A stretch of DNA of 64,000 nt from positions 1 through 64,000 of the forward strand of contig CABHPB010000014.1 of assembly GCA_902168115.1 (NCBI GenBank), in the 5' to 3' direction. Position 1 is the first letter of the stretch. Every line of letters starts with the position of its first letter. Shown here piece by piece: positions 1-64,000 of this stretch. The position numbers were made by a program, and so were the translations under genes. The stretch is from an uncultured Methylopila sp. (GTDB taxonomy: Bacteria; Pseudomonadota; Alphaproteobacteria; Rhizobiales; Methylopilaceae). The notes under the pieces are model-generated. The model made no database searches. It saw nothing but the letters and a program-made list of their open reading frames with translations, and was not told the DNA's origin.

Positions 1-83
1 CGCGAAAAACCCGGAAATTGGGGAGGGGGTATCCCCCGCGCCTTCGGATGGAGAGCTCTTACAGATACTTGGAGTGCTAGCGC

Positions 84-1370
84 ATGACCGCCCCCGCGTC
101 TGCCGCGATCCAGTCGACCAACTCCGCTGTTGCTCGCGATCTTGCAGTGTCCTGGCGACCGGTCACCGATCTCATCCCCTACGCTCGTAACGCCCGCACT
201 CACTCGGACGCGCAGGTGGCCCAGGTTGCGGCCTCGATCCGGGAGTTCGGCTGGACCAATCCGATCCTCGTCGACGGCGCCAACGGTGTTGTGGCCGGTC
301 ATGGCCGGCTGCTCGCGGCGAGGAAGCTCCGGCTCGACACCGTCCCGGTCATCGAGCTGTCCGGGCTGACCGAGGCCCAGCGGCGAGCTTACATCCTGGC
401 GGATAACAAGCTGGCGATGAACGCAGGATGGGATGAGGCGCTGCTCGCGGCCGAGGTCGCCGACCTTGTGGCGCTCGGCGTCGATCCGGGACTTGCAGGT
501 TTCGACGCAGGCGAAGTCGAGGAGCTGCTGGCGAGCTTGCAGGATGGGCAGGAGTTTGCGGACGAAGCCCCTGCCCCGCCCGCGACGCCTGTCACGCGAA
601 CCAGCGATGTCTGGCTGCTCGGCGCTCACCGTCTGGTCTGCGGCGACGCCACCAGAGCCGCGGACGTTGCGACCACGCTCAACGGCTCGCTCGCCGACAT
701 GGTCTTCACCGATCCGCCCTACAACGTCGACTACCGGGGCGGCGCCCATCGCGCGATCGCCAACGATGACCTTGGGTCAGGCTTCGCTGCCTTCCTTCTT
801 GCCGCCTGCTCGGCGTTCGTGCCGGTGACGAAGGGCGCGATCTACGTCTGCATGTCGTCCTCGGAGCTCGCCACGCTGAAAGCCGCGTTCGAGGCGGCGG
901 GCGGTCACTGGTCGACCTTTGTGATCTGGGCGAAGAACGCCTTCACGCTGGGCCGCTCGGACTACCAGCGGCAGTACGAGCCCATTCTCTATGGCTGGCC
1001 GAAGGGGTCCGACCATTTCTGGTGTGGGGCCCGCGACCAGGGCGACGTCTGGCGGCACGATCGGCCAAGGGCGAACGACCTTCATCCTACGATGAAGCCG
1101 ATCGCGCTCGTTGAGCAGGCGATCCGCAACTCCAGCAAGTCGCGCGATGTCGTGCTTGATCCATTCGGCGGCTCGGGAACGACCTTGATGGCGGCCGAGG
1201 CCACTGGTCGGCGAGCCTCTCTCGTCGAGCTTGAGCCAAGCTATTGCGACGTGATCGTGCAGCGCTGGCAGGAGGCGACCAACGAAACCGCGGTGCTCGC
1301 CGATGAGGCGAAGACCTTTGCGCAGCTGGCCGCGGAGCGCGGCGTGGACATCCCAAAGGAAGCGTTGTGA
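84..1370 (+). CDS. ParB-like nuclease domain / DNA methyltransferase fusion (phage type)
   Basis: A 428-residue DNA methyltransferase that should methylate adenine-N6 or cytosine-N4. The N-terminal third (about residues 28-120) is a ParB/Srx-like domain containing the VVAGHGRLLAARKL stretch. The catalytic part shows DPPY at residues 210-213 and the SAM-binding DPFGGSGTT near residue 359. Motif IV comes before motif I, the order typical of beta-class enzymes. Phages carry this fusion next to terminase genes, probably to protect their DNA or alter packaging-site recognition. The ATG at 84 has a GGAG about ten bases upstream. The stop overlaps the next start by four bases (GTGA), so the two genes are translationally coupled. 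Confidence 0.93.
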   Translation: MTAPASAAIQSTNSAVARDLAVSWRPVTDLIPYARNARTHSDAQVAQVAASIREFGWTNPILVDGANGVVAGHGRLLAARKLRLDTVPVIELSGLTEAQRRAYILADNKLAMNAGWDEALLAAEVADLVALGVDPGLAGFDAGEVEELLASLQDGQEFADEAPAPPATPVTRTSDVWLLGAHRLVCGDATRAADVATTLNGSLADMVFTDPPYNVDYRGGAHRAIANDDLGSGFAAFLLAACSAFVPVTKGAIYVCMSSSELATLKAAFEAAGGHWSTFVIWAKNAFTLGRSDYQRQYEPILYGWPKGSDHFWCGARDQGDVWRHDRPRANDLHPTMKPIALVEQAIRNSSKSRDVVLDPFGGSGTTLMAAEATGRRASLVELEPSYCDVIVQRWQEATNETAVLADEAKTFAQLAAERGVDIPKEAL

Positions 1371-1597
1371 GCTCGCGCCCTCCGCAGTCCCGACGTGGAT
1401 CGCTCGCGGAAGCGCTGGCGAACATCGCCGCCGGTTACCTGCTCGCGATCGTCACGCAGCGCATCGCGTATCCCATGTTCGGCATCCAGACCACGCTCGC
1501 CGCCGACGGCGCGATCGCGGCGATCTTCACCTTGGTCTCGCTCGGGCGCTCATATGCGCTCCGCCGGATCTTCGAACGATGTTCGGCTGCGCGCTGA
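1367..1597 (+). CDS. Small two-helix membrane protein, phage-associated
   Basis: A 76-residue protein that starts with GTG overlapping the methylase stop. Two hydrophobic segments (about residues 17-38 and 44-62) are joined by a short loop, and the C-terminus is basic (RRIFERCSAAR). Proteins of this shape, with the GSLAEALANIAAGY and SLGRSYALRR signatures, lie between methylase and terminase genes in alphaproteobacterial prophages. No function is known. Holin activity is possible from size and topology, but position alone does not show it. The small terminase starts two bases after its stop. Confidence 0.7.
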   Translation: MSSRPPQSRRGSLAEALANIAAGYLLAIVTQRIAYPMFGIQTTLAADGAIAAIFTLVSLGRSYALRRIFERCSAAR

Positions 1598-1598
1598 G

Positions 1599-2045
1599 AT
1601 GCGAGGCAGAAAGCCCGGCATAGGGTCGCTCGCGGTCGTCGCCGGACTTGATCGACGATCGCCGTTCAACGAGCCACGCCCGCTTCGCGGCGCCCCCACC
1701 TGCCCGGCTCATCTGAGCCCGACCGCCAAGGCGGAGTGGAAGCGGATCGTCCAGCAGCTCGTAGAGCTCGGGATGCTAAGCGTGCTCGACCGTGCTGTGC
1801 TCGCGGCCTACTGCCAAACGTATGGACGTTGGGTCGAGGCTGAAAAGCGCCTCGCGGAGACCCCTGCCCTCATCAAGCTGCCGTCCGGCTACGTCCAGCA
1901 GAACCCATGGCTTGCGGTCTCGAACAAGCAGCTCGAGCTGATGCAAAAGCTCATGACCGAGATGGGGCTTACGCCCGTGTCGCGATCACGCGTGAACGCG
2001 AAGCCGGCCACTAGTACGCCGAAGCCGTGGGAAACAGGCGGCTGA
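1599..2045 (+). CDS. Phage terminase small subunit, P27 family
   Basis: A 148-residue protein starting at ATG 1599, giving MRGRKPGIGS, the usual start of this family. The core (LSPTAKAEWKRIVQQL, LDRAVLAAYCQTYGRW, SGYVQQNPWLAVSNKQLELM) matches P27-type small terminases, which bind the packaging site and present DNA to the large subunit. The length is normal. The gene overlaps or abuts the upstream membrane-protein gene, and no large terminase follows, so packaging cannot work from this locus alone. A closely similar decayed copy of the C-terminal half lies at 36300-36500. Confidence 0.9.
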   Translation: MRGRKPGIGSLAVVAGLDRRSPFNEPRPLRGAPTCPAHLSPTAKAEWKRIVQQLVELGMLSVLDRAVLAAYCQTYGRWVEAEKRLAETPALIKLPSGYVQQNPWLAVSNKQLELMQKLMTEMGLTPVSRSRVNAKPATSTPKPWETGG

Positions 2046-2268
2046 CGGCCGCCGAGTTCGCCGTCACCCCGAATGCATCTCGGCTCGCCCTTCGGCACCG
2101 CAATCGGGCTCATGCTGTGGGCATGGATGGCCAATGTGATCCGGCAGTGAGGAGAGTTGAACGCCGACATGCAGCTTAAGACGTTTCGCGACACCACCCG
2201 TAGGCGGCCGCGGCCGTTAAAGGAAGGACGAAATGGCCGACACGGTGGCTGACTAGACGCGATAAGCA

Positions 2269-2511
2269 CTATCGACTGTTCCGCTCGCATTCACTCAGAA
2301 CGGCCTTAGGCATTCCCGCCCCTGGCCCGGATGAATGCGGGGCTTCGCTCGATCCGCCGACCTTCGTGCGAGCGTCCTCGCAGAGTCTGTTTAGGGCGCG
2401 CTCTTTCTCGAGATAGAAATCTTTGGGGAACAGAAAGACGTAGGCCAGCACCACGATTGGGATCGCAATGGCAAGCAAGAAGCACGTCTTTCCCGCAGTC
2501 TTTCCTGTCAT
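2269..2511 (-). CDS. Small single-pass membrane protein, paralogue of 62085-62324
   Basis: An 80-residue protein with one membrane segment at residues 9-29 followed by FPKDF and a hydrophilic tail containing NRLCEDAR and SECERNSR. The two Cys residues and the whole architecture are shared with the protein encoded at 62085-62324 (NRLCQDAR, TECEKDAR), so the two are paralogues. The tail is probably periplasmic and could hold a disulphide. The family is not one I recognise. It sits among stress genes at both ends of the window. Confidence 0.65.
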   Translation of the reverse strand: MTGKTAGKTCFLLAIAIPIVVLAYVFLFPKDFYLEKERALNRLCEDARTKVGGSSEAPHSSGPGAGMPKAVLSECERNSR

Positions 2512-2609
2512 CGTCGCGCTCGTAGTTCATTTCGCGCCAAACCCTACGGCGAAACGCGCAGCGATCCGCTTGGTCAGGGCCGAGCGCTTCTGAGAAACTA
2601 TGCTGATCG

Positions 2610-2999
2610 CTATACAGCGTTCAGCCACGCCATCGCGTGATGTTCTTCAGCGAGGTCAAAAGTCTTTGTCTCGACGGGAGTGACGACGCCCGACACTGCG
2701 ATCATGGCGCGCGCGAGCAGGGGAGCGCCTACAACGGCGTATCGGCGGACATGCGCAATGGAACGCGCCTGCACGCTCATCGCTCTGCTATCGAACGTCG
2801 CACCGACGTCCGATCCTTCGTAGTTTGACATTACGACGAGCATATCGATCTGCTGGTATCGATCCATCGCTGCCGCAGCAGCCGCCGCCATCCACTCGAT
2901 GTCCGGCTTTGTAATCCTGTCCCGTATCTCGAATGCGAGCAGGTCAGAGCGGGGGCTGTCCCTCAACACGATCGATCCGTCAGGCGCAAGCTCTGTCAC
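2610..2999 (-). CDS. SpoIIAA-like (STAS/SEC14-type) protein
   Basis: A 129-residue protein resembling the SpoIIAA-like family (DUF3478), small cytoplasmic alpha/beta proteins with a lipid- or partner-binding fold and no assigned reaction. Diagnostic stretches are LAFEIRDRITKPDIEWM near the start and RRYAVVGAPLLARAMIAVSG late in the chain. The start is GTG at 2999, and this GTG overlaps the stop of the 57-residue membrane protein upstream in a GTGA arrangement, so the two are translationally coupled. Confidence 0.78.
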   Translation of the reverse strand: MTELAPDGSIVLRDSPRSDLLAFEIRDRITKPDIEWMAAAAAAAMDRYQQIDMLVVMSNYEGSDVGATFDSRAMSVQARSIAHVRRYAVVGAPLLARAMIAVSGVVTPVETKTFDLAEEHHAMAWLNAV

Positions 3000-3169
3000 G
3001 GTTGGTCCCCCCCGCTTCGACCAGCATCTTCATCAATGCCCGTTGCGCGCTTGTAAGCGTCCCGATTGCTGCGCTTGCGTAGAAACCAGACAAGAGCGCC
3101 AATCGCGGCGAGCAGCGCAATTCCAAGCGTGCCGAACATCAAGATCGGCACCAGCTCACTGCCTGACAT
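2996..3169 (-). CDS. 57-residue single-pass membrane protein coupled to the SpoIIAA-like gene
   Basis: A short reading frame from ATG 3169: MSGSELVPILMFGTLGIALL, then a basic stop-transfer segment (WFLRKRSNRDAYKR) and an acidic tail ending GRSGGDQP. One clear membrane helix spans about residues 8-30. Its TGA overlaps the GTG start of the SpoIIAA-like gene. The overlap and the good topology argue for a real gene that length cut-offs would miss. It could anchor or regulate its neighbour; that is inference. Confidence 0.6.
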   Translation of the reverse strand: MSGSELVPILMFGTLGIALLAAIGALVWFLRKRSNRDAYKRATGIDEDAGRSGGDQP

Positions 3170-3195
3170 CTCACGCTTCCTCCGACGAGGGACAA

Positions 3196-3423
3196 TTACG
3201 ACGGCTGAGACGCCAGCGTTTTTCGCTCCAACCGCAGCTTGCGAAGACGTTCTGTCTTCATCTGGATAGCCGTTCGTTCTCGCTCGATGATCTCCATGGC
3301 GACTTTTGTCGCTTCGCTATTTAGACAATATGCTTTTTTTCGCCATATTGGCTGTTTCTTACATCCTCTTTCACTTTCATATCTTCCATTCTCTGCAAGA
3401 TCTTTAGTTTTCAGCGGAGGCAA
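3196..3423 (-). CDS. Small basic helical protein, paralogue of 62554-62850
   Basis: About 75 residues from a TTG start that is uncertain. The C-terminal half (AMEIIERERTAIQMKTERLRKLRLERK) matches AKAIIEQERAAREKKTERLRKLRLEKD in the protein at 62554-62850, and both carry NSEAT before it. The shared part is a charged helix rich in Arg, Lys and Glu. The N-terminal part does not align, so the real start may be internal or this copy may be degraded. Function unknown. Confidence 0.5.
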   Translation of the reverse strand: MPPLKTKDLAENGRYESERGCKKQPIWRKKAYCLNSEATKVAMEIIERERTAIQMKTERLRKLRLERKTLASQPS

Positions 3424-3634
3424 TATTATGCGCTAATGTAGATTTGCAGTCGGTCAAAGTAGTTGCATCAGCGCTTAGCTCTTTCGATTCCAGCCCGGCG
3501 CGAGCCCAGCGCGCGAAGGACAGCGCTCCAGTTCGTCGGGTCCGTGCTGGGCCGATATGCATGACTTCGACCGTTACGCAGTCAGGGCAGTCGTCCGCTA
3601 TCAATTCAGGTGCTCCGCTATCGGCTGAAGGCCG

Positions 3635-4162
3635 TTACTTATCCAGCGCCTGAGCCATCTCGAGATGATGCTTAAGCTCGGGCAGCGTCTTGGCAGCCCA
3701 CGCCTTCAACTCAGCGTTGTCGCCGCCGTCAGCGTAGCGCTCGAAAAGCGAAACGGCGTTCTTGTGGGCGCTGACCTGATTATCGACATACTGATCCGCC
3801 AGATCGTCGCCCGACCGTGCGTTCAGATCGTCAATCATGCTTTTCTGCGAACTGGATATCTCGGTCGGCAATTGCGCTTTTACGCTACCGCCGCTGACCG
3901 CCGATTTTAGCTGGTCGGAGGTCTTCTTGTGAGCCGTCGACATCTGGGTCGCGAAGTCGCGGACCTTTTCCGAACCCTTCAAGGCGGCGAGTTCGCTCGA
4001 TTGAATCTCGAACATGTCGCTTTGAGCAGCCTGCAGAACAAAGTCTCCCGTCGAAGGGGTCACGCCCAGCACGGAAGTGGCGCCTGTCTTTTCGCCGAGC
4101 GACTGCGCCATGACCGGGCTGGCGAACAGCAAAGCGACGGCGACGACATAAGCCTGTTTCAT
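3635..4162 (-). CDS. DUF4142 periplasmic helical protein
   Basis: A 175-residue exported protein. ATG 4162 has a GGAG ten bases upstream and gives a signal peptide (MKQAYVVAVALLFASPVMA), followed by the DUF4142 domain: FVLQAAQSDMFEIQSSELAA, VRDFATQMSTAHKKTSDQL and LPELKHHLEMAQALDK. This fold is a ferritin-like four-helix bundle found in stress and biofilm loci; its chemistry is not established. It neighbours other small stress genes on the same strand. Confidence 0.88.
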   Translation of the reverse strand: MKQAYVVAVALLFASPVMAQSLGEKTGATSVLGVTPSTGDFVLQAAQSDMFEIQSSELAALKGSEKVRDFATQMSTAHKKTSDQLKSAVSGGSVKAQLPTEISSSQKSMIDDLNARSGDDLADQYVDNQVSAHKNAVSLFERYADGGDNAELKAWAAKTLPELKHHLEMAQALDK

Positions 4163-4617
4163 AGCGGGTCTCCTCACAGACAGAACGTGCCGAGAGAGAA
4201 AACAGAGCAGTTTTATCTTCAGGCATTAGGCGAATGTCTTTTGCCGCACGCCGACAGCTTGTATGCCGGGCAGACGTGTCGGCCGCTATCGCGCGCGCCG
4301 ATATGCTGGAGAAAGGGCCGCCCACGTCGGCGCGGGACCAAACAAGCGTCCTAGCCGCCCGGCGTGGATGATGCCCGTACAACATTCTGGCTCTTCCCGC
4401 GCTGCGAGGCTGCCCGCCGACCCGCTGCGCTCAACGTCGAGTTTCACGATCTGGAAGCGACAGCCGGGGGAGCGAAGGCCCTGCTGGCGTAGGCCCGCCG
4501 CGGACGCTCGCGGAAGCGATAGGTAACGCACCGAGACGTAGCGTCACCTCTGACCCAAACCCGTTGATTGCGGCAAATGACGTAGGACATCGACGTCTGA
4601 GGTCCTAACTTCGCCAA
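4163..4617. other. Intergenic stretch without a convincing gene
   Basis: About 450 bp between the DUF4142 gene and a tiny membrane-protein gene. Open frames here are short and lack family resemblance or good start sites. The part next to 4162 should hold the promoter of the DUF4142 gene, but no GGAAC/CGTT pair with correct spacing is visible. Confidence 0.5.
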
Positions 4618-4761
4618 GTGTCAAGACGCGCCGAAAACGATCAGCCGGAGGAAGAAGCCGAACGCTCGCGCCGGATCGGCGTGCGCATCGTGAGCGGCAT
4701 CTCCGCTTTACTGTTCTTCTTGCTTTTTATCGCAGCTATGTTGCTGTCCGGCGTGAGTTAA
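4618..4761 (+). CDS. 47-residue single-pass membrane protein
   Basis: A short frame from GTG 4618 to TAA 4761. A charged N-terminus (MSRRAENDQPEEEAERSRR) is followed by a single hydrophobic helix (SGISALLFFLLFIAAMLLSG). The charge pattern predicts the N-terminus in the cytoplasm. No family is recognised and the start lacks a strong ribosome site. It lies downstream of the catalase remnant on the opposite strand. Confidence 0.4.
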   Translation: MSRRAENDQPEEEAERSRRIGVRIVSGISALLFFLLFIAAMLLSGVS

Positions 4762-4841
4762 GGCGAACAGTCGCCTGACTTGGTCGGGTCCGACGACGCG
4801 ACGGCATGCTTCACTGAATGCCGCCGCGCCCCCCGAGATCG

Positions 4842-6027
4842 TCAGGCGAGCGTGCGGACGCTCTGCTCTCGATCCCAATACCGCTTCTTGTCCGCTTCGA
4901 TGAAGCCGTCGAGATCGACAATCCCCTCATCAGGCTCGACCCCGGCCTTATCGAGCAGTGGCTTGGCTTCCAGATTGTGCCCGATCGCCTTGAGATGGCC
5001 GAAGACGTCCATCACCCCACTGGACCGCCGCGTCTTCCTTCGTCAGTTTCGCGGTCGCCTCCTTTGAGAGGATCACAGCGCATGCGTCGACCGTGACCGA
5101 AGGTTGGCCAAACAGCTGCGCATCGGCTTCGATCGTCGAGCCGTCCGACAGCGGCACCTTTCCGACCTTCGGCGCGATCAGCAGCGGGTGTCCGCCGGCC
5201 GCCTTCACCCCATCTTTCACCGCCTTCAGGTGCTTGGCGTCGGTCCCGTCCGCGATGAGGACGCCGACGGTCCGGCCCTCGAGCGTGTGTTTCTCGAGCG
5301 GTCGCGGATGATCCTCAGCGCAGGCGAGAGCTCCATGTCGATGGGAGCGACCTTGGCGGCCGAGGCTTTTGGAAGCTTCATCGCCAGCCCGTCCGCAACG
5401 CGTTGCGCAAGCTCGCCGTCGACGTTGCGCAGGTTCGCCATCATCGCTCTGCGAATATGCTCGAGCGAGACTTTGCTGAGCTCGAACACGAAGGCGGAAG
5501 CGATATACGCCTGCTCGGCCGGGTCCATCGAGCGCCAGAACAGCCGCGCCTGGCTGTAATGGTCAGCGAAGCTCTCGGCGCGAATCCGTAGCTTCTGCCC
5601 CTGCTCTTCCGCGGGATACGTCCTGAAGCCGTTCTCGGGATGCTCACGCGGGCCGCCTATCTCGCCCGCGAGATGAAGCGAATTCGGCTCGTAGTTCGCG
5701 CGGCCCTTTGGCGCCTGCATCTGCATGGGGCCGTCGCGCTGCATATTGTGGAACGGACAGCCGCCCTCGCGCCCTTTCGCCTGGTTTCCCGGGATCTGGT
5801 GCCAGTTCGTCGAGCAGCCGTTTGATCTGGGTGTCCTGGTAGGAGAACAGCCGGCCCTGCAGCAACGGATCGTTCGTATGATCGATCCCCGGGACGAGAT
5901 GGCTCGGACAGAACGCGACCTGCTCCGTCTTGGCCAAGAAGTTGTCGGGATAGCGGTCCAGCACAAGCTTGCCGACGACCCGAACGGCCAGGACCTCCTC
6001 CGGTATGATCTTCGCAGCGCCGCCGGA
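4842..6027 (-). pseudogene. Catalase (large-subunit type) pseudogene, 5'-truncated and frameshifted
   Basis: Translation in three successive frames follows the intact catalase at 59486-61567. Homology starts near 6027 at [20 protein letters not shown], equivalent to residue ~300 of the intact protein, so the N-terminal barrel with the catalytic His is missing. Frame changes fall near 5815, 5290 and 5025; the last part (KKRYWDRE...VRTLA) ends in the native stop at 4842. Long stretches are still nearly identical to the intact paralogue, so the loss looks recent. It cannot make an active catalase. Confidence 0.9.
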
Positions 6028-6307
6028 TAGATCGCGCCAGCAGAGGCCGATCTGCGAGAACCTCGTCTTGGAAAGCGCGCTCTGTTCGCGCCGAAGACTG
6101 ATTTCGACGGCAGAGGCGACGGATATGACCGACACCGACCTCAAGCCGACGAGCCGTTAAGGGCCTGAAGCTTCCTGAACAGCACGGTCGCGGCGGGCCG
6201 GAGGTTGGGCTTCACGCCAGGAAAGCCTGGGCGGAGTGACGATGAAGAAGCTCGAAAAGAGTTCGTGACCCGGCGGCGCAGCGAACCGGTCGAGCGCAAA
6301 CACGCCC

Positions 6308-6751
6308 CTATCGAAGCCTGTCTCCGGCTCCATCCCAAACCTTCACCAAAACCGGCACGCCTTGCTTGACGCTTTCCGAGACGGTGCAGAAGCGCTCGAA
6401 CTGATCGAGCACCCTGTCGATCCGGTCCAGCTCGGCGGCCTTTGCGCCGAGCAACATCGAGACTTCGACGCTCTCGATCCGCAGCCGCCCCTCGGCGTTC
6501 CGGCCGATCTGACAGGACGCTTCGGCGCTCAGCCCGCGCGCGTCCTGCCGAAACTTTCCGAGCGCGAACGTCATGCTGGCGACAAGGCAGTTCGCAACGC
6601 CTGCGAGGAGCAGCTGTTCGGGAGACGGACCATCGCCGCCTCCGATCGGAGGCGCCTCGTCGACGGCGAGCTCGCCAAGAGACGACCCGAAATCGACGAG
6701 GAAGCGATAGTCCTCGACATGCCGGATACGAATGGTCGCAAGATCGCTCAT
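6308..6751 (-). CDS. OsmC-family peroxidase-like protein
   Basis: A 147-residue OsmC/Ohr-type protein. These homodimers reduce organic peroxides with two cysteines. Both are visible: GVANCLVASMTFALGKF in the central helix and RFCTVSESVKQGVPV near the C-terminus, each in the usual context (the first Cys follows the P-E-Q-LLLAG motif). ATG 6751 gives MSDLATIRIRH; a GTG two codons earlier is possible. It lies between a dead catalase and a stress-type small gene, consistent with oxidative-stress defence. Confidence 0.85.
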   Translation of the reverse strand: MSDLATIRIRHVEDYRFLVDFGSSLGELAVDEAPPIGGGDGPSPEQLLLAGVANCLVASMTFALGKFRQDARGLSAEASCQIGRNAEGRLRIESVEVSMLLGAKAAELDRIDRVLDQFERFCTVSESVKQGVPVLVKVWDGAGDRLR

Positions 6752-6820
6752 ATACACCGGACCGGAGACGACCGACGATCGTCCGTGACACGGATCAAGG
6801 CCATCTGCTCGGTGCGCTCG

Positions 6821-7069
6821 CTACTTCAGTTCGCTCTGCTTGCGCTCGTCAGCAGGCTCCTTGTACGGGCCTTCCGGACGCTTCTCGTGCCGCTCCTGAC
6901 TTTCGGACGGCGGTTCGCCCGCGACCCGATGGGGTCGCTTCTCCGAACCCGCCGCGCGTTTCTTGTCGAACTCTTCGATGTCCGGGTCCTGAGCCGGAGC
7001 GTCGACCGGGCTGTCCCCACGGACGTGTTTTCCCGTCTCATCGGTACGAAAGCGTGTTTCGACGGACAT
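6821..7069 (-). CDS. Small disordered stress protein, paralogue of 63643-63912
   Basis: An 82-residue, highly charged protein with no hydrophobic core, probably disordered. Its beginning (RFRTDETGKHVRGDSPVDAP) and end (RHEKRPEGPYKEPADERKQ) match the protein at 63643-63912 closely; the middle differs. ATG 7069 has a GGAGG eight bases upstream. A GGAAC-N16-CGCT promoter-like element lies 40 bases upstream, and the paralogue has the same element at the same distance. Function unknown; general-stress regulation is inferred. Confidence 0.75.
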   Translation of the reverse strand: MSVETRFRTDETGKHVRGDSPVDAPAQDPDIEEFDKKRAAGSEKRPHRVAGEPPSESQERHEKRPEGPYKEPADERKQSELK

Positions 7070-7108
7070 GATGGACCTCCAAGTCTCTTCCACCGCTTCG
7101 CAAACTGA

Positions 7109-7133
7109 AGCGTAGGCAGGGCCCGTTGGTTCC
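7109..7133 (-). promoter_or_regulatory. EcfG-type promoter variant
   Basis: On the minus strand GGAAC (7133-7129) is followed after 16 bases by CGCT, one mismatch from the GGAAC-N16-CGTT consensus of the alphaproteobacterial general stress sigma factor. The -10 end is 40 bases from the ATG at 7069. The same variant at the same distance precedes the paralogous gene at 63643. Confidence 0.5.
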
Positions 7134-7265
7134 GCTCCAATCCCGCTCCCGAAATCATGCGTGATATGAAGCCGCATCGGGGGCTGTTGCATCGGTCTCG
7201 AGGTCAGGCTGTCCGGCTGTCCGGATGTCTTGCGCCATTAGTCCAGACACGGAGCCACGCATTCA

Positions 7266-7667
7266 TTGGGCGAGCCTCTCGAGACGCCGGATGGCCGATA
7301 TATCGTGGTTCGCGGCCGCCTGTGGCGGAAGGCTGATCCGTCACTGAGCGAATCCGAACGCACGGCAGTCGTCGCAGAGTTGATGACGGCGCGTCGGGCG
7401 GTACGAGCGGCGAAACAAGATCCGGACGCGCTGGCCTCCGCGCGCGCGCGGATCGACGCCGCCAAGCGGGCGCTGGGCGAGCGCGGACCAGTTTGGTGGA
7501 CGGACGGCGCTCCTGATTACACGCGCCGCATGGCTCACAACACGCCGTATGCAGAATGGTTTTCGTCTCTTTCAAAGAGCCAGCTCGGCCCTGACAGTCA
7601 CGCAAGCCGACCATTGGGCGCGCGAGAGGTTTGCAGAGACCGCCGGTCAGCGCTGAAGCGGACGTAG
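7266..7667 (+). CDS. Conserved hypothetical protein
   Basis: A 133-residue frame from a TTG start with a GGAGC upstream. The core (TPDGRYIVVRGRLWRKADPS, the helical ELMTARRAVRAAKQDPD segment, RAKRALGERGPVWWTDGAPD-like sequence and NTPYAEWFSSL) resembles a small uncharacterised protein widespread in Hyphomicrobiales. In that family the protein normally ends near NTPYAEW; the last ~25 residues here overlap the end of the convergent glycosyltransferase gene and may be a run-through extension caused by loss of the native stop. Confidence 0.65.
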   Translation: MGEPLETPDGRYIVVRGRLWRKADPSLSESERTAVVAELMTARRAVRAAKQDPDALASARARIDAAKRALGERGPVWWTDGAPDYTRRMAHNTPYAEWFSSLSKSQLGPDSHASRPLGAREVCRDRRSALKRT

Positions 7668-8434
7668 CCTGCGGCTTCGAATGCGTGGAGCCATCCGGCC
7701 ATGGGCCAGAAACCCCATTTTTCAAAGAATACGCGCGCGTTGCGAATGATTGCATCGAGATGCTCGAACGGCGGATCGCTGACAGCGTGGTGCTGGTGAA
7801 ACGCCTTGGCGTCGCCCGTCAGGACGATGGGGACGCCCGCCGTCTGGGCGCAGTAGCCGAAGTCGGTGTCCTCCCCTCCATAACCCACGAAGGATTCGTC
7901 GAAGCCGCCAAGAGCCTGGAAGGTGCGCCGGCGCACGCCGAAAGCGAGAGACCAGAACATCCCGGCGTTCGGCTCGCGCCGATAACCCGACTTCGGGAAC
8001 GGTCGGACAGGATGCGAGCGGCCTGCGGCGAGGAGATCCGTCTCTCGCCAGGCGCTTCGGGCGTCTCCTGGTCCGAGATAGAGCACTTCGGGGCAGATGA
8101 GCCCATCGAGCTCCCCGAGCGCGTCGCCCACGACGCCGACGAGCGAGCTGTCGGCTATGCAGTCTGCGTCAATGAACAGCAGGCGCTCGCTGGTCGCTTC
8201 TCGGGCCGCGAGATTGCGCGCCGCGGCCAGAGGAAGTCTTGCGTCCGGCATTCGCACGCTTCGGATCGGGAAAGCGCAACGCTCAAACCCGAGCGGTTCG
8301 TCGTTCATGTCGACGACGACGAGTTCACTCGGAACGACGACCGATCGGCGGAGCCCCTCGACGAGGTTCATCAGATGAGCGGTTCGCCCGCGCGCGAGGG
8401 TTAGCACGCTGACGCCTGTCACACGCGCCGCCAT
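7598..8434 (-). CDS. Family 2 glycosyltransferase
   Basis: A 278-residue GT-A fold enzyme transferring a sugar from a nucleotide donor. The nucleotide/metal site is the D-A-D motif at residues 89-91 in LLFIDADCIAD. The second half has the galactosyltransferase-like tail with GGFDESFVGYGGEDTDFGYC, which contains the acidic acceptor-side motif. It lacks membrane helices, so it works in the cytoplasm. It is the last gene of the operon starting at 13833 and overlaps the methyltransferase gene upstream by 16 bases. Confidence 0.88.
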   Translation of the reverse strand: MAARVTGVSVLTLARGRTAHLMNLVEGLRRSVVVPSELVVVDMNDEPLGFERCAFPIRSVRMPDARLPLAAARNLAAREATSERLLFIDADCIADSSLVGVVGDALGELDGLICPEVLYLGPGDARSAWRETDLLAAGRSHPVRPFPKSGYRREPNAGMFWSLAFGVRRRTFQALGGFDESFVGYGGEDTDFGYCAQTAGVPIVLTGDAKAFHQHHAVSDPPFEHLDAIIRNARVFFEKWGFWPMAGWLHAFEAAGYVRFSADRRSLQTSRAPNGRLA

Positions 8435-8991
8435 AGGTCGAGGCGATACTTGTCGTGCCGTTCGCCCAGAATCTTGACGATCGGCATGCGCACAGCAGCG
8501 TCGAACTTGTCGATCGCGTCGTCTCCGCTCTGGGGATAGTCAGTCTCTCCCGTCCAATGCACGAGCAGCAGGTCGCCGCCGCGAGCGAGCGCCCGGTCGG
8601 TCCACCTTCCCGCAGCGTCGAGGTCTCCGTCGTCGAGGTAGTAAAGGACTTCGGACAGGACGATGAGGTCGAACGAGCCTTCCGGCGCCTCGCCGGGGAA
8701 GGAGCGTCGCTCGAACCAGGCGCCGCTCCCTCGCGCAGCGGCTCGAGCGAGCGCGGTTTCGCTGACGTCAATCGCAAGCAGGTCGAGCGTGTGCGCCGCA
8801 AGCCGTTCGGTCAGAACGCCGATGGCGCAGCCGACTTCCAGACCCATGCGATATTTTCGCGAACCGAGGGCTGCGACGGTTCGGTCGTATTTGGCTGCCT
8901 CGTAATCACTCGTCTCGAACCGCCACGGGTCGGGATCGGAGGCGAACATGTCCTCGAAGTATGAGCCCGGCAGGGTCGACCTACGCTGCAT
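8419..8991 (-). CDS. NodS-like SAM-dependent methyltransferase
   Basis: A 190-residue class I methyltransferase. The start SYFEDMFASDPDPWRFETSDYE and the SAM-binding LEVGCAIGVLTERLA match the NodS family, whose founding member N-methylates deacetylated chito-oligosaccharides in Nod-factor synthesis. Other SAM-fold landmarks follow (LLAIDVSETAL, FDLIVLSEVLYYL). Its neighbour at 8981 is a PIG-L deacetylase and the genes overlap by 11 bases, so a deacetylated amino sugar is a plausible acceptor; this is inference from context. Confidence 0.85.
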   Translation of the reverse strand: MQRRSTLPGSYFEDMFASDPDPWRFETSDYEAAKYDRTVAALGSRKYRMGLEVGCAIGVLTERLAAHTLDLLAIDVSETALARAAARGSGAWFERRSFPGEAPEGSFDLIVLSEVLYYLDDGDLDAAGRWTDRALARGGDLLLVHWTGETDYPQSGDDAIDKFDAAVRMPIVKILGERHDKYRLDLWRRV

Positions 8992-9670
8992 GACGCGACC
9001 TGACCGCGTAGAGCAGATCCGACGCCGACATCCTCCGGAGCCGCTCAGGGACGCGAAAGCCTTTTCCGTAGAGGGGCGTCATCTGGCTGCGATGCGCCGC
9101 CAGCGCCATGCGCCGCGGTCCAGTCGGAAGCGCTCCTGTGCGGAAGGCGCGCCCCGATGGCGGTCGGTCCGCCCAAACCACGTAATCGAACACAGTTACG
9201 GGACGGATGGCGCCCGCCGCCACATCGCGCGCAAGAGCCGCGACGGCTTGATGATCGCAATGCGGATCAAGCCCAGACGTCGCCGCGATGGCGTCCACAC
9301 GGCGCGTCCGGCAAAAGGCCTGCAGCCGTTGCTTGGCAAGACGCCACAATGGGTCCCGGCTGGCGGGGGGCGCGGCGTCCGGCCAGTCGAGAAAGATCGG
9401 CTCAGGAGCGCTCGGCGAAAGCCGTCGCAACGCGGAGCGGGCTTCGAAACGCCGGATCGCCGCGAGATCGCGAGGGCCATCGGTCCCATGCGAGGCGCAA
9501 CCATTGGTGACGAATGCGACACCTGCGAGCCGGCAGGCCGCCGACGCCTCCGTGATGAGAGCCCCTGCCCCGATCGTCTCGTCGTCGGCATGCGGCGCGA
9601 GCACGAGCCACCGGGCCTTCGCCCACCGGCTGCGGATCAACGGCGTCGGAAAGCAGGGGCCCCTCACCAC
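8981..9670 (-). CDS. PIG-L family N-deacetylase
   Basis: A 229-residue zinc deacetylase of the PIG-L/MshB/BshB group, which removes acetyl from N-acetylglucosamine-type sugars. The metal/catalytic motif reads PHADDE at residues 26-31 (usual form PHPDDE), and a second metal ligand region is LDPHCDHQAVAAL. The start is GTG at 9670, seven bases inside the acyl-CoA dehydrogenase-like gene. With glycosyltransferases and a NodS-like methyltransferase in the same operon, it should act on a glycoconjugate intermediate. Confidence 0.88.
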   Translation of the reverse strand: MVRGPCFPTPLIRSRWAKARWLVLAPHADDETIGAGALITEASAACRLAGVAFVTNGCASHGTDGPRDLAAIRRFEARSALRRLSPSAPEPIFLDWPDAAPPASRDPLWRLAKQRLQAFCRTRRVDAIAATSGLDPHCDHQAVAALARDVAAGAIRPVTVFDYVVWADRPPSGRAFRTGALPTGPRRMALAAHRSQMTPLYGKGFRVPERLRRMSASDLLYAVRSRHAA

Positions 9671-10773
9671 AGTTCATCTCCTTCGCCCCAGACGTCCCGC
9701 TCGATGAAGGCCTTGGCGGCTTCGTCCTTGGCGTGCTCGGGCCCCGCCTGGCGCAAATAGAGGCTGAGGTCCCGGATGATCTTGTCGATCCGGGAGCCGT
9801 CGATGGCGCTGCGCGTACCGACGATCCGGGCGCTGAGCTCCATCACGTCGAGGGCCGCGCGCTCGACGACCCCGCGCGCCATCAGCACGAAGGGCTTGGC
9901 GTCCGGCTGATCATCGGCCGCGCGATCGGCGGCTTCGCGGATCCACATATACGCGCCGCGCGCCGCCGCGACCGCATCGGCAAACTTGGCGCGCTGAAGC
10001 GGATCGTCGTGGGCGGCGTCGGACATCGCGTCGCGCGTTTCCGCAAGCAACGCTTCGACGCCGCCAAGCTGGACGGCGAGGAAGCGCCATGCGCCGGCCG
10101 TGAAGCGGGGTTCACGGTCGTAATCGCCGGCAGCTCCAAGGAGGTCTTCCTCGGAAGGCCGCAGTCCGATGAGGTCGTACGATCCGCTGATGGTGGCGCG
10201 CATGCCGCGAACCCGCCAACCCGAGATGTCCGCGCGCTCCCGCTGGTTTGCGCTGACGATCACCAGACGCCGCGCGCCCGAAGCCGGGCGCGCTGTCACG
10301 AGCGCCATATCAAGGCTGCCGGCGCCGGTCGCGAACCTTTTCGAGCCGCACAGCCGGCGACCGAAAGGATCATCCGCCAAGGTCACGCCCGGAGGTGGCT
10401 CCGTCGCCCACACCCCATAAAGGCGGCCGGCGTCGAGGTCCGCGGTGAGTCGGTCCTGCTGCGAAGGCGAACCATACCATTCGAACAGTTTCAGCGCGTT
10501 GACGTGCCCTTCGAAGATCCGGCCAAGGCTTAGATCGGCCCGCCCGACCAGACGCAGGGCGTGAAGAAGCGCACGATGTTCTTCATGCGGCGTGCCGAAC
10601 CTCTGGCCGCCGCAGGCAGGCGGCGCAAATGTCCGGTGCATGCCGCTTTTCACGAGCAGCGAGACGCTCTCGCTCGGCCAGCCGCCTTCGCGATCGTAGC
10701 GCGCGCCAAGCTCCGCCAGACGTCCGGAGAAGATCGAGAAATGAAGCGCGGTGGACGGGAGCTGGGTCATCAT
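9664..10773 (-). CDS. Acyl-CoA dehydrogenase-like flavoprotein
   Basis: A 369-residue protein of the acyl-CoA dehydrogenase superfamily, FAD-dependent enzymes that desaturate acyl thioesters or, in variants, oxidise amines and hydroxylate aromatics. Recognisable parts are the N-terminal helical domain, the middle beta-domain (YGVWATEPPPGVTL, GSKRFATGAG) and the C-terminal helical bundle ending DLSLYLRQAGPEHAKDEAAK. No canonical catalytic Glu context could be confirmed by eye. Its place inside a sugar-modifying operon suggests action on a lipid or sugar-linked acyl group rather than fatty-acid degradation. Confidence 0.8.
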   Translation of the reverse strand: MMTQLPSTALHFSIFSGRLAELGARYDREGGWPSESVSLLVKSGMHRTFAPPACGGQRFGTPHEEHRALLHALRLVGRADLSLGRIFEGHVNALKLFEWYGSPSQQDRLTADLDAGRLYGVWATEPPPGVTLADDPFGRRLCGSKRFATGAGSLDMALVTARPASGARRLVIVSANQRERADISGWRVRGMRATISGSYDLIGLRPSEEDLLGAAGDYDREPRFTAGAWRFLAVQLGGVEALLAETRDAMSDAAHDDPLQRAKFADAVAAARGAYMWIREAADRAADDQPDAKPFVLMARGVVERAALDVMELSARIVGTRSAIDGSRIDKIIRDLSLYLRQAGPEHAKDEAAKAFIERDVWGEGDELW

Positions 10774-11795
10774 CCCGCCTGCGCAAGGATGAACGCCGCG
10801 GCTTTCGACGATCCCAGCGGATCGTGAAAGCTCGCGATCCGGTATGTTTCAAGCGCTTCTGCTCGGCTGAGGATTAGAGGCCAATCCCTTGGCTCTGGCC
10901 ACGCCGGCAGCACGACGGCGGCGCCGGCTCTCTTTAGCGCGCGGGCCTTCGCCTGCTGCTCGCCAAACGGCCGATCTTCGGCAATGCAGACAAAAGGCCG
11001 AGCGCCGGCCGCCACAGCCGACAGGACACCGTCGCCCGCTCCGCCGACGAGGATCCCTCCACGCGCGATCGCGTCTTCCGCCTCGTCGACCCATCCGTCC
11101 ACAGTCAGATTGGCTGACGAAACAGCAGGCGGCGACACAGGTCCAATCACGCGCCACCGTCGATCGGGGGTCGCCGCCGCGGCGGACGCCAGATCATCCG
11201 GCGAGGCGCTCGTCCCGCCACGACCGAACGCCACGAGAACGACGTTGTCGATTTGCGTCTTGGCGATGGAGCTTGCTCCGAGACCGGGAAAGTACCGGGT
11301 CTTCTCCAGGACCCATCCCGGCGTGTCGAGCGTTTCGCAGCGGCGATCGAATGGAGCGATCAGGGCGCATGCGCCGCGGAATGCGTCGAGGTGAGCCTCG
11401 TCCCACCTCGCACCGGCGAGCCTGACATAGACCGTCGGTGTCGCGCACAGGCGGGCAAGCATCGCCATCTCCACGGACACGTCCACGATCATAAGCGCCG
11501 GGCGCGTCTCTGCGATCCACGCCGCGACCGTCCGCACACGCTCGCGGACGCCGGCATGATGAACCGGCGCGTAATGCAGCGCAGCGGGTCGATCATCGGT
11601 TCCGTCACAGCCGTCGAAACGGCCGCCGTCCGAAATGCGGTCATCGGGCAGATCGACTGTTTCGAACGGTCCACGAAGTGCGGCGACGCCGGTTCCGATC
11701 AAGGTCAGGCGATCTGGCGCCTGGGCGGCGATCGCCATCGCGCGACGGCGGTGACCCTCGCCATGGTGATGGACGTAATATCCGATCGCACTCAT
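10770..11795 (-). CDS. MurG/UGT-like glycosyltransferase (GT-B)
   Basis: A 341-residue GT-B fold protein. It begins MSAIGYYVHHHGEGHRRRAM, the glycine/histidine-rich loop seen at the N-terminus of MurG-like and EryCIII-like enzymes, and has the C-terminal donor site ARGGILVGGAGDGVLSAVAAG. The ATG at 11795 overlaps the stop of the upstream GT2 gene (ATGA). The stop overlaps the next gene by four bases. Substrate unknown; cytoplasmic. Confidence 0.82.
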   Translation of the reverse strand: MSAIGYYVHHHGEGHRRRAMAIAAQAPDRLTLIGTGVAALRGPFETVDLPDDRISDGGRFDGCDGTDDRPAALHYAPVHHAGVRERVRTVAAWIAETRPALMIVDVSVEMAMLARLCATPTVYVRLAGARWDEAHLDAFRGACALIAPFDRRCETLDTPGWVLEKTRYFPGLGASSIAKTQIDNVVLVAFGRGGTSASPDDLASAAAATPDRRWRVIGPVSPPAVSSANLTVDGWVDEAEDAIARGGILVGGAGDGVLSAVAAGARPFVCIAEDRPFGEQQAKARALKRAGAAVVLPAWPEPRDWPLILSRAEALETYRIASFHDPLGSSKAAAFILAQAG

Positions 11796-12736
11796 GCGGC
11801 GGCCTCGACCGACGCCGGAGCGAGCAGCACATCGCACGCCATGGGAGGCGCTTCCGCTTCCAGGCTGGCCACGGCGGCATCGCCGCCGCGCATCCGCGCC
11901 TCCCGACGCTGGATCGAGCGAATCCTCCACTGATCGAGCGAGGGGACCATCATCGCCGAGGACCCGCCGTTCGCCAGCGCGCCCATCTTCACGGCCATGC
12001 CGCCGGACGCTCTTGCATCGGTTCGCGGCGAAACGCGCGTCCAGACATCGATGGGATGGGCCAGCCGAAACCCTTTCTCGCGCGCCCTAAGCACGAAGGA
12101 GATATCCTCGCCGGTCGGGATCGGCGGTATGCCCCCGACGGCGTCGTAGGCCGCGATCGTGACGCCGAGGCTCGCGCCGGTATGGTCGCCGTGACGAGGG
12201 GGCGGATCCCAAGGCACAGGATCGCCCCGATCCTCGATCGCCCGGACCGCCCGCCAATACGCCGCAAGCGTGTCCCACTTTGACCGGATCAAGGGGCTGA
12301 CCGCCTCGGCGTCGTCGAGCACAAGCGCCCCGCCGACCAGCTCGACGCCCCTGTCGATCGCTTCGACGTTTCGCCTGACCCAGTCCGCGGGCGGCCGCGC
12401 ATCCGCGTCAGCCGAGAGCAGCACGGCCCGTTTGTCGGCGCTGAGAAGCTCGACGCCGACGTCCATCGCGCGCCGTCGGGCGGAGCCGGCATGGGCCGTC
12501 TCGGGAGCAAACGTGCGCTCGTCGATATGAATCGCCAGCTTACCGCGGAGACGCCGCGCCAGTTCATCGACCACTGCCCGCGAATGGTCGGTCGTGTTGT
12601 TCAGCGCGACGACGACAGGCAGAAGGCCGGGCCAGTCCTGCGCGAACAGCGACTGAAGCAGCGTCGGCAAGCGCTCGGCCTCGTCGCGCGCCGGCACGCA
12701 GACGCACACTCGGCGGGTGAATAGGTCGCCGCTCAT
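11792..12736 (-). CDS. Family 2 glycosyltransferase
   Basis: A 314-residue GT2 enzyme. The N-terminus CVCVPARDEAERLPTLLQSL is the typical nucleotide-sugar entry and LSADADARPPADW carries the metal-binding D-A-D. The segment GIPPIPTGEDISFVLRAREKG has the acidic ED of the acceptor site. There are no membrane helices. It overlaps the genes on both sides by four bases, so it is part of one translationally coupled operon. Confidence 0.87.
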   Translation of the reverse strand: MSGDLFTRRVCVCVPARDEAERLPTLLQSLFAQDWPGLLPVVVALNNTTDHSRAVVDELARRLRGKLAIHIDERTFAPETAHAGSARRRAMDVGVELLSADKRAVLLSADADARPPADWVRRNVEAIDRGVELVGGALVLDDAEAVSPLIRSKWDTLAAYWRAVRAIEDRGDPVPWDPPPRHGDHTGASLGVTIAAYDAVGGIPPIPTGEDISFVLRAREKGFRLAHPIDVWTRVSPRTDARASGGMAVKMGALANGGSSAMMVPSLDQWRIRSIQRREARMRGGDAAVASLEAEAPPMACDVLLAPASVEAAA

Positions 12737-13833
12737 TCGGCCGCCACCAGCCTTACCGGCGGCTGCTGGGCGACGGGGGCGTTCTCGGCGACGATGCGTT
12801 CGTAGAGGCGCTCATAGACCGTGATCATAAGTTCGGCATCGCAGTGATGCTCGGCGCGAAGCCGGCACCTGCCCCGGTCGAGCATCTGAGCCTTCATGGC
12901 CGCCTGTGCGAGCGCGCTTGCGTCCCCCGGCGCCGCGAGCACGCCGCAGGTCTTATCCACAACCTCCGCTATCGCTCCGCGCGCGAAGCCGGCGACAGGC
13001 GTTCCGCAGGCCAGCGCTTCGGCGGCGACCAGGCCATAGGGCTCCTCCCAGCATGGCGTGAAGAGAAGCACGCGAGCGCCCCCCACCACCTCGGCGAGTT
13101 CAGAATGGGTAAGATGTCCGAGATGGATCGCGCCCGCTCCGAGCCGCGGCCGGATCTCCCGTTCAAAATAATCCGGATCTGCGACGGGACCGGCGATGCG
13201 CAGCTCGACGCCAGCGATCCGCGCCGCATCGATCGCAAGGTGGAGGCCCTTTTCGGGAACGATCCGGCCAGACCAGGCGAAATAGGGCTCCGACGCCGGC
13301 TGCTCCCAATAGCGGAACCGTCGGAGGTCAATGCCGTTCAGCACGACGCCCTTCACCGGCGCGATCGGCGCCCACGTCTGACGCAGCGCGTCAGATACCG
13401 CCACGAAGGTCGAGCGGGACGATCGGCACAGTCTGACGCCGCTTTCGAGCCAGCAGAAGGGCGGCGTATGCAAGGTTGTCAGCATCGGCGTCGCGATCGC
13501 GTCGGCCATCGCGACAGGCAGGTAATGGAGCGAGTTGTTGTGTACGACGTCGAGGCGACGGCCCCGCAGGTCGTTCATCAGCTTGAGATAAGCGTGGTGC
13601 TCGCGGAAGAAGGCGATGTCCGTCGCTTCCGCGACGCCGACCTCCCGGATCGCGGTCTCTTCGCAGATCGGCTCGACCCCAACTGCAGGATCGGACCCAT
13701 TAGATGCGAAGACTACGACGTCATGACCCCGGCCGCGCAGGCCGCCCGCCAGCAGATGGGTATGCGTTTCAAGCCCGCCGGCAAACGGTTCGCCGATCCG
13801 GTGCTTCAAATGCGCGATGATGCCAATACGCAA
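12733..13833 (-). CDS. Family 4 glycosyltransferase
   Basis: A 366-residue GT-B retaining enzyme. It starts at TTG 13833 (MRIGIIAHLKHRIGEPFAGG), a normal GT4 N-terminus with the glycine-rich donor loop; the frame is open further upstream but that part is not GT-like. The C-terminal domain has FAWSGRIVPEKGLHLAIDAA and the E-x7-E motif in PCWEEPYGLVAAEALACG. It is the first gene of the operon that runs to 7598, 58 bases after a YciE-type gene. MshA and BshA, which begin thiol-cofactor pathways with PIG-L partners, are also GT4 enzymes. Confidence 0.88.
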   Translation of the reverse strand: MRIGIIAHLKHRIGEPFAGGLETHTHLLAGGLRGRGHDVVVFASNGSDPAVGVEPICEETAIREVGVAEATDIAFFREHHAYLKLMNDLRGRRLDVVHNNSLHYLPVAMADAIATPMLTTLHTPPFCWLESGVRLCRSSRSTFVAVSDALRQTWAPIAPVKGVVLNGIDLRRFRYWEQPASEPYFAWSGRIVPEKGLHLAIDAARIAGVELRIAGPVADPDYFEREIRPRLGAGAIHLGHLTHSELAEVVGGARVLLFTPCWEEPYGLVAAEALACGTPVAGFARGAIAEVVDKTCGVLAAPGDASALAQAAMKAQMLDRGRCRLRAEHHCDAELMITVYERLYERIVAENAPVAQQPPVRLVAAE

Positions 13834-13891
13834 AGCGACGCCTGCCCTTTCTCGAAGATCGAACGCGCAAAAACCCGCGCAAGCAGATCGC

Positions 13892-14371
13892 TCAGACGGC
13901 GAGTTGTCCCGCGATCTTCGTGAGGCGCTCGTCGGCCGCCTTTTCCTCCTCCAACGTCTTCTGAAGAAGCGGTGTCGCCTCGTCGTAGCCAAGCTTCTCC
14001 GACCAGGCCCTCAGCATCCCATATCGAGCCATCTCGTAATGCTCGACAGCTTGCGCGCAGCCGATCAGCACGTCGTCCGACGCTGGCGAGTCGCTGAAAT
14101 CCTCGAGATCCTCTTCCATCTCGGAGACGATTCCCTGCATCGCTTCACAGGTCTTTGCCCGCGGCGCCTTGCCGATGATGTCGAAGATTTCGCCGAGCCG
14201 CTCGATCTGTGTCTCGGTCTCTTCAAGATGCTCCTGAAACGCCCGCTTGAGGTCGAGCTCCTTGGCGGCCTTCGCCGCTTTCTTGAGCGCCCGCGCGGAC
14301 GCTCTCTCGGCGAAAAGCACGTCCTTCAGCGTTTCTTGGAACGCGTCCGCGAGCGTCTTGGTCGTCGCCAT
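13892..14371 (-). CDS. YciE/YciF-type ferritin-like protein (DUF892)
   Basis: A 159-residue four-helix bundle of the DUF892 family, stress-induced cytoplasmic proteins related to ferritins. The helices carry the conserved LKDVLFAERASARALKK, HLEETETQIERL, TCEAMQGIVSEMEE and CAQAVEHYEMARYG, in which the Glu and His residues are the expected metal ligands. ATG 14371 is preceded by a GGGAG. A paralogue lies at 55023-55523. It directly precedes the glycosyltransferase operon on the same strand. Confidence 0.92.
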   Translation of the reverse strand: MATTKTLADAFQETLKDVLFAERASARALKKAAKAAKELDLKRAFQEHLEETETQIERLGEIFDIIGKAPRAKTCEAMQGIVSEMEEDLEDFSDSPASDDVLIGCAQAVEHYEMARYGMLRAWSEKLGYDEATPLLQKTLEEEKAADERLTKIAGQLAV

Positions 14372-14489
14372 CTGGCTTGTCTCCCTCAACCGTTTGAGTC
14401 GGGGAGTCGCCGTCGCGTTCGCTTGTTCCAATCGCGGGGCTCGGAATCGTACGCTTGGGTGCGGCCGGGCTGATTTGCGCCGAGTATCG

Positions 14490-14738
14490 TTATACCGGGA
14501 TAAAGTCCGCGATCTGGAGCGCGATCCAGCGCTCGGCTGCGGCCAGGTTGGCGAACAACGGAGGCTTGGTGCTGTCGACGCCGTTGAAGCCGGCCTCGAG
14601 GCTCCATTGCCCGATCGCCGGCCCGTGGTTGGGATCGTCCAGCCGGACGAGCACCGCGACGAGCTTTCCGCCATGAAGCACAAGTCGGCCGTCCTCGTCG
14701 GCCGAGCCCGTCGCCACTCTGATCGGCTGGAACTCCAT
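14490..14738 (-). CDS. Small conserved hypothetical protein
   Basis: An 82-residue cytoplasmic protein from ATG 14738, which overlaps the stop of the Crp/Fnr gene in a TGATG arrangement. The sequence (VATGSADEDGRLVLHGGKLV, then a C-terminal helix LFANLAAAERWIALQIADF) looks folded, with a beta-rich first half. I do not recognise the family. The overlap implies coupled translation with the regulator. Confidence 0.7.
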   Translation of the reverse strand: MEFQPIRVATGSADEDGRLVLHGGKLVAVLVRLDDPNHGPAIGQWSLEAGFNGVDSTKPPLFANLAAAERWIALQIADFIPV

Positions 14739-15400
14739 CAGGAATGGTCCTCTCGATCTTGCCTGAAATGGAGGTAGCCCGGATCGAAGTCGGCGAAAGC
14801 CTTCAGGGCCGGCACATCGGGAATGACGATTTCGCGCCCTGACGACTGGATCAGGTTCGCGCCCCGCAACCTCTGCAGCGCTCGATTCACCGACACGGTC
14901 GTCAGTCCGACCGTGTCGCCGAGCTCGCTCTGGGACAGCTCTAGCTTGAAGCTGTCGGCTGTCGCCTGCCCTACGACCTGCAGTCGCACCAGAAGTTCGC
15001 AAAGAATATGAGCGACGCGAGCGCTCGGGGTCCGTCGCCCCATATTGACGAGCCACTCGCGCAGGATCGATCCGTTGACCAGTTCCGACCACCAGAGAGC
15101 GCGCGCCAGCGCCGGCCGCGAGGTCAGCATCAGAATGTGGTCTTCGGTCAACTGGGCGACCTGGCAAGGCGTCCGCGCCGCCATGCCGTGGTCCATCTTG
15201 TCCAGAAGAAAGCCATAGAGGTCGCAGAAGTCGCCGGGCACCAGGTAGCCGATGATCTGGCGCTTGCCGTCCGGCAGCGTCTTGTAGCGAAATCCGTGGC
15301 CCTCAATGATTACGTGCACGACGTCGGTGTGGTCGCCTTCGCGAACGATGTCCTCGCCGGCTTTCAACGATTTTCCGCGCCCCACCACGGCGTGCAGCAA
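14738..15400 (-). CDS. Crp/Fnr-family transcription regulator
   Basis: About 220 residues: a cyclic-nucleotide-like sensor domain (LKAGEDIVREGDHTDVVHVI, then GDFCDLYGFLLDKMDHGM) and a C-terminal winged helix with LSQSELGDTVGLTTVSVNRALQRLRGANLI as the recognition region. No N-terminal cysteine cluster for an iron-sulphur centre is visible, so it is not a classical Fnr. The frame stays open and Crp-like (KLEALHPLPEEDKK) for some 20 codons before the TTG at 15400, with only CTG as a possible earlier start, so the exact N-terminus is uncertain. Genes downstream are stress-related. Confidence 0.9.
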   Translation of the reverse strand: MLHAVVGRGKSLKAGEDIVREGDHTDVVHVIIEGHGFRYKTLPDGKRQIIGYLVPGDFCDLYGFLLDKMDHGMAARTPCQVAQLTEDHILMLTSRPALARALWWSELVNGSILREWLVNMGRRTPSARVAHILCELLVRLQVVGQATADSFKLELSQSELGDTVGLTTVSVNRALQRLRGANLIQSSGREIVIPDVPALKAFADFDPGYLHFRQDREDHS

Positions 15401-15738
15401 CTTCTTGTCTTCCTCGGGAAGGGGATGAAGCGCTTCGAGCTTTCCGATGATGGCTGTTGACAGGTTTCGCCCCCGGCTGGGTCAATCGGGACGCATTGTT
15501 CGTCCCAGAAATCTTCATCTCAAACGACCGAAAACAGGTTTCGTGCCATCGGCCCCCAAAATCCGATAACGCGGCGCGACGTTGTTATACGCGTATAATC
15601 AAGACGCCCGCCCGACCGGACGCGAAGTTGGATGGCCCTCGTTTTTCCGGCGTCCGACGCATTGACCCGGCGATCCCTTCCCTATCTCGCGCGCCGTGGC
15701 CCGTCGTGTCGCGCCACTGAAAAACAGGGAAAAACGGG
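15401..15738. other. Divergent intergenic region
   Basis: Contains the upstream region of the Crp/Fnr gene (minus) and of the hypothetical gene at 15739 (plus). An AT-rich patch near 15583-15600 (GTTATACGCGTATAAT) is palindromic and could be a -10 box or an operator. No coding sequence is evident. Confidence 0.4.
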
Positions 15739-16071
15739 ATGCGCGAAGATCGAGTCGATGCGCCGGACGCCGAGCACTTCGGAGCCGGCGCGCTCGCCGC
15801 CGCCGTGGCCGAATTGTGTGACCTGGCGCGAGCCGATCCCGATGGGCTGGATAGATGCGATCAGATCATGCAGCGCTTCGAGAAAACCGCGCTCGATCGC
15901 CGACAGCGCGCTTCGTCGGTCTCGGCGCTTCACCTGGCCGTCAACAAGCGGATGCCTGTCTGCGCCGCGAAAGCGCATGTGAACGCTCGATTGACGCAGC
16001 GCATGATGACGTTGCAGCGCGAAGGACGCTTTGACGCTTCGACAAACGCGCGGCTCGCCTTCTCTCGATGA
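15739..16071 (+). CDS. Hypothetical protein
   Basis: A 110-residue frame from ATG 15739 with GGG four bases before it. It is helical and polar, with AVAELCDLARADPDGLDRCD and a basic C-terminal half. It does not resemble a family I know. Good GC bias at third positions and its own upstream space favour a real gene; the opposite strand has only a shorter frame. Confidence 0.45.
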   Translation: MREDRVDAPDAEHFGAGALAAAVAELCDLARADPDGLDRCDQIMQRFEKTALDRRQRASSVSALHLAVNKRMPVCAAKAHVNARLTQRMMTLQREGRFDASTNARLAFSR

Positions 16072-16074
16072 CCT

Positions 16075-16929
16075 TCACACCACCGTCTGTCCGCCCGCGA
16101 TCGTAAGAAGCGCGCCGGAGGTGTAGCTCGCCTCGTCGGAGGCCAGCATCACGTAGGCCGATGCAAGCTCGGCGGGTTGGCCGGGACGTCCCATCGGCGT
16201 CTTCGATCCGAACGTCTCGACCGCCTCGGGCGGCATGCCGGCCGGGATGAACGGCGTCCAGATCGGTCCAGGCAGCACGGCGTTCACGCGAATGCCCCTG
16301 TCGGCGAGCAACTGCGCGAGCCCGACAGTCAGGGTCGCGATCGCGCCTTTGGTGGTCGCGTAGGGCAGCAGCTGCGGCGACGGATCCTTCGAGTTGACCG
16401 AGGCAGTGTTGATGATCGAGCCGCCCGGCTTCATCCGCGCGACCGCGAGCTGGGTCAGATGGAAGGTCGCGTGGACGTTGACGTCGAATGTCCTGGTCCA
16501 CTCCTCGAGCGAGACCTCGTCGATGGACTGGAAGGGCTTCTGGTAGGCCGCGTTGTTGACAAGGATGTCCAGGCCGCCAAGCTCTGATACCGCGCGCTCC
16601 ACGACTTCCACGCGAAACCCAACATCGGAAACGTCGCCTGGCGCCATGACGGCCTTGCGGCCTGCCTCCTCGATGTGGCGGCGGCAGGTCGAGCCGCTCT
16701 CGGCAGGCAGATGGACAACCAGCAGATCTGCGCCTTCCCGCGCGAACGCGATCGCGACGGCGAGCCCGATGCCGCTATCCCCGCCCGTGATGATCGCCCT
16801 CTTCCCCTCGAGCCTGCCGGAGCCCTTGTAGCTCGTCTCTCCATGGTCGGGCCGCGGATCCATCTTCTCGGTCAGCCCCGGAAAGGATTGCGGCTGCCGC
16901 GGGAATGGCGGCGACGGGAAACGCCTCAT
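16075..16929 (-). CDS. Short-chain dehydrogenase/reductase (general-stress YdaD/YghA type)
   Basis: A 284-residue NAD(P)-dependent oxidoreductase. It shows the cofactor loop TGGDSGIG, the NNAA motif (LDILVNNAAYQKP), the catalytic Ser (INTASVNS) and YATTK. The long N-terminal extension (FPRQPQSFPGLTEKMDPRPDHGE) is typical of the stress-induced YghA/YdaD subgroup, which reduces aldehydes or ketones of unclear identity. The ATG has AGGAG six bases upstream. It diverges from the molybdoenzyme gene at 17012. Confidence 0.9.
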   Translation of the reverse strand: MRRFPSPPFPRQPQSFPGLTEKMDPRPDHGETSYKGSGRLEGKRAIITGGDSGIGLAVAIAFAREGADLLVVHLPAESGSTCRRHIEEAGRKAVMAPGDVSDVGFRVEVVERAVSELGGLDILVNNAAYQKPFQSIDEVSLEEWTRTFDVNVHATFHLTQLAVARMKPGGSIINTASVNSKDPSPQLLPYATTKGAIATLTVGLAQLLADRGIRVNAVLPGPIWTPFIPAGMPPEAVETFGSKTPMGRPGQPAELASAYVMLASDEASYTSGALLTIAGGQTVV

Positions 16930-16952
16930 CACGTGCTCCTCTGGTCAGAAGC

Positions 16953-16977
16953 GGAACGACATGCGGCCAGCTTTGTT
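16953..16977 (+). promoter_or_regulatory. EcfG-type general stress promoter
   Basis: GGAAC at 16953-16957 is followed after 17 bases by GTT at 16975-16977, matching the EcfG consensus except for T in place of C at the start of the -10 box. It lies 35 bases before the start of the molybdoenzyme gene at 17012, a normal distance. Confidence 0.65.
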
Positions 16978-17011
16978 CAATCGCCGAAGCGACTTCAGCA
17001 GAGGTAGCGAA

Positions 17012-19291
17012 ATGGCCCGCGACGCCGAGCTCAAAACCTATGACGGACCTGCGGGTGGATGGGGCTCGGCGCGATCCGTGGCCGGGGCGCTGGTCCGCGA
17101 CCGCGCCCCGCTGAAGAGTGCGGCCGCCCTTGCGAAGCAAAACAAACCCGGCGGCTTCGCCTGCGTTAGCTGTGCATGGTCGAAGCCGCGCGACCCGCAT
17201 GTGTTCGAGTTCTGCGAGAACGGCGCGAAGGCGACCGGCTGGGAGCTCACCTCGAAGACGATCGGCCCGGAGTTCTTCAGCCGGCACCCGCTGGCCGAGC
17301 TGGAGACCTGGTCGGACTTCGCCCTCGAGGATCAAGGCCGGCTAACCATGCCGATGAGGCTCAATCGGGCGACCGATCGGTACGAGCCGATCGCATGGGA
17401 CGCGGCGTTCAAGGAAATCGGCGCGGCGCTCAAAGCCATCGAGCCGAAGCGTGCTGTGTTCTACGCTTCGGGGCGGGCCTCGCTCGAGGCCTCATACATG
17501 TACCAGCTGCTCGCGCGCGCCTACGGCACCAACAGCCTGCCGGACAGCTCGAACATGTGCCACGAGAGCACCTCCGTCGCGCTGCCCGAGAGCATCGGGC
17601 AGCCGGTCGGCACTGTGTTCCTGGAGGATTTCGATCACGCCGACTGCATCCTGTTCTTTGGCCAGAATGTCGGGTCGAACTCGCCCCGCATGCTGCACCC
17701 GCTGCAGGAGGCCCGGAAGCGCGGCGCGTCGATCATCACGTTCAACCCGCTGAAGGAGCGCGGGCTCGAGCGCTTCATCAACCCGCAGGCGCCGACCGAG
17801 ATGCTGACCGGCGCCGAGACGACAATCTCGACGCAGTATTGCCAGCTGAAAGCCGGCGGCGACCTCGCGGCGCTGTTCGGCATGTGCAAGGCGCTCATCG
17901 CCATGGACGACAGGGCGGTCGCGGAGGGTCTTCGCCGCGTCGTCGACGCCGACTTCATCCGCGAGCACTGCCACGGTGTCGAGGCTTTCAAGGACGCCTG
18001 CCGGGCGCGCGACTGGGCGGATCTCGAAGCGCGATCCGGCCTTGGGCGCCGGGAGATGGGGCAGGCGGCGGAGGTCTACGCCAATTCGAAGGCCGTGATC
18101 GGCGTCTACGGCATGGGGCTGACGCAGCACCGCCTCGGCGTCGACAACGTTCAGATGCTCATGAACCTTCTGCTCCTGCGCGGGAACGTCGGCCGGCCGG
18201 GCGCGGGGATTTGTCCGGTGCGCGGACATTCCAACGTGCAGGGACAGCGCACGGTCGGAATCACCGAGAAGGTGAAGCTTGCTCCGCTGGAAAAGCTGCA
18301 GGAGCTCTATGGCTTTAAGCCGCCCCGCGAGGACGGCATGGCGACTGTCGACGCCTGCAAGGGCGTGATCGACGGCGAGGTCGAGGCCTTCGTCTCGCTC
18401 GGCGGGAACTTCCTACGCGCGGTCCCCGAGACCGGCGCGATGGAGGACGCCTGGCGCCGGTTGAAGCTGTCGGTCCAGATCGCCACCAAGCTCAACCGCA
18501 GCCATGTCGTCGGCGCGAAGGCCGCCTATCTGCTGCCTTGCCTTGGCCGCATCGAGATCGATCGGCGGGACGGCGCGCCGCAGTTCGTCTCGGTCGAGGA
18601 TTCGACCTCGCACTTCCACGCCTCGCACGGTTTCGCCGAGCCCGCGGCCGACACGCTGACGTCCGAGCCCGCGATCATCGCCGGGATCGCGCAGGCTGCG
18701 CTCGCCGCGAACCCGCGCATCGATTGGGCCGCCTGGGCGAAGAACTACTCCCTTGTCCGCGACGCCATCGAGGCGACCTATCCCTCCGTTTTCCCGGACT
18801 TCAACGCCCGCATCGAAACGCCCGGCGGCTTCCCGAAGCCGCTCGCCGCTCGCGAGCGAAGCTGGAAGACGGAGACCGGCAAGGCGAACTTCGTATTTCC
18901 GCAGGCGCTCGACGAAGACCCCGACATGCCGGCGAGGTCGCCGAACGCGCTCACGCTGATCACGCTGCGTTCCAACGACCAGTTCAACACGACCGTCTAT
19001 GGCTATGACGACCGGTTTCGAGGCGTCGAGGGCACGCGGATGGTGGTGCTGATGAACGCGAAGGACATCGCGCGGCTGTCGCTCGCCAACGGTCAGACGG
19101 TGACGATGCGGACGATTGCGGACGACCGCCTACGGCAAGTCCAGGGTTTTCGCGTCACCGCCTATGACATTCCTGAAGGTTGTGTCGGAGCATATTACCC
19201 GGAATGCAATCCACTCATCCCGCTCTGGCACCACGCGAAGGTCTCAAAGGTCCCCGCCGCGAAGGCGATCCCGGTGACCATTCACGGGTAG
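17012..19291 (+). CDS. FdhF/YdeP-family molybdopterin oxidoreductase
   Basis: A 759-residue molybdenum enzyme related to formate dehydrogenase H and YdeP. It has a short N-terminal cysteine motif (CVSCAW, residues 51-56) instead of a full four-cysteine cluster site, the active-site region LPDSSNMCHEST, and molybdopterin dinucleotide binding regions including YGMGLTQHRLGVDNVQ, CPVRGHSNVQGQ and the C-terminal LRSNDQFNTTVYGYDDR. YdeP proteins are tied to acid resistance and their substrate is unsettled. ATG 17012 has an AGAGG upstream and an EcfG-type promoter 35 bases away, so stress induction is likely. No partner subunit gene is adjacent. Confidence 0.92.
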   Translation: MARDAELKTYDGPAGGWGSARSVAGALVRDRAPLKSAAALAKQNKPGGFACVSCAWSKPRDPHVFEFCENGAKATGWELTSKTIGPEFFSRHPLAELETWSDFALEDQGRLTMPMRLNRATDRYEPIAWDAAFKEIGAALKAIEPKRAVFYASGRASLEASYMYQLLARAYGTNSLPDSSNMCHESTSVALPESIGQPVGTVFLEDFDHADCILFFGQNVGSNSPRMLHPLQEARKRGASIITFNPLKERGLERFINPQAPTEMLTGAETTISTQYCQLKAGGDLAALFGMCKALIAMDDRAVAEGLRRVVDADFIREHCHGVEAFKDACRARDWADLEARSGLGRREMGQAAEVYANSKAVIGVYGMGLTQHRLGVDNVQMLMNLLLLRGNVGRPGAGICPVRGHSNVQGQRTVGITEKVKLAPLEKLQELYGFKPPREDGMATVDACKGVIDGEVEAFVSLGGNFLRAVPETGAMEDAWRRLKLSVQIATKLNRSHVVGAKAAYLLPCLGRIEIDRRDGAPQFVSVEDSTSHFHASHGFAEPAADTLTSEPAIIAGIAQAALAANPRIDWAAWAKNYSLVRDAIEATYPSVFPDFNARIETPGGFPKPLAARERSWKTETGKANFVFPQALDEDPDMPARSPNALTLITLRSNDQFNTTVYGYDDRFRGVEGTRMVVLMNAKDIARLSLANGQTVTMRTIADDRLRQVQGFRVTAYDIPEGCVGAYYPECNPLIPLWHHAKVSKVPAAKAIPVTIHG

Positions 19292-19296
19292 TCAAC

Positions 19297-19316
19297 CTGC
19301 CTTCCGTGGAAGGTAG
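19297..19316 (+). terminator. Hairpin after the molybdoenzyme gene
   Basis: A stem CTGCCTTC / GGAAGGTAG with a very short loop begins six bases after the stop codon. There is no T-run, so it may only stabilise the 3' end. Confidence 0.35.
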
Positions 19317-19527
19317 TAAAGCGGCATGGACACGGATTTCTTGAAAGCATGCGCTTGGAATGGTCGGTCCGGAGGCGAGGCGAGGCGAAGCTTATCAGTG
19401 AGCGCCATTTCAGACGGCGTCTTTGGAACGCTCGCTATCGCGCAGACCGTGCGGGTTGAGGCGCGAAATTCGGCGCGAAGTTGCGTCATGCAGAGCCGCA
19501 GGTTCGAGAGGGTTTTGAGCTTCGATA

Positions 19528-19746
19528 TCAGTCCGGCGGCGGCACGGCGCCGGGCGAAATCGCTGGCGGAGCGTCGTCGCCCTCTCCGATCCGCGGAACC
19601 TCGTTGCTTTCGCCACTTGGTGCGTCGTCGTAACCGAGTTCGCGCGCGGCTTGACTCCAATGCTCGCCTTCATGGCCTTCGGGACGACCTTGCTCCACCC
19701 AAATCTCGTAGGCGCGATCCCGGATCTTCTGCTCGCGGTCATCCAT
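19528..19746 (-). CDS. DUF2934 protein
   Basis: A 72-residue cytoplasmic protein. The first half (REQKIRDRAYEIWVEQGRPE, then HWSQAARELG) is the DUF2934 helical domain, common as a single small gene in Hyphomicrobiales. The Pro- and Asp-rich tail is probably disordered. Function unknown. The ~235 bp between it and the molybdoenzyme gene holds no clear gene. Confidence 0.82.
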   Translation of the reverse strand: MDDREQKIRDRAYEIWVEQGRPEGHEGEHWSQAARELGYDDAPSGESNEVPRIGEGDDAPPAISPGAVPPPD

Positions 19747-19836
19747 AGCTCAACCATCCTCACTTCTTCTCTGCCTGGGCGAGCCATCGCGCGCCGTAGC
19801 GTTGACGGCCGGGCGAAGGGTCGTTCCGCTGAACTG

Positions 19837-19859
19837 AGCCCCGGCCGATGGCCGGGGCT
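19837..19859 (-). terminator. Strong terminator hairpin
   Basis: A perfect 10-bp stem (AGCCCCGGCC / GGCCGGGGCT) with a three-base loop lies 20 bases after the stop of the membrane-protein gene ending at 19879. It lacks a clear T-run on either strand, but its position fits the end of that operon. Confidence 0.6.
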
Positions 19860-19878
19860 CCTCAAAGTCGTCCAGTGG

Positions 19879-20961
19879 CTATTTGCTGTAAGTCAGGCCC
19901 TTCCAGATCCGGCCTTCGTCACGGTGCCGACCGCCCCAGACCGAGCCCATCGTGGCGGCCGCCGCTGCGACCAGAGCGGAGGCGGCCAGCAGGAAGGCCG
20001 TCAGGATGCTGGCGACCCTCGCCTTCTCGGCCGCTTCGGCGGCCTGCGCTTTTGCGTCCTCGAACCGTTTCTGAGCTTCCGCCTTCAGGCGCTCTGCTTC
20101 GGCCTTGGCGTCGGCGACCTTCTTCTGCGCTTCAGCTCGAAGAGCTGTGGCCTGGCCTACGCCCTCCTTCACGCGCGCGTCCGCCTCTTCCGGGCTGAGG
20201 CCCGTTCGCGCGACGACCTGATCTCGAAGGAAAAGCCGATCGGCCTCTGAGACGTTTCCGGAGCGAACCAGGTTTGTAAGGATTGTCGCCGCCTGCCGCT
20301 GCTCTGCTGCAGGATCCTTGGGCTGATCCGATCCTTGCCTGTTGGGAGCCGATCGCACCATCTGGTCGAGCACGTAATCGACCGGGTTGGAACGCATCCC
20401 CTCTGGAAGGGCGTCCTGCAGAGCGGGAGCCGCATTTCCGGCGCCTTGCGCGGCGCCGCCGGCGATCTGCCCGACGCCGCTAATCGCTCCGCCGAGAACC
20501 TGGCCGGTTCCCTGCGCTACACCGCCGGCGACGGATCCGGTAGCCTGCACCGCCGTCTCCGCCGCGCTGGTCACGGTTCGTGCCGCCCCACCCACGAGAG
20601 AAGCGGCGAAGGATCCGGCGACGAGCATTCCCAAGCCCCAGACCACTAGGCCATGCAAGCCGTCTCGCGCTGTCGTCTCGTCACGAGTGGCGTCGCCGAC
20701 GCCGCGCCGCATCCGGCCGGCCACATAGCCGCCGAGCGTGTAGACCGCGACGACGGAGACGACCGCGAACAGACCGGTGATGATCAGCCCAATCGAGCTG
20801 ATGCCGCCATCCTTTCCGACTGAAATGGACCCGAGCCCTAGCGCTCCCGCGAACGTGGTGAACACCAGGGAGGCGCCCGCCGCCACGACGGCGCCGGCGA
20901 AGATCGCTCCCCAATCGACATATCCTGCGTCGGTGGACGCTGGCGACCTGGTGTCAATCAT
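19879..20961 (-). CDS. Multi-pass membrane protein with glycine-rich and coiled-coil regions
   Basis: A 360-residue inner-membrane protein. Membrane segments lie at about residues 17-42, 57-84, 103-128 and 328-350. Residues 130-185 are rich in Gly, Ala and Gln repeats (GGVAQGTGQVLGGAISGVGQ). Residues 225-325 form a soluble region that ends in a long charged Ala/Lys/Glu coiled coil. Such proteins are often labelled PhnA-like without functional evidence. The ATG overlaps the stop of a 24-residue membrane peptide gene (TGATG). A role in envelope stress is plausible from context only. Confidence 0.8.
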   Translation of the reverse strand: MIDTRSPASTDAGYVDWGAIFAGAVVAAGASLVFTTFAGALGLGSISVGKDGGISSIGLIITGLFAVVSVVAVYTLGGYVAGRMRRGVGDATRDETTARDGLHGLVVWGLGMLVAGSFAASLVGGAARTVTSAAETAVQATGSVAGGVAQGTGQVLGGAISGVGQIAGGAAQGAGNAAPALQDALPEGMRSNPVDYVLDQMVRSAPNRQGSDQPKDPAAEQRQAATILTNLVRSGNVSEADRLFLRDQVVARTGLSPEEADARVKEGVGQATALRAEAQKKVADAKAEAERLKAEAQKRFEDAKAQAAEAAEKARVASILTAFLLAASALVAAAAATMGSVWGGRHRDEGRIWKGLTYSK

Positions 20962-21035
20962 CAGCGCAGACCCAACAGCGAGAGGATGAACAGAACGATG
21001 ACGACGAGGCCGACGAGATAGATGATTGAATTCAT
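20961..21035 (-). CDS. 24-residue membrane peptide
   Basis: A tiny gene, MNSIIYLVGLVVIVLFILSL then LGLR, consisting of one membrane helix with an Arg stop. ATG 21033-21035 has a perfect AGGAGG seven bases upstream, and the stop overlaps the start of the large membrane-protein gene (TGATG). Peptides of this sequence type are common in alphaproteobacteria. It may assist its partner's insertion or assembly; that is inference. Confidence 0.75.
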   Translation of the reverse strand: MNSIIYLVGLVVIVLFILSLLGLR

Positions 21036-21390
21036 GGAATCCTCCTGAGATCGACGGAACGATCTGAAAGGAGGGGTCGATCCGACTGGATCACTAGTTC
21101 AATAGACGTATGTCGAAAGACATCTTAGTTGTAAAGCGATCTCTTTTGGCACAATGTCATCAATTTGCGGCATTAATTGCATTTGAATGTATAAAAAGGG
21201 GCAGACAGAACTGCATTTGACTTAGACCAACCGCGGCAGGAAATAGACGAAGACACAGTTCGCCTCCTGCGGCTTGGGAATTTCGGGCCCTGCGCGACGA
21301 ACGCCTCCGCCTTGGATGAACGGAAACACACCGGCTTCGTTGACTTGAGCCGACATTCAGTGGTCGGCGGCACCCAGCGAGAGATAGGCA
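21036..21390. other. Divergent intergenic region
   Basis: An AT-richer 355-bp stretch between the membrane peptide gene (minus) and the CsbD-like gene (plus). It must hold both promoters. GGAA-type boxes near 21048 and 21317 lack a properly spaced CGTT. No gene is seen. Confidence 0.4.
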
Positions 21391-21573
21391 ATGGACAAGA
21401 ACCGCGTGGAAGGAACGGCCAAGGAAGCCAAAGGCGCCGTTAAGGAGGCTGCTGGCAAGGCGACTGGAAAGAAGACGACCGAGGCCAAGGGCAAGCTGGA
21501 AAAGAATGAAGGCAAGGCGCAGGCCGCTGCCGGGAAGGCAGCGGACAAGACGCGCAAAGCGCTGAAAAGCTGA
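21391..21573 (+). CDS. CsbD-like stress protein
   Basis: A 60-residue, very Lys/Ala/Glu-rich protein of the CsbD family, abundant stress proteins of unknown mechanism. It begins MDKNRVEGTAKEAKGAVKEA and repeats the G-K-A/T pattern to the end (KAADKTRKALKS). The length is normal. ATG 21391 follows a GAGAG. A hairpin terminator follows at 21595. Confidence 0.9.
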   Translation: MDKNRVEGTAKEAKGAVKEAAGKATGKKTTEAKGKLEKNEGKAQAAAGKAADKTRKALKS

Positions 21574-21594
21574 TGAGCCGACCGAGGGCCGAGT

Positions 21595-21622
21595 CCTGGG
21601 CGGACGTATAAGCCCGCCCAGG
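21595..21622 (+). terminator. Terminator hairpin after the CsbD-like gene
   Basis: An eight-base stem (CCTGGGCG / CGCCCAGG) with a 12-base loop, 20 bases after the stop. No T-run. Confidence 0.5.
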
Positions 21623-21828
21623 GTGGCGACCTGCCCTCAAGGTCGCATTATGAGTTGCCGAGGAGAGTTGGACTCTCCGCGCGGCGAATGCAGTGATCCC
21701 CACGGTTCCGAGCGCGAGTGCCGGTAGATCCCGCGCCTCAGCGCCGTTGCTAAACACGCGCTGACGTTTTTCAGGAACGTTTCCGAGGCGCGTTCGCTTC
21801 CTCTTCAACCACCGTGGAGAGATGCGCC

Positions 21829-22140
21829 ATGAACCGTTCGGCCAACATCATGACAGCTGCAGCGTTATCCTTTGCGCCCATCGTGTTCACTGCGCCGGCT
21901 GTCGCCAAATGCGCGGACGAGATCAAGGCGCTCGAGGGAAAGGCCGCCGGCGCCGACGCCGTCAACAATCCCGGCCAAAACAAGCCGACCGGCAACCCGG
22001 AAACCACCGCCGATAAGGGCGGCGGAACGCGCAGCGCTTCCGAAATCATCCTGCGCGCCAAAGCTTTTAACGAAAAGGGCGACGAGGCGGAGTGCCTCAA
22101 GGCTGTCGAGGAAGCGAAGACAGCGACCGGGTCCAAGTAG
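21829..22140 (+). CDS. Small secreted hypothetical protein
   Basis: A 103-residue exported protein: signal peptide MNRSANIMTAAALSFAPIVF ending TAPAVA, then a mature part with two Cys (KCADEIKALEGK and DEAECLKAVEEAK) that may form a disulphide, separated by a Gly/Asn/Pro-rich linker. The helical C-terminus resembles periplasmic small-protein families but no name is recognised. ATG 21829 has GGAG upstream. The next gene starts 12 bases after its stop. Confidence 0.7.
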   Translation: MNRSANIMTAAALSFAPIVFTAPAVAKCADEIKALEGKAAGADAVNNPGQNKPTGNPETTADKGGGTRSASEIILRAKAFNEKGDEAECLKAVEEAKTATGSK

Positions 22141-22151
22141 GGGACGTTGCG

Positions 22152-22466
22152 ATGAGTAGCAGCGCCATTCTTCTGATGATGCCTGACGGCCAGGAACCCG
22201 AGGCGGCGGACTTCGCCGCCGGCGAGACATTCAAGACCTACGAGGCTGCGATCAGACAGGCTCACGCGCGAACACGTCCCGATGAACCGCTTGTTCCATG
22301 GATCAGATTGGCGGGCAAAACGATGAACCCCGCGCAGATCATGACGGTCAATACGCCTCCCGAGCCACCCAGCGTCGCTGCGGGGACCGAGGTCAGCGAC
22401 CGGCTGGATGAAGATCTGGAGGACACGTTTCCGGCGAGCGATCCGCCGTCCAGGACCGCGCCCTGA
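22152..22466 (+). CDS. Small protein with TFPASDPP motif, paralogue of 61764-62078
   Basis: A 104-residue cytoplasmic protein in three parts: a beta-rich start (AILLMMPDGQEPEAADFAAG), a middle with AYEAAIRQ-like helix and VPWIRLAGKTMNPAQI, and a C-terminal tail with VSDRLDEDLEDTFPASDPP. The last motif ends several unrelated small alphaproteobacterial proteins. The protein at 61764 is alike throughout. It lies in a run of short stress-type genes on the plus strand. Function unknown. Confidence 0.75.
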   Translation: MSSSAILLMMPDGQEPEAADFAAGETFKTYEAAIRQAHARTRPDEPLVPWIRLAGKTMNPAQIMTVNTPPEPPSVAAGTEVSDRLDEDLEDTFPASDPPSRTAP

Positions 22467-22523
22467 TCGTGGTCCGCGGATTTGGGCAGCCGCAGATAGT
22501 TCGCTCACGGAGGACATGCTGAA

Positions 22524-22703
22524 ATGGATTATGAGGTTTTCGAGTTCGAGCCGGGCCGGTGGTCGTACAAGATCGACGGGACGCCTTCCGGCGAGACCTA
22601 CCCGTCACGCGCCGCAGCTCTGATCGCCGCCGAGCAGACCCGGGATCGACAGGCGCAGGCGGTGACGTCGGACGCCGGTTCCCAAACGGAACCGCCGAAG
22701 TGA
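22524..22703 (+). CDS. 59-residue hypothetical protein
   Basis: MDYEVFEFEPGRWSYKIDGT begins a beta-rich small domain that reads like a DUF2188-style fold, ending with an AALIAAEQTRDRQAQ helix. GGAGG lies 11 bases upstream. Its stop overlaps the GTG of the next gene (GTGA), so coupling is likely. No firm family. Confidence 0.6.
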   Translation: MDYEVFEFEPGRWSYKIDGTPSGETYPSRAAALIAAEQTRDRQAQAVTSDAGSQTEPPK

Positions 22704-23011
22704 GGGCGTCGAGAGGGATGACCGCTGTAGTCGCCGCTGTCGCTCTGGTCGGCGTGGGCGTGCCCAGCGCCCACGCTATGGGTCAAGATGAAAAGCGATG
22801 CATTCTGGCGGCCGGTGAAAAGCTCCCCACAGTTCCCGGACTTGTCGTCACCGCAAGCCGTGCGGAGCCAGCCGCTGGAAGCCCCGGCAAATCGAAGGCC
22901 TATGACGTCCTCATCGAGTACGACGCTTTGGCTCAGCATTTCACCACCGGGTTCGACTGTCTTGTCGAAGGCCCCGGCGCGCTGGTGAAGATGCGTGGAC
23001 TGGCGGAGTAG
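22700..23011 (+). CDS. Small secreted hypothetical protein
   Basis: About 103 residues from GTG 22700 (or 97 from ATG 22718). The signal peptide ends VGVGVPSAHA. The mature part has two Cys (KRCILAAGEK and TGFDCLVEGP) and short beta strands; it should be periplasmic. No family is recognised. The GTG start overlaps the stop of the gene before it. Confidence 0.6.
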   Translation: MRASRGMTAVVAAVALVGVGVPSAHAMGQDEKRCILAAGEKLPTVPGLVVTASRAEPAAGSPGKSKAYDVLIEYDALAQHFTTGFDCLVEGPGALVKMRGLAE

Positions 23012-23027
23012 TCGAGCAAAGCTAGCC

Positions 23028-23258
23028 CTACCGTCGTTTGGCGAACGTCAGCCGCTGCCTCGCGTGCTCGTCAGCCAGTCTTGCTCGCGCAAGTTCGTCA
23101 TCCAGTCTCGCGAGAGCTAACGCCAGGTGAGGCTCCATTCGCTCTGTTCGGCCCTTGTAGTTACAGAACAGAGCGAGCTCGACGATGATCCGCTGTAGCC
23201 GCTCGACCCTTTTTCGAGCGCGCTCTCTTTCATCGTAAAGCGTCGCAAAATCCGACAT
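23028..23258 (-). CDS. Small coiled-coil protein
   Basis: A 76-residue, highly charged helical protein (DERERARKRVERLQRIIVEL and ARLDDELARARLADEHARQR). It is predicted to form a coiled coil. The start could also be at 23285. Function unknown. It lies between convergent secreted-protein and flavin-oxidase-like genes. Confidence 0.5.
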   Translation of the reverse strand: MSDFATLYDERERARKRVERLQRIIVELALFCNYKGRTERMEPHLALALARLDDELARARLADEHARQRLTFAKRR

Positions 23259-23355
23259 CCCCCGTCTACGCGAGGACGTGGCCACGGATCGGGCATTGGA
23301 GGCGCCCTGACGCAGGATAGCGGATCAACAGGCCTCCCCGCCCCGCTCTTGATTG

Positions 23356-23850
23356 CTAGCGGCTGGCCAGATCGACCTTACGATTTTCGCCCATGTCCGG
23401 TCGCTCCTTCGACCATCTCCCCTTTAAAACTTCGAACGCGACCGCGATGGGATTTGATTTCCCGTCCCAGAATTCGGCGGTTTCGGGACGCACCGAGAGC
23501 AGCCTGACGTTGGGGTCTTGCGGGCCGTCGGGAAACCAGACCTTGGCCATCTCGCTGAAGCGAGCTTCGATGGCCGCCCGGTCGTTCGATACCTCAGCCT
23601 GTCCCGAGATCGACACGTAGTCCTGGCTGGATGGCTTGGCGAAGGCGAGACAGACATCCGGATCTCTCGCGATCTCGTCATCCTTGTGGTGACGCGCGTC
23701 AGTCAGGAAGGAGATCGTTCCGAGATCCCGATCGACCTTCGCATGCATCGGGCGAGCCCGAAGTGACCGTCCGGTCTTCGTGGTCAGCATGCAGACGCCG
23801 ATCTCGTCCACGAAATCAAAGACCCGGTCGACGTCGGACGTATCGGCCAT
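23356..23850 (-). CDS. Pyridoxamine 5'-phosphate oxidase-like general stress protein
   Basis: A 164-residue split-barrel flavin-binding protein of the general stress protein 26 group. Visible parts: RVFDFVDEIGVCMLTTKTGRSL-like strands, RPMHAKVDRDLGTISFLTDA, the charged HHKDDEIARDPDVCLAF turn and the late VRPETAEFWDGKSNPI. Members bind FMN or F420-like cofactors; the substrate is unknown. ATG 23850 has GGAG six bases upstream; the frame is open further upstream. Confidence 0.88.
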   Translation of the reverse strand: MADTSDVDRVFDFVDEIGVCMLTTKTGRSLRARPMHAKVDRDLGTISFLTDARHHKDDEIARDPDVCLAFAKPSSQDYVSISGQAEVSNDRAAIEARFSEMAKVWFPDGPQDPNVRLLSVRPETAEFWDGKSNPIAVAFEVLKGRWSKERPDMGENRKVDLASR

Positions 23851-24587
23851 AGGCTTCTCCACCACTCTCTCACCGCGCATGTCAGAAGAACCCTTCCGAG
23901 CGGTCAATGGTTGCGCGATCCGAAGGACGTCGGGCCGATCTGTCCTATCGGCGATAGCCAGCCTGCGGAGCAGCTCAACGGCTGCGCTGCGCGCCGTTTA
24001 CTTCAGCGAAGGAAAAGCCCCCGGCCGGGGCTCGACGCGCAGTCAGAACAAGATTCTGTTGCTCGCCGAATCCAGAGAATGTTCGATTTTAGCATTTCTC
24101 CCTCAGCCAGCTCCCCCTCGCCGCTAACTCTCTCCTCCGCTTTGACGACGCGCCGCGCCTGCGTGAACCGCAGGGGTTTGCGCGTGAAACTGTGTAGGCC
24201 GACTGAGCGCTAGCGCGGCAGATTCGCTCTCCGCGGCGCAAAATTCTCCAAAGCTGTGTAATCGCGCGAAGCTTACGGACTTCGCTGGCTCGTTCAGGTC
24301 GGCCGGGTGGGGATGAACGGCGTGATGCCGTTTACAGGTGTTTTGTCTGGTCGAGCGAGCTGCGCTGAAAACGAACCGCCGGATACGATCCTTTGCAAAC
24401 GTGCGGATCGTTCGGAGTCCGGAAGGAAAGGCAAGGATCCGCGCGATCATGCTTCGCGGACGAGAATTCCGCTGATCGCTCGGGAGGGTGCTGTACCGAT
24501 CGCCGATCGTCACATTAAGGTTGCGTAGCGTCGGGTCGCATCGAGCTTGTCTCGGCGTTATCAGGCACTGTTTTCATTACCGGACGC
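23851..24587. other. Long intergenic region holding the island's left boundary
   Basis: About 740 bp without a credible gene. It contains a hairpin near 24016-24032 (AGCCCC / GGGGCT), the first copy of the ~97-bp direct repeat (24105-24201), and the upstream region of hsdR. Some short frames have no start sites or family likeness. Confidence 0.5.
24105..24201 (+). repeat. Direct repeat, left copy (about 97 bp)
   Basis: Starts AGCCAGCTCCCCCTCGCCGC and ends AAACTGTGTAGGCCG. The copy at 34610-34705 is identical except for a one-base deletion and a few substitutions near the ends; a core of over 65 bases is unchanged. It contains a CTGCG-TGAAC-CGCAG hairpin. The two copies bound the restriction-modification island. 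Confidence 0.9.
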
Positions 24588-27500
24588 ATGATCAGCGCCA
24601 GCCCCAATTTTGAATTTCTCGCGACGAGCTCACCGCAGATCGCGAAGCTTGGCGCGCTGGCCGAGTGGGCTCTGCACGTCGACCCACCGACATGCATCCT
24701 CAAGGTCCGGCAGTTCTCCGAAGAGCTCGCGAAGCTCGTCGCGGCCAGGCAGGGCGCGCTGGCGGCCTCCGGCGAGGGCTTTGCCGAGATCCTGGCGCGT
24801 CTACAGCGCACTGGGTCGCTGCCGACGAAAGCCGCGGATGTCTTTCATCATCTCAGGCGGCTCGGGAACGCGTCGGCGCATGGCGATAGGGGAAGCGCGG
24901 CTCAGGCGATGTCGTCGCTTAAGCTGGCTCGGGAGCTAGGGGTCTGGTTCCATCGGACCTTCACCGATCCGAGTTTCGCGCCGACGCCTTTTGCGCCGCC
25001 TGAGCCGCCGCGCGACATCTCCGGCGAGCTCGTGCGCCAGATCGACGAGCTTCGGTCGAAGCTCGTCGCGAGCGAAGACGCGGCGGCGCGTGCGCAGCGC
25101 GAAGCCGACGAAGCCCGCCGCGCCAGCGAGACCGAAGCCGAGCTCGCGCGCCGCGAGGCCGATGAGCGGGCGCAGTGGGAACTGCTTGCGGCCGAGGCGG
25201 AGGCCGCCCGCGGCAAGGTTGAGGCTGAGCTTCGCGCGCTGCAGACGGCAAATGCCAATCAGCCGGCGACGGAGAGAGCAGAACGAGCGACCGCCGCAGC
25301 CACGGCCGCCGAGCGCATCGTGGTCGACGAGGCGGACACCCGCGTTCTCGTGGATGCGCAGCTCGCCGCGGCAGGCTGGGAAGCGGACAGCCTGCGACTG
25401 CGTCATTCGCTCGGCGCGCGGCCGCTGCCGAAGCGCGCGATGGCGATCGCCGAGTGGCCGACCGAGACCGGGCCGGTCGACTATGCGCTGTTCGTCGACG
25501 GCGCTTGCGTCGGCGTGATCGAGGCCAAACGATCGGCGATCGCAGTCCCCGCTGCGTTAGAGCAGGCCAAGCGCTATGCGAGGTCCATCCGTCTGACGCC
25601 CGACGAGACGGCGGCGGACGCGCCTTTCGCGCACGGGCTCGACGAGAGCTACCGGGCGCCCTTCGTCTTTGCCACCAACGGCCGGCCCTACCTGCGTCAG
25701 CTCGAGACGCAGTCGGGCGTCTGGTTCTGGGACGCGCGCCGGGCGGTCAACCGCCCTGTCGCTCTTCCGGACTGGTTCACGCCGCGCGACCTGACCGAGC
25801 GGCTCGAACAGGAGATCGCGCCCGCAGGGCTCGCCGAAGACGGCCCGGACATCCCGGGAGTGCGCCCCTATCAGCGCGACGCGATCGACGCGGTCGAGAC
25901 GGCGATCGCGGACGGACGCCGCGAGATCCTCGTCGCCATGGCGACCGGTACCGGCAAGACGCTGACCTGCATCGCGCTGATGTACCGACTGCTGCGGGCC
26001 AAGCGCTTCCGCCGCATCCTGTTTCTCGTCGACCGCACGGCGCTCGGCGAGCAGACCCAAACCGCGCTCGAGAACGTCGAGGTCGAGGGCTTCCTCAAGT
26101 TCGCTCAGGTCTACAATGTCGCCGGCCTCGAGAAGAAGCTGCCCGACGTTGAGGACCGCGTGCATGTGGCGACCGTCCAGTCACTCGCGCGCCGCGTGCT
26201 GGAGGAGTCCGACGATCGTCCGTCGCCGGGGCTCTACGACCTCATCGTCGTCGACGAGGCGCATCGCGGCTACACGCTCGACGCCGAGATGCGGGAGAGC
26301 GACCTCGCCTTCCGCGACACGCTCGACTACCTTTCGCGCTACCGCCGCGTGCTCGAGCATTTCGACGCCGTGAAGGTGGCGCTCACCGCGACGCCCGCGC
26401 TCCACACGACCCAGATTTTCGGCGCCCCAGTCTTCCACTATGGGTATCGGCAGGCGGTCCTCGACGGCTTCCTCGTCGACCAGGCGCCGACGCGGCGCAT
26501 CGTGACCGCGCTCAACACCGCCGGCATCCGCTTCGAGGGCGGCGTCGAGGTCGAGACGCTCGATCCGCGCACCGGCCAGATCGACCTGTGCGAGACGCCC
26601 GACGCCATCGACTTCGAGGTCGAACAGTTTAACCGCCGGGTCCTGACGCGCGACTTCAACCGCGTGGTGGCGGAGGCGATCGCAAGCGAGATCCCTCCGA
26701 CCCGGCCCGGAAAGGCGCTGATCTTCGCGGTCGACCGCAACCATGCCGATCTTTTGGTCGAGGAGCTCCGCAAGGCTCTGGAAGCCGAGTACGATCCGCA
26801 GCCGCACGACATGGTCATGCGCATCACCGGTGATGTCGAAAATCCATCCGGGCTCATCCGCCGTTTCCGCAACGATCCGCGGCCGCGCTACGCCGTCACT
26901 GTCGACCTTCTGACCACCGGCGTCGACGTGCCGCTGATCAACGACCTCGTCTTTGTGCGCCGAGTGAACAGCCGCATCCTGTGGGACCAGATGATCGGTC
27001 GCGCGACGCGGCTCTGCCCGGAAATCCGCAAGGAGAACTACCGGATCTTCGACGCCGTCGACGTCTACGCCAACCTGCAGGCGCTGACGGACATGCGGCC
27101 GATCGTGATCGACCCAAAGCTTTCCTTCGCGGATCTGCTGAAAGATCTGGCGCGTGCGCCGCATGACGAGGACCGACGCTTCGTGCGCGACCAGATCGTC
27201 GCGAAGCTGCGGGCACGCATGAAGCGCCTAACGGAGGTTGAGGCCGAGAGCTTCGAGACGGCTATCGGCAAACCGCCCGCCGTCTTCACCGACTGGGCGC
27301 GAGATGCCGATCCGAAGGAAGTCTCATCCGCCTTCGACAAGGCTCCGCAGGTCGTCCGCCTGCTCGATGCGGCGCCGACCGACCGAAAGACGCCCGGCAT
27401 CCTGATCTCGCCTCACCCTGACACTCTGCTTGAGATCAAGGAGGTGTTCGGACAGGGCGTGTCGGCCGAGGACTACATCTCCATGTTCGTCCGGTTCGTG

Positions 27501-27974
27501 ACCGCGGAAGGCAACGCCTTGCCGGGCATCGTCGCCGCCACCCAGAGGCCGCGCGAGTTGACGCGCAAGGAGTTGAAGGAAACCGCGCGACGGCTGGACG
27601 CCGCCGGCTTCTCGGAGGAGACCCTGAAGCGCGCCTACGGCCGTGTGCGCAACGCCGACATCGCGGCCCACATCATCGGCTTCGTCCGTCAGGCGGCGCT
27701 AGGTGACCCGCTCGTCGCCTACGAAACGCGCGTCGACAACGCGATCGAGAAGGCGCTGTCGAACGGCGCCTGGAGCGAGAAGCAGAAGCAGTGGCTGCGC
27801 CGCATCGGCCGCGCGTTGAAGGAGACCCCGGTCGGCGACAGGGAGCTGCTCGAAGCGCCGGCCCTCCGTCAACAGGGCGGCTTCAAGGTCGCGAACAGGG
27901 ATTTCGACGATCGGCTCGACGAGGTGTTGAAGGACCTCAACGAGGCGATCTGGGCGCCGCCCCCGGCCGCATGA
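24588..27974 (+). CDS. hsdR: Type I restriction enzyme R subunit
   Basis: An 1128-residue restriction and translocase subunit. In order: an N-terminal DUF4145-like region (to ~residue 110), a charged coiled coil (~140-250), the nuclease domain with D298 and E311-A-K313 of the PD-(D/E)xK site, a DEAD-type motor with Walker A ATGTGKT near residue 452 and DEAH near residue 555, the second helicase domain, and an EcoEI-type C-terminal domain that docks on the methylase. The length suits EcoEI/Kpn-like (type IB/IC-like) HsdR. It is the first gene of hsdRMS, the order typical for this subgroup. Nothing in the sequence suggests inactivation. Confidence 0.95.
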   Translation: MISASPNFEFLATSSPQIAKLGALAEWALHVDPPTCILKVRQFSEELAKLVAARQGALAASGEGFAEILARLQRTGSLPTKAADVFHHLRRLGNASAHGDRGSAAQAMSSLKLARELGVWFHRTFTDPSFAPTPFAPPEPPRDISGELVRQIDELRSKLVASEDAAARAQREADEARRASETEAELARREADERAQWELLAAEAEAARGKVEAELRALQTANANQPATERAERATAAATAAERIVVDEADTRVLVDAQLAAAGWEADSLRLRHSLGARPLPKRAMAIAEWPTETGPVDYALFVDGACVGVIEAKRSAIAVPAALEQAKRYARSIRLTPDETAADAPFAHGLDESYRAPFVFATNGRPYLRQLETQSGVWFWDARRAVNRPVALPDWFTPRDLTERLEQEIAPAGLAEDGPDIPGVRPYQRDAIDAVETAIADGRREILVAMATGTGKTLTCIALMYRLLRAKRFRRILFLVDRTALGEQTQTALENVEVEGFLKFAQVYNVAGLEKKLPDVEDRVHVATVQSLARRVLEESDDRPSPGLYDLIVVDEAHRGYTLDAEMRESDLAFRDTLDYLSRYRRVLEHFDAVKVALTATPALHTTQIFGAPVFHYGYRQAVLDGFLVDQAPTRRIVTALNTAGIRFEGGVEVETLDPRTGQIDLCETPDAIDFEVEQFNRRVLTRDFNRVVAEAIASEIPPTRPGKALIFAVDRNHADLLVEELRKALEAEYDPQPHDMVMRITGDVENPSGLIRRFRNDPRPRYAVTVDLLTTGVDVPLINDLVFVRRVNSRILWDQMIGRATRLCPEIRKENYRIFDAVDVYANLQALTDMRPIVIDPKLSFADLLKDLARAPHDEDRRFVRDQIVAKLRARMKRLTEVEAESFETAIGKPPAVFTDWARDADPKEVSSAFDKAPQVVRLLDAAPTDRKTPGILISPHPDTLLEIKEVFGQGVSAEDYISMFVRFVTAEGNALPGIVAATQRPRELTRKELKETARRLDAAGFSEETLKRAYGRVRNADIAAHIIGFVRQAALGDPLVAYETRVDNAIEKALSNGAWSEKQKQWLRRIGRALKETPVGDRELLEAPALRQQGGFKVANRDFDDRLDEVLKDLNEAIWAPPPAA

Positions 27975-28053
27975 TTTTGCGCGCGCCGGGGTTGCGCAGG
28001 TCCGCCCGGTCGGCTGAGGTCGCCCGCGCAAATCGCTTCGCCGGAGCCCGCCG

Positions 28054-29523
28054 ATGAATCCCTCGTCCGACCTCGTCAACAAGCTCTGGCGACTGTGCTC
28101 GATCCTGCGCAAGGACGGCGTCACGTACTTCCAGTATGTGACCGAGCTTACCTACCTGCTGTTCCTCAAGATGGGGGACGAGCGCGGCACCGATCAGATC
28201 AAGGTGCCCGAAGGCCATCGCTGGCCGGACCTGATGAAGGCCGAGGGCGCGGGGAAGCTCAAGCTCTACCGCGAAACGCTGCTAGCGCTGGGCGACCCGC
28301 AAAAGACCTCCGACCGCCTCGTCCAGGCGATCTTCGTCAACGCCTCGACCGTTATCCGCGAGCCCACCAACCTCGCAACGCTCGTCGCGGCCATCGACGA
28401 GCTCGAATGGTTTTCTGACGCGCGGGACTCGTTCGGCGACCTCTACGAGGGCCTGCTTCAGAAGAACGCCGAGGAGACCAAGCGCGGCGCCGGGCAGTAC
28501 TTCACCCCGCGCGTGCTGATCGACGTGCTCGCCCGCCTTATGCAGCCGAAGGCCGGCGAGGTGATCCAGGACCCGGCGTCGGGCACAGGCGGCTTCCTGA
28601 TCGCCGCCGACAAGCTGATCCGCGCCGAAACCGATGACCACACCGCGCTCTCTGAGAAGGAGCAGGCGTTCCAGATCCACGGCGCCTATCGCGGCATGGA
28701 GAACGTCGCCGACACCTACCGCCTGCTGCTGATGAACCTGCAGCTTCACGGCGTCGAGAGTGACCACATCAAGCTCGGCGATACGCTCTCGCCGGCCGGC
28801 GGCGCGCAGGAGTTCAAAGGCGCGGACCTCATCTTGACGAACCCGCCCTTCGGCCCGGCGGGCGGACGGCCGAGCCGCGAGGACTTCACCGTCACCGCCG
28901 CCGTCGCCTCCTACCAGCTCCCCTTCGTCGAGCATTGCGTGCGCGCGCTGAAGCCCGGCGGCCGCGCCGCGGTGGTCGTGCCCGACAACGTGCTGTTCGA
29001 GGACGGCCGCGGCCGCGAGCTGCGCCGGATGATGATGGAGACCTGCGACCTCCACACCATTCTCAGGCTCCCGACCGGTATCTTCTATGCGCAAGGCGTG
29101 AAGACCAACGTGCTGTTCTTCCAGAAGACGCACGTCTCGTCCGGCTCGACCGACGCGGTCTGGATCTACGACATGCGCACCGCTATGCCGGCTTTCGGCA
29201 AGACCGCGCCGCTGCGCGCCGACCATTTTGATGCGTTCGTCGGATCTTACGGTGAAGACCCGAACGGTGGCGCCAAGCGGGTCGACGAGGGCGAGACCGG
29301 CCGGTTCCGGAAGTTCACGCGCGAGGAGATCGCGGCGCGCGGCGACAATCTCGACATCACCTGGCTGCGCGAGGAGACCGACGCCGAGGACGCCCTGCGG
29401 GACCCGGCGGACATCGCCGCGGCGATCCTCGGGCACCTAAAGGCGGCGATGGCGGAGATTGAGGCGCTGAGTCAAGAGCTTGAAGAGAACGAGGCGGACG
29501 TGGTGGCGGAGGCCGCGGAGTGA
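28054..29523 (+). CDS. hsdM: Type I modification methyltransferase M subunit
   Basis: A 489-residue adenine-N6 methyltransferase. The N-terminal helical domain begins NPSSDLVNKLWRLCSILRKD. SAM motif I is DPASGTGGF near residue 173, and the catalytic motif is NPPFG near residue 263. With HsdS it forms the methylase; with HsdR the full restriction complex. It starts 79 bases after hsdR, and its end overlaps the hsdS start by four bases. Confidence 0.96.
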   Translation: MNPSSDLVNKLWRLCSILRKDGVTYFQYVTELTYLLFLKMGDERGTDQIKVPEGHRWPDLMKAEGAGKLKLYRETLLALGDPQKTSDRLVQAIFVNASTVIREPTNLATLVAAIDELEWFSDARDSFGDLYEGLLQKNAEETKRGAGQYFTPRVLIDVLARLMQPKAGEVIQDPASGTGGFLIAADKLIRAETDDHTALSEKEQAFQIHGAYRGMENVADTYRLLLMNLQLHGVESDHIKLGDTLSPAGGAQEFKGADLILTNPPFGPAGGRPSREDFTVTAAVASYQLPFVEHCVRALKPGGRAAVVVPDNVLFEDGRGRELRRMMMETCDLHTILRLPTGIFYAQGVKTNVLFFQKTHVSSGSTDAVWIYDMRTAMPAFGKTAPLRADHFDAFVGSYGEDPNGGAKRVDEGETGRFRKFTREEIAARGDNLDITWLREETDAEDALRDPADIAAAILGHLKAAMAEIEALSQELEENEADVVAEAAE

Positions 29524-30920
29524 GCGGACGCGCTGCAACCGATACGGTCATTCCTGGGCGCCACGCGCTGTCTGTGGGAAACCCCCAGACCGAAACGCCC
29601 GAAGGCTGGTCGTGGCTTCCGCTTGGCGAGCTTGCGACCATGGGAACCGGCCATACTCCAAGCCGAAGTGTTTCCGCTTATTGGGATGGCGACGTTCAAT
29701 GGATGGGAATTCGTGACGCACGCGCTCATCACGGTGGTGAGATCTGGAATACGGCGCAGACCATTACTCAGGCAGGTCTCGACAATTCCTCCGCACGCCT
29801 TCTGCCGGCCGGCACGGTCGCTCTCTCAAGAACGGCCTCGGTCGGCTACGTAGTGCAGCTCGGGCGGGAAATGGCGACCAGCCAGGATTTTGTTACTTGG
29901 ACCTGCAGCGCGGCGCTCGATCCGCTTTTTCTTATGCGCACTATCCAGGCCGAAGGGGATGACATCCGCAATTTCGGGGAAGGATCGACGCATACGACAA
30001 TCTACTTCCCGGAGTTGAAGGCGCTCCACGTCCGGACGCCTCCCGTTCCCGAGCAGCGCCGCATCGTCGCGAAGATCGACCGCCTGTCCGCCCGCTCGAC
30101 GCGTGCGCGCGAGGATCTGGAGCGCGTTCCATCTCTTGTAGAGAGGTATCGAGCCGAGCTTCTCAAAGCGGCCTTTAACGGCGGTCTTACGGAGGCGTGG
30201 CGTGATTCCAATGATGTTTCAACCCCTTGGCGATCTGCCTCGCTTGGCGAACTCGGAAGATGGTCAAGCGGCGGGACACCTAAAAGTTCTGACGGCGCTT
30301 TGTACGACGGTAATATTCCTTGGATTAGAAGTGGAGATCTTCCCGACGCCGAAATTAGTACACACGTAAAGACCATTAGCGAAGCTGGTTTTGCTCAATC
30401 TTCGGTCAAATGGGTGCCAGCTGGCTCCGTATTGATCGCAATGTATGGTGCAACGATCGGCAAGCTGGGGATAACGACATATCCAGTTACGACTAATCAA
30501 GCTGTTGCCGCATTGGCACCTTTTGATGACGTTTTTAATAAGTGGGCATTCTATTTACTTAGAAATCTGCGTCCCGCATTTATTTCTGCGGGTCAAGGGG
30601 GCGCGCAGCCAAATATTAGCCAGCATCTAATCAAGTCGTTTGTTGTTGATTTGCCCGAATTGAAAGAGCAACACGAAATCGTCCGCCGCATCGAGCATGC
30701 CTTCGCGGCGATCGACCGGCTGGCGGCGGAAGCGACGTCGGCCCAAAAACTGCTCGACCGGCTGGATCAGGCCGTCCTCGCCAAGGCCTTCCGCGGCGAG
30801 CTCGTGCCTCAAGACCCGAACGACGAGCCGGCGAGCGTTCTGCTCGAGCGCATCCGCGCCGAATGCGCCGCCGCGCCTGCGCTAAGGCGCGGACGCAGGC
30901 CGAAGGTGGCGCCTGAATGA
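29520..30920 (+). CDS. hsdS: Type I specificity S subunit
   Basis: A 466-residue specificity subunit that reads a split DNA target. Two target recognition domains (about residues 20-170 and 235-385) are each followed by a conserved helical spacer (EQRRIVAKIDRLSARSTRAR; EQHEIVRRIEHAFAAIDRLA). It starts with GTG inside the hsdM stop. The second recognition domain (about 30230-30650) is visibly richer in A and T than the rest of the operon, which suggests domain replacement by recombination. The spacer repeats suggest two half-sites. Confidence 0.94.
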   Translation: MSGRAATDTVIPGRHALSVGNPQTETPEGWSWLPLGELATMGTGHTPSRSVSAYWDGDVQWMGIRDARAHHGGEIWNTAQTITQAGLDNSSARLLPAGTVALSRTASVGYVVQLGREMATSQDFVTWTCSAALDPLFLMRTIQAEGDDIRNFGEGSTHTTIYFPELKALHVRTPPVPEQRRIVAKIDRLSARSTRAREDLERVPSLVERYRAELLKAAFNGGLTEAWRDSNDVSTPWRSASLGELGRWSSGGTPKSSDGALYDGNIPWIRSGDLPDAEISTHVKTISEAGFAQSSVKWVPAGSVLIAMYGATIGKLGITTYPVTTNQAVAALAPFDDVFNKWAFYLLRNLRPAFISAGQGGAQPNISQHLIKSFVVDLPELKEQHEIVRRIEHAFAAIDRLAAEATSAQKLLDRLDQAVLAKAFRGELVPQDPNDEPASVLLERIRAECAAAPALRRGRRPKVAPE

Positions 30921-31486
30921 GCGAAGAGACGATCGGCGCCGCCGAAGCGTCAGCGCCGCTCAAGGTTGTCTTCCGCAAGCCAGACGCCGGCTGGATCGAC
31001 ATCGATGTCGCGCCGCTGACGGAAGGTTGGGGCGTCTCGGCGACGCATCTCACATCGCATTTCAACGAGATGCTTCGTTGGCTTGAGGCGATCCTCAACG
31101 GCTCGGACGGACCACGTTGGATCGTCGACGGCGAAACTTCAGTCACCCACTTTATCTATGTTGGTGAATCCGACTCGTTAGTCGGCGACTCGGCGCTTCC
31201 CGGCCTGCTCGTCTTCCAAAGCTCGATCTACGAACCGCCCAGGCTGTTCGGCTTCCACGTGGTCGACAGGCCGACGCTGGTCAGGACGTTCTACGAGGCA
31301 TTCAAGGTCTTCACCGGCGCTGAATACGAACCGAGTGAATGGGAAAGCTACGATGACGAGACGGGAGCCGGCTGGCAGGGCGAGCCGCTTCAAAAGATGC
31401 GGTCGACCGTGATCGAGGAAGCTCTGCATTCAAGGGACGAATATCAGACCGAGCTGAAGCTTGGTTTTCCTCGGGCGCGTCGATAA
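30917..31486 (+). CDS. Uncharacterised fourth gene of the hsd operon
   Basis: A 189-residue soluble acidic protein whose ATG overlaps the hsdS stop (ATGA). The sequence has beta-rich parts (LKVVFRKPDAGWIDIDVAPL, RWIVDGETSVTHFIYVG, RLFGFHVVDRPTLV) and an acidic end (EWESYDDETGAGWQGE). I do not recognise a family and see no nuclease, methylase or helix-turn-helix motif. Overlap with hsdS implies co-translation, so it may modulate restriction, protect the complex or be a second defence component. Confidence 0.75.
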   Translation: MSEETIGAAEASAPLKVVFRKPDAGWIDIDVAPLTEGWGVSATHLTSHFNEMLRWLEAILNGSDGPRWIVDGETSVTHFIYVGESDSLVGDSALPGLLVFQSSIYEPPRLFGFHVVDRPTLVRTFYEAFKVFTGAEYEPSEWESYDDETGAGWQGEPLQKMRSTVIEEALHSRDEYQTELKLGFPRARR

Positions 31487-31642
31487 CCCTTTTCCGACGC
31501 CAATCCCTCACGCGTTGCGTGCTGCGCCTCGCCGCTTAGCTCGGTAGCGCCGCGTCGCGGAGGTCACGTGTCGGCTTGCCGACATAAGAGTGGACAGCGC
31601 TGAGCGTCAGAACGCAGACTTGGCTGCGGTTTGTTAAACGCG

Positions 31643-31661
31643 CGCCAGCGTTGCGCTGGCG
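31643..31661 (+). terminator. Hairpin after the hsd operon
   Basis: A perfect 8-bp stem CGCCAGCG / CGCTGGCG with a TTG loop, about 155 bases after the last hsd-operon gene and just before the ABC-transporter debris. No T-run. Confidence 0.4.
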
Positions 31662-31681
31662 ATCAGTGTCATAAGATCCAG

Positions 31682-31837
31682 GGCCGCGTGATTGGCGACG
31701 GAACGCCTGACGAGGTGCTGACGGACGCCGCCGCCGCCAGCGCCTATGGCGTCAGCCTCGCGCGGACCGCGGTCGAGGGCGAGATGCTGGTCGCGCCGTG
31801 GCGGCGCATCGCTCGCGGCGCAGAGGGCGGCGGATGA
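31682..31837 (+). pseudogene. 3' remnant of an ABC transporter ATP-binding gene
   Basis: The last ~50 codons of an iron/cobalamin-type ABC ATPase: GRVIGDGTPDEVLTDAAAAS then AYGVSLARTAVEGEMLVAPW, the usual end of BtuD/FhuC-like proteins. Everything upstream, including the Walker and signature motifs, is missing; the break is near 31680. The ATPase stop overlaps the next gene start (ATGA), showing that the downstream gene belonged to the same transporter operon. Confidence 0.7.
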
Positions 31838-32307
31838 GCGAGGTGCAAAAACTGCTCGAGGAGCAGATCCGCTCGCACGAGACGCACTGGCATCTCGGGA
31901 CCTTCGGCGTGGTCGCCGAGTTTATGCGCGACGAAGACGAGCCGGTCGCCTTCCCAGGCGACTGCGGGCTCGCAGCCTTCACCGCGCGCGGCGCGATCCG
32001 GCTCGAGACGAGCGCCGATCTCACGCCGTTCGCCTACGAGACCGCCGCGCGGGCGAAGACGTGGAGCCAGCAGGTCGCCTTGTGCCTGCCGCGCGAGGCC
32101 TGCGCGATGAACCGGCGGAGCGGCGTCACCGAACTCGGTGCCGACAGGCTCGCCGTGCGCGCCGACGACCGCCGCGCGATCCTGTTCGATCTCGGGCTCG
32201 ATCGCCTGCAGGTCGACGCCTGCATACGCACGAACGACGTGCGCCTGATCGAGATCCTCAGAGAGTCGGAAGGGCGACCGTTGTTCGACTTCTCGACCGC
32301 ACCCTGA
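31834..32307 (+). CDS. Conserved hypothetical protein from a metal/cobalamin ABC locus (first part)
   Basis: A 157-residue protein beginning MSEVQKLLEEQIRSHETHWH. It overlaps the ABC ATPase remnant and ends in a TGATG that overlaps the next frame. The content of the next frame looks like the continuation of the same protein family (PHRVFVTRFGRVEVFQPI), so this may be a single gene split by a frameshift near 32290, or two coupled genes. It resembles DUF6925-type proteins, though that name is from memory and not certain. Confidence 0.55.
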   Translation: MSEVQKLLEEQIRSHETHWHLGTFGVVAEFMRDEDEPVAFPGDCGLAAFTARGAIRLETSADLTPFAYETAARAKTWSQQVALCLPREACAMNRRSGVTELGADRLAVRADDRRAILFDLGLDRLQVDACIRTNDVRLIEILRESEGRPLFDFSTAP

Positions 32308-32735
32308 TGGCGGTGCTGCAGGTGAGCCCGCACCGCGTGTTCGTGACCCGCTTCGGCCGGGTCGAGGTGTTCCAGCCGATCCCCGTCGACGGCACGACGA
32401 GCCCGCATGGCCCCCATACCCACGTATTGCCCAAGCTCATGAAGACCGGTCGCACCCATGCCGCGAACGCGCCGATCCCGGGTCGGCTCGTGCCATGCGG
32501 CGGTTTCGCGCCGGGACACCCGCTTCGCGACGGCCAGGGCCGGCCGGCGGCGTTCGACGTCGTGCGCCACGCGGCGTTTCAGGCGATGCTCGACCGGTTC
32601 GGCGACCCGCGCCTCGTCGCCGTGAAGCGCGCCGCCGCGGATGGCGACGACGCGCTGGAACTGGCTCCGACAAGTCGGCACGAGCGGTCGGCCGCCCGCG
32701 TCGGCGGGCTTCAACGAGAACTTCCCGCCCGATAG
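32307..32735 (+). CDS. Conserved hypothetical protein (second part)
   Basis: A 142-residue frame from ATG 32307, one base inside the previous stop. It has GRVEVFQPIPVDGTTSPHGP followed by HTHVLPKLMKTGRTHAANAP, with several His and Cys that could bind metal. The end (SARVGGLQRELPAR) is followed ten bases later by a cobalamin-binding-protein pseudogene. See the preceding entry for the frameshift alternative. Confidence 0.5.
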   Translation: MAVLQVSPHRVFVTRFGRVEVFQPIPVDGTTSPHGPHTHVLPKLMKTGRTHAANAPIPGRLVPCGGFAPGHPLRDGQGRPAAFDVVRHAAFQAMLDRFGDPRLVAVKRAAADGDDALELAPTSRHERSAARVGGLQRELPAR

Positions 32736-32745
32736 GAGAAAAGGC

Positions 32746-33020
32746 ATGCGCAGCTTCCCGCCCGAACGGATTGTCTGCCGCACGGAGGAGACGATCGAGA
32801 CCCCCTATCGCTCGGAGAGGAAAACCGCGTCGTCTGCGTTTCGGGCTACGCCGAGCCCCCGGCGCGCGTGCGCCGTGAGAAGCCGCGCGTCTCGGCCTTC
32901 ACGAGCGCCGACATCCCGAAGATCCTCGCACTGAGGCCGGACCTCGTCTTCGCCTTCTCGGACCTGCAGGCCGACATCGTCGCGGAGCTGATCCGCGCCG
33001 GCGTCCACGTCCACTGTCAT
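32746..33020 (+). pseudogene. Truncated, frameshifted cobalamin/iron-binding periplasmic protein gene
   Basis: ATG 32746 with AGGAG upstream gives MRSFPPERIVCRTEETIETP, then one lost base near 32812 moves the coding to another frame (GEENRVVCVSGYAEPPARVR, REKPRVSAFTSADIPKILAL, RPDLVFAFSDLQADIVAELI). This is the N-terminal lobe of a BtuF/FecB-type binding protein. Homology stops at HVHC near 33016, where unrelated sequence begins. Both the frameshift and the 3' loss inactivate it. Confidence 0.75.
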
Positions 33021-33182
33021 CGGCAAGAGCGATTTATCATCGCTCGAGCGAGAGAGACCGCGAACGCGACTGTTGCTAACGACCAACACACGAATGAGCT
33101 CAACCGCAAGATACGTAGTTGAACTGATTACAGCCTAGGAGCGCACCCCTACCGTCGCAATTCGTGCATGGGGGCCCTCACG

Positions 33183-34046
33183 ATGCGCCGGTACGTATTG
33201 CTGCTCGTGCTATTGAGCATAGTCGCCGGGTGCGGTGCGAAGACACCCTCGTTTCAAATTGGGGACGATAAGGGTGCGAAGAACGCGGTATACGTTCTGA
33301 ATGTAGTTTCGTATGTCCGCTGCGAACTCGGCGAGGCCGTTTTAGGCGAGTACGGCACGGATACACAATGGCTAAGTAATTGGTCTGCTGCTATAGATTT
33401 GACCCTACTTGTCGATGAGAAATCGACGCTTACGCCAACTGCAACATACAACGACTATCTTTCAAATCACTACAAACTTTTTACAGATGGGACTGAAATA
33501 ACTGGCAGCCGCACACAGGGCGCCGCCGCATCTGGTTCGGCAGTGTTTGATGCTCAAAACAATCTCAAGATTACATGGTACGAAGATTTCCGAGAGCTGA
33601 TGGATAATCGACTCAGAGTGCGCGCGGCAAGCGCCAAGCGCGGCGAGCCAGTCAGCTGCACAGAACTCAAGGGCTTGCACATTCGCGGAGATCTGAAAAT
33701 CAAAGACGCTCTACGGGCGGGCATCCTGCCGGCTGTCGCGCCAGACACAATGTCGCGTCAGAATACCGTAACCGGCCCGCTTAAGGTAATCGAGCATCAT
33801 GTAACGTTTCAGACGGATGTAACGGCCGGCATTACTCCATCTCTCAAACTGTTCAACACGAGCGCAGGTATTGGTGCTTCAGGCCTCCGCTCTCGAAAAG
33901 ACGATCTACTCATAAGTATGGGGCCGGTGGCAGAGCCTACCAAGCCGGGCCTCCGCACTTTCGGGGGCGATCGATCGCCGTCGCAGGAGGTTCTATTTTC
34001 CAAGCTGGCAGCGCAAATCGGTGTCAATTCAACGCTCGGCAAATAA
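33183..34046 (+). CDS. Lipoprotein of unknown function (lower GC)
   Basis: A 287-residue protein with a lipoprotein signal: MRRYVLLLVLLSIVAGC, lipidated Cys at residue 17. The mature part is mixed alpha/beta with no family I recognise (SYVRCELGEAVLGEYGTDTQ; GITPSLKLFNTSAGIGASGL). An ATG at 33168 is also possible. Codon use and base composition are more AT-rich than the host-type genes around it, which suggests horizontal origin. A 74-residue gene follows 13 bases downstream with a strong ribosome site. Confidence 0.75.
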   Translation: MRRYVLLLVLLSIVAGCGAKTPSFQIGDDKGAKNAVYVLNVVSYVRCELGEAVLGEYGTDTQWLSNWSAAIDLTLLVDEKSTLTPTATYNDYLSNHYKLFTDGTEITGSRTQGAAASGSAVFDAQNNLKITWYEDFRELMDNRLRVRAASAKRGEPVSCTELKGLHIRGDLKIKDALRAGILPAVAPDTMSRQNTVTGPLKVIEHHVTFQTDVTAGITPSLKLFNTSAGIGASGLRSRKDDLLISMGPVAEPTKPGLRTFGGDRSPSQEVLFSKLAAQIGVNSTLGK

Positions 34047-34059
34047 CGGAGGGCGGATT

Positions 34060-34284
34060 ATGTCTCACGATATACCGAAGACGGCACAGTTGGCCGCACA
34101 AGACCCCGACTGGATTGACATGACGAACCTATTTACTTCGCCGCCGCCATCGCGTGGCGGAAGCTGCGCTGCCAAAAAAGACGGGGAGTACTCGTCCCAT
34201 CATAAATCTGGCACGAGGATTTTCGTTTTTTACTGCCGCAACCACAGTCCAAATTGGGTTTTCCAGAGTAATTTTGACGCTTAA
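34060..34284 (+). CDS. 74-residue hypothetical protein linked to the lipoprotein
   Basis: MSHDIPKTAQLAAQDPDWID begins a small protein with two Cys (GGSCAAKK and FVFYCRNH) and aromatic residues at the end. GGAGG precedes the ATG. It shares the lower GC of the lipoprotein gene and is probably in one operon with it. No family is known. Confidence 0.65.
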   Translation: MSHDIPKTAQLAAQDPDWIDMTNLFTSPPPSRGGSCAAKKDGEYSSHHKSGTRIFVFYCRNHSPNWVFQSNFDA

Positions 34285-34380
34285 GTTTCGGGCGGTCGGC
34301 CTAATGCTTCGAACTGGCTGGTGATCCTTTCCGATATTCCATGCGTCGCTGTGCGAGGCGACCGTCGCGAGTTCGCCCGG

Positions 34381-34509
34381 CTAACCCTTGCCGCCCCGTC
34401 TCTCCGCTTCGCGCTTCAGACGAGCCGCTTTCAGGCGCGCCGTCTTCGCGGCTTCGGCCCTCTTCTCACGGTGGACTATTTCGGGGAATACGATGTCGGT
34501 CTTCGCCAA
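34381..34509 (-). CDS. Possible 42-residue basic helical peptide
   Basis: From TTG 34509: LAKTDIVFPEIVHREKRAEA then AAKTARLKAARLKREAERRG. Strong Ala/Lys/Arg helix and good third-position bias, but the start codon is weak and the frame is open upstream without a better one. The rest of the 34285-34609 stretch shows nothing coding. Confidence 0.3.
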   Translation of the reverse strand: MAKTDIVFPEIVHREKRAEAAKTARLKAARLKREAERRGGKG

Positions 34510-34609
34510 ACGCTCGTTCGGCTTCAGCTTCGGCTCGTCGACCGTGCGTTCGCGGTCGTCGTCGACTAATGGCTCAGAAGAGATTGTTTGATCTCAGTTC
34601 TGCTCGCTT

Positions 34610-34705
34610 AGCCAGCCCCCCTCGCCGCTCACTCTCTCCTCCGCTTTGACGACGCGCCGCGCCTGCGTGAACCGCAGGGGTTTGCGCGTGAAACTGTGGA
34701 GGCCG
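34610..34705 (+). repeat. Direct repeat, right copy (about 96 bp)
   Basis: Same sequence as 24105-24201 with one base fewer in the C-run near its left end and a T-to-G change before the final AGGCCG. It ends 12 bases before the selO stop codon complement, so the right copy sits at the 3' side of selO. Confidence 0.9.
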
Positions 34706-34717
34706 TTTCCTGCGGGC

Positions 34718-36193
34718 CTACGTTCCGCAGAAGGTGCGGTAGCCGGGCGCGGCCGGCGGCGATCCGTAGAATTTCGGATCGAATGCCCCCTCCTCGAAGG
34801 GCGTCGTCAGCGCCTCCAGAAGGTGCTCGAAGACGGAGAAGTCCTGCCGTTCCACGGCCGCCTCGATGGCCGCCTCGACGAGATGGTTGCGAGGGACCAG
34901 CGCAGGATTGACGCGCCGCATCGCGGCTCCGCGCGCGGCCGCATCCCCGCCTTCGGCATCCAGTCGGGCGCGCCAGCGGACCGCCCATTCGTCATAGGAG
35001 CGCGGATCCTCGAACAGGTCGCGCAGCTCCGCGTCCGCCCGATGATCCCGGGCCGCGGCGCAGAGGCCGCGGAACGTCAGCGTGAAGTCCGCGCGGTTCG
35101 CCGCCATCCGGTCCAGAAGATCGCGCGCCAGCGCGAGGTCGTCCTCACGCGCGTCGGCGAAACCGAGCTTGGCCCTCAAGCCGGCGAGATAGGCGTCGTT
35201 GAACGCTTGCGGGAATTTTTCGATCTCGTCCTGCGCGATCGAGACGGCCGCCTCCTGGTCGTCGGCCAGAAGCGGCAGCAGCGCCTCGGCGAGACGCGTA
35301 AGGTTCCAGTGCGCGATCGACGGTTGGGCGCCATAGGCGTAGCGGCCGCGCGCGTCGATCGAGCTGAAGACCGTCGCGGGATCGTAGGCGTCCATGAAGG
35401 CGCATGGCCCGTAGTCGATGGTCTCGCCGGCGATCGACATGTTGTCGGTGTTCATGACGCCGTGGATGAAGCCGACCAGCAGCCATTTCGCCACGAGATC
35501 CGCCTGGCGCCGGATGACCTGCGCCAGCAGCGCCCGGTAGGGTTCGGGGGCGGCGCCGACCGTCGGATAGTGCCTCGCGATCACATGGTCAGCGAGCGCC
35601 CGCAGGTTTTCGACCTCGCCGCGCGCCGCGAAGAACTGGAACGTGCCGACCCGGATGTGGCTCGCCGCGACGCGCGTGAGCACCGCGCCGGGCAGCGCCC
35701 GCTCCCGACGCACCGTCTCCCCGGTCGTCACCGCCGCCAGCGCGCGCGTGGTCGGAACGCCGAGCGCCGCCATCGCCTCGCTGACCAGATACTCCCGCAG
35801 CACCGGGCCGAGCGCGGCGCGCCCGTCGCCGTTGCGAGAGAACGGCGTGCGGCCGGCCCCCTTCAGCTGCAGGTCGCGCCGTCCGCCGTCCCGGCCGATC
35901 ACCTCGCCGAGCAGGATCGCGCGACCGTCCCCAAGCTGGGGCACGAAATGACCGAACTGGTGGCCGGCATAGGCGGTGGCGATCGGCTCCGCGCCCTCCA
36001 GCGTCGCATTGCCGGCGAGGGCCGCGATCCCCTCGGACCTCGCGAGCGCCTCCGGATCGATCCGAAGCTCCTCCGCCAGCGCCCGGTTGAGCTTGACGAG
36101 TTGCGCGCTGGGCGCCGGAGCAGGCGTCACGCGCGCGTAGAACGCGTTCGGCAGCCGGACATAGCTGTTGTCGAACGGGATGGCGGCTGTCAT
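34718..36193 (-). CDS. selO: Protein adenylyltransferase SelO (YdiU)
   Basis: A 491-residue pseudokinase-fold enzyme that transfers AMP to protein hydroxyl groups and links redox stress to protein modification. The conserved N-terminal part (YAGHQFGHFVPQLGDGRAIL, LKGAGRTPFSRNGDGRAALG), the nucleotide-binding HIRVGTFQFFAARG and the metal/catalytic GVMNTDNMSIAGETIDYGPC are all intact. The C-terminus ends YRTFCGT with one Cys rather than the Cys-x-x-Cys/Sec of E. coli SelO, so redox control may differ. The length is normal. It transcribes toward the island boundary repeat. Confidence 0.95.
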   Translation of the reverse strand: MTAAIPFDNSYVRLPNAFYARVTPAPAPSAQLVKLNRALAEELRIDPEALARSEGIAALAGNATLEGAEPIATAYAGHQFGHFVPQLGDGRAILLGEVIGRDGGRRDLQLKGAGRTPFSRNGDGRAALGPVLREYLVSEAMAALGVPTTRALAAVTTGETVRRERALPGAVLTRVAASHIRVGTFQFFAARGEVENLRALADHVIARHYPTVGAAPEPYRALLAQVIRRQADLVAKWLLVGFIHGVMNTDNMSIAGETIDYGPCAFMDAYDPATVFSSIDARGRYAYGAQPSIAHWNLTRLAEALLPLLADDQEAAVSIAQDEIEKFPQAFNDAYLAGLRAKLGFADAREDDLALARDLLDRMAANRADFTLTFRGLCAAARDHRADAELRDLFEDPRSYDEWAVRWRARLDAEGGDAAARGAAMRRVNPALVPRNHLVEAAIEAAVERQDFSVFEHLLEALTTPFEEGAFDPKFYGSPPAAPGYRTFCGT

Positions 36194-36299
36194 CGGCGCC
36201 CTCGGATCATGACGGAACTTTTAGGTGGGTCTTGAGCACCGTTCCGGAAGTGCGCCGTCGCCGGAATACGCGATTCTCGTCGGCCGACAGGCTTTAAGC

Positions 36300-36500
36300 G
36301 GAGAAGCGGCTCGCTGAGACCCCTCCCCTCATCAAGCCGCCGTCCGGCTATGTCCAGCAGGACCCTTGGCCGGCGGTCTCGAACAAGCGGCTCGAGCCGA
36401 TGCGGCGGCCCATGACCGAGATGGGTCTGACGCCGGTGTCACGATGCGGGTGAACGCAAAGCCCGCGACCAGCACGCCGAAGTCGTGGGAGACCAACTCT
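36300..36500 (+). pseudogene. Decayed copy of the P27 small terminase gene (C-terminal part)
   Basis: Translation gives EKRLAETPPLIKPPSGYVQQ then DPWPAVSNKRLEPMRRPMTE, matching the intact terminase at 1599-2045 almost residue for residue (EKRLAETPALIKLPSGYVQQ). A base is lost near 36448, after which VNAKPATSTPKSWET continues in another frame. The N-terminal half is absent. It marks an old prophage end, unrelated to neighbouring genes. Confidence 0.88.
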
Positions 36501-36674
36501 GTCCCTTCGCGATCATTCGGGAACACGCAGGCCGCGCGGCGCGACGGCTGAATTGCGAGTTATCCCACGGCGCTGCGACCTAGTCCGCGGACTTCCGCCA
36601 CCTCGGCGCATCCGTAACCCGCCCGGCGACTTGCGCTCCGTGCGGCGGCGCGCCGAGATCGCCGGGGCCGCGGC

Positions 36675-37301
36675 TCATGCGACCCGGAAGCGCTCCACGA
36701 CTTTCGCGTCGGGCTCGGCTCCAAGACCCGGGGCCTGCGGCGCCGCCAGCTTGCCGCCGACCGGGAGAGTGTCAGCGCCGTAGAGTTCGGTTTCGAAGTC
36801 GATGTAGAGCCGCTCCACTAGGGGCGCCGCCTGTCGAGACGCGCTGATGTGGATCGTCGCAAGCTGCCCCGGCCCGAAGAGCGCGCAATGCGGCGTGAAC
36901 TCGATTGCGCTGGCTTCGCAGAACGCCGCGATCTTGAGCAGTTCCGTCACCCCTCCCGTCTTGGCGACGTCCAGCTGCGCGACGTCGATCGCGCCTGCGT
37001 CGGCCATCGCCACGAAATCGCGCAGGGACCCCGCGTTTTCGCCGGCGGCGATCCGGTTGCGGCCTGTCGCGCGCACCCGCGCGAGGCCGCGATAGTCATC
37101 CGGAGCAAAGATCGGCTCTTCAAGCCAATGCAGCTTCAGCTTGGCGAGCCGCTCGTCCATCGCGAGCGCCTGAGACACCGTCCAAGGGCACTGCATGTCG
37201 AGCATGATCGTGGCGTCGGAGCCGTTCCTGAACGGCATGCGCCACATCGATCGGATCTCCGCCAGGTTCGGGGCCGAGTCCATCGCCGGCTGCGTGTGCA
37301 A
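36675..37301 (-). pseudogene. N-terminally truncated mandelate racemase/muconate lactonizing family gene
   Basis: About 208 codons of the enolase-superfamily barrel (IMLDMQCPWTVSQA, HWLEEPIFAPDDYRGLARVR, GENAGSLRDF, DVAKTGGVTELLKIAAFCEA). Normal members have ~360-400 residues; the capping domain and the first barrel strands with the catalytic Lys are missing, and upstream sequence runs directly into the dienelactone hydrolase gene. It most likely makes no active enzyme. Confidence 0.7.
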
Positions 37302-37334
37302 GGTACACGCGCGAGCCGGTCGGTCGCTACGATC

Positions 37335-38024
37335 CTAGCCTCTCGGATCAAACAGAATTTCATCCACGAACGACCGGGCGATGGCGAAGCTTGCTTCCGC
37401 TGCGTTCGGCTCGAAGCCCTGATGGGTTCGAACCGCGAAACCGTGCGGCGCTCCGTCGTGGTACCTGAAGCGAAAATTCTTCCTCAGGCTCTTCGCTCTC
37501 GCCTCCAACCTGCGCATGCCTCCGATCGGCGCCTGGATGTCCTCGGTTCCGTGTTGAACAAGCACCGGAACATCGACCTGCTCCACCAGATCGAAAGGCT
37601 GCAGACCCGGCTGCGCCTGCTCCGGGCGGAACGCGAAACCGTGAAACACCGCCGCAGCGCGAAACTCTGCATGCGCCGCGGCCGCCATGAGGGCGTGCAC
37701 GCCGCCGCGGCAAAACCCGAAGACCGCAACTCGCCGACCATCGACGTCCGCGCGCTCGAACAGAAACCTCTTGGCGCCTGCGAGATCCTGCTCGACCGGG
37801 CGATCCGGCGGGTCGTCGCCGCGAACCTTCCAACCGTGCAGGAATGCGAGGCAGCCCCAATCCGCTAGCCTTTGACAGATCTCGATGTAACCGTCCTCCG
37901 GGCCGGCCACGCCGCGCAGGACCAGGACCGCCGGATGCGGTCCGGGGCCATCGGGAGCGGCGACGTAGCCCTCGAGCACCGTCGAGCCGTCACCGCTCAG
38001 ATACGTCACCTGCCCTGTATTCAT
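37335..38024 (-). CDS. Dienelactone hydrolase-family protein
   Basis: A 229-residue alpha/beta hydrolase. The nucleophile Cys105 lies in VFGFCRGG, the catalytic His in HDGAPHGFAV near residue 196, and an acidic residue in VQHGTEDIQAP. Such enzymes open lactones in aromatic or sugar-acid degradation; the true substrate is unknown. ATG 38024 starts MNTGQVTYLSGDGS. It is on the same strand as AtoE, GGT and IclR and may belong to the same regulon. Confidence 0.9.
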   Translation of the reverse strand: MNTGQVTYLSGDGSTVLEGYVAAPDGPGPHPAVLVLRGVAGPEDGYIEICQRLADWGCLAFLHGWKVRGDDPPDRPVEQDLAGAKRFLFERADVDGRRVAVFGFCRGGVHALMAAAAHAEFRAAAVFHGFAFRPEQAQPGLQPFDLVEQVDVPVLVQHGTEDIQAPIGGMRRLEARAKSLRKNFRFRYHDGAPHGFAVRTHQGFEPNAAEASFAIARSFVDEILFDPRG

Positions 38025-38260
38025 CGCCGATCTTCGTTGAGCTGTGGAGGAAGCGGGTTGCGTTTCACGGCGATGCTCCGCTCTGGGAAGGATCGGTTCA
38101 AGTCGATCGCCTGTTCGAGCCTGCGCGCACAGGCGGCGGACGAGGCGATCGGCATCGCGGCGAGATCAGGCGTTTCGAGCGACGTGCGATTGCTGCCGCC
38201 GGCTCGCCCTTTCCCGCGCCGGACGGCGGTGGGCCGGGAGCGCCGGCCCGCCGCCAGCGG

Positions 38261-39727
38261 TCAGGGCATGACCGGAGGCTGGTAGGTCAGCGTCAGACCG
38301 AGTCCCCAGAGCATGAGCAGCACGATCGGCGTGTGGACCATGAACTGGGTGAAGGTGAAGCCGATCAGGTCCTTGGCCCGCAGTTTCAGGATTCCCAGCA
38401 GCGGCAGCATCCAGAACGGGTTGATCAGGTTCGGCAGCGCCTCGGCTGCGTTGTAGACCTGCACAGCCCAGCCGAGATGGACCTTCAGCTCGTTCGCGGC
38501 GGCCATCACGTAGGGCGCCTCGATCAGCCACTTGCCGCCGCCCGACGGCACGAAGAAACCCAGCACCGCCGAGTAGATCCCCATGGTCACCGGGAACAGA
38601 TGCTGGGTGGAGATGCTGACGAACATCGAGGCGATGTGATCGGCGAGCGCCACGCCTCCAAAGCCCTTCGGCTCGACCAGCATGGCGGCGATGGCGCCGT
38701 AGAGCGGGAACTGGATCAGGATCGCAGCGATCGAGGGCGTCGCCTTCGCCACCGCCTCGATGAAGCGTCGCGGCCGCCAGCACAGCACCAGGCCGATCAT
38801 GAAGAACAGGAAGTTGTAGGTGTTGAGGTTCGAGATCGCGAGCACGAAGCCCTTGGCCGCGAACTCCTGGACGAGCCAGCCGAAGCCCATGATGGCGAGC
38901 GCGACCGTCAGGATCGGGCTGTACTCCAGCCACTCGCCGGGCCGCTCGCGCTTCGGCAGGGCCTGCACCGGATCGCCGAGGTCCACCCCGAGGTCCTGCG
39001 CGGTGACGGAACGCTCCTCGGCCGGGGCGGAGAGGTAAGCGACGATGACCGAGATGACGGTCAGAACGACCACCATCGACATCGATTGCCAGAGGAAGAT
39101 CGTCTGCTCGAACGGGATCACGCCGGTGATCGAGATCAGGGTTTTGGGCAGGCTGGCGGGGTTCGCCTGGATCTGGGCGGCGGCCGAACTGATGCCGAGC
39201 GCCCAGGTCGCGCCGAGACCGAGATAGGCCGCCGCGCCGGCGGCCCGGTAGTCCATCTTCAGCTCGATGCGCCTGGCGAGCTCCCGCACCAGGAGCGCGC
39301 TGAAGATCAGGCTGAGCGCCCAGCTCACCAGCGAGACGAGCATGGTGACGAGCGCGATGTAGGCGACTGCGCCCTTTCCCGTCGACGGATAAAGCGCGAG
39401 CTTGCGGATGAGCCAGGCGGCGGGGGTGGAGCTCGCCACCACGAAGCCGAGAAGCGCGCCCATTCCGATCTGCATCGTGAACGGGATCAGGGTCCAGAAG
39501 CCCGATCCGAACGACTTCGCGACGGCGGTCGGCGCGGCCCCCGACACGACGGCGCCGAGGGCGACCACGACCACGCCGACGATCGCGAAGACGAAGGCGT
39601 CCGGGTACCAGCGCTCGGCCCAGTCGCTGATCCTCAGAGCGAAGCGCTCGAGCCCGCCCGGCTGTCTTGAGTGTCCGGTCCCTTGTGTCGCGGCTGCGAC
39701 CGATTTCGAGCCGGCGAGATCAACCAT
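38261..39727 (-). CDS. AtoE-type short-chain fatty acid transporter
   Basis: A 488-residue multi-pass inner-membrane carrier. The family signatures GSGFWTLIPFTMQIGMGALL, STPAAWLIRKLALYPSTGKG, and YNAAEALPNLINPFWMLPLL are present. ATG 39727 has GGAGG nine bases upstream; the frame is open for 20 more codons. AtoE imports short-chain fatty acids; with a gamma-glutamyltransferase-like enzyme upstream, the substrate here could be another small carboxylate. Confidence 0.88.
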   Translation of the reverse strand: MVDLAGSKSVAAATQGTGHSRQPGGLERFALRISDWAERWYPDAFVFAIVGVVVVALGAVVSGAAPTAVAKSFGSGFWTLIPFTMQIGMGALLGFVVASSTPAAWLIRKLALYPSTGKGAVAYIALVTMLVSLVSWALSLIFSALLVRELARRIELKMDYRAAGAAAYLGLGATWALGISSAAAQIQANPASLPKTLISITGVIPFEQTIFLWQSMSMVVVLTVISVIVAYLSAPAEERSVTAQDLGVDLGDPVQALPKRERPGEWLEYSPILTVALAIMGFGWLVQEFAAKGFVLAISNLNTYNFLFFMIGLVLCWRPRRFIEAVAKATPSIAAILIQFPLYGAIAAMLVEPKGFGGVALADHIASMFVSISTQHLFPVTMGIYSAVLGFFVPSGGGKWLIEAPYVMAAANELKVHLGWAVQVYNAAEALPNLINPFWMLPLLGILKLRAKDLIGFTFTQFMVHTPIVLLMLWGLGLTLTYQPPVMP

Positions 39728-39853
39728 GGCACGCATCCTCCGTATCGCGGCCTTGGCCGCCCCGATGTTCCGGCCGACAGGCCGCACGTCTCCCCTGGGC
39801 CCCGAAGCATGTTCGGGGGCCCTGTTGCGTTCAGATCTCGGTCGTTCGGCTCG

Positions 39854-41638
39854 CTAGATCGCGAGCGCGTAGGCCGGGAACACCTCGGCCCTCGTGCCTC
39901 TGGGATCGGATCCTGCTTCAAGGACGCCCGTCTCGAGGTTTCTCTCGCAACCGCACAGGAACCCCTCGGTCCACGCCGGCGCCACCGAGAGCTCGTGGCC
40001 ATGCGCCTCAAGCCCCGCAAGCGTCTCCTCGCCGACGCTCTCCTCGACCCGCAGGCGGTTCAGGAAGAAGTCGTGCGGGTGAAACAGCGCCGGGAAATGG
40101 TCGCTGGAGAATTTCGGCGCCTCGATCGCTGCCTGCAGCGGCATGTCGAAGACGATCCGGTTCAGGATGAACTGGATCTGCCACTGGTCCTGCTGGTCGC
40201 CGCCCATGCTGCCGAACGCCATCCAGGGCCTTCCGCCCTTCATGGCGATCGTCGGACTGATGGTGGTGCGCGGCCGCTTGAACGGCGCGACGACGTTGGG
40301 GTGATGGGCTGGCGTCAGGCGGCAGTTCGACAGCCGCGCGCCGAGCGGCACGCCGAGCGCAGGCACGACTTCACCGCATTTGAGATAGGCGCCGCTCGGC
40401 GTGAAGGCGGCTGTGTTGCCCGCCGCATCCATCGCGTCGACATGGACCGTGCCCGGACCCCACTGGGCGCCGCCGATCCTTTCGTCGACCGGGATGACTG
40501 GAATGCCCTTCAGCGGGTCGCCCGGCCGCAGTTCGAGATCGGCGCGCTCGCCGATCAGTCTTGAGCGGAGCTCGCCATAGCTGTCGGCGAGCAGCGCATC
40601 CATCGGCACGTCCACGAAGGCCTGATCGCCGTAATATTGCTCGCGGTCCGCAAAGGCGAGCTTGATCGCCTCGACGACGAGATGGACGTAGTCCGGGCTG
40701 TTGTGGCCGAGGCTCGCGAGGTCGAAGTTCTTCAGGATCGACAGCGTCTGGAGCAGCGCCGGGCCCTGATTCCAGGGACCGCATTTGTAGATGTCGACGC
40801 CCGCGTAATTGATGGTGACGGGCTTTTCGATCCGGACCTCGAAGGCGTCGAAGTCGGACCGTTCAAGCAGGCCGTCGCGCGCCTTGGAGAAGGCGACGTA
40901 CTCCTGGGCGACGTCGCCGCGATAATACGCCTCGAAGGCGGCGCGCACGCCGTCCTCGCGGGATGTGCGGACCTTCGCTTCCTCGGTCGCGAGATACTCG
41001 AACATGCCGGCGATCGCAGGATTGCGGATCGTCGCTCCCTCGGCCGGAACCTTGCCGTCGACGAGATAGATGTCGGCCGAACCCTTCCACTCGTTCAGGA
41101 ACAACGGCAGAAGATCGGTGACGCCGTAAGCGTGCTGGCGCACGAGCCCGGCATGGGCGGCGAAGCCGGATTTGGCGAGATCGAGCGCGGGCGCCACGAC
41201 ATCCGCGAACCGCAGCCTGCCGAACCGCTTGAGAGCTTCGAGCGCGGATCCCATCGCGCCCGGCACGCCCGCCGCCAGGATCCCTGAACCGGGGATCTTC
41301 TCGAGCCCGCGGTCGAGGAACGCCTGCGGCGTCGCCCTTCCGGGGGCCACCATGTTGCCGTTGAGGCAGACGACCTCGGACGAGCCCTCGACGCAGACGA
41401 GGATCGGGAGCTCGCCGCCGATCGTGTGCATGTGCGGGTTGACGACGCCCTCGACGAGGGTCGCGGCGACCGCCGCGTCGATCGCGTTGCCGCCGAGCCG
41501 GTACATCTCGATGCCGGCCATCGAGGCGAGATAATGCTCCGAGGCGACGGCTCCGCGATGACCGAAGACCCGCGGATGCGTCGTCGTCGATCGCGTCTCC
41601 TTCACCCGGAACGATCTGGTGCTTGCCCCGTATTCCAT
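39854..41638 (-). CDS. Gamma-glutamyltransferase-family N-terminal nucleophile hydrolase
   Basis: A 594-residue protein of the gamma-glutamyltransferase family, which is normally self-cleaved before a conserved Thr. The N-terminal part reads RLGGNAIDAAVAATLVEGVV and GVPGAMGSALEAL; the presumed cleavage site is WGPGTVHVDAMDAAGNTAAF, with Thr as nucleophile. The usual export signal is absent, so the enzyme is probably cytoplasmic and may hydrolyse gamma-glutamyl amides or other amide bonds. It sits 30 bases after iclR in one block with the transporter. Confidence 0.9.
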   Translation of the reverse strand: MEYGASTRSFRVKETRSTTTHPRVFGHRGAVASEHYLASMAGIEMYRLGGNAIDAAVAATLVEGVVNPHMHTIGGELPILVCVEGSSEVVCLNGNMVAPGRATPQAFLDRGLEKIPGSGILAAGVPGAMGSALEALKRFGRLRFADVVAPALDLAKSGFAAHAGLVRQHAYGVTDLLPLFLNEWKGSADIYLVDGKVPAEGATIRNPAIAGMFEYLATEEAKVRTSREDGVRAAFEAYYRGDVAQEYVAFSKARDGLLERSDFDAFEVRIEKPVTINYAGVDIYKCGPWNQGPALLQTLSILKNFDLASLGHNSPDYVHLVVEAIKLAFADREQYYGDQAFVDVPMDALLADSYGELRSRLIGERADLELRPGDPLKGIPVIPVDERIGGAQWGPGTVHVDAMDAAGNTAAFTPSGAYLKCGEVVPALGVPLGARLSNCRLTPAHHPNVVAPFKRPRTTISPTIAMKGGRPWMAFGSMGGDQQDQWQIQFILNRIVFDMPLQAAIEAPKFSSDHFPALFHPHDFFLNRLRVEESVGEETLAGLEAHGHELSVAPAWTEGFLCGCERNLETGVLEAGSDPRGTRAEVFPAYALAI

Positions 41639-41668
41639 GCGTCTCGCTCCCTTGTGTTTTTCTGATCG

Positions 41669-42460
41669 TCAGGCGGCGCGGGAAGAGCCGCCTGCCCCGC
41701 CGCGTAGCGCCGCGATGGCTTCGCTGACGAGCCCGGCCTGACGCCGGATTTCGACCGATAGCTTCTCGAGCACCTTCGGCCCGAGCCGGGATCGCGGCCC
41801 GGCGATCCCCATGGCCGCCGCCGCCTTCCCGCCCGAGCCGATGATGGGCGAGGACACCGCCGCGACGTCGTCGACCCACTCACCGACATTGGTCGCGTAG
41901 CCACGCGCCCGGATGACCTCGAAATCGCGACGAAGAGCGGCCTCGGCGACGAGGGTCCGCGCCGTGAACTTCGTCGGCCTCGCCTCGAGCAACGCGTTCA
42001 GTTGTGCGTCGTCGCCGAACGCCATGATGACCTTGCCCGACGCCACGCAATGCGCCGGTATCCGGTCGCCCGGATGCACCACGGCGCGCACGAGATGCGA
42101 TCCCTGGACGACGTCGAGATAGATGATGTCGGACCCCGACAGCACCGCGAGATGCGCGGTCTCGCTGGTGGAGGCGGCAAGCTCGACGAGATGCGGACGG
42201 GCGGCCGCAATGATCTCGTCCTTCTCGGAGAACCGCCGCGCGAGCCCCAGCACCCGCGGTCCAAGGACGTAGCCGCCATCCCGCCGGGCGACGTAACCGC
42301 ACTGCTCGAGCGCATTCAGATTGCGAAACGCCGAGGCCTTGGGGATGTCCAGCCGGCGGCCAAGCTGGGTGAGGGTCTGCGGCCCGTCGCCTGCGCTCAA
42401 CTGCTCGAGAATGGCGAAGGCGTTGAAGATCGCAGTCGTGGCCGAGCCTTGGCGTTCCAT
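41669..42460 (-). CDS. IclR-family transcription regulator
   Basis: A 263-residue regulator with an N-terminal winged helix (LTQLGRRLDIPKASAFRNLN) and a C-terminal effector domain (SETAHLAVLSGSDIIYLDVV, HCVASGKVIMAF, RGYATNVGEWVDDVAAVSSP). ATG 42460 gives MERQGSATTAI; a GTG at 42472 is alternative. Two near-palindromic TGTTTC-like boxes directly overlap and precede the start and a third lies 190 bases upstream, so it probably autoregulates and controls the downstream GGT-AtoE block. Confidence 0.92.
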   Translation of the reverse strand: MERQGSATTAIFNAFAILEQLSAGDGPQTLTQLGRRLDIPKASAFRNLNALEQCGYVARRDGGYVLGPRVLGLARRFSEKDEIIAAARPHLVELAASTSETAHLAVLSGSDIIYLDVVQGSHLVRAVVHPGDRIPAHCVASGKVIMAFGDDAQLNALLEARPTKFTARTLVAEAALRRDFEVIRARGYATNVGEWVDDVAAVSSPIIGSGGKAAAAMGIAGPRSRLGPKVLEKLSVEIRRQAGLVSEAIAALRGGAGGSSRAA

Positions 42461-42464
42461 GTTC

Positions 42465-42482
42465 TGTTCCACATATGAAACA
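42465..42482. promoter_or_regulatory. Putative IclR operator O1
   Basis: TGTTCCACATATGAAACA, an 18-bp imperfect palindrome (TGTTtC-N6-GAAACA type) directly upstream of the iclR ATG and overlapping the alternative GTG start. Confidence 0.55.
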
Positions 42483-42484
42483 CA

Positions 42485-42502
42485 TCTTTCTTATGTGAAA
42501 CA
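42485..42502. promoter_or_regulatory. Putative IclR operator O2
   Basis: TCTTTCTTATGTGAAACA, same TTTC-N6-GAAA design, its centre 20 bp (two helical turns) from O1, which suits cooperative binding of two dimers. Confidence 0.5.
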
Positions 42503-42904
42503 CGATACGTGGCTTCAAAATTTTATGTCAAGCCGCCGCCGCAATAAAAACATGCCAATTTCACTTGCCGCACTGCAACTTTTGCACCCAACACTGCGCA
42601 GTAAGCGTATTTATCAGATTAAATTTCAGTATATAAAGATATAAGACAATACTTTTACGCACAAAAATTGTCATCTGTTTCGCATGTGAAACGGTTTACA
42701 GAGGCGTAGGCGGTCGCCTGCTGCAGTGCGCTCTCGATGTGTGCGTGCTGGTTGCGGCTCCCCAACAGGCCACGTTGGCGACAGGCGAGCTGGCGGACTT
42801 CGCCGATGTCTCCAAGCGAGCGCGGCTGACGCTCCGCAGGCGCAAAGCGCCGGAAGGGGACATCGGGCGGAAACCGCAAACGCGACCCGGGCCACCTCCG
42901 CTCC
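42503..42904. other. Intergenic region, AT-rich then empty
   Basis: Between iclR and the first LuxR-type gene. 42510-42660 is unusually AT-rich and includes TATATAAAGATATAA near 42630; it probably holds promoters. 42700-42904 returns to high GC but contains no frame with a family likeness. Confidence 0.45.
42676..42693. promoter_or_regulatory. Putative IclR operator O3
   Basis: TGTTTCGCATGTGAAACG, the most symmetric of the three sites (GTTTC-N6-GAAAC). About 190 bp upstream of O1/O2; DNA looping or control of a further promoter is possible. Confidence 0.5.
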
Positions 42905-43969
42905 TCAGTCGGGGAAACGGCGAAGCTCTCTGACGCCGTAGCGCTGGATGAGGGCGCGCTCTGAGTCTGCTTCAGCCTTTTTGTAGATCCGAAGTTTGTA
43001 GTTCTTCACCGTGCCCTTGGTGAGGGACAGGATCTTCGAGATCGTCGACGTGGACCCACCCGACAGTATGAGGTTGAAGACGTCCTGTTCGCGCGGCGTC
43101 AGGCGACCTAGCAGGCGCGTTCGCAACGCCTCGGCAGAGCGCTCCTCCGCGCTGTCCGCGTTGTGCCTGAGGGTGAGCATCCGTCCGCCGGGCGCCAGCG
43201 GAAAGTACTTGTCGAGACGCTCCACCGTTACGATGACGTCGTCGAGCGCCGTCGGGGCGTCGGATCTGAAGTCGAGCGCCGCCGCGCGGAGGTCGGAGCT
43301 TTCCGCAGCTGTCGCGCGCCAGGACGGCGTCGCGAAGATCTCGACGCCATGCCGATCCTGCACGAGCGTCGGCCGCGCGCTCAGCCCGTCCACTTCCGCG
43401 GTCGCGCCGGTGTAGCGCATTCGGTCGAACACCCGGCCGATATGCGCCCGCTGCAGGCCGTTGAGGATCGGGAACGCGGCTTTCGCGAGTTCAAGCTCGT
43501 CCTCTCCGAACTCCCCGATCTCGCGCTCGAGGAAGAGGCCGATCGACGACTGTCCGATCGTCGACAGGAACAGCCCGAGTTCATCGCTGACTTTCGCGGC
43601 CGGCTTGAAGGTGGCGTTGTAGATCTCAGGATCGATGGTCCCGGCGAAGTCCTTGAATTGCGCGAGGCTTCGGACGCCCGCCTCACGGTGCAGTCGCCAG
43701 TGCGCCGCAAACGGGTCGACGGTCGAACAGGCGGAGCGATAGAGCGCGAGGACAGGTTCCGGCACCCCATCGGTGTGCATCACCTCGGGCGGCGCGGCGT
43801 CGGAGAACCGGATGATCCAGCGCGCGGAGTGATCGATGAGGCTTCCGAACAGCTCGATCAGCGCCCCCTCGAACTCGGGAGAGCCCAGTGTGAGCGACGT
43901 CCGCCCGACGGCGGCGAACCAGTTCCGGCTCCCGAGCTCCACGCGTTTCGTTTGCAGCCGCCGGGTCAT
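42905..43969 (-). CDS. LuxR-type regulator
   Basis: A 354-residue protein with a C-terminal LuxR/GerE helix-turn-helix (RLTPREQDVFNLILSGGSTS, then SKILSLTKGTVKNYKLRIYK). The N-terminal ~280 residues have no autoinducer-domain signature and no PAS motif I can identify; they share length and layout with the neighbouring protein, so the two are tandem paralogues. Its ATG overlaps the stop of the upstream regulator (ATGA). It diverges from the permease/N-demethylase genes and is their probable regulator. Confidence 0.88.
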   Translation of the reverse strand: MTRRLQTKRVELGSRNWFAAVGRTSLTLGSPEFEGALIELFGSLIDHSARWIIRFSDAAPPEVMHTDGVPEPVLALYRSACSTVDPFAAHWRLHREAGVRSLAQFKDFAGTIDPEIYNATFKPAAKVSDELGLFLSTIGQSSIGLFLEREIGEFGEDELELAKAAFPILNGLQRAHIGRVFDRMRYTGATAEVDGLSARPTLVQDRHGVEIFATPSWRATAAESSDLRAAALDFRSDAPTALDDVIVTVERLDKYFPLAPGGRMLTLRHNADSAEERSAEALRTRLLGRLTPREQDVFNLILSGGSTSTISKILSLTKGTVKNYKLRIYKKAEADSERALIQRYGVRELRRFPD

Positions 43970-45018
43970 AGCTGCTTCGCGAAGGGCAGGAACTTCAGGA
44001 CGAGCTCGCCCTCCGACGTCACGCCGGACTTGCGGTAGATCCGCGTCTTGACGTTCCGGATGGAGGCGGACGCGACTCCGATCGCGTCGGAAATCTCCTG
44101 ATTGCCGAGGCCGCTGACCGCGAGGCGCAGGATGTCCCGCTCGCGGCGCGTGAAGGCCGACAGCAGGCGCGTGGCGACGTCGGCCTCAGGCGACGAGGAC
44201 GGGTCGGTCGCCTTTTCCAGCACGAGCATCGAGCCGTTCGGCGCGAGGGGGAAATAGGGTCCGAGACGCTCGGCCCGGATGATGACCTCGCCGAGATCGC
44301 GCTCGGCCCCGGCGCTTGCGGCGAGCGCGGCGGCCTGCGCCTTCAGCGCCGGGATCCGCCGCGCCGCCTCGTTCCATGAGTCGTTCGCATAGATCTGCTG
44401 GCCGGCGTGGTCGAGGATGATCGTCGGCCTGTTGAGCAGCCGCATGCCGCCGGAACGGCTTGGGGTCTTGAGGTCGTCGAACAGCCAGCCGAGGTGTGAC
44501 CGGCACCAAGGCTCGATGGCTGGATAGACCGTATCGAGCCGCTCGACCTCCCACTCCTGAAACAGCCCCGACTTGCGTTCGAGGAAGATCGCAAAGCAGT
44601 TGTGGGCCGTGACCGGCAGCAGGATGCCGAGCTCGTCCTCCATGCCCGCGGCGGCCAGAAAAAGGTCGCTGTACAGGCGGTATGCCGGATCTTTCGAGCG
44701 AAGCCGGTCGAGTGTGAAGACACCCGCCTGCCTCCTCTTCCGCCAGCCTGCGGAGAAAGGGTCCAGCTTCGCGCACTGCTCGGCATAGACGCGCCTGGTG
44801 TGGGCCGGGACGTTGCGGGTGAAGACGACGTCCGGGATCGCATCGCCCGCATATCGAATGATCCAGACGGCGTCTGTGGCGACCGTGGCTTCCAGAAGCC
44901 GAATGAGCTCTTCGTGGAAGAACGGCGTGCCGATCGACTGCGCGACCTTGCCCGCCTGAGCGGTCCAGGACGGTGACCGGAACAGGACCGAATCCGTTTG
45001 CGCGACGGCCTGCGTCAT
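43966..45018 (-). CDS. LuxR-type regulator
   Basis: A 350-residue paralogue of the following gene, starting at ATG 45018. HTH: SAFTRRERDILRLAVSGLGN then QEISDAIGVASASIRNVKTR. The N-terminal half (EELIRLLEATVATDAVWIIR, DPFSAGWRKRRQAGVF, FAIFLERKSG) looks like a ligand-sensing domain. The pair is co-translated and sits divergently from the permease at 45547, with a shared 528-bp upstream region. Confidence 0.88.
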   Translation of the reverse strand: MTQAVAQTDSVLFRSPSWTAQAGKVAQSIGTPFFHEELIRLLEATVATDAVWIIRYAGDAIPDVVFTRNVPAHTRRVYAEQCAKLDPFSAGWRKRRQAGVFTLDRLRSKDPAYRLYSDLFLAAAGMEDELGILLPVTAHNCFAIFLERKSGLFQEWEVERLDTVYPAIEPWCRSHLGWLFDDLKTPSRSGGMRLLNRPTIILDHAGQQIYANDSWNEAARRIPALKAQAAALAASAGAERDLGEVIIRAERLGPYFPLAPNGSMLVLEKATDPSSSPEADVATRLLSAFTRRERDILRLAVSGLGNQEISDAIGVASASIRNVKTRIYRKSGVTSEGELVLKFLPFAKQL

Positions 45019-45546
45019 CGGGTGAAACCCATGCGGGGATTGCGCGAATTCATCGGGCGAGCCGACTTCACGCACCGGCGCCCGATGAGGTCATAGATGC
45101 CACATATCACCATTGCGCTCACCCGACCCTTCGGCGATCTTTCCTCAAAATAAAAAAAGTTTCGGAAACGCCAAGAGGAGAATTGTCGACGCGGACCTTG
45201 TGGTCGCGAGCCGCCAAGCACGCAGTCATCGTCAAAGAACGCCCAAGTCATTCCGGATAGACATCTGGAAAGACAACGACGCCTGCTGACCCGGCCGACG
45301 CAACAGCAACGTTCAGCGCCACTGCTGCGCTCAACCGTCCGTGAAACACACGATCGCGATTTGGCGCCGCGTCTCTGACGACGTGGCGGAGCCTGGACCT
45401 GCGCCAACGCCGAAAGAGCGGGCCGGGTCACATGCGGGCTCCTGCGCCGGACGTGGCCAAGGCGGCGACCGCAAGGGCGTCGCGTCAGTCAACGCATGCA
45501 GCCGGAACCCGAAACATAACGGGCGTGCGCTGCAGGAGGAACACGA
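45019..45546. other. Divergent control region between LuxR pair and N-demethylase operon
   Basis: No gene is seen in these 528 bp. A symmetric GTTTC-G-GAAAC element at 45159-45169 next to an A-run is a candidate regulator site. A GGAAC lies near 45505 but its spacing partner is GTG rather than GTT, so I do not call it a promoter. The permease has AGGAGG directly upstream. Confidence 0.4.
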
Positions 45547-47172
45547 ATGACAATCGCCATCGCGGAGGCGGCGGCCGTCCCGGCCGAGACGCGCCAGCTT
45601 CAAAGAAGCATTTCCTGGACGGGCGCCTTCTGGGTCGCGAGCGGCGTGCCGCCGCTCGTCCTGTTCTCGATCGGGGGCATCGCCGGCACGACCGGCACGC
45701 CCGCCTTCGCGATCTGGACCGCATCGATGCTGATGGGGTTCCTGCAATCCTTCGTCTACGCCGAGATGGCGGGGCTCTTCCCCAACAAGTCCGGGGGATC
45801 GTCGGTCTATGGCGCGGCCGCCTGGGTCCGCTACGCGCGGCCGGTCTCACCGCTCCTGGTCTGGTGCAACTGGATCGCCTGGACGCCCGTGCTCTCGCTG
45901 GGCTGCACGATCGCCGCGGCTTACATCCTGAACGCCCTCGCGCCTGACGCCAGTTCGGCGATCCGCACCTGGACGCTCGCCTCCGGCCAGCTGGGCCCGG
46001 TCTCGTTCTCGCTCAACGCCTCGTTCTTCATCGGCGTCGCGCTGATGCTGACGGCGTTTGCGGTTCAGTGCCGCGGCATCAGCGGCACGGCGGCTGTCCA
46101 GCGCATCATCGGGCTCGCGGTCATCATCCCGCTGCTCGTCATCGGCGTCGCGCCGCTCCTGCAGAACGGCGTGAACTGGGAGAATTTCTCGCCCTTCGTG
46201 CCGCTGGCCGAGGCCTACAAGCCCGAAGCCGGCGCCTGGAATCTCTCCGGCTGGACGCTGGTGCTCGGCGGCATGTTCATCGCCGCTTGGTCGACCTACG
46301 CGTTCGAGACCTCGATCTGCTACACGAGCGAGTTCAAGGATCCGAAGACCGACACCTTCAAGGCGATCTTCTATTCGGGCCTGCTCTGCCTGACGATCTT
46401 CATCCTCGTCCCCTTCACATTCCAGAGCGAACTCGGCCTGTCGGGCATGCTCGACGCGTCGATCGTCGACGGCTCCGGCGTCGCGGCGGCGCTCGCCAGA
46501 ATGGTCGGCGGCGGCCCGATCGTCGCGAGCGCGCTCGTGATGCTGATGATCTTCGCGCTGCTGCTTTGCCTGATGACCGCGATGGCCGGCGCCTCGCGCA
46601 CGCTCTACCAGGGCTCGCTCGACGGCTGGCTGCCGAAGTATCTCGGCCGCGCCAACCGCCACGGCGCGCCGATCGCGGCGATGTGGACGGGACTGATCGT
46701 CAACCTGTTCCTGCTGGCGATCGCCTGCGCCGACTCCACCTCGTTCTTCTTCATCCTGGCGGTGTCGAACTGCGGCTACATCATCTTCAACTTTCTGAAC
46801 CTCAACGCCGGCTGGATCCACCGGATCGACAACGCCCATATCGAGCGCCCCTACAAGGCGCCGACGATCATCATCGCGATCGGGGCGCTGTTCGGCTTCA
46901 TGAACGCGATGTTCCTCGGCGCGGGCGCGAAGATCTGGAACCCGTGGGCGCTGTGGGCCGGCCTGATCGCGGCGGGCTTCATCGTCCCGGTCTTCGTCTG
47001 GCGCCACTACATCCAGGACCGCGGCCAGTTCCCAAAGGCCATGCTTGAGGACCTCAAGGTCCAGCGCACCGACACGCTGCTGTCGAGCGGCCGGGCCGGG
47101 ATCCTGCCGTATCTCACGCTCGCGGCCGGCGTCGCGACCGTCCTCATCGCCAACTACGTCTTCCAGCTCTGA
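45547..47172 (+). CDS. APC-family amino acid/amine permease
   Basis: A 541-residue inner-membrane transporter with about 12-14 hydrophobic helices. The N-terminal motif region (ISWTGAFWVASGVPPLVLFS, GGIAGTTGTPAFAIWTASM) and the later AWSTYAFETSICYTSEFKDP are typical of amino acid/polyamine permeases. AGGAGG precedes the ATG. It is the first gene of the locus encoding the oxidative N-demethylase, so an N-methylated amino acid or amine is the likely cargo. Confidence 0.88.
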   Translation: MTIAIAEAAAVPAETRQLQRSISWTGAFWVASGVPPLVLFSIGGIAGTTGTPAFAIWTASMLMGFLQSFVYAEMAGLFPNKSGGSSVYGAAAWVRYARPVSPLLVWCNWIAWTPVLSLGCTIAAAYILNALAPDASSAIRTWTLASGQLGPVSFSLNASFFIGVALMLTAFAVQCRGISGTAAVQRIIGLAVIIPLLVIGVAPLLQNGVNWENFSPFVPLAEAYKPEAGAWNLSGWTLVLGGMFIAAWSTYAFETSICYTSEFKDPKTDTFKAIFYSGLLCLTIFILVPFTFQSELGLSGMLDASIVDGSGVAAALARMVGGGPIVASALVMLMIFALLLCLMTAMAGASRTLYQGSLDGWLPKYLGRANRHGAPIAAMWTGLIVNLFLLAIACADSTSFFFILAVSNCGYIIFNFLNLNAGWIHRIDNAHIERPYKAPTIIIAIGALFGFMNAMFLGAGAKIWNPWALWAGLIAAGFIVPVFVWRHYIQDRGQFPKAMLEDLKVQRTDTLLSSGRAGILPYLTLAAGVATVLIANYVFQL

Positions 47173-47235
47173 CGCAATGGCGCCCCGCCGCGCCTTGCGC
47201 GCGGCCGGGCGTCGCCAGTCGACCCGGAGTAGCCA

Positions 47236-47829
47236 GTGATCACCACATCCACATTCGACAGCCGCCCGGCCTACGGCGGCCTCAGCCTGGACGAGCGGGC
47301 GAAAAGCCACCTCGTCGTCGCCGAAGGCGACGGCGCCTCGGCCGTGCTCGACGCCTTCGAGGACGCGCCGCCGAGCCTCGCCCGGACGACGCTGCTTTAC
47401 GCGGGACCGGACGGAATGGCGGTTCGGCTCGCCATTCTTGGCGCCGCGGAGTTCCGGCGGACCAGCGGCCGTCTGGACCTGATGAACCGGCTCGACGAGG
47501 TGTTCGCGACCTCGAAGATGGGCGCCCGCCTCTACGTCGCCGGGACCGAGAGCTTCATCGGCGAAGTGATCGCCAAGGCCGCGACCTATGGCGTGGTCCC
47601 ACAATCCGTGATCGCCGAGCAGCGCGGCTCGCTCGCCCGGCGCGTCCAGTGCGTGCACTGCAAGCATGTCGACGAGGAGGTGACGGCGACCCCCTACGCA
47701 TGCGGCGGTTGCGGCCAGAGCCTGTTCGTCCGTGACCACTTCTCACGACGGCACGCAGCTTTCCAGGGCGTGCGGGTCGACGCCGAGGTTCCGGGCGAGA
47801 TCCCGGCCGCCGAGGAGCTGGTCCAGTGA
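47236..47829 (+). CDS. DmmA-like small subunit of heme-dependent oxidative N-demethylase
   Basis: A 197-residue protein resembling DmmA, a subunit of dimethylamine monooxygenase/heme oxidative N-demethylase. The first 130 residues form an alpha/beta domain (LVVAEGDGASAVLDAFEDAP; YVAGTESFIGEVIAKAATYG), and the C-terminus has a zinc-ribbon pattern CVHC...CGGC followed by RDHFSRRHAAFQGVRVDAE. It starts at GTG 47236, 63 bases after the permease, and its end overlaps the reductase start by four bases. It probably relays electrons or holds the reductase and heme subunits together. Confidence 0.82.
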   Translation: MITTSTFDSRPAYGGLSLDERAKSHLVVAEGDGASAVLDAFEDAPPSLARTTLLYAGPDGMAVRLAILGAAEFRRTSGRLDLMNRLDEVFATSKMGARLYVAGTESFIGEVIAKAATYGVVPQSVIAEQRGSLARRVQCVHCKHVDEEVTATPYACGGCGQSLFVRDHFSRRHAAFQGVRVDAEVPGEIPAAEELVQ

Positions 47830-48788
47830 GCGGCGGCGTCGAAATTCCCGTCGTCGTCTCGGACATCGAGCAGGCCACGCCGACGGTGCGGCGCTTTCGC
47901 CTGACGGCGGCGAGCGGCCAGCCCCTCCCGCATTTCGCCGCCGGCTCGCATGTCGTGGTGATGATGGAGAGCGGCGAGCGGATCATCCGCAACGCCTACT
48001 CGCTCGTCGATCGCGCCGAGGACGGCTCGAGCTACAGCATAGGCGTGCTGAAGACGCGGGACTCCCGCGGCGGCTCGAGATTCATGCACGAGCGCGTCGA
48101 GGTCGGCAGCCGCCTGAAGATCTCCATGCCAGTGAACCTGTTCCCGGTGTTCGCACCGGGCCGGCGGCACCTGCTCGTCGCGGGCGGCATCGGCGTCACG
48201 CCGATTTACGCCATGGCGGACGAACTCAAGCGCCAGGGCGCCGACTACGAGATCCACTATGCGGTCCGCGACGAGGCGCATGGCGCGTTCGTCGGCGAAC
48301 TGCGCGAGCGCCACGGCGACCGGCTGACGCTCTACCGCAGCGACCTCAGCGAGGTCTTGGCGGTGAGAGAGATTCTGCCGGGTCAGCCCTTCGGGACGCA
48401 TCTTTATGTCTGCGGCCCGCAAGGCATGATCGACGCGGTGCTGGAAGGCGGGCGCGAGGCCGGATGGCCGAAAGAGCACCTGCATTCCGAGCACTTCCAG
48501 GCGCCGCCCTCGGGCGATCCGTTCTCGGCGCGGCTTGCGAAGGCCGGCATCACCTGCGAGGTGCGGTCCGACCAGAGCCTGCTCGAGGCGCTCGAGGAGG
48601 CGGGCGTCGACGCCCCGTTCCTGTGTCGCGGCGGAGCCTGCGGGCAGTGCGAAGTCGCGGTCGTGGATGCGGACGGCGAGCTCGTCCACAACGACCACTA
48701 CCTCTCCGAGGACGAACGCTCCTCGGGCAGGAAGATCATGCTCTGCGTCTCGCGCCTGAAGGGCCGCGAGCTGGTGCTGGACCTGTGA
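47826..48788 (+). CDS. Ferredoxin-reductase subunit of the N-demethylase (DmmB-like)
   Basis: A 320-residue reductase of the phthalate dioxygenase reductase type. It has a flavin domain (RIIRNAYSLVDR), a nicotinamide domain (LLVAGGIGVTPIYAMADEL) and a C-terminal plant-type [2Fe-2S] domain with C267, C272, C275 and C307. It passes electrons from NAD(P)H to the heme subunit. The GTG start overlaps the DmmA-like stop (GTGA). There is a 184-bp gap with a GC-rich hairpin before the heme subunit gene. Confidence 0.92.
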   Translation: MSGGVEIPVVVSDIEQATPTVRRFRLTAASGQPLPHFAAGSHVVVMMESGERIIRNAYSLVDRAEDGSSYSIGVLKTRDSRGGSRFMHERVEVGSRLKISMPVNLFPVFAPGRRHLLVAGGIGVTPIYAMADELKRQGADYEIHYAVRDEAHGAFVGELRERHGDRLTLYRSDLSEVLAVREILPGQPFGTHLYVCGPQGMIDAVLEGGREAGWPKEHLHSEHFQAPPSGDPFSARLAKAGITCEVRSDQSLLEALEEAGVDAPFLCRGGACGQCEVAVVDADGELVHNDHYLSEDERSSGRKIMLCVSRLKGRELVLDL

Positions 48789-48972
48789 CGCCGACCCGCG
48801 CAGGCCCTCTCGTGCGCTTCGGGACGCCCGCCCCGCGGGTTCCCCGGCGTGACGGCGTTCCGGGGCTTAGCATCCTCCCGCGCCCCTCATGGCCGAAGGA
48901 GGCCCGAGCGGGCCGTCCCGAGGCGCACCGATCCTCTCTTTCACCTGTTCTCGACTGCAGCGGATTCGACCG

Positions 48973-50013
48973 ATGACCCTCCACTTCAAGAAAGAGACGT
49001 TCCGCGACGACTACACCTTTTCGAACTCGCCGGAGGCGATCCGTCGCTTTCCGTTCCCGTTCGAGAAGGACGAGTACATGTACTCGGTCAATATCGAGCA
49101 GCACATGCCCGGGCCGCAGAAGTCGGCCTTCGAGTTCCCGATCGACATCGACGAACACTACGTCGCCGAGATGGAGGATCGGGCCAAGGTGCTGGCGCAG
49201 GATCCCGGCCGCTGCCAGTCGCTGCCTCACATGATCACGGCGGAATGGGATCTGCTGGAGCTCCTGATGGAGTCCATGTCGAAGCACTATCCCGAGCACT
49301 TCCAACTGACACGCGACGGCGACGACTGGCGTTGGGTGAACAAGCCGCTCGGCGTCGACCAGCGCTTCGTCTTCGGCGACGTCTCGACGCTGCCCTATCC
49401 GCCGATGGAGTACATCACCCGGCAGTGCCAGGGCGACTTCGCGCTGCTCGACCAGCGTCTCGACAATCTCTGGATGGACGCCGGCGTCATCACCGCGCAG
49501 GCCGACTGGTCGCTCGACTTCGACATCGGCATGAACTTCATGGAGTGGCACGCGCCGGTGCCGCTCGCCAAGGACATGGGCATCTTCGAGCGGGCGCTGA
49601 AGTTCCTGATGAACCTGCAGCAGGGCCGTCCCGTCCGGCGCCTCAACTGGACCATGACGATCAATCCGCGGCTCGATACGAGCCCCGAGAACTACGACAA
49701 GTGGGGCGTCGAACGGACCACGGTGACGCCCGAGAACGTCGGGAACAAGGTGCATCTGCGGGTCGAGTTGCAGGCCATGTGGCGGCTTCCGCGCTCGAAC
49801 GCGATCGTGTTCTCGATCCGGGCCTACATGATCAAGATGGAGGAGCTGGTGACGGTCCCGAAATGGGGTCGGCGGTTCCACCGCGTGCTGCGCGACGTGA
49901 AGCCCGAGCTCGCCGAGTACAAGGGCCTGACGCGCTACCGTCAGATGACGGTCGACTGGCTGTCGAAACACGACGACGGCGCGCCGACCTCGCCCGGCTT
50001 CGCCCCCGACTGA
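48973..50013 (+). CDS. Heme-dependent oxidative N-demethylase alpha subunit (DUF3445)
   Basis: A 346-residue DUF3445/HODM-alpha protein, the heme-binding PAS-like catalytic subunit that oxidatively removes N-methyl groups and releases formaldehyde. Family stretches seen: RRFPFPFEKDEYMYSVNIEQ, CQSLPHMITAEWDLLELLME, LDFDIGMNFMEWHAPVPLAK, RVELQAMWRLPRSNAIVFSI and a C-terminal RYRQMTVDWLSKH. The length is normal. With the reductase, DmmA-like and GcvT-like subunits next to it, the complete four-part enzyme is encoded here. Confidence 0.92.
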   Translation: MTLHFKKETFRDDYTFSNSPEAIRRFPFPFEKDEYMYSVNIEQHMPGPQKSAFEFPIDIDEHYVAEMEDRAKVLAQDPGRCQSLPHMITAEWDLLELLMESMSKHYPEHFQLTRDGDDWRWVNKPLGVDQRFVFGDVSTLPYPPMEYITRQCQGDFALLDQRLDNLWMDAGVITAQADWSLDFDIGMNFMEWHAPVPLAKDMGIFERALKFLMNLQQGRPVRRLNWTMTINPRLDTSPENYDKWGVERTTVTPENVGNKVHLRVELQAMWRLPRSNAIVFSIRAYMIKMEELVTVPKWGRRFHRVLRDVKPELAEYKGLTRYRQMTVDWLSKHDDGAPTSPGFAPD

Positions 50014-50123
50014 TCCCGACCTGCACGAGCCGTCCGGCCGGAGCCCTCTCTCCTCCGACGCGCCTGCCGGCCGCCGGGCAGGCTCGTGCAGTCCCATCGC
50101 AATCCCGTACACGGAGACATCAC

Positions 50124-51251
50124 ATGGACGCCCAAGCCTTCACGCGCACGAACGCGCTTCAGTCCGTCCACCGCGAACTCGGCTCGAAGCTCGACAGCGG
50201 CTGGAACGGCATGGCCATCCCGCAGAGCTACGCGACCGACCCGTATGAGGAGGTGGCGATCGTCCGGTCCAGGGCCGGCCTGTTCGACGTTTCGGGGCTG
50301 CGCATCATCAACGTTTGGGGCCCGGACGCGTCCGCGGTGCTGAACCGGATGCTGACCTCGGACATCGACAAGCTGCAGGCGGGCAAGTCGGCGATCTCAA
50401 ACATCGTGGACGAGAACGGCAACCTGATCGACGACGTCCTGGTCTATCGCGACGGCGCGACCGAGTTCCGGCTGAGCCATGGCGGAGGCAACCTCGACAG
50501 GGTCATCGGCGGCTTCTTCGACGGCTCGCGGTCGAAATGGGAGAAGGACGACGACGTCCACATCCTGTCGCTGCAGGGCCCGCTCGCGCTCGACATCCTG
50601 AAGCCCCACGCCGGGAAGGACCTCTCGACGCTGAAGTATTTCGAGCACGCGCCCAACACGCTGTTCGGCAAGTCGGTCTCGATCGGTCGCGGCGGTTATT
50701 CGGCCGAGCGCGGCTACGAGGTGTTCTGCACCGCCGCCGACGCGCCGGTCCTGTGGGCGCAGATCATGAAGGCGGGCGAACCCTTCGGGATCTGCGCCGC
50801 CTCGTGGGACTGCCTCGACATCGTCCGCGTCGAGGGCGCGCTGCTGTTCTTCCCCTTCGACATGCCGAACGGCGACGAGACGCCCTGGGAGGTCGGTGCC
50901 GACTGGACGGTCGATCTGTCGAAGCCCGACTTCCACGGCAAGGCCGCGCTCGAGCGCCGCAGGACCGAGGTGCGCTACGCCAATGTCGGCCTCGAGATCG
51001 ACGCCCACGAGGCGATCGAGCCCGGCGCGAAGCTGCTGAAGGACGGCAAGGAGGTCGGCGTCGTCAATTCGACGACCTACAGCCGGCATCTGATGCGCTC
51101 AATCGCGCTCGCGCAGGTCACGCCCGACCTCACCGCGGTCGGAACCTCGTTCGAGGCGAAGTCCGAGAAGGGGACCTTCGCGGCTCACGTCGTGCGCACG
51201 CCGTTCTACGACCCGCATCGCCTGCGCACCCACCCGCTCGACGAGCGCTGA
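50124..51251 (+). CDS. GcvT-like folate-binding subunit of the N-demethylase
   Basis: A 375-residue aminomethyltransferase/GcvT-fold protein. Markers are SRAGLFDVSGLRIINVWGPD, LSLQGPLALDIL, GGYSAERGYEVFCTAADAPV and the C-terminal domain SKPDFHGKAALERRRTEVRY. In the demethylase this subunit is thought to capture formaldehyde on tetrahydrofolate and protect the cell. GGAG lies eight bases before ATG 50124. It ends 63 bases before the Xre gene. Confidence 0.9.
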   Translation: MDAQAFTRTNALQSVHRELGSKLDSGWNGMAIPQSYATDPYEEVAIVRSRAGLFDVSGLRIINVWGPDASAVLNRMLTSDIDKLQAGKSAISNIVDENGNLIDDVLVYRDGATEFRLSHGGGNLDRVIGGFFDGSRSKWEKDDDVHILSLQGPLALDILKPHAGKDLSTLKYFEHAPNTLFGKSVSIGRGGYSAERGYEVFCTAADAPVLWAQIMKAGEPFGICAASWDCLDIVRVEGALLFFPFDMPNGDETPWEVGADWTVDLSKPDFHGKAALERRRTEVRYANVGLEIDAHEAIEPGAKLLKDGKEVGVVNSTTYSRHLMRSIALAQVTPDLTAVGTSFEAKSEKGTFAAHVVRTPFYDPHRLRTHPLDER

Positions 51252-51314
51252 ACCATTGAACGCAGACCATCCCGGCGCCGCCTGGCGTTCGGGATGGTTC
51301 CGATGGGAGCAAAG

Positions 51315-51599
51315 ATGTTTCGTAGATCTCCGCCTCTGACGCTCGAGGAGTCGATCGGACTGCAGATCCGCAGGCGCCGTCGGCGGCTCGGCCTCAACCA
51401 GTGCGAGCTCGCCCGCAAGTCGAGCATCTCGACCAGCGCGATGTCGAAGATCGAGAACGGCCGGATGTCGGCCACGATCGGCAGCCTGAAAAGCGTCGCC
51501 GAGGCGCTCGATGTGCCGATCAACCTGCTCTTCATGCCGCTCTCCGCCGACCCGGTCGCCGCCGGAAGCTCCGGACAATCCAGCACCCGGTTCGGCTAG
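51315..51599 (+). CDS. Xre-type helix-turn-helix regulator
   Basis: A 94-residue DNA-binding protein: ESIGLQIRRRRRRLGLNQCE then LARKSSISTSAMSKIENGRM, a classic HTH_3. Members of this type usually have a C-terminal cupin sensor; here the chain stops after the HTH and a separate cupin gene follows 78 bases later, so the two may work as a split sensor-regulator. Preceded by GGGAG. Confidence 0.88.
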   Translation: MFRRSPPLTLEESIGLQIRRRRRRLGLNQCELARKSSISTSAMSKIENGRMSATIGSLKSVAEALDVPINLLFMPLSADPVAAGSSGQSSTRFG

Positions 51600-51677
51600 C
51601 GACAGTCGGGTCCGCGCGACAGCGCGCCGCCATTTCAACGAGCGCCGCGACGGGCGCCATCAAAAGGGAGCATCGCC

Positions 51678-52064
51678 ATGGCCGGACGGCCCGAAACCCA
51701 GCTGCTCGTGTCGCTCGATCCGAGCGGAAGCAGGAGCGGCAAGGAAGTGAAAGGTCCCGCCACACTCGGCGAGATCGTCGAGGGCTCGTGCGAGCAGATC
51801 CTCGACGTGTTCATGACCAGCGAGGCCGGCAACTTTCTCGCAGGCGTGTGGACCTGCACGCCCGGGACCATGAAGCTCACCGACTATCCGTTCAACGAGA
51901 TGGCCGTGCTCATCGAGGGACGGATCATCGTGACCGACGAGGACAGCGGCCAGACCAGGGAGTTCGGCCCCGGCGACGGCCTTGCGATCCGCAAAGGGTT
52001 CCGCGGGACCTGGACGATGCCCGAGAAGGTCCTCAAGCGCTTCGCCGCCGAGATCCCGAAGTGA
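51678..52064 (+). CDS. Cupin-domain protein
   Basis: A 128-residue single-domain cupin (cupin_3/DUF861 type): GVWTCTPGTMKLTDYPFNEM, AVLIEGRIIVTDEDSGQTRE and FGPGDGLAIRKGFRGTWTMP. The usual metal-binding His are not in their standard places, so binding rather than catalysis is possible. Relatives include ureidoglycine aminohydrolase-like and EutQ-like proteins. Adjacent to the Xre gene and within the nitrogen-oxidation locus. Confidence 0.85.
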   Translation: MAGRPETQLLVSLDPSGSRSGKEVKGPATLGEIVEGSCEQILDVFMTSEAGNFLAGVWTCTPGTMKLTDYPFNEMAVLIEGRIIVTDEDSGQTREFGPGDGLAIRKGFRGTWTMPEKVLKRFAAEIPK

Positions 52065-52104
52065 TCCGGGCCTTTGCGGGCCTCAGCGACGAACGACGGC
52101 CGGC

Positions 52105-52190
52105 ATGGCCCTTCCTTGATCACGGTCGAGCGGGGCGGCCCGCCGCTGGTGGGCAGCATCCCTCATGGGGGCATCGACATGCGGCCCCCA
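52105..52190 (+). pseudogene. 5' vestige of an N-formylglutamate amidohydrolase-like gene
   Basis: ATG 52105 gives MALP, then, after a one-base shift, LITVERGGPPLVGSIPHGGI, the hallmark N-terminus of HutG-like amidohydrolases (V-x-R-G-x-P-L-V-x-S-I-P-H-x-G). Beyond ~52190 the similarity ends and no long frame follows. Only about 25 codons remain, so this is a scar of a deleted gene. Short homology limits confidence. Confidence 0.4.
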
Positions 52191-52322
52191 CGACAAGGGT
52201 CTGACCACCCATCGGCCGGCCCGCAAGGAGCCGGTCGCCGGTCCGGTCGATGAGCGCCTTCGCCAGCGCGATGGTGCCGGCCGGGCGCGGCGGCTCCATC
52301 TCGAGAACAGCTGGTCAGCGCC

Positions 52323-53030
52323 TCAGGAGCACTGATAGCCGATCCGGTAATTCACCTCGGCGGTTCCGAAGGAGTTCCCGGGAGACCCAAGGTAGATTCC
52401 GAACTCGATCAACTCGCCGGCGACGATCGGGAACGCCGCGGTGCGGGTCGCAGCAGGGAGGTACCTGATCCCCAGGCTCGAGATGTAATAGCTGTAAGCG
52501 CCGTCCTCGGTCGGCGCCCCGCCGTTCCGCTTGATGGCCAGGCGGTAGAAGGGCCCGGTTTGTCCGGCGGCGATCGGGGGAGACTGGCTTATCTGGGTAG
52601 TGCCCCAGACAAGGCACGTCGCGTTCGCCGGCGCTCTGAACGCAGTCGTCCCGAAGTAATAATTGGCCGTGGGCGGCGACGCGGGGATCGTTCCCGTCAG
52701 CGGGCCGGAATGTCCTCTCGGCCCGGCCGGTCCAGGAAGGCCTTGCGCTCCGGTAGCGCCTCTCGGGCCCGCGGGACCCTGCGGCCCTGCGGGACCGGCT
52801 GCCCCGGCCGGACCTGTGGCGCCCGCCGGACCTTGCGGGCCTTCGGGACCCGCGGGCCCCCGAGGTCCCCGCTTGCCGCGCGGCCCGCGCTTGCCCGCTT
52901 CCGACCCGACGTCGCCCTGGTCGGCCTCCGCGGAAAAAAGGTCCTCCGCGACCTGCGCGTGTGCGCCGTGAACATTGAGATAACCGGCGCCCGCCAGAAG
53001 CGCTGATGCAAGAAACAGCTGACCGCGCAT
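52323..53030 (-). CDS. Secreted collagen-like protein
   Basis: A 235-residue exported protein: signal peptide [20 protein letters not shown] ending GAHA, a short acidic linker, about 22 Gly-X-Y triplets rich in Pro, Ala and Arg ([20 protein letters not shown], continuing to [11 protein letters not shown]), then a ~110-residue globular C-terminal domain with one Cys pair ([12 protein letters not shown]). The triplet block should form a trimeric collagen-like helix and the C-terminal domain should nucleate it. It is probably a surface or periplasmic fibre. Frame start M 53030 has GGGGGAG upstream. Confidence 0.85.
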
Positions 53031-53304
53031 GCCTGAGAACTCCCCCTGCGTCATTCGCAGTCGAAGCTGTCCCAAGGTTTGAGTGGCTCGCAATCCGTAC
53101 TTCTACTTGCTCAGGCCTCTGGCCGCCCCCTGCGCTCCCACAAGCACCGAAACTCAAGCGCCAGGGCGCCGATCGGATCAGCGAGAGCTACGGCGCGATG
53201 ATGGCCGCCTGCGGCGTGGCGGGCCTGCCTGCTCCAGCCTCGGCAGGCGTCGCTTTGCCGATTTCGAACGGAACATTCCGGAAACAGACGCGATTTCTTG
53301 GCGG

Positions 53305-53329
53305 GGAACGATGTCGATCGACTCTCGTT
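53305..53329 (+). promoter_or_regulatory. EcfG-type general stress promoter
   Basis: GGAAC at 53305-53309, 17 bases, then GTT at 53327-53329 (CGTT including the preceding base). It is 29 bases before the start of the GntA-like gene at 53358. A full match to the consensus. Confidence 0.7.
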
Positions 53330-53357
53330 TACGACAAAACGAGTGTTTGAGGTGCGC

Positions 53358-54035
53358 ATGTCTTTTGACGTGACAGGGTCTATCGATCGTTTTCAGAAGT
53401 TCATCGAAGACAGCGAGTTTCCCTGCGTCGGCGCGAAGTCCGCCCTGCGGCGCGATCAGACGAAATTCTGGACAGGACGCGATCTTCGGGACGGATCCCA
53501 GGATCGAGACCTTCTGTCGTCGCTTTACGACTTCATCGACTGGTACAAGCGCGACGGCGCCATGTTCGCGACCTTCGTCGCGATTTTCGACGGGCCGGAG
53601 GGGCTGACCGAGAAGGAGTTCGAGCGCGCGCTGTGGGATCGCCTCGAGGCGCTGCATCTGCTGGACGCCGAGACCTACGACTGGGACGAGAAGGTCTCGC
53701 AGGACCCGGATTCGAATTTCTTCGGCTTCAGCCTGAAGTCCGAGGCGTGTTTCGTCGTCGGCCTGCACGACGGCTCGAGCCGCGCCGCCCGCCGGTTCGA
53801 ACGGCCGACCCTCGTGTTCAACCTCCACGAACAGTTCCAGAAGCTGCGGGAGGAAGGCCGCTTCGAGCCGTTGCAGGACGCGATTCGCAGGCGCGACGAG
53901 GAACTCGACGGCTCGATCAACCCGATGCTGTCCAATCACGGCCAGGACACCGAGGCGAAGCAGTACAGCGGCCGCGAGGTCGGCGACGAATGGCGTTGCC
54001 CGTTTCAGCCGGGCGAACGCGATCACGCGACGTGA
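53358..54035 (+). CDS. YqcI/YcgG (GntA-like) heme-dependent N-hydroxylase family protein
   Basis: A 225-residue protein of the YqcI/YcgG family (PF08892), whose characterised member GntA is a heme-dependent N-hydroxylase in guanitoxin biosynthesis. The family landmarks are present: FPCVGAKSALRRDQ near the N-terminus, LYDFIDWYKRDGAMFATFVA, DSNFFGFSLKSEACFVVGLH and the C-terminal EWRCPFQP. ATG 53358 has GAGG seven bases upstream and an EcfG-type promoter. Its stop overlaps the DUF1989 gene (GTGA). The substrate is unknown; a guanidino or amino compound is the leading guess. Confidence 0.88.
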   Translation: MSFDVTGSIDRFQKFIEDSEFPCVGAKSALRRDQTKFWTGRDLRDGSQDRDLLSSLYDFIDWYKRDGAMFATFVAIFDGPEGLTEKEFERALWDRLEALHLLDAETYDWDEKVSQDPDSNFFGFSLKSEACFVVGLHDGSSRAARRFERPTLVFNLHEQFQKLREEGRFEPLQDAIRRRDEELDGSINPMLSNHGQDTEAKQYSGREVGDEWRCPFQPGERDHAT

Positions 54036-54634
54036 CGGCGAACGTCATCGAGCCGCGGTCGGGCGTGGCGTTCGAGCTGATGAAGGGCCAGGTGCTGGAG
54101 GTGATCGACGCCCAGGGCGAACAGGTCGCCGACCTCGTCGCCTTCGCGCGCGACGACGTCGACGAGGCGATCTCGTCGGGCCGTTCCATCGACTACGCGT
54201 CGCGGATCTTCCTGACCAAGGGCGACCCGATCTACTCGAACCGCAGCCGCGTCATGCTGACGATCGTGAAGGACACCGTCGGCCGCCACGACTTCCTGCT
54301 GACGCCCTGCAGCTCCGACACGTTCCGGATCATCTACGGCCACGACCATCCTCATCGCGGGTGCCACGGCAACCTCGCCGCGGCGCTGGCTCCGTGGGGC
54401 GTCGGCGCGGACCGCATCCCGGTCGCGTTCAACGTCTTCATGCATGTGGACGTGAACGGCGAGACCGGCGAGCTCAAGGTGTTGCCGCCGAAGAGCAAAG
54501 CCGGCGACCATGCGCGCTTCCGCGCCGAGATGGATCTCGTGATCGGACTGACCGCCTGCTCGGCCGGGCAATCCAACAACCACAGCTTCAAGCCGATCCA
54601 CTACCGGGTGCTCGACGCCGACGACATGGCGTGA
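54032..54634 (+). CDS. DUF1989 (urea carboxylase-associated family) protein
   Basis: A 200-residue DUF1989 protein. Relatives include urea-carboxylase-associated proteins that in some bacteria deiminate carboxyguanidine. The conserved TPCSSDTFRIIYG, GCHGNLAAAL, FNVFMHVDVNGETGELKVLP and the late LTACSAGQSNNHSFKPI are present, giving Cys and His residues suited to a metal site. It starts at GTG inside the stop of the GntA-like gene, so the two are made together and probably act in sequence. Confidence 0.88.
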   Translation: MTANVIEPRSGVAFELMKGQVLEVIDAQGEQVADLVAFARDDVDEAISSGRSIDYASRIFLTKGDPIYSNRSRVMLTIVKDTVGRHDFLLTPCSSDTFRIIYGHDHPHRGCHGNLAAALAPWGVGADRIPVAFNVFMHVDVNGETGELKVLPPKSKAGDHARFRAEMDLVIGLTACSAGQSNNHSFKPIHYRVLDADDMA

Positions 54635-54682
54635 GGCCCCGGCATGGCCATGACGGTCGGCAGATGTCTTCGCCCGTCGGCC

Positions 54683-54835
54683 TCATCTCCACTGCAGCAC
54701 GCTCAGCACCGCAAACAGCGCGAGGCCTGCGGCCGCATATCCGGCGATCCAGAAAAGAAACTTGAGCGTCAGGCCCTTCCAGCGCGGCGCGTCCTTGGGC
54801 TGCGGCAGAAGATGATGTTCGGATGCTCGCGTCAT
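54683..54835 (-). CDS. 50-residue single-pass membrane protein
   Basis: MTRASEHHLLPQPKDAPRWK, then a hydrophobic helix (FLFWIAGYAAAGLALFAVLS). GGAG lies ten bases upstream of ATG 54835, and an EcfG-like promoter variant about 40 bases away supports a true gene. Function unknown. Confidence 0.6.
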   Translation of the reverse strand: MTRASEHHLLPQPKDAPRWKGLTLKFLFWIAGYAAAGLALFAVLSVLQWR

Positions 54836-54872
54836 GCGCCGAGGCTCCAATCGGGAGCGCCCTCGGGAAGAC

Positions 54873-54897
54873 AACGACTGCGATGCGCAATGGTTCG
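54873..54897 (-). promoter_or_regulatory. EcfG-type promoter variant
   Basis: On the minus strand CGAAC (54897-54893), 17 bases, GTT (54875-54873). One mismatch in the -35 box. 38 bases before ATG 54835. Confidence 0.4.
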
Positions 54898-54989
54898 TCG
54901 CGACCGGCGCCGTAGAAGCCGTCGCGGACCGGGCAGGCAGCGACGAGCGGACGAAAAAGCTCGGCGCGGCGCCACGGGCGGGCAAGCGA

Positions 54990-55010
54990 GCGGCCGGGGG
55001 AGCCGGCCGC
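54990..55010 (-). terminator. Terminator hairpin after the YciE-like gene
   Basis: Stem GCGGCCGG / CCGGCCGC with a five-base loop, 13 bases beyond the stop at 55023. No T-run. Confidence 0.5.
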
Positions 55011-55022
55011 CCGCCGTCGCGG

Positions 55023-55523
55023 TCAAGCGGCCTTCTTCTGCGCCTTCATGTTGGCGGCGGTTTCGCCGAGCTTGCTCAGATCGCCATCGGTCTTCTTCTC
55101 CTCCGCCAATGTCTCGTCGATCAGCTTGACGGCTTCGGCGAGGCCGAGCGCGCCGGCCCACGTCTTCAGCGTCCCGTAGCGCGCGATCTCGTAGTGCTCG
55201 ACCGCTTGGGCGGCGGCGACGAGGCCGGCGTCCAGCGCAGGCTCGCCCTTGAACTCCTCGAGGATCTCCTCGCCTTCGGAGAGGATCCCCTCGATGGCGT
55301 CGCAGGTCTTGCCCCGGGCCGGCTTGCCGATGAGCTCGAACACCTGCTGCAGCCGCTCGATCTGCCCTTCCGTCTCGTCCTTGTGCTTCTCGAACGCGGC
55401 CTTGAGCTTCGGATCCTGAGCACCCCGCGCCATCTTGGGCAGTGCTTTCAGGATCTTCCGCTCGGCGTAGTAGATGTCCTTCAGAGTCTCATGAAAGAGC
55501 TTGTTGAGGTCTTTATCCGCCAT
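55023..55523 (-). CDS. YciE/YciF-type ferritin-like protein (DUF892)
   Basis: A 166-residue paralogue of the protein at 13892-14371. Conserved helices: FHETLKDIYYAERKILKALP, HKDETEGQIERLQQVFELIG, TCDAIEGILSEGEEILEEFK and AAQAVEHYEIARYGTLKTWA; Glu and His residues suit a di-metal site. It ends with a Lys-rich tail (MKAQKKAA). A full EcfG-type promoter lies 36 bases upstream, which the left-hand paralogue lacks. Confidence 0.93.
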   Translation of the reverse strand: MADKDLNKLFHETLKDIYYAERKILKALPKMARGAQDPKLKAAFEKHKDETEGQIERLQQVFELIGKPARGKTCDAIEGILSEGEEILEEFKGEPALDAGLVAAAQAVEHYEIARYGTLKTWAGALGLAEAVKLIDETLAEEKKTDGDLSKLGETAANMKAQKKAA

Positions 55524-55558
55524 CGATCGGTCTCTCCTGGCTGGCGTTAGACCGATTC

Positions 55559-55583
55559 AACCTTTCCACGCGCGAAGGGTTCC
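55559..55583 (-). promoter_or_regulatory. EcfG-type general stress promoter
   Basis: Minus strand GGAAC (55583-55579), 17 bases, GTT (55561-55559), 36 bases before the YciE-like start at 55523. Confidence 0.68.
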
Positions 55584-55614
55584 TGGCGTCTTGCCGGTCG
55601 CGTCGGCGCGCAGG

Positions 55615-56169
55615 CTAGCCCTGCACCACCTGCCCGTCGGACCGCACGACGAGGTCGGTTTCGCCGTCGTCCTTCAGAATGGTCACCTCGTATGAGAGCG
55701 CGCCGCCGTCGTCCTGCACCTCCGCGCCGATGGCGATCCCGCCGTTCAGGTGCGTCTGGGCCTTCTCGATGGCCTTGGCCATGCCGAACGGCTCCGCCTG
55801 GACCCGGCCGGGATCGAGCCTCGACACATAGGCCTCGACAGTCTGTTCGGTCCTGTTCACCGTCTCGCCCGTATTCGCGTCGACCTGGTATTTCACGATC
55901 GTGCCGTCGGCGCGCATCATCGTGACCTCGAGCGCCCCGCCGCCTTTCGGGAACGGCGTCAGCTCCGCGGAGATCGCGCGCCCCTTGGCGTCCCGCTCGG
56001 CGACGCCGATCGCGTGCGGCAGGGCGAAGCGCACGTCGACGCCTCGCGTGGTGGTGACGCTCTGGCCGCGGCTCGGTCCCGGGCTCTGGCCCTCCTGGGC
56101 GACCGCGCCGACGGACGCCAGGCACGCGACGAGCGCGCCGGCGGCCCAGACCTGCCTCGCCAGGCCCAT
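55615..56169 (-). CDS. Secreted PepSY-domain protein
   Basis: A 184-residue periplasmic protein: signal peptide MGLARQVWAAGALVACLASV ending GAVAQ, then two PepSY-like units (VGVAERDAKGRAISAELTPF-like and MAKAIEKAQTHLNGGIAIGA, each followed by the pattern T-I-V/L-K-D). PepSY domains are thought to inhibit proteases or bind small ligands. ATG 56169 overlaps the stop of the 73-residue gene upstream (TGATG). Confidence 0.78.
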   Translation of the reverse strand: MGLARQVWAAGALVACLASVGAVAQEGQSPGPSRGQSVTTTRGVDVRFALPHAIGVAERDAKGRAISAELTPFPKGGGALEVTMMRADGTIVKYQVDANTGETVNRTEQTVEAYVSRLDPGRVQAEPFGMAKAIEKAQTHLNGGIAIGAEVQDDGGALSYEVTILKDDGETDLVVRSDGQVVQG

Positions 56170-56390
56170 CAGCCCCGCTCCGCAGGCGCGTCCGGCTTCG
56201 GCGTCCTGACCGCGGAATGATCGTCCGGCCCGCGCGTCGCGTCGCGGTCGCCGGACGGCTCGGCGCTGTGGCTTCCGTCGTTTCGACGGTCCGCCGTGGA
56301 GGGCGCGAACGCCCCCGCCGCATCGCCCTTGACCCGGTGCTTGCGGTCGTCCCGTCGATCAAGCGCCGTCGCCCTGCTCCCGTCGCTCAT
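56169..56390 (-). CDS. 73-residue disordered hydrophilic protein
   Basis: MSDGSRATALDRRDDRKHRV begins a highly charged, low-complexity protein, rich in Asp, Arg, Ser and Pro and lacking a hydrophobic core. GGAG lies six bases upstream of ATG 56390 and its end overlaps the PepSY gene start, so it is co-translated. It resembles other disordered stress proteins in this region in composition but not in sequence. Confidence 0.55.
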   Translation of the reverse strand: MSDGSRATALDRRDDRKHRVKGDAAGAFAPSTADRRNDGSHSAEPSGDRDATRGPDDHSAVRTPKPDAPAERG

Positions 56391-56470
56391 GTCGCTGCTC
56401 CGACTGGTTGTCGTATGCTGGACTAAGCGATGGCTCGGGCATTGGTTCCGGATCGTCCGCCGGCGCCGCG

Positions 56471-56647
56471 CTACTCGGACGTCGCGAGGTAGATGAGCGC
56501 CTGGCCCATGTCGGCCGCCTCCTGAAGCTCGAGGCGCGCCGTCACGACGGCGCCGTCGGCCGTGGCGATGGACAGGTGAAAGCCTTCGCCTTCGCGGCGG
56601 ACGTTCCAGCGCGGGAGATCCATGTCCGTGTCCTGCAGGTCCTGCAT
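56471..56647 (-). CDS. 58-residue hypothetical protein
   Basis: MQDLQDTDMDLPRWNVRREG then FHLSIATADGAVVTARLELQ: a compact beta-strand domain followed by a helix (EAADMGQALIYLATSE). GGAGG precedes the ATG. No family recognised. The 80 bp downstream separates it from the PepSY operon. Confidence 0.65.
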   Translation of the reverse strand: MQDLQDTDMDLPRWNVRREGEGFHLSIATADGAVVTARLELQEAADMGQALIYLATSE

Positions 56648-56799
56648 CGGTCGCCTCCTGGAATTGCGCGGCATCGCTGCCTGAGAACGCGCAAATTCGT
56701 CGCGCGGATGACTTCCGCCGCCGCTGACCGCCGCCAGGATTAACGATTGATCTACCGCCAGGAACAGAACGACGAGTCACGTCCTGCGCGGCGGCGAAG

Positions 56800-56915
56800 A
56801 CGACTGTGTTGTGGAACGAAAGCGGCCTTCGGGCGCTTGGCTCTACGGCTCGCTTTGCCCCCCGATCGCGAGCCCATCGCAGTCTGGCCCGGCGCTGAAT
56901 GCGTCGGGCCTTTTT
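56800..56915 (+). ncRNA. Candidate small RNA with intrinsic terminator
   Basis: A UUCG-tetraloop hairpin near 56820-56840 (AAGCGGCC-TTCG-GGCGCTT) is followed by a strong terminator at 56886-56915: stem GGCCCGGCG / CGTCGGGCC, loop CTGAATG-like, then five T. No coding frame with a start and family likeness ends here on the plus strand, so the terminator has no gene to serve. The 5' end is not defined. It could also be an attenuator-like remnant. Confidence 0.4.
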
Positions 56916-57023
56916 CCATCAGGGCCGCAGGGTCGGGGAGCGAAGGAGAGCGCCCGCCGCCAGCCGGGACAGGCAACGGCTTCTCATTTGCCATGCGGCA
57001 GGATCGGCGCGCCTGCAGGCGGG

Positions 57024-59273
57024 CTAGGCTGCGGCCCTGGACGCGGCCGCTGCGATGGCGGAACCGAGGGCGGTCCCGGTGAACGGCTTGTCGAGCTTGG
57101 CCAGCCCCTCCGTCTCCCCGGTCAAGAGCTGAGCGTATCCGGTCACGAGCAGCGCCGGCATGCCGGGCCGGATCGCCCGGACGCGCTGGATCAGCTCGAC
57201 GCCGGTCAGCCGCGGCATGGCGAGGTCCGTCACGAGCATGTCGAACGCCTGCTCGCCGTCTTCCAGAATGCCGAGCGCCGCCTGCGGATCGGTGGTCCAG
57301 CGCACCAGATGTCCGAGATCGATCAGCATGGCGACGGTGCTCTCCAGCACCACCGCGTCGTCGTCGACCGCGAGGATCCGAAGCGGTTTCGTGAGGACGC
57401 CGACGACGGGCGCATCGGACAGACCGGCGCCCGACGCCGCCCGGGCTTCCGGCAGCCAGATCTCCGCGGTCGTTCCCACGCCCTTCGTGCTCGTCAGGAC
57501 GAGCCGGCCGCTCGACTGCTCCGCGAGGCCGTGAACCATCGAGAGACCGAGGCCGGTCCCCTTCCCCATCGGCTTGGTGGTGTAGAACGGCTCGCGGGCC
57601 CGCTCGAGCGTCTGCTTGTCCATCCCGTGCCCGGCGTCGACCACCGACAGCACGACGAAGCCTGCGGCGGGGTCGCCGTCGACGTCGCGCCGCGCCGAGA
57701 TCGTGATCGCGCCGCCCTCGGGCATCGCGTCGCGCGCGTTTACGCAGAGATTGAGCACCGCGAGTTCAAGCTGATTTGGATCCACCAGCGCCGTCGGAAG
57801 ACCGGGCGGGAACTCGAGCCGGATGTCGACGCTCGGATCGATGGCGCGTCGGAGCAGCTCGGCCATGCCGTTGACGAGCGCAGCGATGTCGACGCTCGCC
57901 GGCTTCAGCTCCTGCCGGCGCGCGAAGGCGAGCATGCGTTGCGTCAGCACCGCGCCGCGCTGGGCCGCCTGGAACGCGTTGTCGACCAGTCGCTGGAGCT
58001 TCGGATCGTCGGGCGCCCGCTTGCGCAGCAGCTCCATGCTGCCCATGACGATCGTGAGCAGGTTGTTGAAGTCGTGCGCGACGCCGCCGGTGAGCTGCCC
58101 GAGCGCCTCCATCTTCTGCGACTGGGCGAGAGCCTCCTGGGTCGCCTGCAGCGCTTCCTGGGCGAGTTTCCGCTCGGTGACGTCGCGGGTGATCTTGGCG
58201 AAGCCGACGAGATGGCCGGCGTCGTCGCGGATCGCGTCGATCACCACGTTCGCCCAGAACAGCGTGCCGTCCTTGCGCACCCTCCAGGCTTCGGCCTCGA
58301 AGTTGCCGATCTCCGCGGCGACGTGCAGCGCCCGCTCGGGTTTGCCCGCCGCGCGGTCGTCCTCGGTGTAGAACCGCGAGATGTGCGAGCCGACGATCTC
58401 GTCGGCCGAGTAGCCCTTGATGCGCTCGGCGCCGGCGTTCCAGGTCGCGACCCGCCCCTGCGGGTCGAGCATGAAGATCGCGTAGTCCGTCACGCTCCGC
58501 AGGAAGAGGCGGAACTTCTCCTCGCTGATCCTCAGCGCTTGCGCTTCGCGGGCCGACGTCAGCGCCATCCGGCGATCGAACATCGCCGCGACGAGCGCGA
58601 GAAGCAGGATGAAGAACGTCGCGGCGGCGACCGCGAGCGCGAGCGTCGTCTGGTCGATGCCGCCGCCATGCGCATGGCCGGAGTCGCCGGTTCCAAACCG
58701 CGCGCCCGCCATCGCGGCGTAATGCATGCCCGACACGGCGAGCCCCATCGCGACCGCGGCGACGGCGCGCTGCGCCGGACCGGCGCGCCGGAACGCGAGC
58801 CAGAGCGCAATGGTCGAGGCGCCCAGCGCGATGAGGACCGCCGCCGCCGTCCAGCCGGGCGCGTAGCTGATCGGGGCAGGCATCCGCATGGCCGCCATGC
58901 CGAGGTAGTGCATGGCGATGATGCTGACGCCGGTGACCGGGCCGCAGATCGCCAGCGACAGCGGGCTCGAGTCCCCGCGCCTCAGGACGGCGAAGGCGGC
59001 CCCCGTCACCAGAATGGGAACGACCAGCGACAGCAGCGTGAGCCAGAGGTCGTAGCCGATCGACATGCCGGGCAGCGTGAAGGCCAGCATGCCGATGAAA
59101 TGCATCGACCAGATGCCGCCGCCCATCGTGACGGCTGCGGCGCCGAGCCAGGCGAAGGAGCGCCATCCGCGCGCCGCCTGAGCGCGGCCGACCAGATCGA
59201 GAGCGGTGTAGGAAGCGATCGTCGCAATCACGATCGAAAGCGCGACGAGCGCGAGGTTGTGGGTTCCTGTCAT
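57024..59273 (-). CDS. MHYT-domain hybrid sensor histidine kinase
   Basis: A 749-residue membrane kinase. The N-terminal ~230 residues contain three MHYT-type motifs (WSMHFIGM, AMHYLGM, SGMHYAAM) in a seven-helix sensor thought to bind a metal and sense O2, CO or NO. A PAS domain follows (residues ~250-370), then HisKA with the phospho-accepting His400 in GGVAHDFNNLL, an HATPase domain (NLCVNARDAMPEGG, GKGTGLGLSMVHGL), and a C-terminal receiver with DDDA and MLVTDLAMPRLTG. No separate response regulator gene is adjacent. Confidence 0.92.
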   Translation of the reverse strand: MTGTHNLALVALSIVIATIASYTALDLVGRAQAARGWRSFAWLGAAAVTMGGGIWSMHFIGMLAFTLPGMSIGYDLWLTLLSLVVPILVTGAAFAVLRRGDSSPLSLAICGPVTGVSIIAMHYLGMAAMRMPAPISYAPGWTAAAVLIALGASTIALWLAFRRAGPAQRAVAAVAMGLAVSGMHYAAMAGARFGTGDSGHAHGGGIDQTTLALAVAAATFFILLLALVAAMFDRRMALTSAREAQALRISEEKFRLFLRSVTDYAIFMLDPQGRVATWNAGAERIKGYSADEIVGSHISRFYTEDDRAAGKPERALHVAAEIGNFEAEAWRVRKDGTLFWANVVIDAIRDDAGHLVGFAKITRDVTERKLAQEALQATQEALAQSQKMEALGQLTGGVAHDFNNLLTIVMGSMELLRKRAPDDPKLQRLVDNAFQAAQRGAVLTQRMLAFARRQELKPASVDIAALVNGMAELLRRAIDPSVDIRLEFPPGLPTALVDPNQLELAVLNLCVNARDAMPEGGAITISARRDVDGDPAAGFVVLSVVDAGHGMDKQTLERAREPFYTTKPMGKGTGLGLSMVHGLAEQSSGRLVLTSTKGVGTTAEIWLPEARAASGAGLSDAPVVGVLTKPLRILAVDDDAVVLESTVAMLIDLGHLVRWTTDPQAALGILEDGEQAFDMLVTDLAMPRLTGVELIQRVRAIRPGMPALLVTGYAQLLTGETEGLAKLDKPFTGTALGSAIAAAASRAAA

Positions 59274-59485
59274 CGGTGGATTGCGAACGACTCGACCTCG
59301 CGCGTCGCGGGGTCTTCTACCTGAGTCTGATTATATGCAGCCCTTCACGCCCGCCATGTCGACCGACCGGTTTCTCCGGTCTGCGAACAGCTTTGGAGCT
59401 GTGGCGCGCCCGATCGCCCGGACGCGTCGCAGGTTTGGAGGGCGCCCTGTCGGCGCCCGCTTCCGGCGCGTCCAGCGCTTCCGCG

Positions 59486-61567
59486 TCACGCCAGCGTGCG
59501 GACGTTCGGCTCGCGGTCCCAGTAGCGCTTCTTCGCCGCCTCGACGAAGCCCTTGAGATCGACGACGCCCTCGTCCGGCTCGACGCCCGCCTTGTCGAGC
59601 AGCGGCTTGGCGTCGGCGTTGTGGCCGATCGCCTTCAGATGTCCGAAGGCGTCCATCACCCACTGGACCGCCGCGCCCTCCCTGGCCAGCTTCGCCGCCG
59701 CCTCGGCCGACAGGATGACCGCGCAGGCGTCGACCGTGACGGACGGCTGCCCGAACAGCTGGGCGTCGGCCTCGATCGCCGAGCCGTCCGACAGGGGCAC
59801 CTGCCCGACCTTCGGCGCGATCAGCATCGGGTGGCCGCCGGCCGCCTTGACGCCCTCCTTCACCGATTTGAGCTCGGCGGCGTCCGTGCCGTCCGCAAAC
59901 AGGATGCCCACCGTCCGGCCCTCGAGCGTATGCTTTTCGAGCGGCCCGCGGATGATCCGCAGCGCCGGGGACGGCTCCATGTCGATCGGAGCGACCTTCG
60001 CCGCGGACGCCTTCGGAAGCTCCATGGCCAGCCCGTCCGCCACCCGGCGCGCCAGCTCCTCGTCGACGTTGCGAAGGTTCGCCATCATCGTGAGCCTGAT
60101 GTGCGGCAGCGAGACCTTGCTGAGCTCGAAAACGAAGGCCGACGCGATATGCGCCTGCTCGGCCGGGTCCATGGAGCGCCAGAACAGGCGCGCCTGGCTG
60201 TAGTGGTCGGCGAAGCTTTCGGCGCGGATGCGCAGCTTCTGGCCTCCCTCTTCGGCCGGGAATGTCCTGAAGCCGTTCTCGGGGTCCTCGCGCGGACCGC
60301 CGATCTCGCCTGCGAGATGCAGCGAGTTCGGCTCGTAGTTCGCGCGGCCCTTTGGGGCGTGCATCTGCATGTGGCCGTCGCGCTGCATGTTCTGGAACGG
60401 GCACCCGCCCTCGCGCCCCTTCGCCTGATTGACCGGGATCTGGTGCCAGTTGGTCGAGCCCAGCCGCTTGATCTGCGTGTCCTGGTACGAGAACAGCCGG
60501 CCCTGCAGCAGAGGATCGTTGGAGTGGTCGATGCCCGGCACCAGATGGCTCGGGCAGAACGCGACCTGCTCGGTCTCGGCGAAGAAGTTGTCGGGATAGC
60601 GATCGAGCACGAGCTTGCCGACGACGCGGACCGGCAGGACCTCCTCCGGGATGATCTTGGTCGCGTCGAGCACGTCATAGGGCTGGCTGTTCGCGAACTC
60701 CTCGTCGAACAGCTGAACGCCCAGATCCCATTCGGGATAGTCGCCGCGCCCGATCCGCTCGAACAGGTCGCGGCGCTGGTAGTCGGGATCGGCGCCGGCC
60801 GTCTTGACGGTCTCGTCCCAGATCGACGAGGCCAGGCCCGCCTTCGGCTTCCAGTGGAACTTGACGAAGGTGCTCTTCCCGGCCTTGTCGACGAAACGGA
60901 AGGTGTGGATGCCGAACCCTTCCATGGTCGCGAAGCTCTTCGGGAGGGTTCGGTCCGACATCGCCCACATGATCATGTGGGTGGATTCCGGCATCAGGCT
61001 GATGAAGTCCCAGAAGGTGTCGTGCGCCGTGGCGGCCTGCGGGTAGCCTCGATCCGCCTCCATCTTGGCGGCGTGGACGAGGTCCGGAAACTTCATCGCG
61101 TCCTGGATGAAGAAGACCGGGATGTTGTTGCCGACGAGGTCCCAGTTGCCCTCGCGGGTGTAGAACTTTACGGCGAAGCCGCGCACGTCGCGCGGCGTGT
61201 CGACCGAGCCCGCGCCGCCGGCCACGGTGGAGAAGCGGACGAAGACGTCGGTCCGCTGGCCCTTTTTCTGGAACAGGTCGGCGCGCGTGACGTCGGCGAG
61301 GCTGTCAGTGCACTCGAAGTAGCCGTGCGCGGCGCTTCCGCGCGCATGGACGATGCGCTCCGGGATCCGCTCATGGTCGAAGTGGTTGATCTTCTCGCGA
61401 TAGACCTCGTCCTCCAGCAGCACGGGGCCCCGTTCGCCCACCTTCAGCTGGTTCTGGTTGTCGCTGACGGGCGTGCCGTGGTTCGTGGTGAGGACCGGAT
61501 GATCTGCGTCCGTGACCTGGTGGGTCTCGCCGCCGTTGGCGATGTCGCGTGATGCTTTTTTGGCCAT
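59486..61567 (-). CDS. katE: Large-subunit (clade 2) catalase
   Basis: A 693-residue heme catalase that splits hydrogen peroxide. Catalytic His81 lies in [12 protein letters not shown], the distal Asn region in [20 protein letters not shown], and the heme-binding Tyr in [14 protein letters not shown]. Residues ~530-690 are the extra flavodoxin-like C-terminal domain ([20 protein letters not shown]), typical of HPII/KatE-type enzymes. The frame is intact, unlike the paralogous pseudogene at 4842-6027. An EcfG-type promoter lies 27 bases upstream. Confidence 0.97.
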
Positions 61568-61593
61568 GTCGTCCTCGCTAGACTCGAGGGCGC

Positions 61594-61618
61594 AACGACC
61601 GGGCCCTGAACTTGTTCC
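61594..61618 (-). promoter_or_regulatory. EcfG-type general stress promoter of the catalase gene
   Basis: Minus strand GGAAC (61618-61614), 17 bases, GTT (61596-61594), 27 bases before the catalase ATG. Confidence 0.7.
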
Positions 61619-61700
61619 AGCTCAAAACGGCGCGCGGAACGCGAGGCGCCGCAGCGCCGCCCGAGCCCTTCGGCGCCCCCGGCGGGGCGATGGATCGCCG

Positions 61701-61725
61701 GGAACGGCGTCCCTCAGGAGGCGTT
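61701..61725 (+). promoter_or_regulatory. EcfG-type general stress promoter
   Basis: GGAAC at 61701-61705, 17 bases, GTT at 61723-61725 (CGTT with the preceding base). 39 bases before ATG 61764. Divergent from the catalase promoter 83 bp away. Confidence 0.7.
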
Positions 61726-61763
61726 GCCTTCACGCGACGAGCCAAAACTTCGAGGTGAAACAC

Positions 61764-62078
61764 ATGAGCGACGCCGCCACCCTGCTGATGATGCCCGACG
61801 GCGATACGCCCCGGTCGGCCGACTTCGCGGCGGGCGACGTGTTCGGGACGTTCGAGGCCGCGATACGGACGGCGCATGAGCGCGTGGCCCCGACCGGGCC
61901 GCTCGTGCCATGGATCCTGTTCGGCGGCGCGATCATGGACCCGGCGCAGGTCATGGGGACCAACACGCCGCCGGCGCCCCTGAAGGTGGCGGAAGGCGCG
62001 GAGGTCAGCGACCGCCTCGACGCGGACCTCGAGAACACGTTTCCGGCGAGCGATCCGCCGGCGCGCACCGCGCCGTAG
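61764..62078 (+). CDS. Small protein with TFPASDPP motif, paralogue of 22152-22466
   Basis: A 104-residue protein: MSDAATLLMMPDGDTPRSAD, a helix (FEAAIRTAHERVAP), VPWILFGGAIMDPAQVMGTN, and the C-terminal VSDRLDADLENTFPASDPPA. It is the closest match to the protein at 22152 over its full length. ATG 61764 has GAGG nine bases upstream and an EcfG-type promoter. It is probably a general-stress protein; its function is unknown. Confidence 0.78.
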   Translation: MSDAATLLMMPDGDTPRSADFAAGDVFGTFEAAIRTAHERVAPTGPLVPWILFGGAIMDPAQVMGTNTPPAPLKVAEGAEVSDRLDADLENTFPASDPPARTAP

Positions 62079-62084
62079 CGGCTA

Positions 62085-62324
62085 CTACCGCGCGTCTTTC
62101 TCGCATTCGGTCAACACCGCCTGGGACATGCCCGCGCCAGCGCCTGAAGTCTGGCCCTGAGCCTTGGACCCGTCGACCTTCGAGCGCGCGTCCTGACAGA
62201 GACGGTTCATCGCCCGTTCGCTTTCCATGTGCATGTCTTTGGGAAAAACGAGGACATAGGCCAGCACGACGAAGGGAATGACGAGGGCCAGCACGAAGAA
62301 GATCTTTCCGGCAGATTTCCCCAT
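62085..62324 (-). CDS. Small single-pass membrane protein, paralogue of 2269-2511
   Basis: A 79-residue protein: MGKSAGKIFFVLALVIPFVV membrane helix, then FPKDMHMESERAMNRLCQDA and a tail with a second Cys (TECEKDAR). Sequence and layout match 2269-2511. GGAG lies nine bases before ATG 62324. It ends seven bases from the convergent gene at 61764-62078. Confidence 0.72.
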   Translation of the reverse strand: MGKSAGKIFFVLALVIPFVVLAYVLVFPKDMHMESERAMNRLCQDARSKVDGSKAQGQTSGAGAGMSQAVLTECEKDAR

Positions 62325-62553
62325 TCGCGTATCTCCGCCGCTGAGTCGGTCAGAACAGCCGATACGCAACGGCTGCGGCCGCAGTTCATTTCCGGCGCCT
62401 TGATCATCGGCTCAGGAAGATCCGGATGAGAGACAGAGCGCCCTTCTATTCGCCCGCCTGGTTTGGACACGGCAAAAGACATTGACCTAACGTATCGCGG
62501 CGCGTTCGGCGCCTTTTGCTTCCAGGAACGTTACGGTTTTGAGGAGGCATGCG

Positions 62554-62850
62554 ATGAAGACCGGAGACGCGTTCGGCGGCCCCGCGATCGGCGTCATGCC
62601 CTCGACCGACGACTTCGGTCTCGCAGGCGGCCAGAAGGCACGCGCCAGAAGACCAATTGGAACAGGAACGAATTTCTTGAACAGCGAAGCAACGCCGCTG
62701 CGACAGTACGGCGAGAAGAAGTCGCACCGTCAGGGGGACGAGACCACCCGGGCCGCGAAAGCGATCATCGAGCAGGAGCGGGCCGCCCGCGAAAAGAAGA
62801 CCGAACGGCTGCGCAAACTGAGGCTGGAAAAAGACGCCCGTTCGGCCTGA
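62554..62850 (+). CDS. Small basic helical protein, paralogue of 3196-3423
   Basis: A 98-residue protein from ATG 62554 with GAGGAGG upstream. It starts MKTGDAFGGPAIGVMPSTDD and has the shared C-terminal helix AKAIIEQERAAREKKTERLR then KLRLEKDARSA. The N-terminal half is Gly/Pro-rich and probably disordered. The left-hand copy retains only the C-terminal part well. Function unknown. Confidence 0.7.
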   Translation: MKTGDAFGGPAIGVMPSTDDFGLAGGQKARARRPIGTGTNFLNSEATPLRQYGEKKSHRQGDETTRAAKAIIEQERAAREKKTERLRKLRLEKDARSA

Positions 62851-62878
62851 TCCCCGCGTGAGCGCGCCCGGCGGCGGT

Positions 62879-63070
62879 TCAGTCCCGCCGCTGCTTCGAC
62901 TTCGGCGTCTCTTCGGCATGATCGGGATCGCCGCCGCCGGGCTCCGCCTCCTTGCGGGCCTTACGGTCCGTGGCGGCGGCCGCCTTGTCGCCGCCGCCCA
63001 CCTCGACGCCGGCCTGTTCGTCGGGCTTCGATGTGTCGGAGCCGTAAACCGACCGCTGTTCCTTGGACAT
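62879..63070 (-). CDS. 63-residue disordered hydrophilic protein
   Basis: MSKEQRSVYGSDTSKPDEQA begins a charged Gly/Asp/Lys-rich protein (GVEVGGGDKAAAATDRKARK). GGAGG lies eight bases upstream of ATG 63070. Such small proteins are common near stress genes in Hyphomicrobiales. No paralogue was found in this window. Confidence 0.6.
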   Translation of the reverse strand: MSKEQRSVYGSDTSKPDEQAGVEVGGGDKAAAATDRKARKEAEPGGGDPDHAEETPKSKQRRD

Positions 63071-63196
63071 TGAGGGCCTCCTGACGCGTGCGGTCGCATC
63101 GATCCCGAGGCGACCGCTGTCTGGAGAAGCGAAAACGCCGGATATCGTTCCCTTGGGCCACGGTCGATCGCCGTCGCCCGGCGCGGGACGGTTCGC

Positions 63197-63466
63197 CTAT
63201 CTCGGCGTCGATCGCAGCACGGAGCGAAGGATCACGGCGAGACGCACCACTTTCGGCGTGACGCCGCTGGCGACGAACACGATCTTGCCGCTCGGCTTTT
63301 CCCAAGCGTCGCGGCTCTCGCGATCGAGTTCGGGGCGGCGCATCCAGCCGAAGGTGGGCGCGAGGGACGATCGGTTCTTCGTGATCGTCAATGTTGCGCG
63401 GCCCGTGAATGGGTAAGCGGCAAGATATCCTCTTGCGGCGCGGTCTGACCGCGGCCGCGAACTCAC
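63197..63466 (-). CDS. Doubtful hypothetical frame
   Basis: An 89-codon frame from GTG 63466 containing GKIVFVASGVTPKVVRLAVI near the end, which could be a folded strand-helix pair, but the ribosome site is weak and the opposite strand is also open. The region 63071-63642 otherwise shows no gene; I give this low weight. Confidence 0.25.
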   Translation of the reverse strand: MSSRPRSDRAARGYLAAYPFTGRATLTITKNRSSLAPTFGWMRRPELDRESRDAWEKPSGKIVFVASGVTPKVVRLAVILRSVLRSTPR

Positions 63467-63579
63467 CAGTGTTTCAGCCGTCGACGCTTCGGACGGGCCA
63501 AGCGCCGACGATCGGACGAATTGGAGCGCGCCTGCCGGACATCAACGCCGCGTCTGCCCGACGGAGATGGTCTCGACAA

Positions 63580-63604
63580 GGAACCATCGCATGAAGATTT
63601 CGCT
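63580..63604 (+). promoter_or_regulatory. EcfG-type promoter variant
   Basis: GGAAC at 63580-63584, 16 bases, CGCT at 63601-63604, 39 bases before ATG 63643. The same variant (CGCT instead of CGTT) at the same distance precedes the paralogous gene at 7069. Confidence 0.5.
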
Positions 63605-63642
63605 TTCAGGAAGAGGAAGCTTTGAACAGCGCGGAGCCTAGC

Positions 63643-63912
63643 ATGACCGACACGATCCGTTTTCGATCCGACGAGACGGGACGCCATGTGCGATCGAAGA
63701 GCCCCGTCGATGCGCCGGCCCAGGACCCGGAAATCGAGAAATATGACGAGCGACGTTCAGCCGATGGCGACGAGCGCCGAAAGGCGTCGCGCGCGGACCG
63801 GCCGGGCGGGGACGGCGAACCGTCGACCGATGGCGAGAACCGCCACGAAAAGCGGCCCGAGGGCCCGTACAAGGACCTTGCCGACGAGCGCAAACAGGGC
63901 GACTTGAAATAG
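63643..63912 (+). CDS. Small disordered stress protein, paralogue of 6821-7069
   Basis: An 89-residue hydrophilic protein: MTDTIRFRSDETGRHVRSKS, VDAPAQDPEIEKYDERR, a Gly/Asp/Arg-rich middle, and RHEKRPEGPYKDLADERKQG at the end. The ends are nearly the same as in the protein at 6821-7069 while the middle has diverged. An earlier ATG at 63622 is possible. Last gene of the window. Confidence 0.75.
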   Translation: MTDTIRFRSDETGRHVRSKSPVDAPAQDPEIEKYDERRSADGDERRKASRADRPGGDGEPSTDGENRHEKRPEGPYKDLADERKQGDLK

Positions 63913-64000
63913 CCGCGAGCCGCGAGCCGCGGGGCGATGACTTCCGGAAAGCCAGCGGCCTGCGTGAACGCCCGCAAGCGGCAGCCGTGCGGCGACGGGG

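Follow-up and report, generated by a model that had tools for sequence, protein, structure and literature searches.

An overlapping YqcI/YcgG-DUF1989 gene pair behind an EcfG-type promoter in an uncultured Methylopila: conservation and a putative two-enzyme pathway

Gene layout and surroundings of the pair

The window, i.e., the whole 64,000-nucleotide stretch of DNA that was analysed, carries two overlapping genes on the plus strand. The first (53358..54035) encodes a 225-aa protein of the YqcI/YcgG family, hereafter YcgG, which is predicted from PF08892, NF041366, and a profile alignment with AglA to be a heme-thiolate N-oxygenase with Cys23 as the ligand. The second (54032..54634) has a GTG start and encodes a 200-aa DUF1989 protein with predicted zinc cysteines at positions 93, 111, and 176. 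The TGA stop of the first gene (54033-54035) lies over the GTG start at 54032, giving the GTGA overlap (54032-54035) that a previous sequence-only reading had described. The EcfG-type (general stress) promoter motif GGAAC-N17-GTT, which that reading had placed upstream, was present as an exact sequence (53305..53329, plus strand), with GGAAC starting at 53305 and ending at 53309, 17 intervening bases, GTT at 53327-53329, and 28 bases between GTT and the ATG at 53358. A GAGG at 53349..53352 (plus strand), with the ATG 5 bases on, reads as a likely ribosome-binding site.

The identified flanks were a collagen-like gene upstream on the minus strand and, downstream, genes for DUF892 and PepSY proteins, an MHYT-PAS sensor kinase, and a long catalase. 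The window contains seven GGAAC-N16-18-GTT sites; 20 shuffles averaged 3.65 and gave 7 at most, and the site count in the window alone is little proof. Four of the seven stand directly before genes within 8.4 kb, namely the pair, the DUF892 gene (55023..55523, minus strand; site beginning at 55583, minus strand), the catalase gene (59486..61567, minus strand; site at 61594-61618, minus strand), and the gene for a small protein without a Pfam match (61764..62078, plus strand; site at 61701-61725). In Chenggangzhangella, the closest relative (L019/L170), a homologue of the small protein (by eye) lies directly upstream of the pair (L170), and a PepSY homologue with 31% identity is also nearby. 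Because of the four promoter-type sites in 8.4 kb and these two homologues, the pair seems to sit in a stress island.

The collagen-like (Gly-X-Y) protein (52323-53093, minus strand) adjoins the pair, and its C-terminal part has no assigned family. Elsewhere in the window, a second GGAAC-N17-GTT (16953-16977, plus strand) lies about 35 bases before an ATG near 17012 and may mark a further EcfG target. At 47826-51251 (plus strand), genes for a 2Fe-2S reductase with a DmmA-like N domain, the alpha subunit of a heme-dependent oxidative N-demethylase (HODM), and a GcvT-like protein (by eye) stand one after another, with an XRE regulator and a cupin gene next to them downstream; this is likely an N-demethylation block. 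A candidate reductase of the general PDR/VanB class lies at 47826-48788. A shared island with this block was rejected as a general link, since neither of the two closest relatives has the block in the vicinity of the pair (about 6 kb).

Clustering of the flanking open reading frames of at least 90 aa in the best 80 loci among the matches listed, some of them with short flanks, revealed no third conserved gene. The next cluster after YcgG, DUF1989, and an apparent antisense shadow comprised 16 loci and looked antisense too (clusters were not individually annotated), and no reductase, transporter, import/export, or tailoring gene was conserved beside the pair in these best 80 of the listed matches. 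Genes for a PF05175 small-domain methyltransferase and a PF10017 EgtD-like histidine methyltransferase were seen beside or near YcgG in L060, L080, L090, L094, L098, and L153/L169 (Pfam run on L169); they were dismissed as part of the module and regarded as local, since they are confined to these six Methylobacterium-type loci. On a Sphingomonas insulae plasmid (L105, 4633-5810), a nucleoside deaminase gene follows the pair, with overlapping ends.

Conservation of the pair and its promoter

A check proposed together with the sequence-only reading, a search for PF08892-PF09347 neighbourhoods in other genomes, bore out the linkage. Among 385 Alphaproteobacteria genomes, PF08892 was detected in 15, with a DUF1989 gene directly after it in 11. 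The YcgG match of one paired genome (G045) was split into two pieces, one with a stop; five copies in G033, G162, and G260 reached only 25-34 bits with the pair-type profile, and G245 gave a weak match. A profile built from the paired DUF1989 proteins (E up to 1e-40, at most 8 candidates scored per genome) found this subfamily in exactly the 11 genomes with paired YcgG and in 0 of the 374 others. The Pseudomonadota sample contained PF08892 in 22 of 398 genomes (23 copies, 22 paired), and six genomes (G000, G012, G110, G244, G283, and G325) were common to both samples. In the species-genome scan, the two genes lay within 260 bases in 71 of the best 80 of at least 581 confirmed loci (at least 596 stretches), a set biased to close relatives because only the best 80 were kept. 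All ten genomes with an unpaired copy, i.e., nine with an unpaired locus and G513 with an extra unpaired copy, hold a pair-type DUF1989 protein (302-371 bits), and in seven of them a YcgG copy is within the same fetched locus. Asticcacaulis (L092) has the two genes in divergent orientation with about 1.3 kb in between, and two Sphingopyxis genomes (L180, L181) have DUF1989 without YcgG within the 3.6 kb fetched.

Pairwise distances of the two proteins were correlated (Mantel r 0.76, 103 pairs; maximum of 999 permutations, 0.19), and shared species history contributes to this value. Unpaired alphaproteobacterial copies fell inside paired clades of the YcgG tree (support 0.36 to 0.93), and 103 paired proteins stood apart from 18 others in the DUF1989 tree, with a local support of only 0.668. 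A start-codon candidate for DUF1989 was present at -30 to +20 of the YcgG stop in 80 of the 87 alphaproteobacterial pairs checked, 36 of which had a 4-base NTGA overlap. Overall, these comparisons indicate that PF08892-PF09347 is a conserved two-gene module in the alphaproteobacteria examined. Two of the five low-scoring YcgG copies in G033, G162, and G260 (L016, L017) lie in frames of 6,502 and 8,199 codons, which are NRPS-sized, and are far from the pair type.

Sequence sets differed slightly between analyses. Three broken or weak loci (L014, L015, L018) were left out of the alignments, and the truncated L099 was left out of the Mantel test and the DUF1989 tree. The duplicates L024, L036, L154, and L155 (of L006, L009, L019, and L020) were dropped from the 114-locus motif count and the YcgG tree and kept in the residue counts (104 rows) and the DUF1989 tree; L024 and L036 were also kept in the 90- and 80-locus counts. 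L002-L004, L016, and L017 were outside the 114-locus motif count, and the motif loci L107-L136 were outside the protein sets.

The pair occurs in Pseudomonadota, Bacteroidota, Deinococcota, and an Oligoflexus MAG, and PF08892 was found in 4 of 18 genomes of the window's own family. Both Pfam families are present in Bacillus subtilis, where ycgG and ycgI presumably lie close together. Of 20 plasmid records, 16 were taken (H3, H10, H19, and H20 were left out) and themselves examined, and 12 carried the pair, from Sphingomonadaceae, Skermanella, Comamonadaceae, Hymenobacter, Chryseobacterium, and Deinococcus; the Hymenobacter DUF1989 was outside the plasmid table and was found by profile. The unpaired records were two Streptomyces plasmids and those of Rahnella and Priestia. 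The pair thus looks accessory and mobile. No viral contigs matched the single-protein patterns, and a phage collection gave three records with DUF1989, one of them 8.6 kb long and unannotated. In MT836826.1 (H21, 'Bacteriophage sp.', 8.6 kb), the DUF1989 at 1481-2056 is 46% identical to that of the pair, and the record is possibly bacterial DNA.

The motif GGAAC-N16-18-GTT was found upstream of 56 of 90 relatives (two duplicate locus pairs included); dinucleotide shuffles gave 0.68 on average. On the opposite strand of these stretches it was found in 13 of 90, again more often than in the shuffles (0.68), and divergent stress genes might, for instance, account for this excess. With spacers of 17 or 18 bases, and among the matches listed, 48 of 80 upstream stretches contained it, whereas 26 of 8,732 tiles taken from these loci as controls did. 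Across 114 non-redundant loci, the GGAAC-N16-18-GTT motif stood in the 260 bases upstream of 57 of the 87 alphaproteobacterial copies that are paired (an exact motif is missing from the other 30) and of 7 of the 10 that are not; of the 17 copies from outside Alphaproteobacteria, 13 paired and 4 unpaired, none had it. Of eight further plasmid copies, two of the five from Alphaproteobacteria had it and none of the three from Betaproteobacteria. Among 65 of the best 80 loci, 16 of 27 genera or MAG groups showed the motif at least once, including 20 of 23 Methylobacterium loci and 0 of 8 loci, some unpaired, of Sphingomonas, Sphingobium, Sphingopyxis, and Sphingorhabdus. The EcfG assignment, originally read from a single site, is strengthened by this distribution, and an EcfG-type promoter is, judging from the motif, conserved across alphaproteobacterial relatives.

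The site fits the promoters of the EcfG/PhyR/NepR regulon, which are GGAAC-N17-20-GTT in Sphingomonas melonis (PMC6599016) and GGAAC-N16-CGTT in Sphingopyxis granuli (PMC7083833). Both species also use -35 variants, which an exact scan would miss (PMC6599016, PMC7083833). The window's genome encodes NepR, whose locus has a GGAAC-type site, and contains 72 GGAAC-N16/17-CGTT sites against 25 for a reversed control pattern. The words YqcI, YcgG, and DUF1989 are absent from the main text of both regulon papers in the parts available, and our literature search found no paper linking YqcI with a sigma factor or general stress.

Protein families and predicted cofactor sites

YcgG matched PF08892 with 201.8 bits (cut-off 27) and contains FPCVGAK at residues 21-27 and RCPF at 213-216, in agreement with its previous family assignment. 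It also reached 263 bits with the NCBIfam GntA model NF041366 (equivalog cut-off 145). Searched alone against the PDB, it matched no solved structure (phmmer, E up to 0.01); structures of AglA were matched only by the family profile (E 1.9e-24 to 1.3e-23), which includes two AglA-type rows. According to our own reading of the profile alignment, AglA Cys44 corresponds to YcgG Cys23 (Cys in 103 of 104 paired rows, one gap), Arg166 to Arg145 (104 of 104), Phe152 to Phe132 (95 Phe and 9 Tyr of 104), and Phe182 to Phe160 (104 of 104). The conserved ligand cysteine and heme-propionate arginine favour the heme-dependent N-hydroxylation proposed earlier, and YcgG is predicted to be a heme-thiolate N-oxygenase; the chemistry is carried over from the family by inference. 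The conserved cysteine had already been noted in 2010 and guessed to be a peptide anchor (PMC2922099).

Regarding the substrate, AglA Lys225 corresponds to Glu199, with Glu in 97 of 104 rows by the same reading. In AglA K225E, this Glu anchors the amino group of free arginine, which is hydroxylated at N-delta (PMC12866846), and ChmN of the same family hydroxylates free arginine (PMC10849742). Glu199 is not diagnostic, since it is also present in the natural-product-type copies L002-L004, L016, and L017. The pocket differs from that of AglA because Lys196 is replaced by Tyr or Phe (beside an insertion, where the alignment is uncertain), Arg179 by His, and Gln177 by Asn. The substrate is probably a guanidino compound, e.g., arginine.

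The DUF1989 protein matched PF09347 with 187.5 bits (cut-off 27), the sole domain found in its 200 aa. Cys93 and Cys111 are present in all 104 paired rows and Cys176 in 103, the remaining row being truncated; the same three zinc cysteines occur in the trimethylamine N-oxide (TMAO) demethylase Tdm (PMC12560246). Profile score, fold, and these cysteines all fit a zinc protein. Two Tdm structures matched it by sequence (E 1.2e-11 and 3.1e-11), and it scored 81.2 bits with the Tdm model NF053776 (cut-off 1100). By our own alignment reading, the position of Tdm Asp346 is Leu, Gly, or Glu in 87 of 104 rows. The window's genome also encodes two closely similar Tdm-like proteins in frames of 775 and 792 aa (L163, G000:C150:2412-2918; L164, G000:C109:94619-95125), which are candidate TMAO demethylases.

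The earlier suggestion that this protein is tied to urea or guanidine carboxylase systems found no support here. It scored 107.2 of 284.7 and 88.3 of 205.95 bits with the UAAP2 and UAAP1 models (TIGR03424/TIGR03425), far below both cut-offs, and fell into the separate tree group described above. No urea carboxylase over the cut-off was found in the window's genome, which is 98.4% complete (best TIGR02712 score, 562.6 of 1303.85 bits, on other contigs). A carboxylase over the TIGR02712 cut-off was present in 6 of the 13 genomes searched and stood beside the pair in none of the six.

Proposed pathway, alternatives, and relation to known systems

On the most likely reading, the two genes encode a general-stress pathway in which heme-thiolate N-oxygenation of a guanidino compound is followed by zinc-dependent hydrolysis. 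EcfG-RNA polymerase would transcribe both genes from the one promoter under general stress, and the stop-start overlap would couple translation of YcgG and DUF1989. YcgG would bind heme via Cys23, receive electrons from a reductase encoded elsewhere, and N-hydroxylate a small guanidino compound, with free L-arginine or a close derivative as the best guess. DUF1989, with zinc on Cys93, Cys111, and Cys176, would then hydrolyse the N-oxygenated product, e.g., by deimination. Hydroxylation followed by hydrolysis is plausible and putative; for the full chain, in which heme and zinc occupancy, substrate, reaction order, and product are all inferred, we would put the likelihood slightly short of even. 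A more specific and widespread route is unlikely in our estimation: the heme-thiolate enzyme, P450-like but unrelated, would oxidise a nitrogen of arginine (or free guanidine), and DUF1989, as a zinc enzyme, would split the product and so set free a nitrogen species that is reactive or acts as a signal (hydroxylamine, hydroxyurea, N-hydroxycitrulline, or an NO-like compound, for example).

Reaction order is not fixed by gene order, and DUF1989 could instead make or expose the substrate, e.g., by deiminating or dealkylating a precursor, which YcgG would N-oxygenate to an N-hydroxylated stress metabolite destined for accumulation or export. Such an order would suit the six characterised family members, which serve natural-product biosynthesis (PMC12866846), and the PQ-loop/SemiSWEET-type transporter gene after the pair in Chenggangzhangella (L170), but the best 80 loci show no conserved transporter or tailoring gene beside the pair, and we consider the reversal improbable. 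An import or export gene is likewise conserved in none of these 80 loci, which counts against a detoxification role, as does the putative nature of the chemistry. The pair would in that case remove a guanidino or amino-acid analogue, its own or plant-made, that is harmful under stress, with no useful metabolite made; the scattered distribution (PF08892 in 4 of the family's 18 genomes) and the plasmid copies (pair in 12 of 16 records) fit such an accessory defence trait, to which we assign a comparably small chance.

Amine chemistry, in which YcgG would oxygenate a methylated amine and DUF1989 would cleave the C-N bond as Tdm does, appears less probable still. DUF1989 is the metal-binding domain of Tdm (PMC12560246), the Tdm structures match the paired protein, and the genome holds both the Tdm-like proteins and the HODM gene upstream of the pair. 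However, Tdm Asp346, whose position is mostly Leu, Gly, or Glu in the pair, is a proposed iron ligand (PMC12560246), the HODM block is missing near the pair in the two closest relatives, and the family substrates in the consulted literature are guanidines. Co-regulation of two enzymes acting on unrelated substrates would accommodate the two Sphingopyxis genomes with DUF1989 apart from YcgG (L180, L181), but it is hard to reconcile with the exact co-occurrence in 385 genomes and with the presence of the partner in all ten genomes that have an unpaired copy, making this the least likely explanation, with very little probability.

A tightly linked, stress-controlled pair across several phyla would imply that bacterial stress physiology includes a nitrogen-oxidation step that is common yet unstudied. 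If N-oxidation indeed releases nitrogen species, the pair would be a general-stress counterpart to nitric-oxide synthase. N-oxygenation by the pair would also give the YqcI/YcgG family a physiological, non-antibiotic role, in contrast to the six characterised bacterial members, all counted in natural-product pathways (PMC12866846). The pair is a small, directly testable system.

Our literature search, which had most subscription papers outside its reach, found no paper joining the two families. In Escherichia coli, we take ycgG and ycgI to be genes other than those of these two families. One paper contains both names, as E. coli gene names in the part available, and the available part of a Bacillus subtilis transcriptome paper mentions ycgG. 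The characterised DUF1989 proteins that we met act in guanidine carboxylation (PMC11271267) and TMAO demethylation (PMC12560246), as far as these texts were available.

The previous label 'GntA-like' is correct only if taken as loosely as in the NCBIfam model, whose cut-off YcgG exceeds (263 vs 145 bits). Unlike in guanitoxin biosynthesis, no gnt-type gene was found among the identified neighbours of the pair (reductase, HODM, XRE, cupin, collagen-like, DUF892, PepSY, kinase, and catalase), and the data examined here gave no support for guanitoxin production. Because the NCBI name 'guanitoxin biosynthesis heme-dependent pre-guanitoxin N-hydroxylase GntA' stands on 14 of 20 plasmid records in four phyla, it is probably an over-broad and misleading toxin label, as the pair itself suggests.

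A carboxyguanidine deiminase was reportedly the subject of Schneider et al. in 2020. That name has been given to CgdAB of the DUF1989 family (PMC11271267). CgdAB and UAAP1-UAAP2 share the Pfam family with the pair, and one protein of each carboxylase-linked tandem pair keeps the three cysteines, whereas the paired DUF1989 lies far under both curated cut-offs, groups separately with weak support (0.668), and has no urea/guanidine carboxylase over the cut-off in its genome. Tdm shares the DUF1989 domain with its three zinc cysteines but is a three-domain protein with a GcvT domain (PMC12560246), whereas the paired protein is a single 200-aa domain. AglA, the YqcI/YcgG heme-thiolate arginine N-hydroxylase of the argolaphos pathway (PDB 9ub3 and others), produces a phosphonate antibiotic and depends on AMPn-Arg, whereas no biosynthetic cluster was seen around the pair, which at the positions of AglA Lys225, Lys196, Arg179, and Gln177 carries Glu, Tyr/Phe, His, and Asn. 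The two nevertheless belong to the same family by profile, and the ligand Cys, the heme-propionate Arg, and both gating Phe positions of AglA are kept in the paired YcgG.
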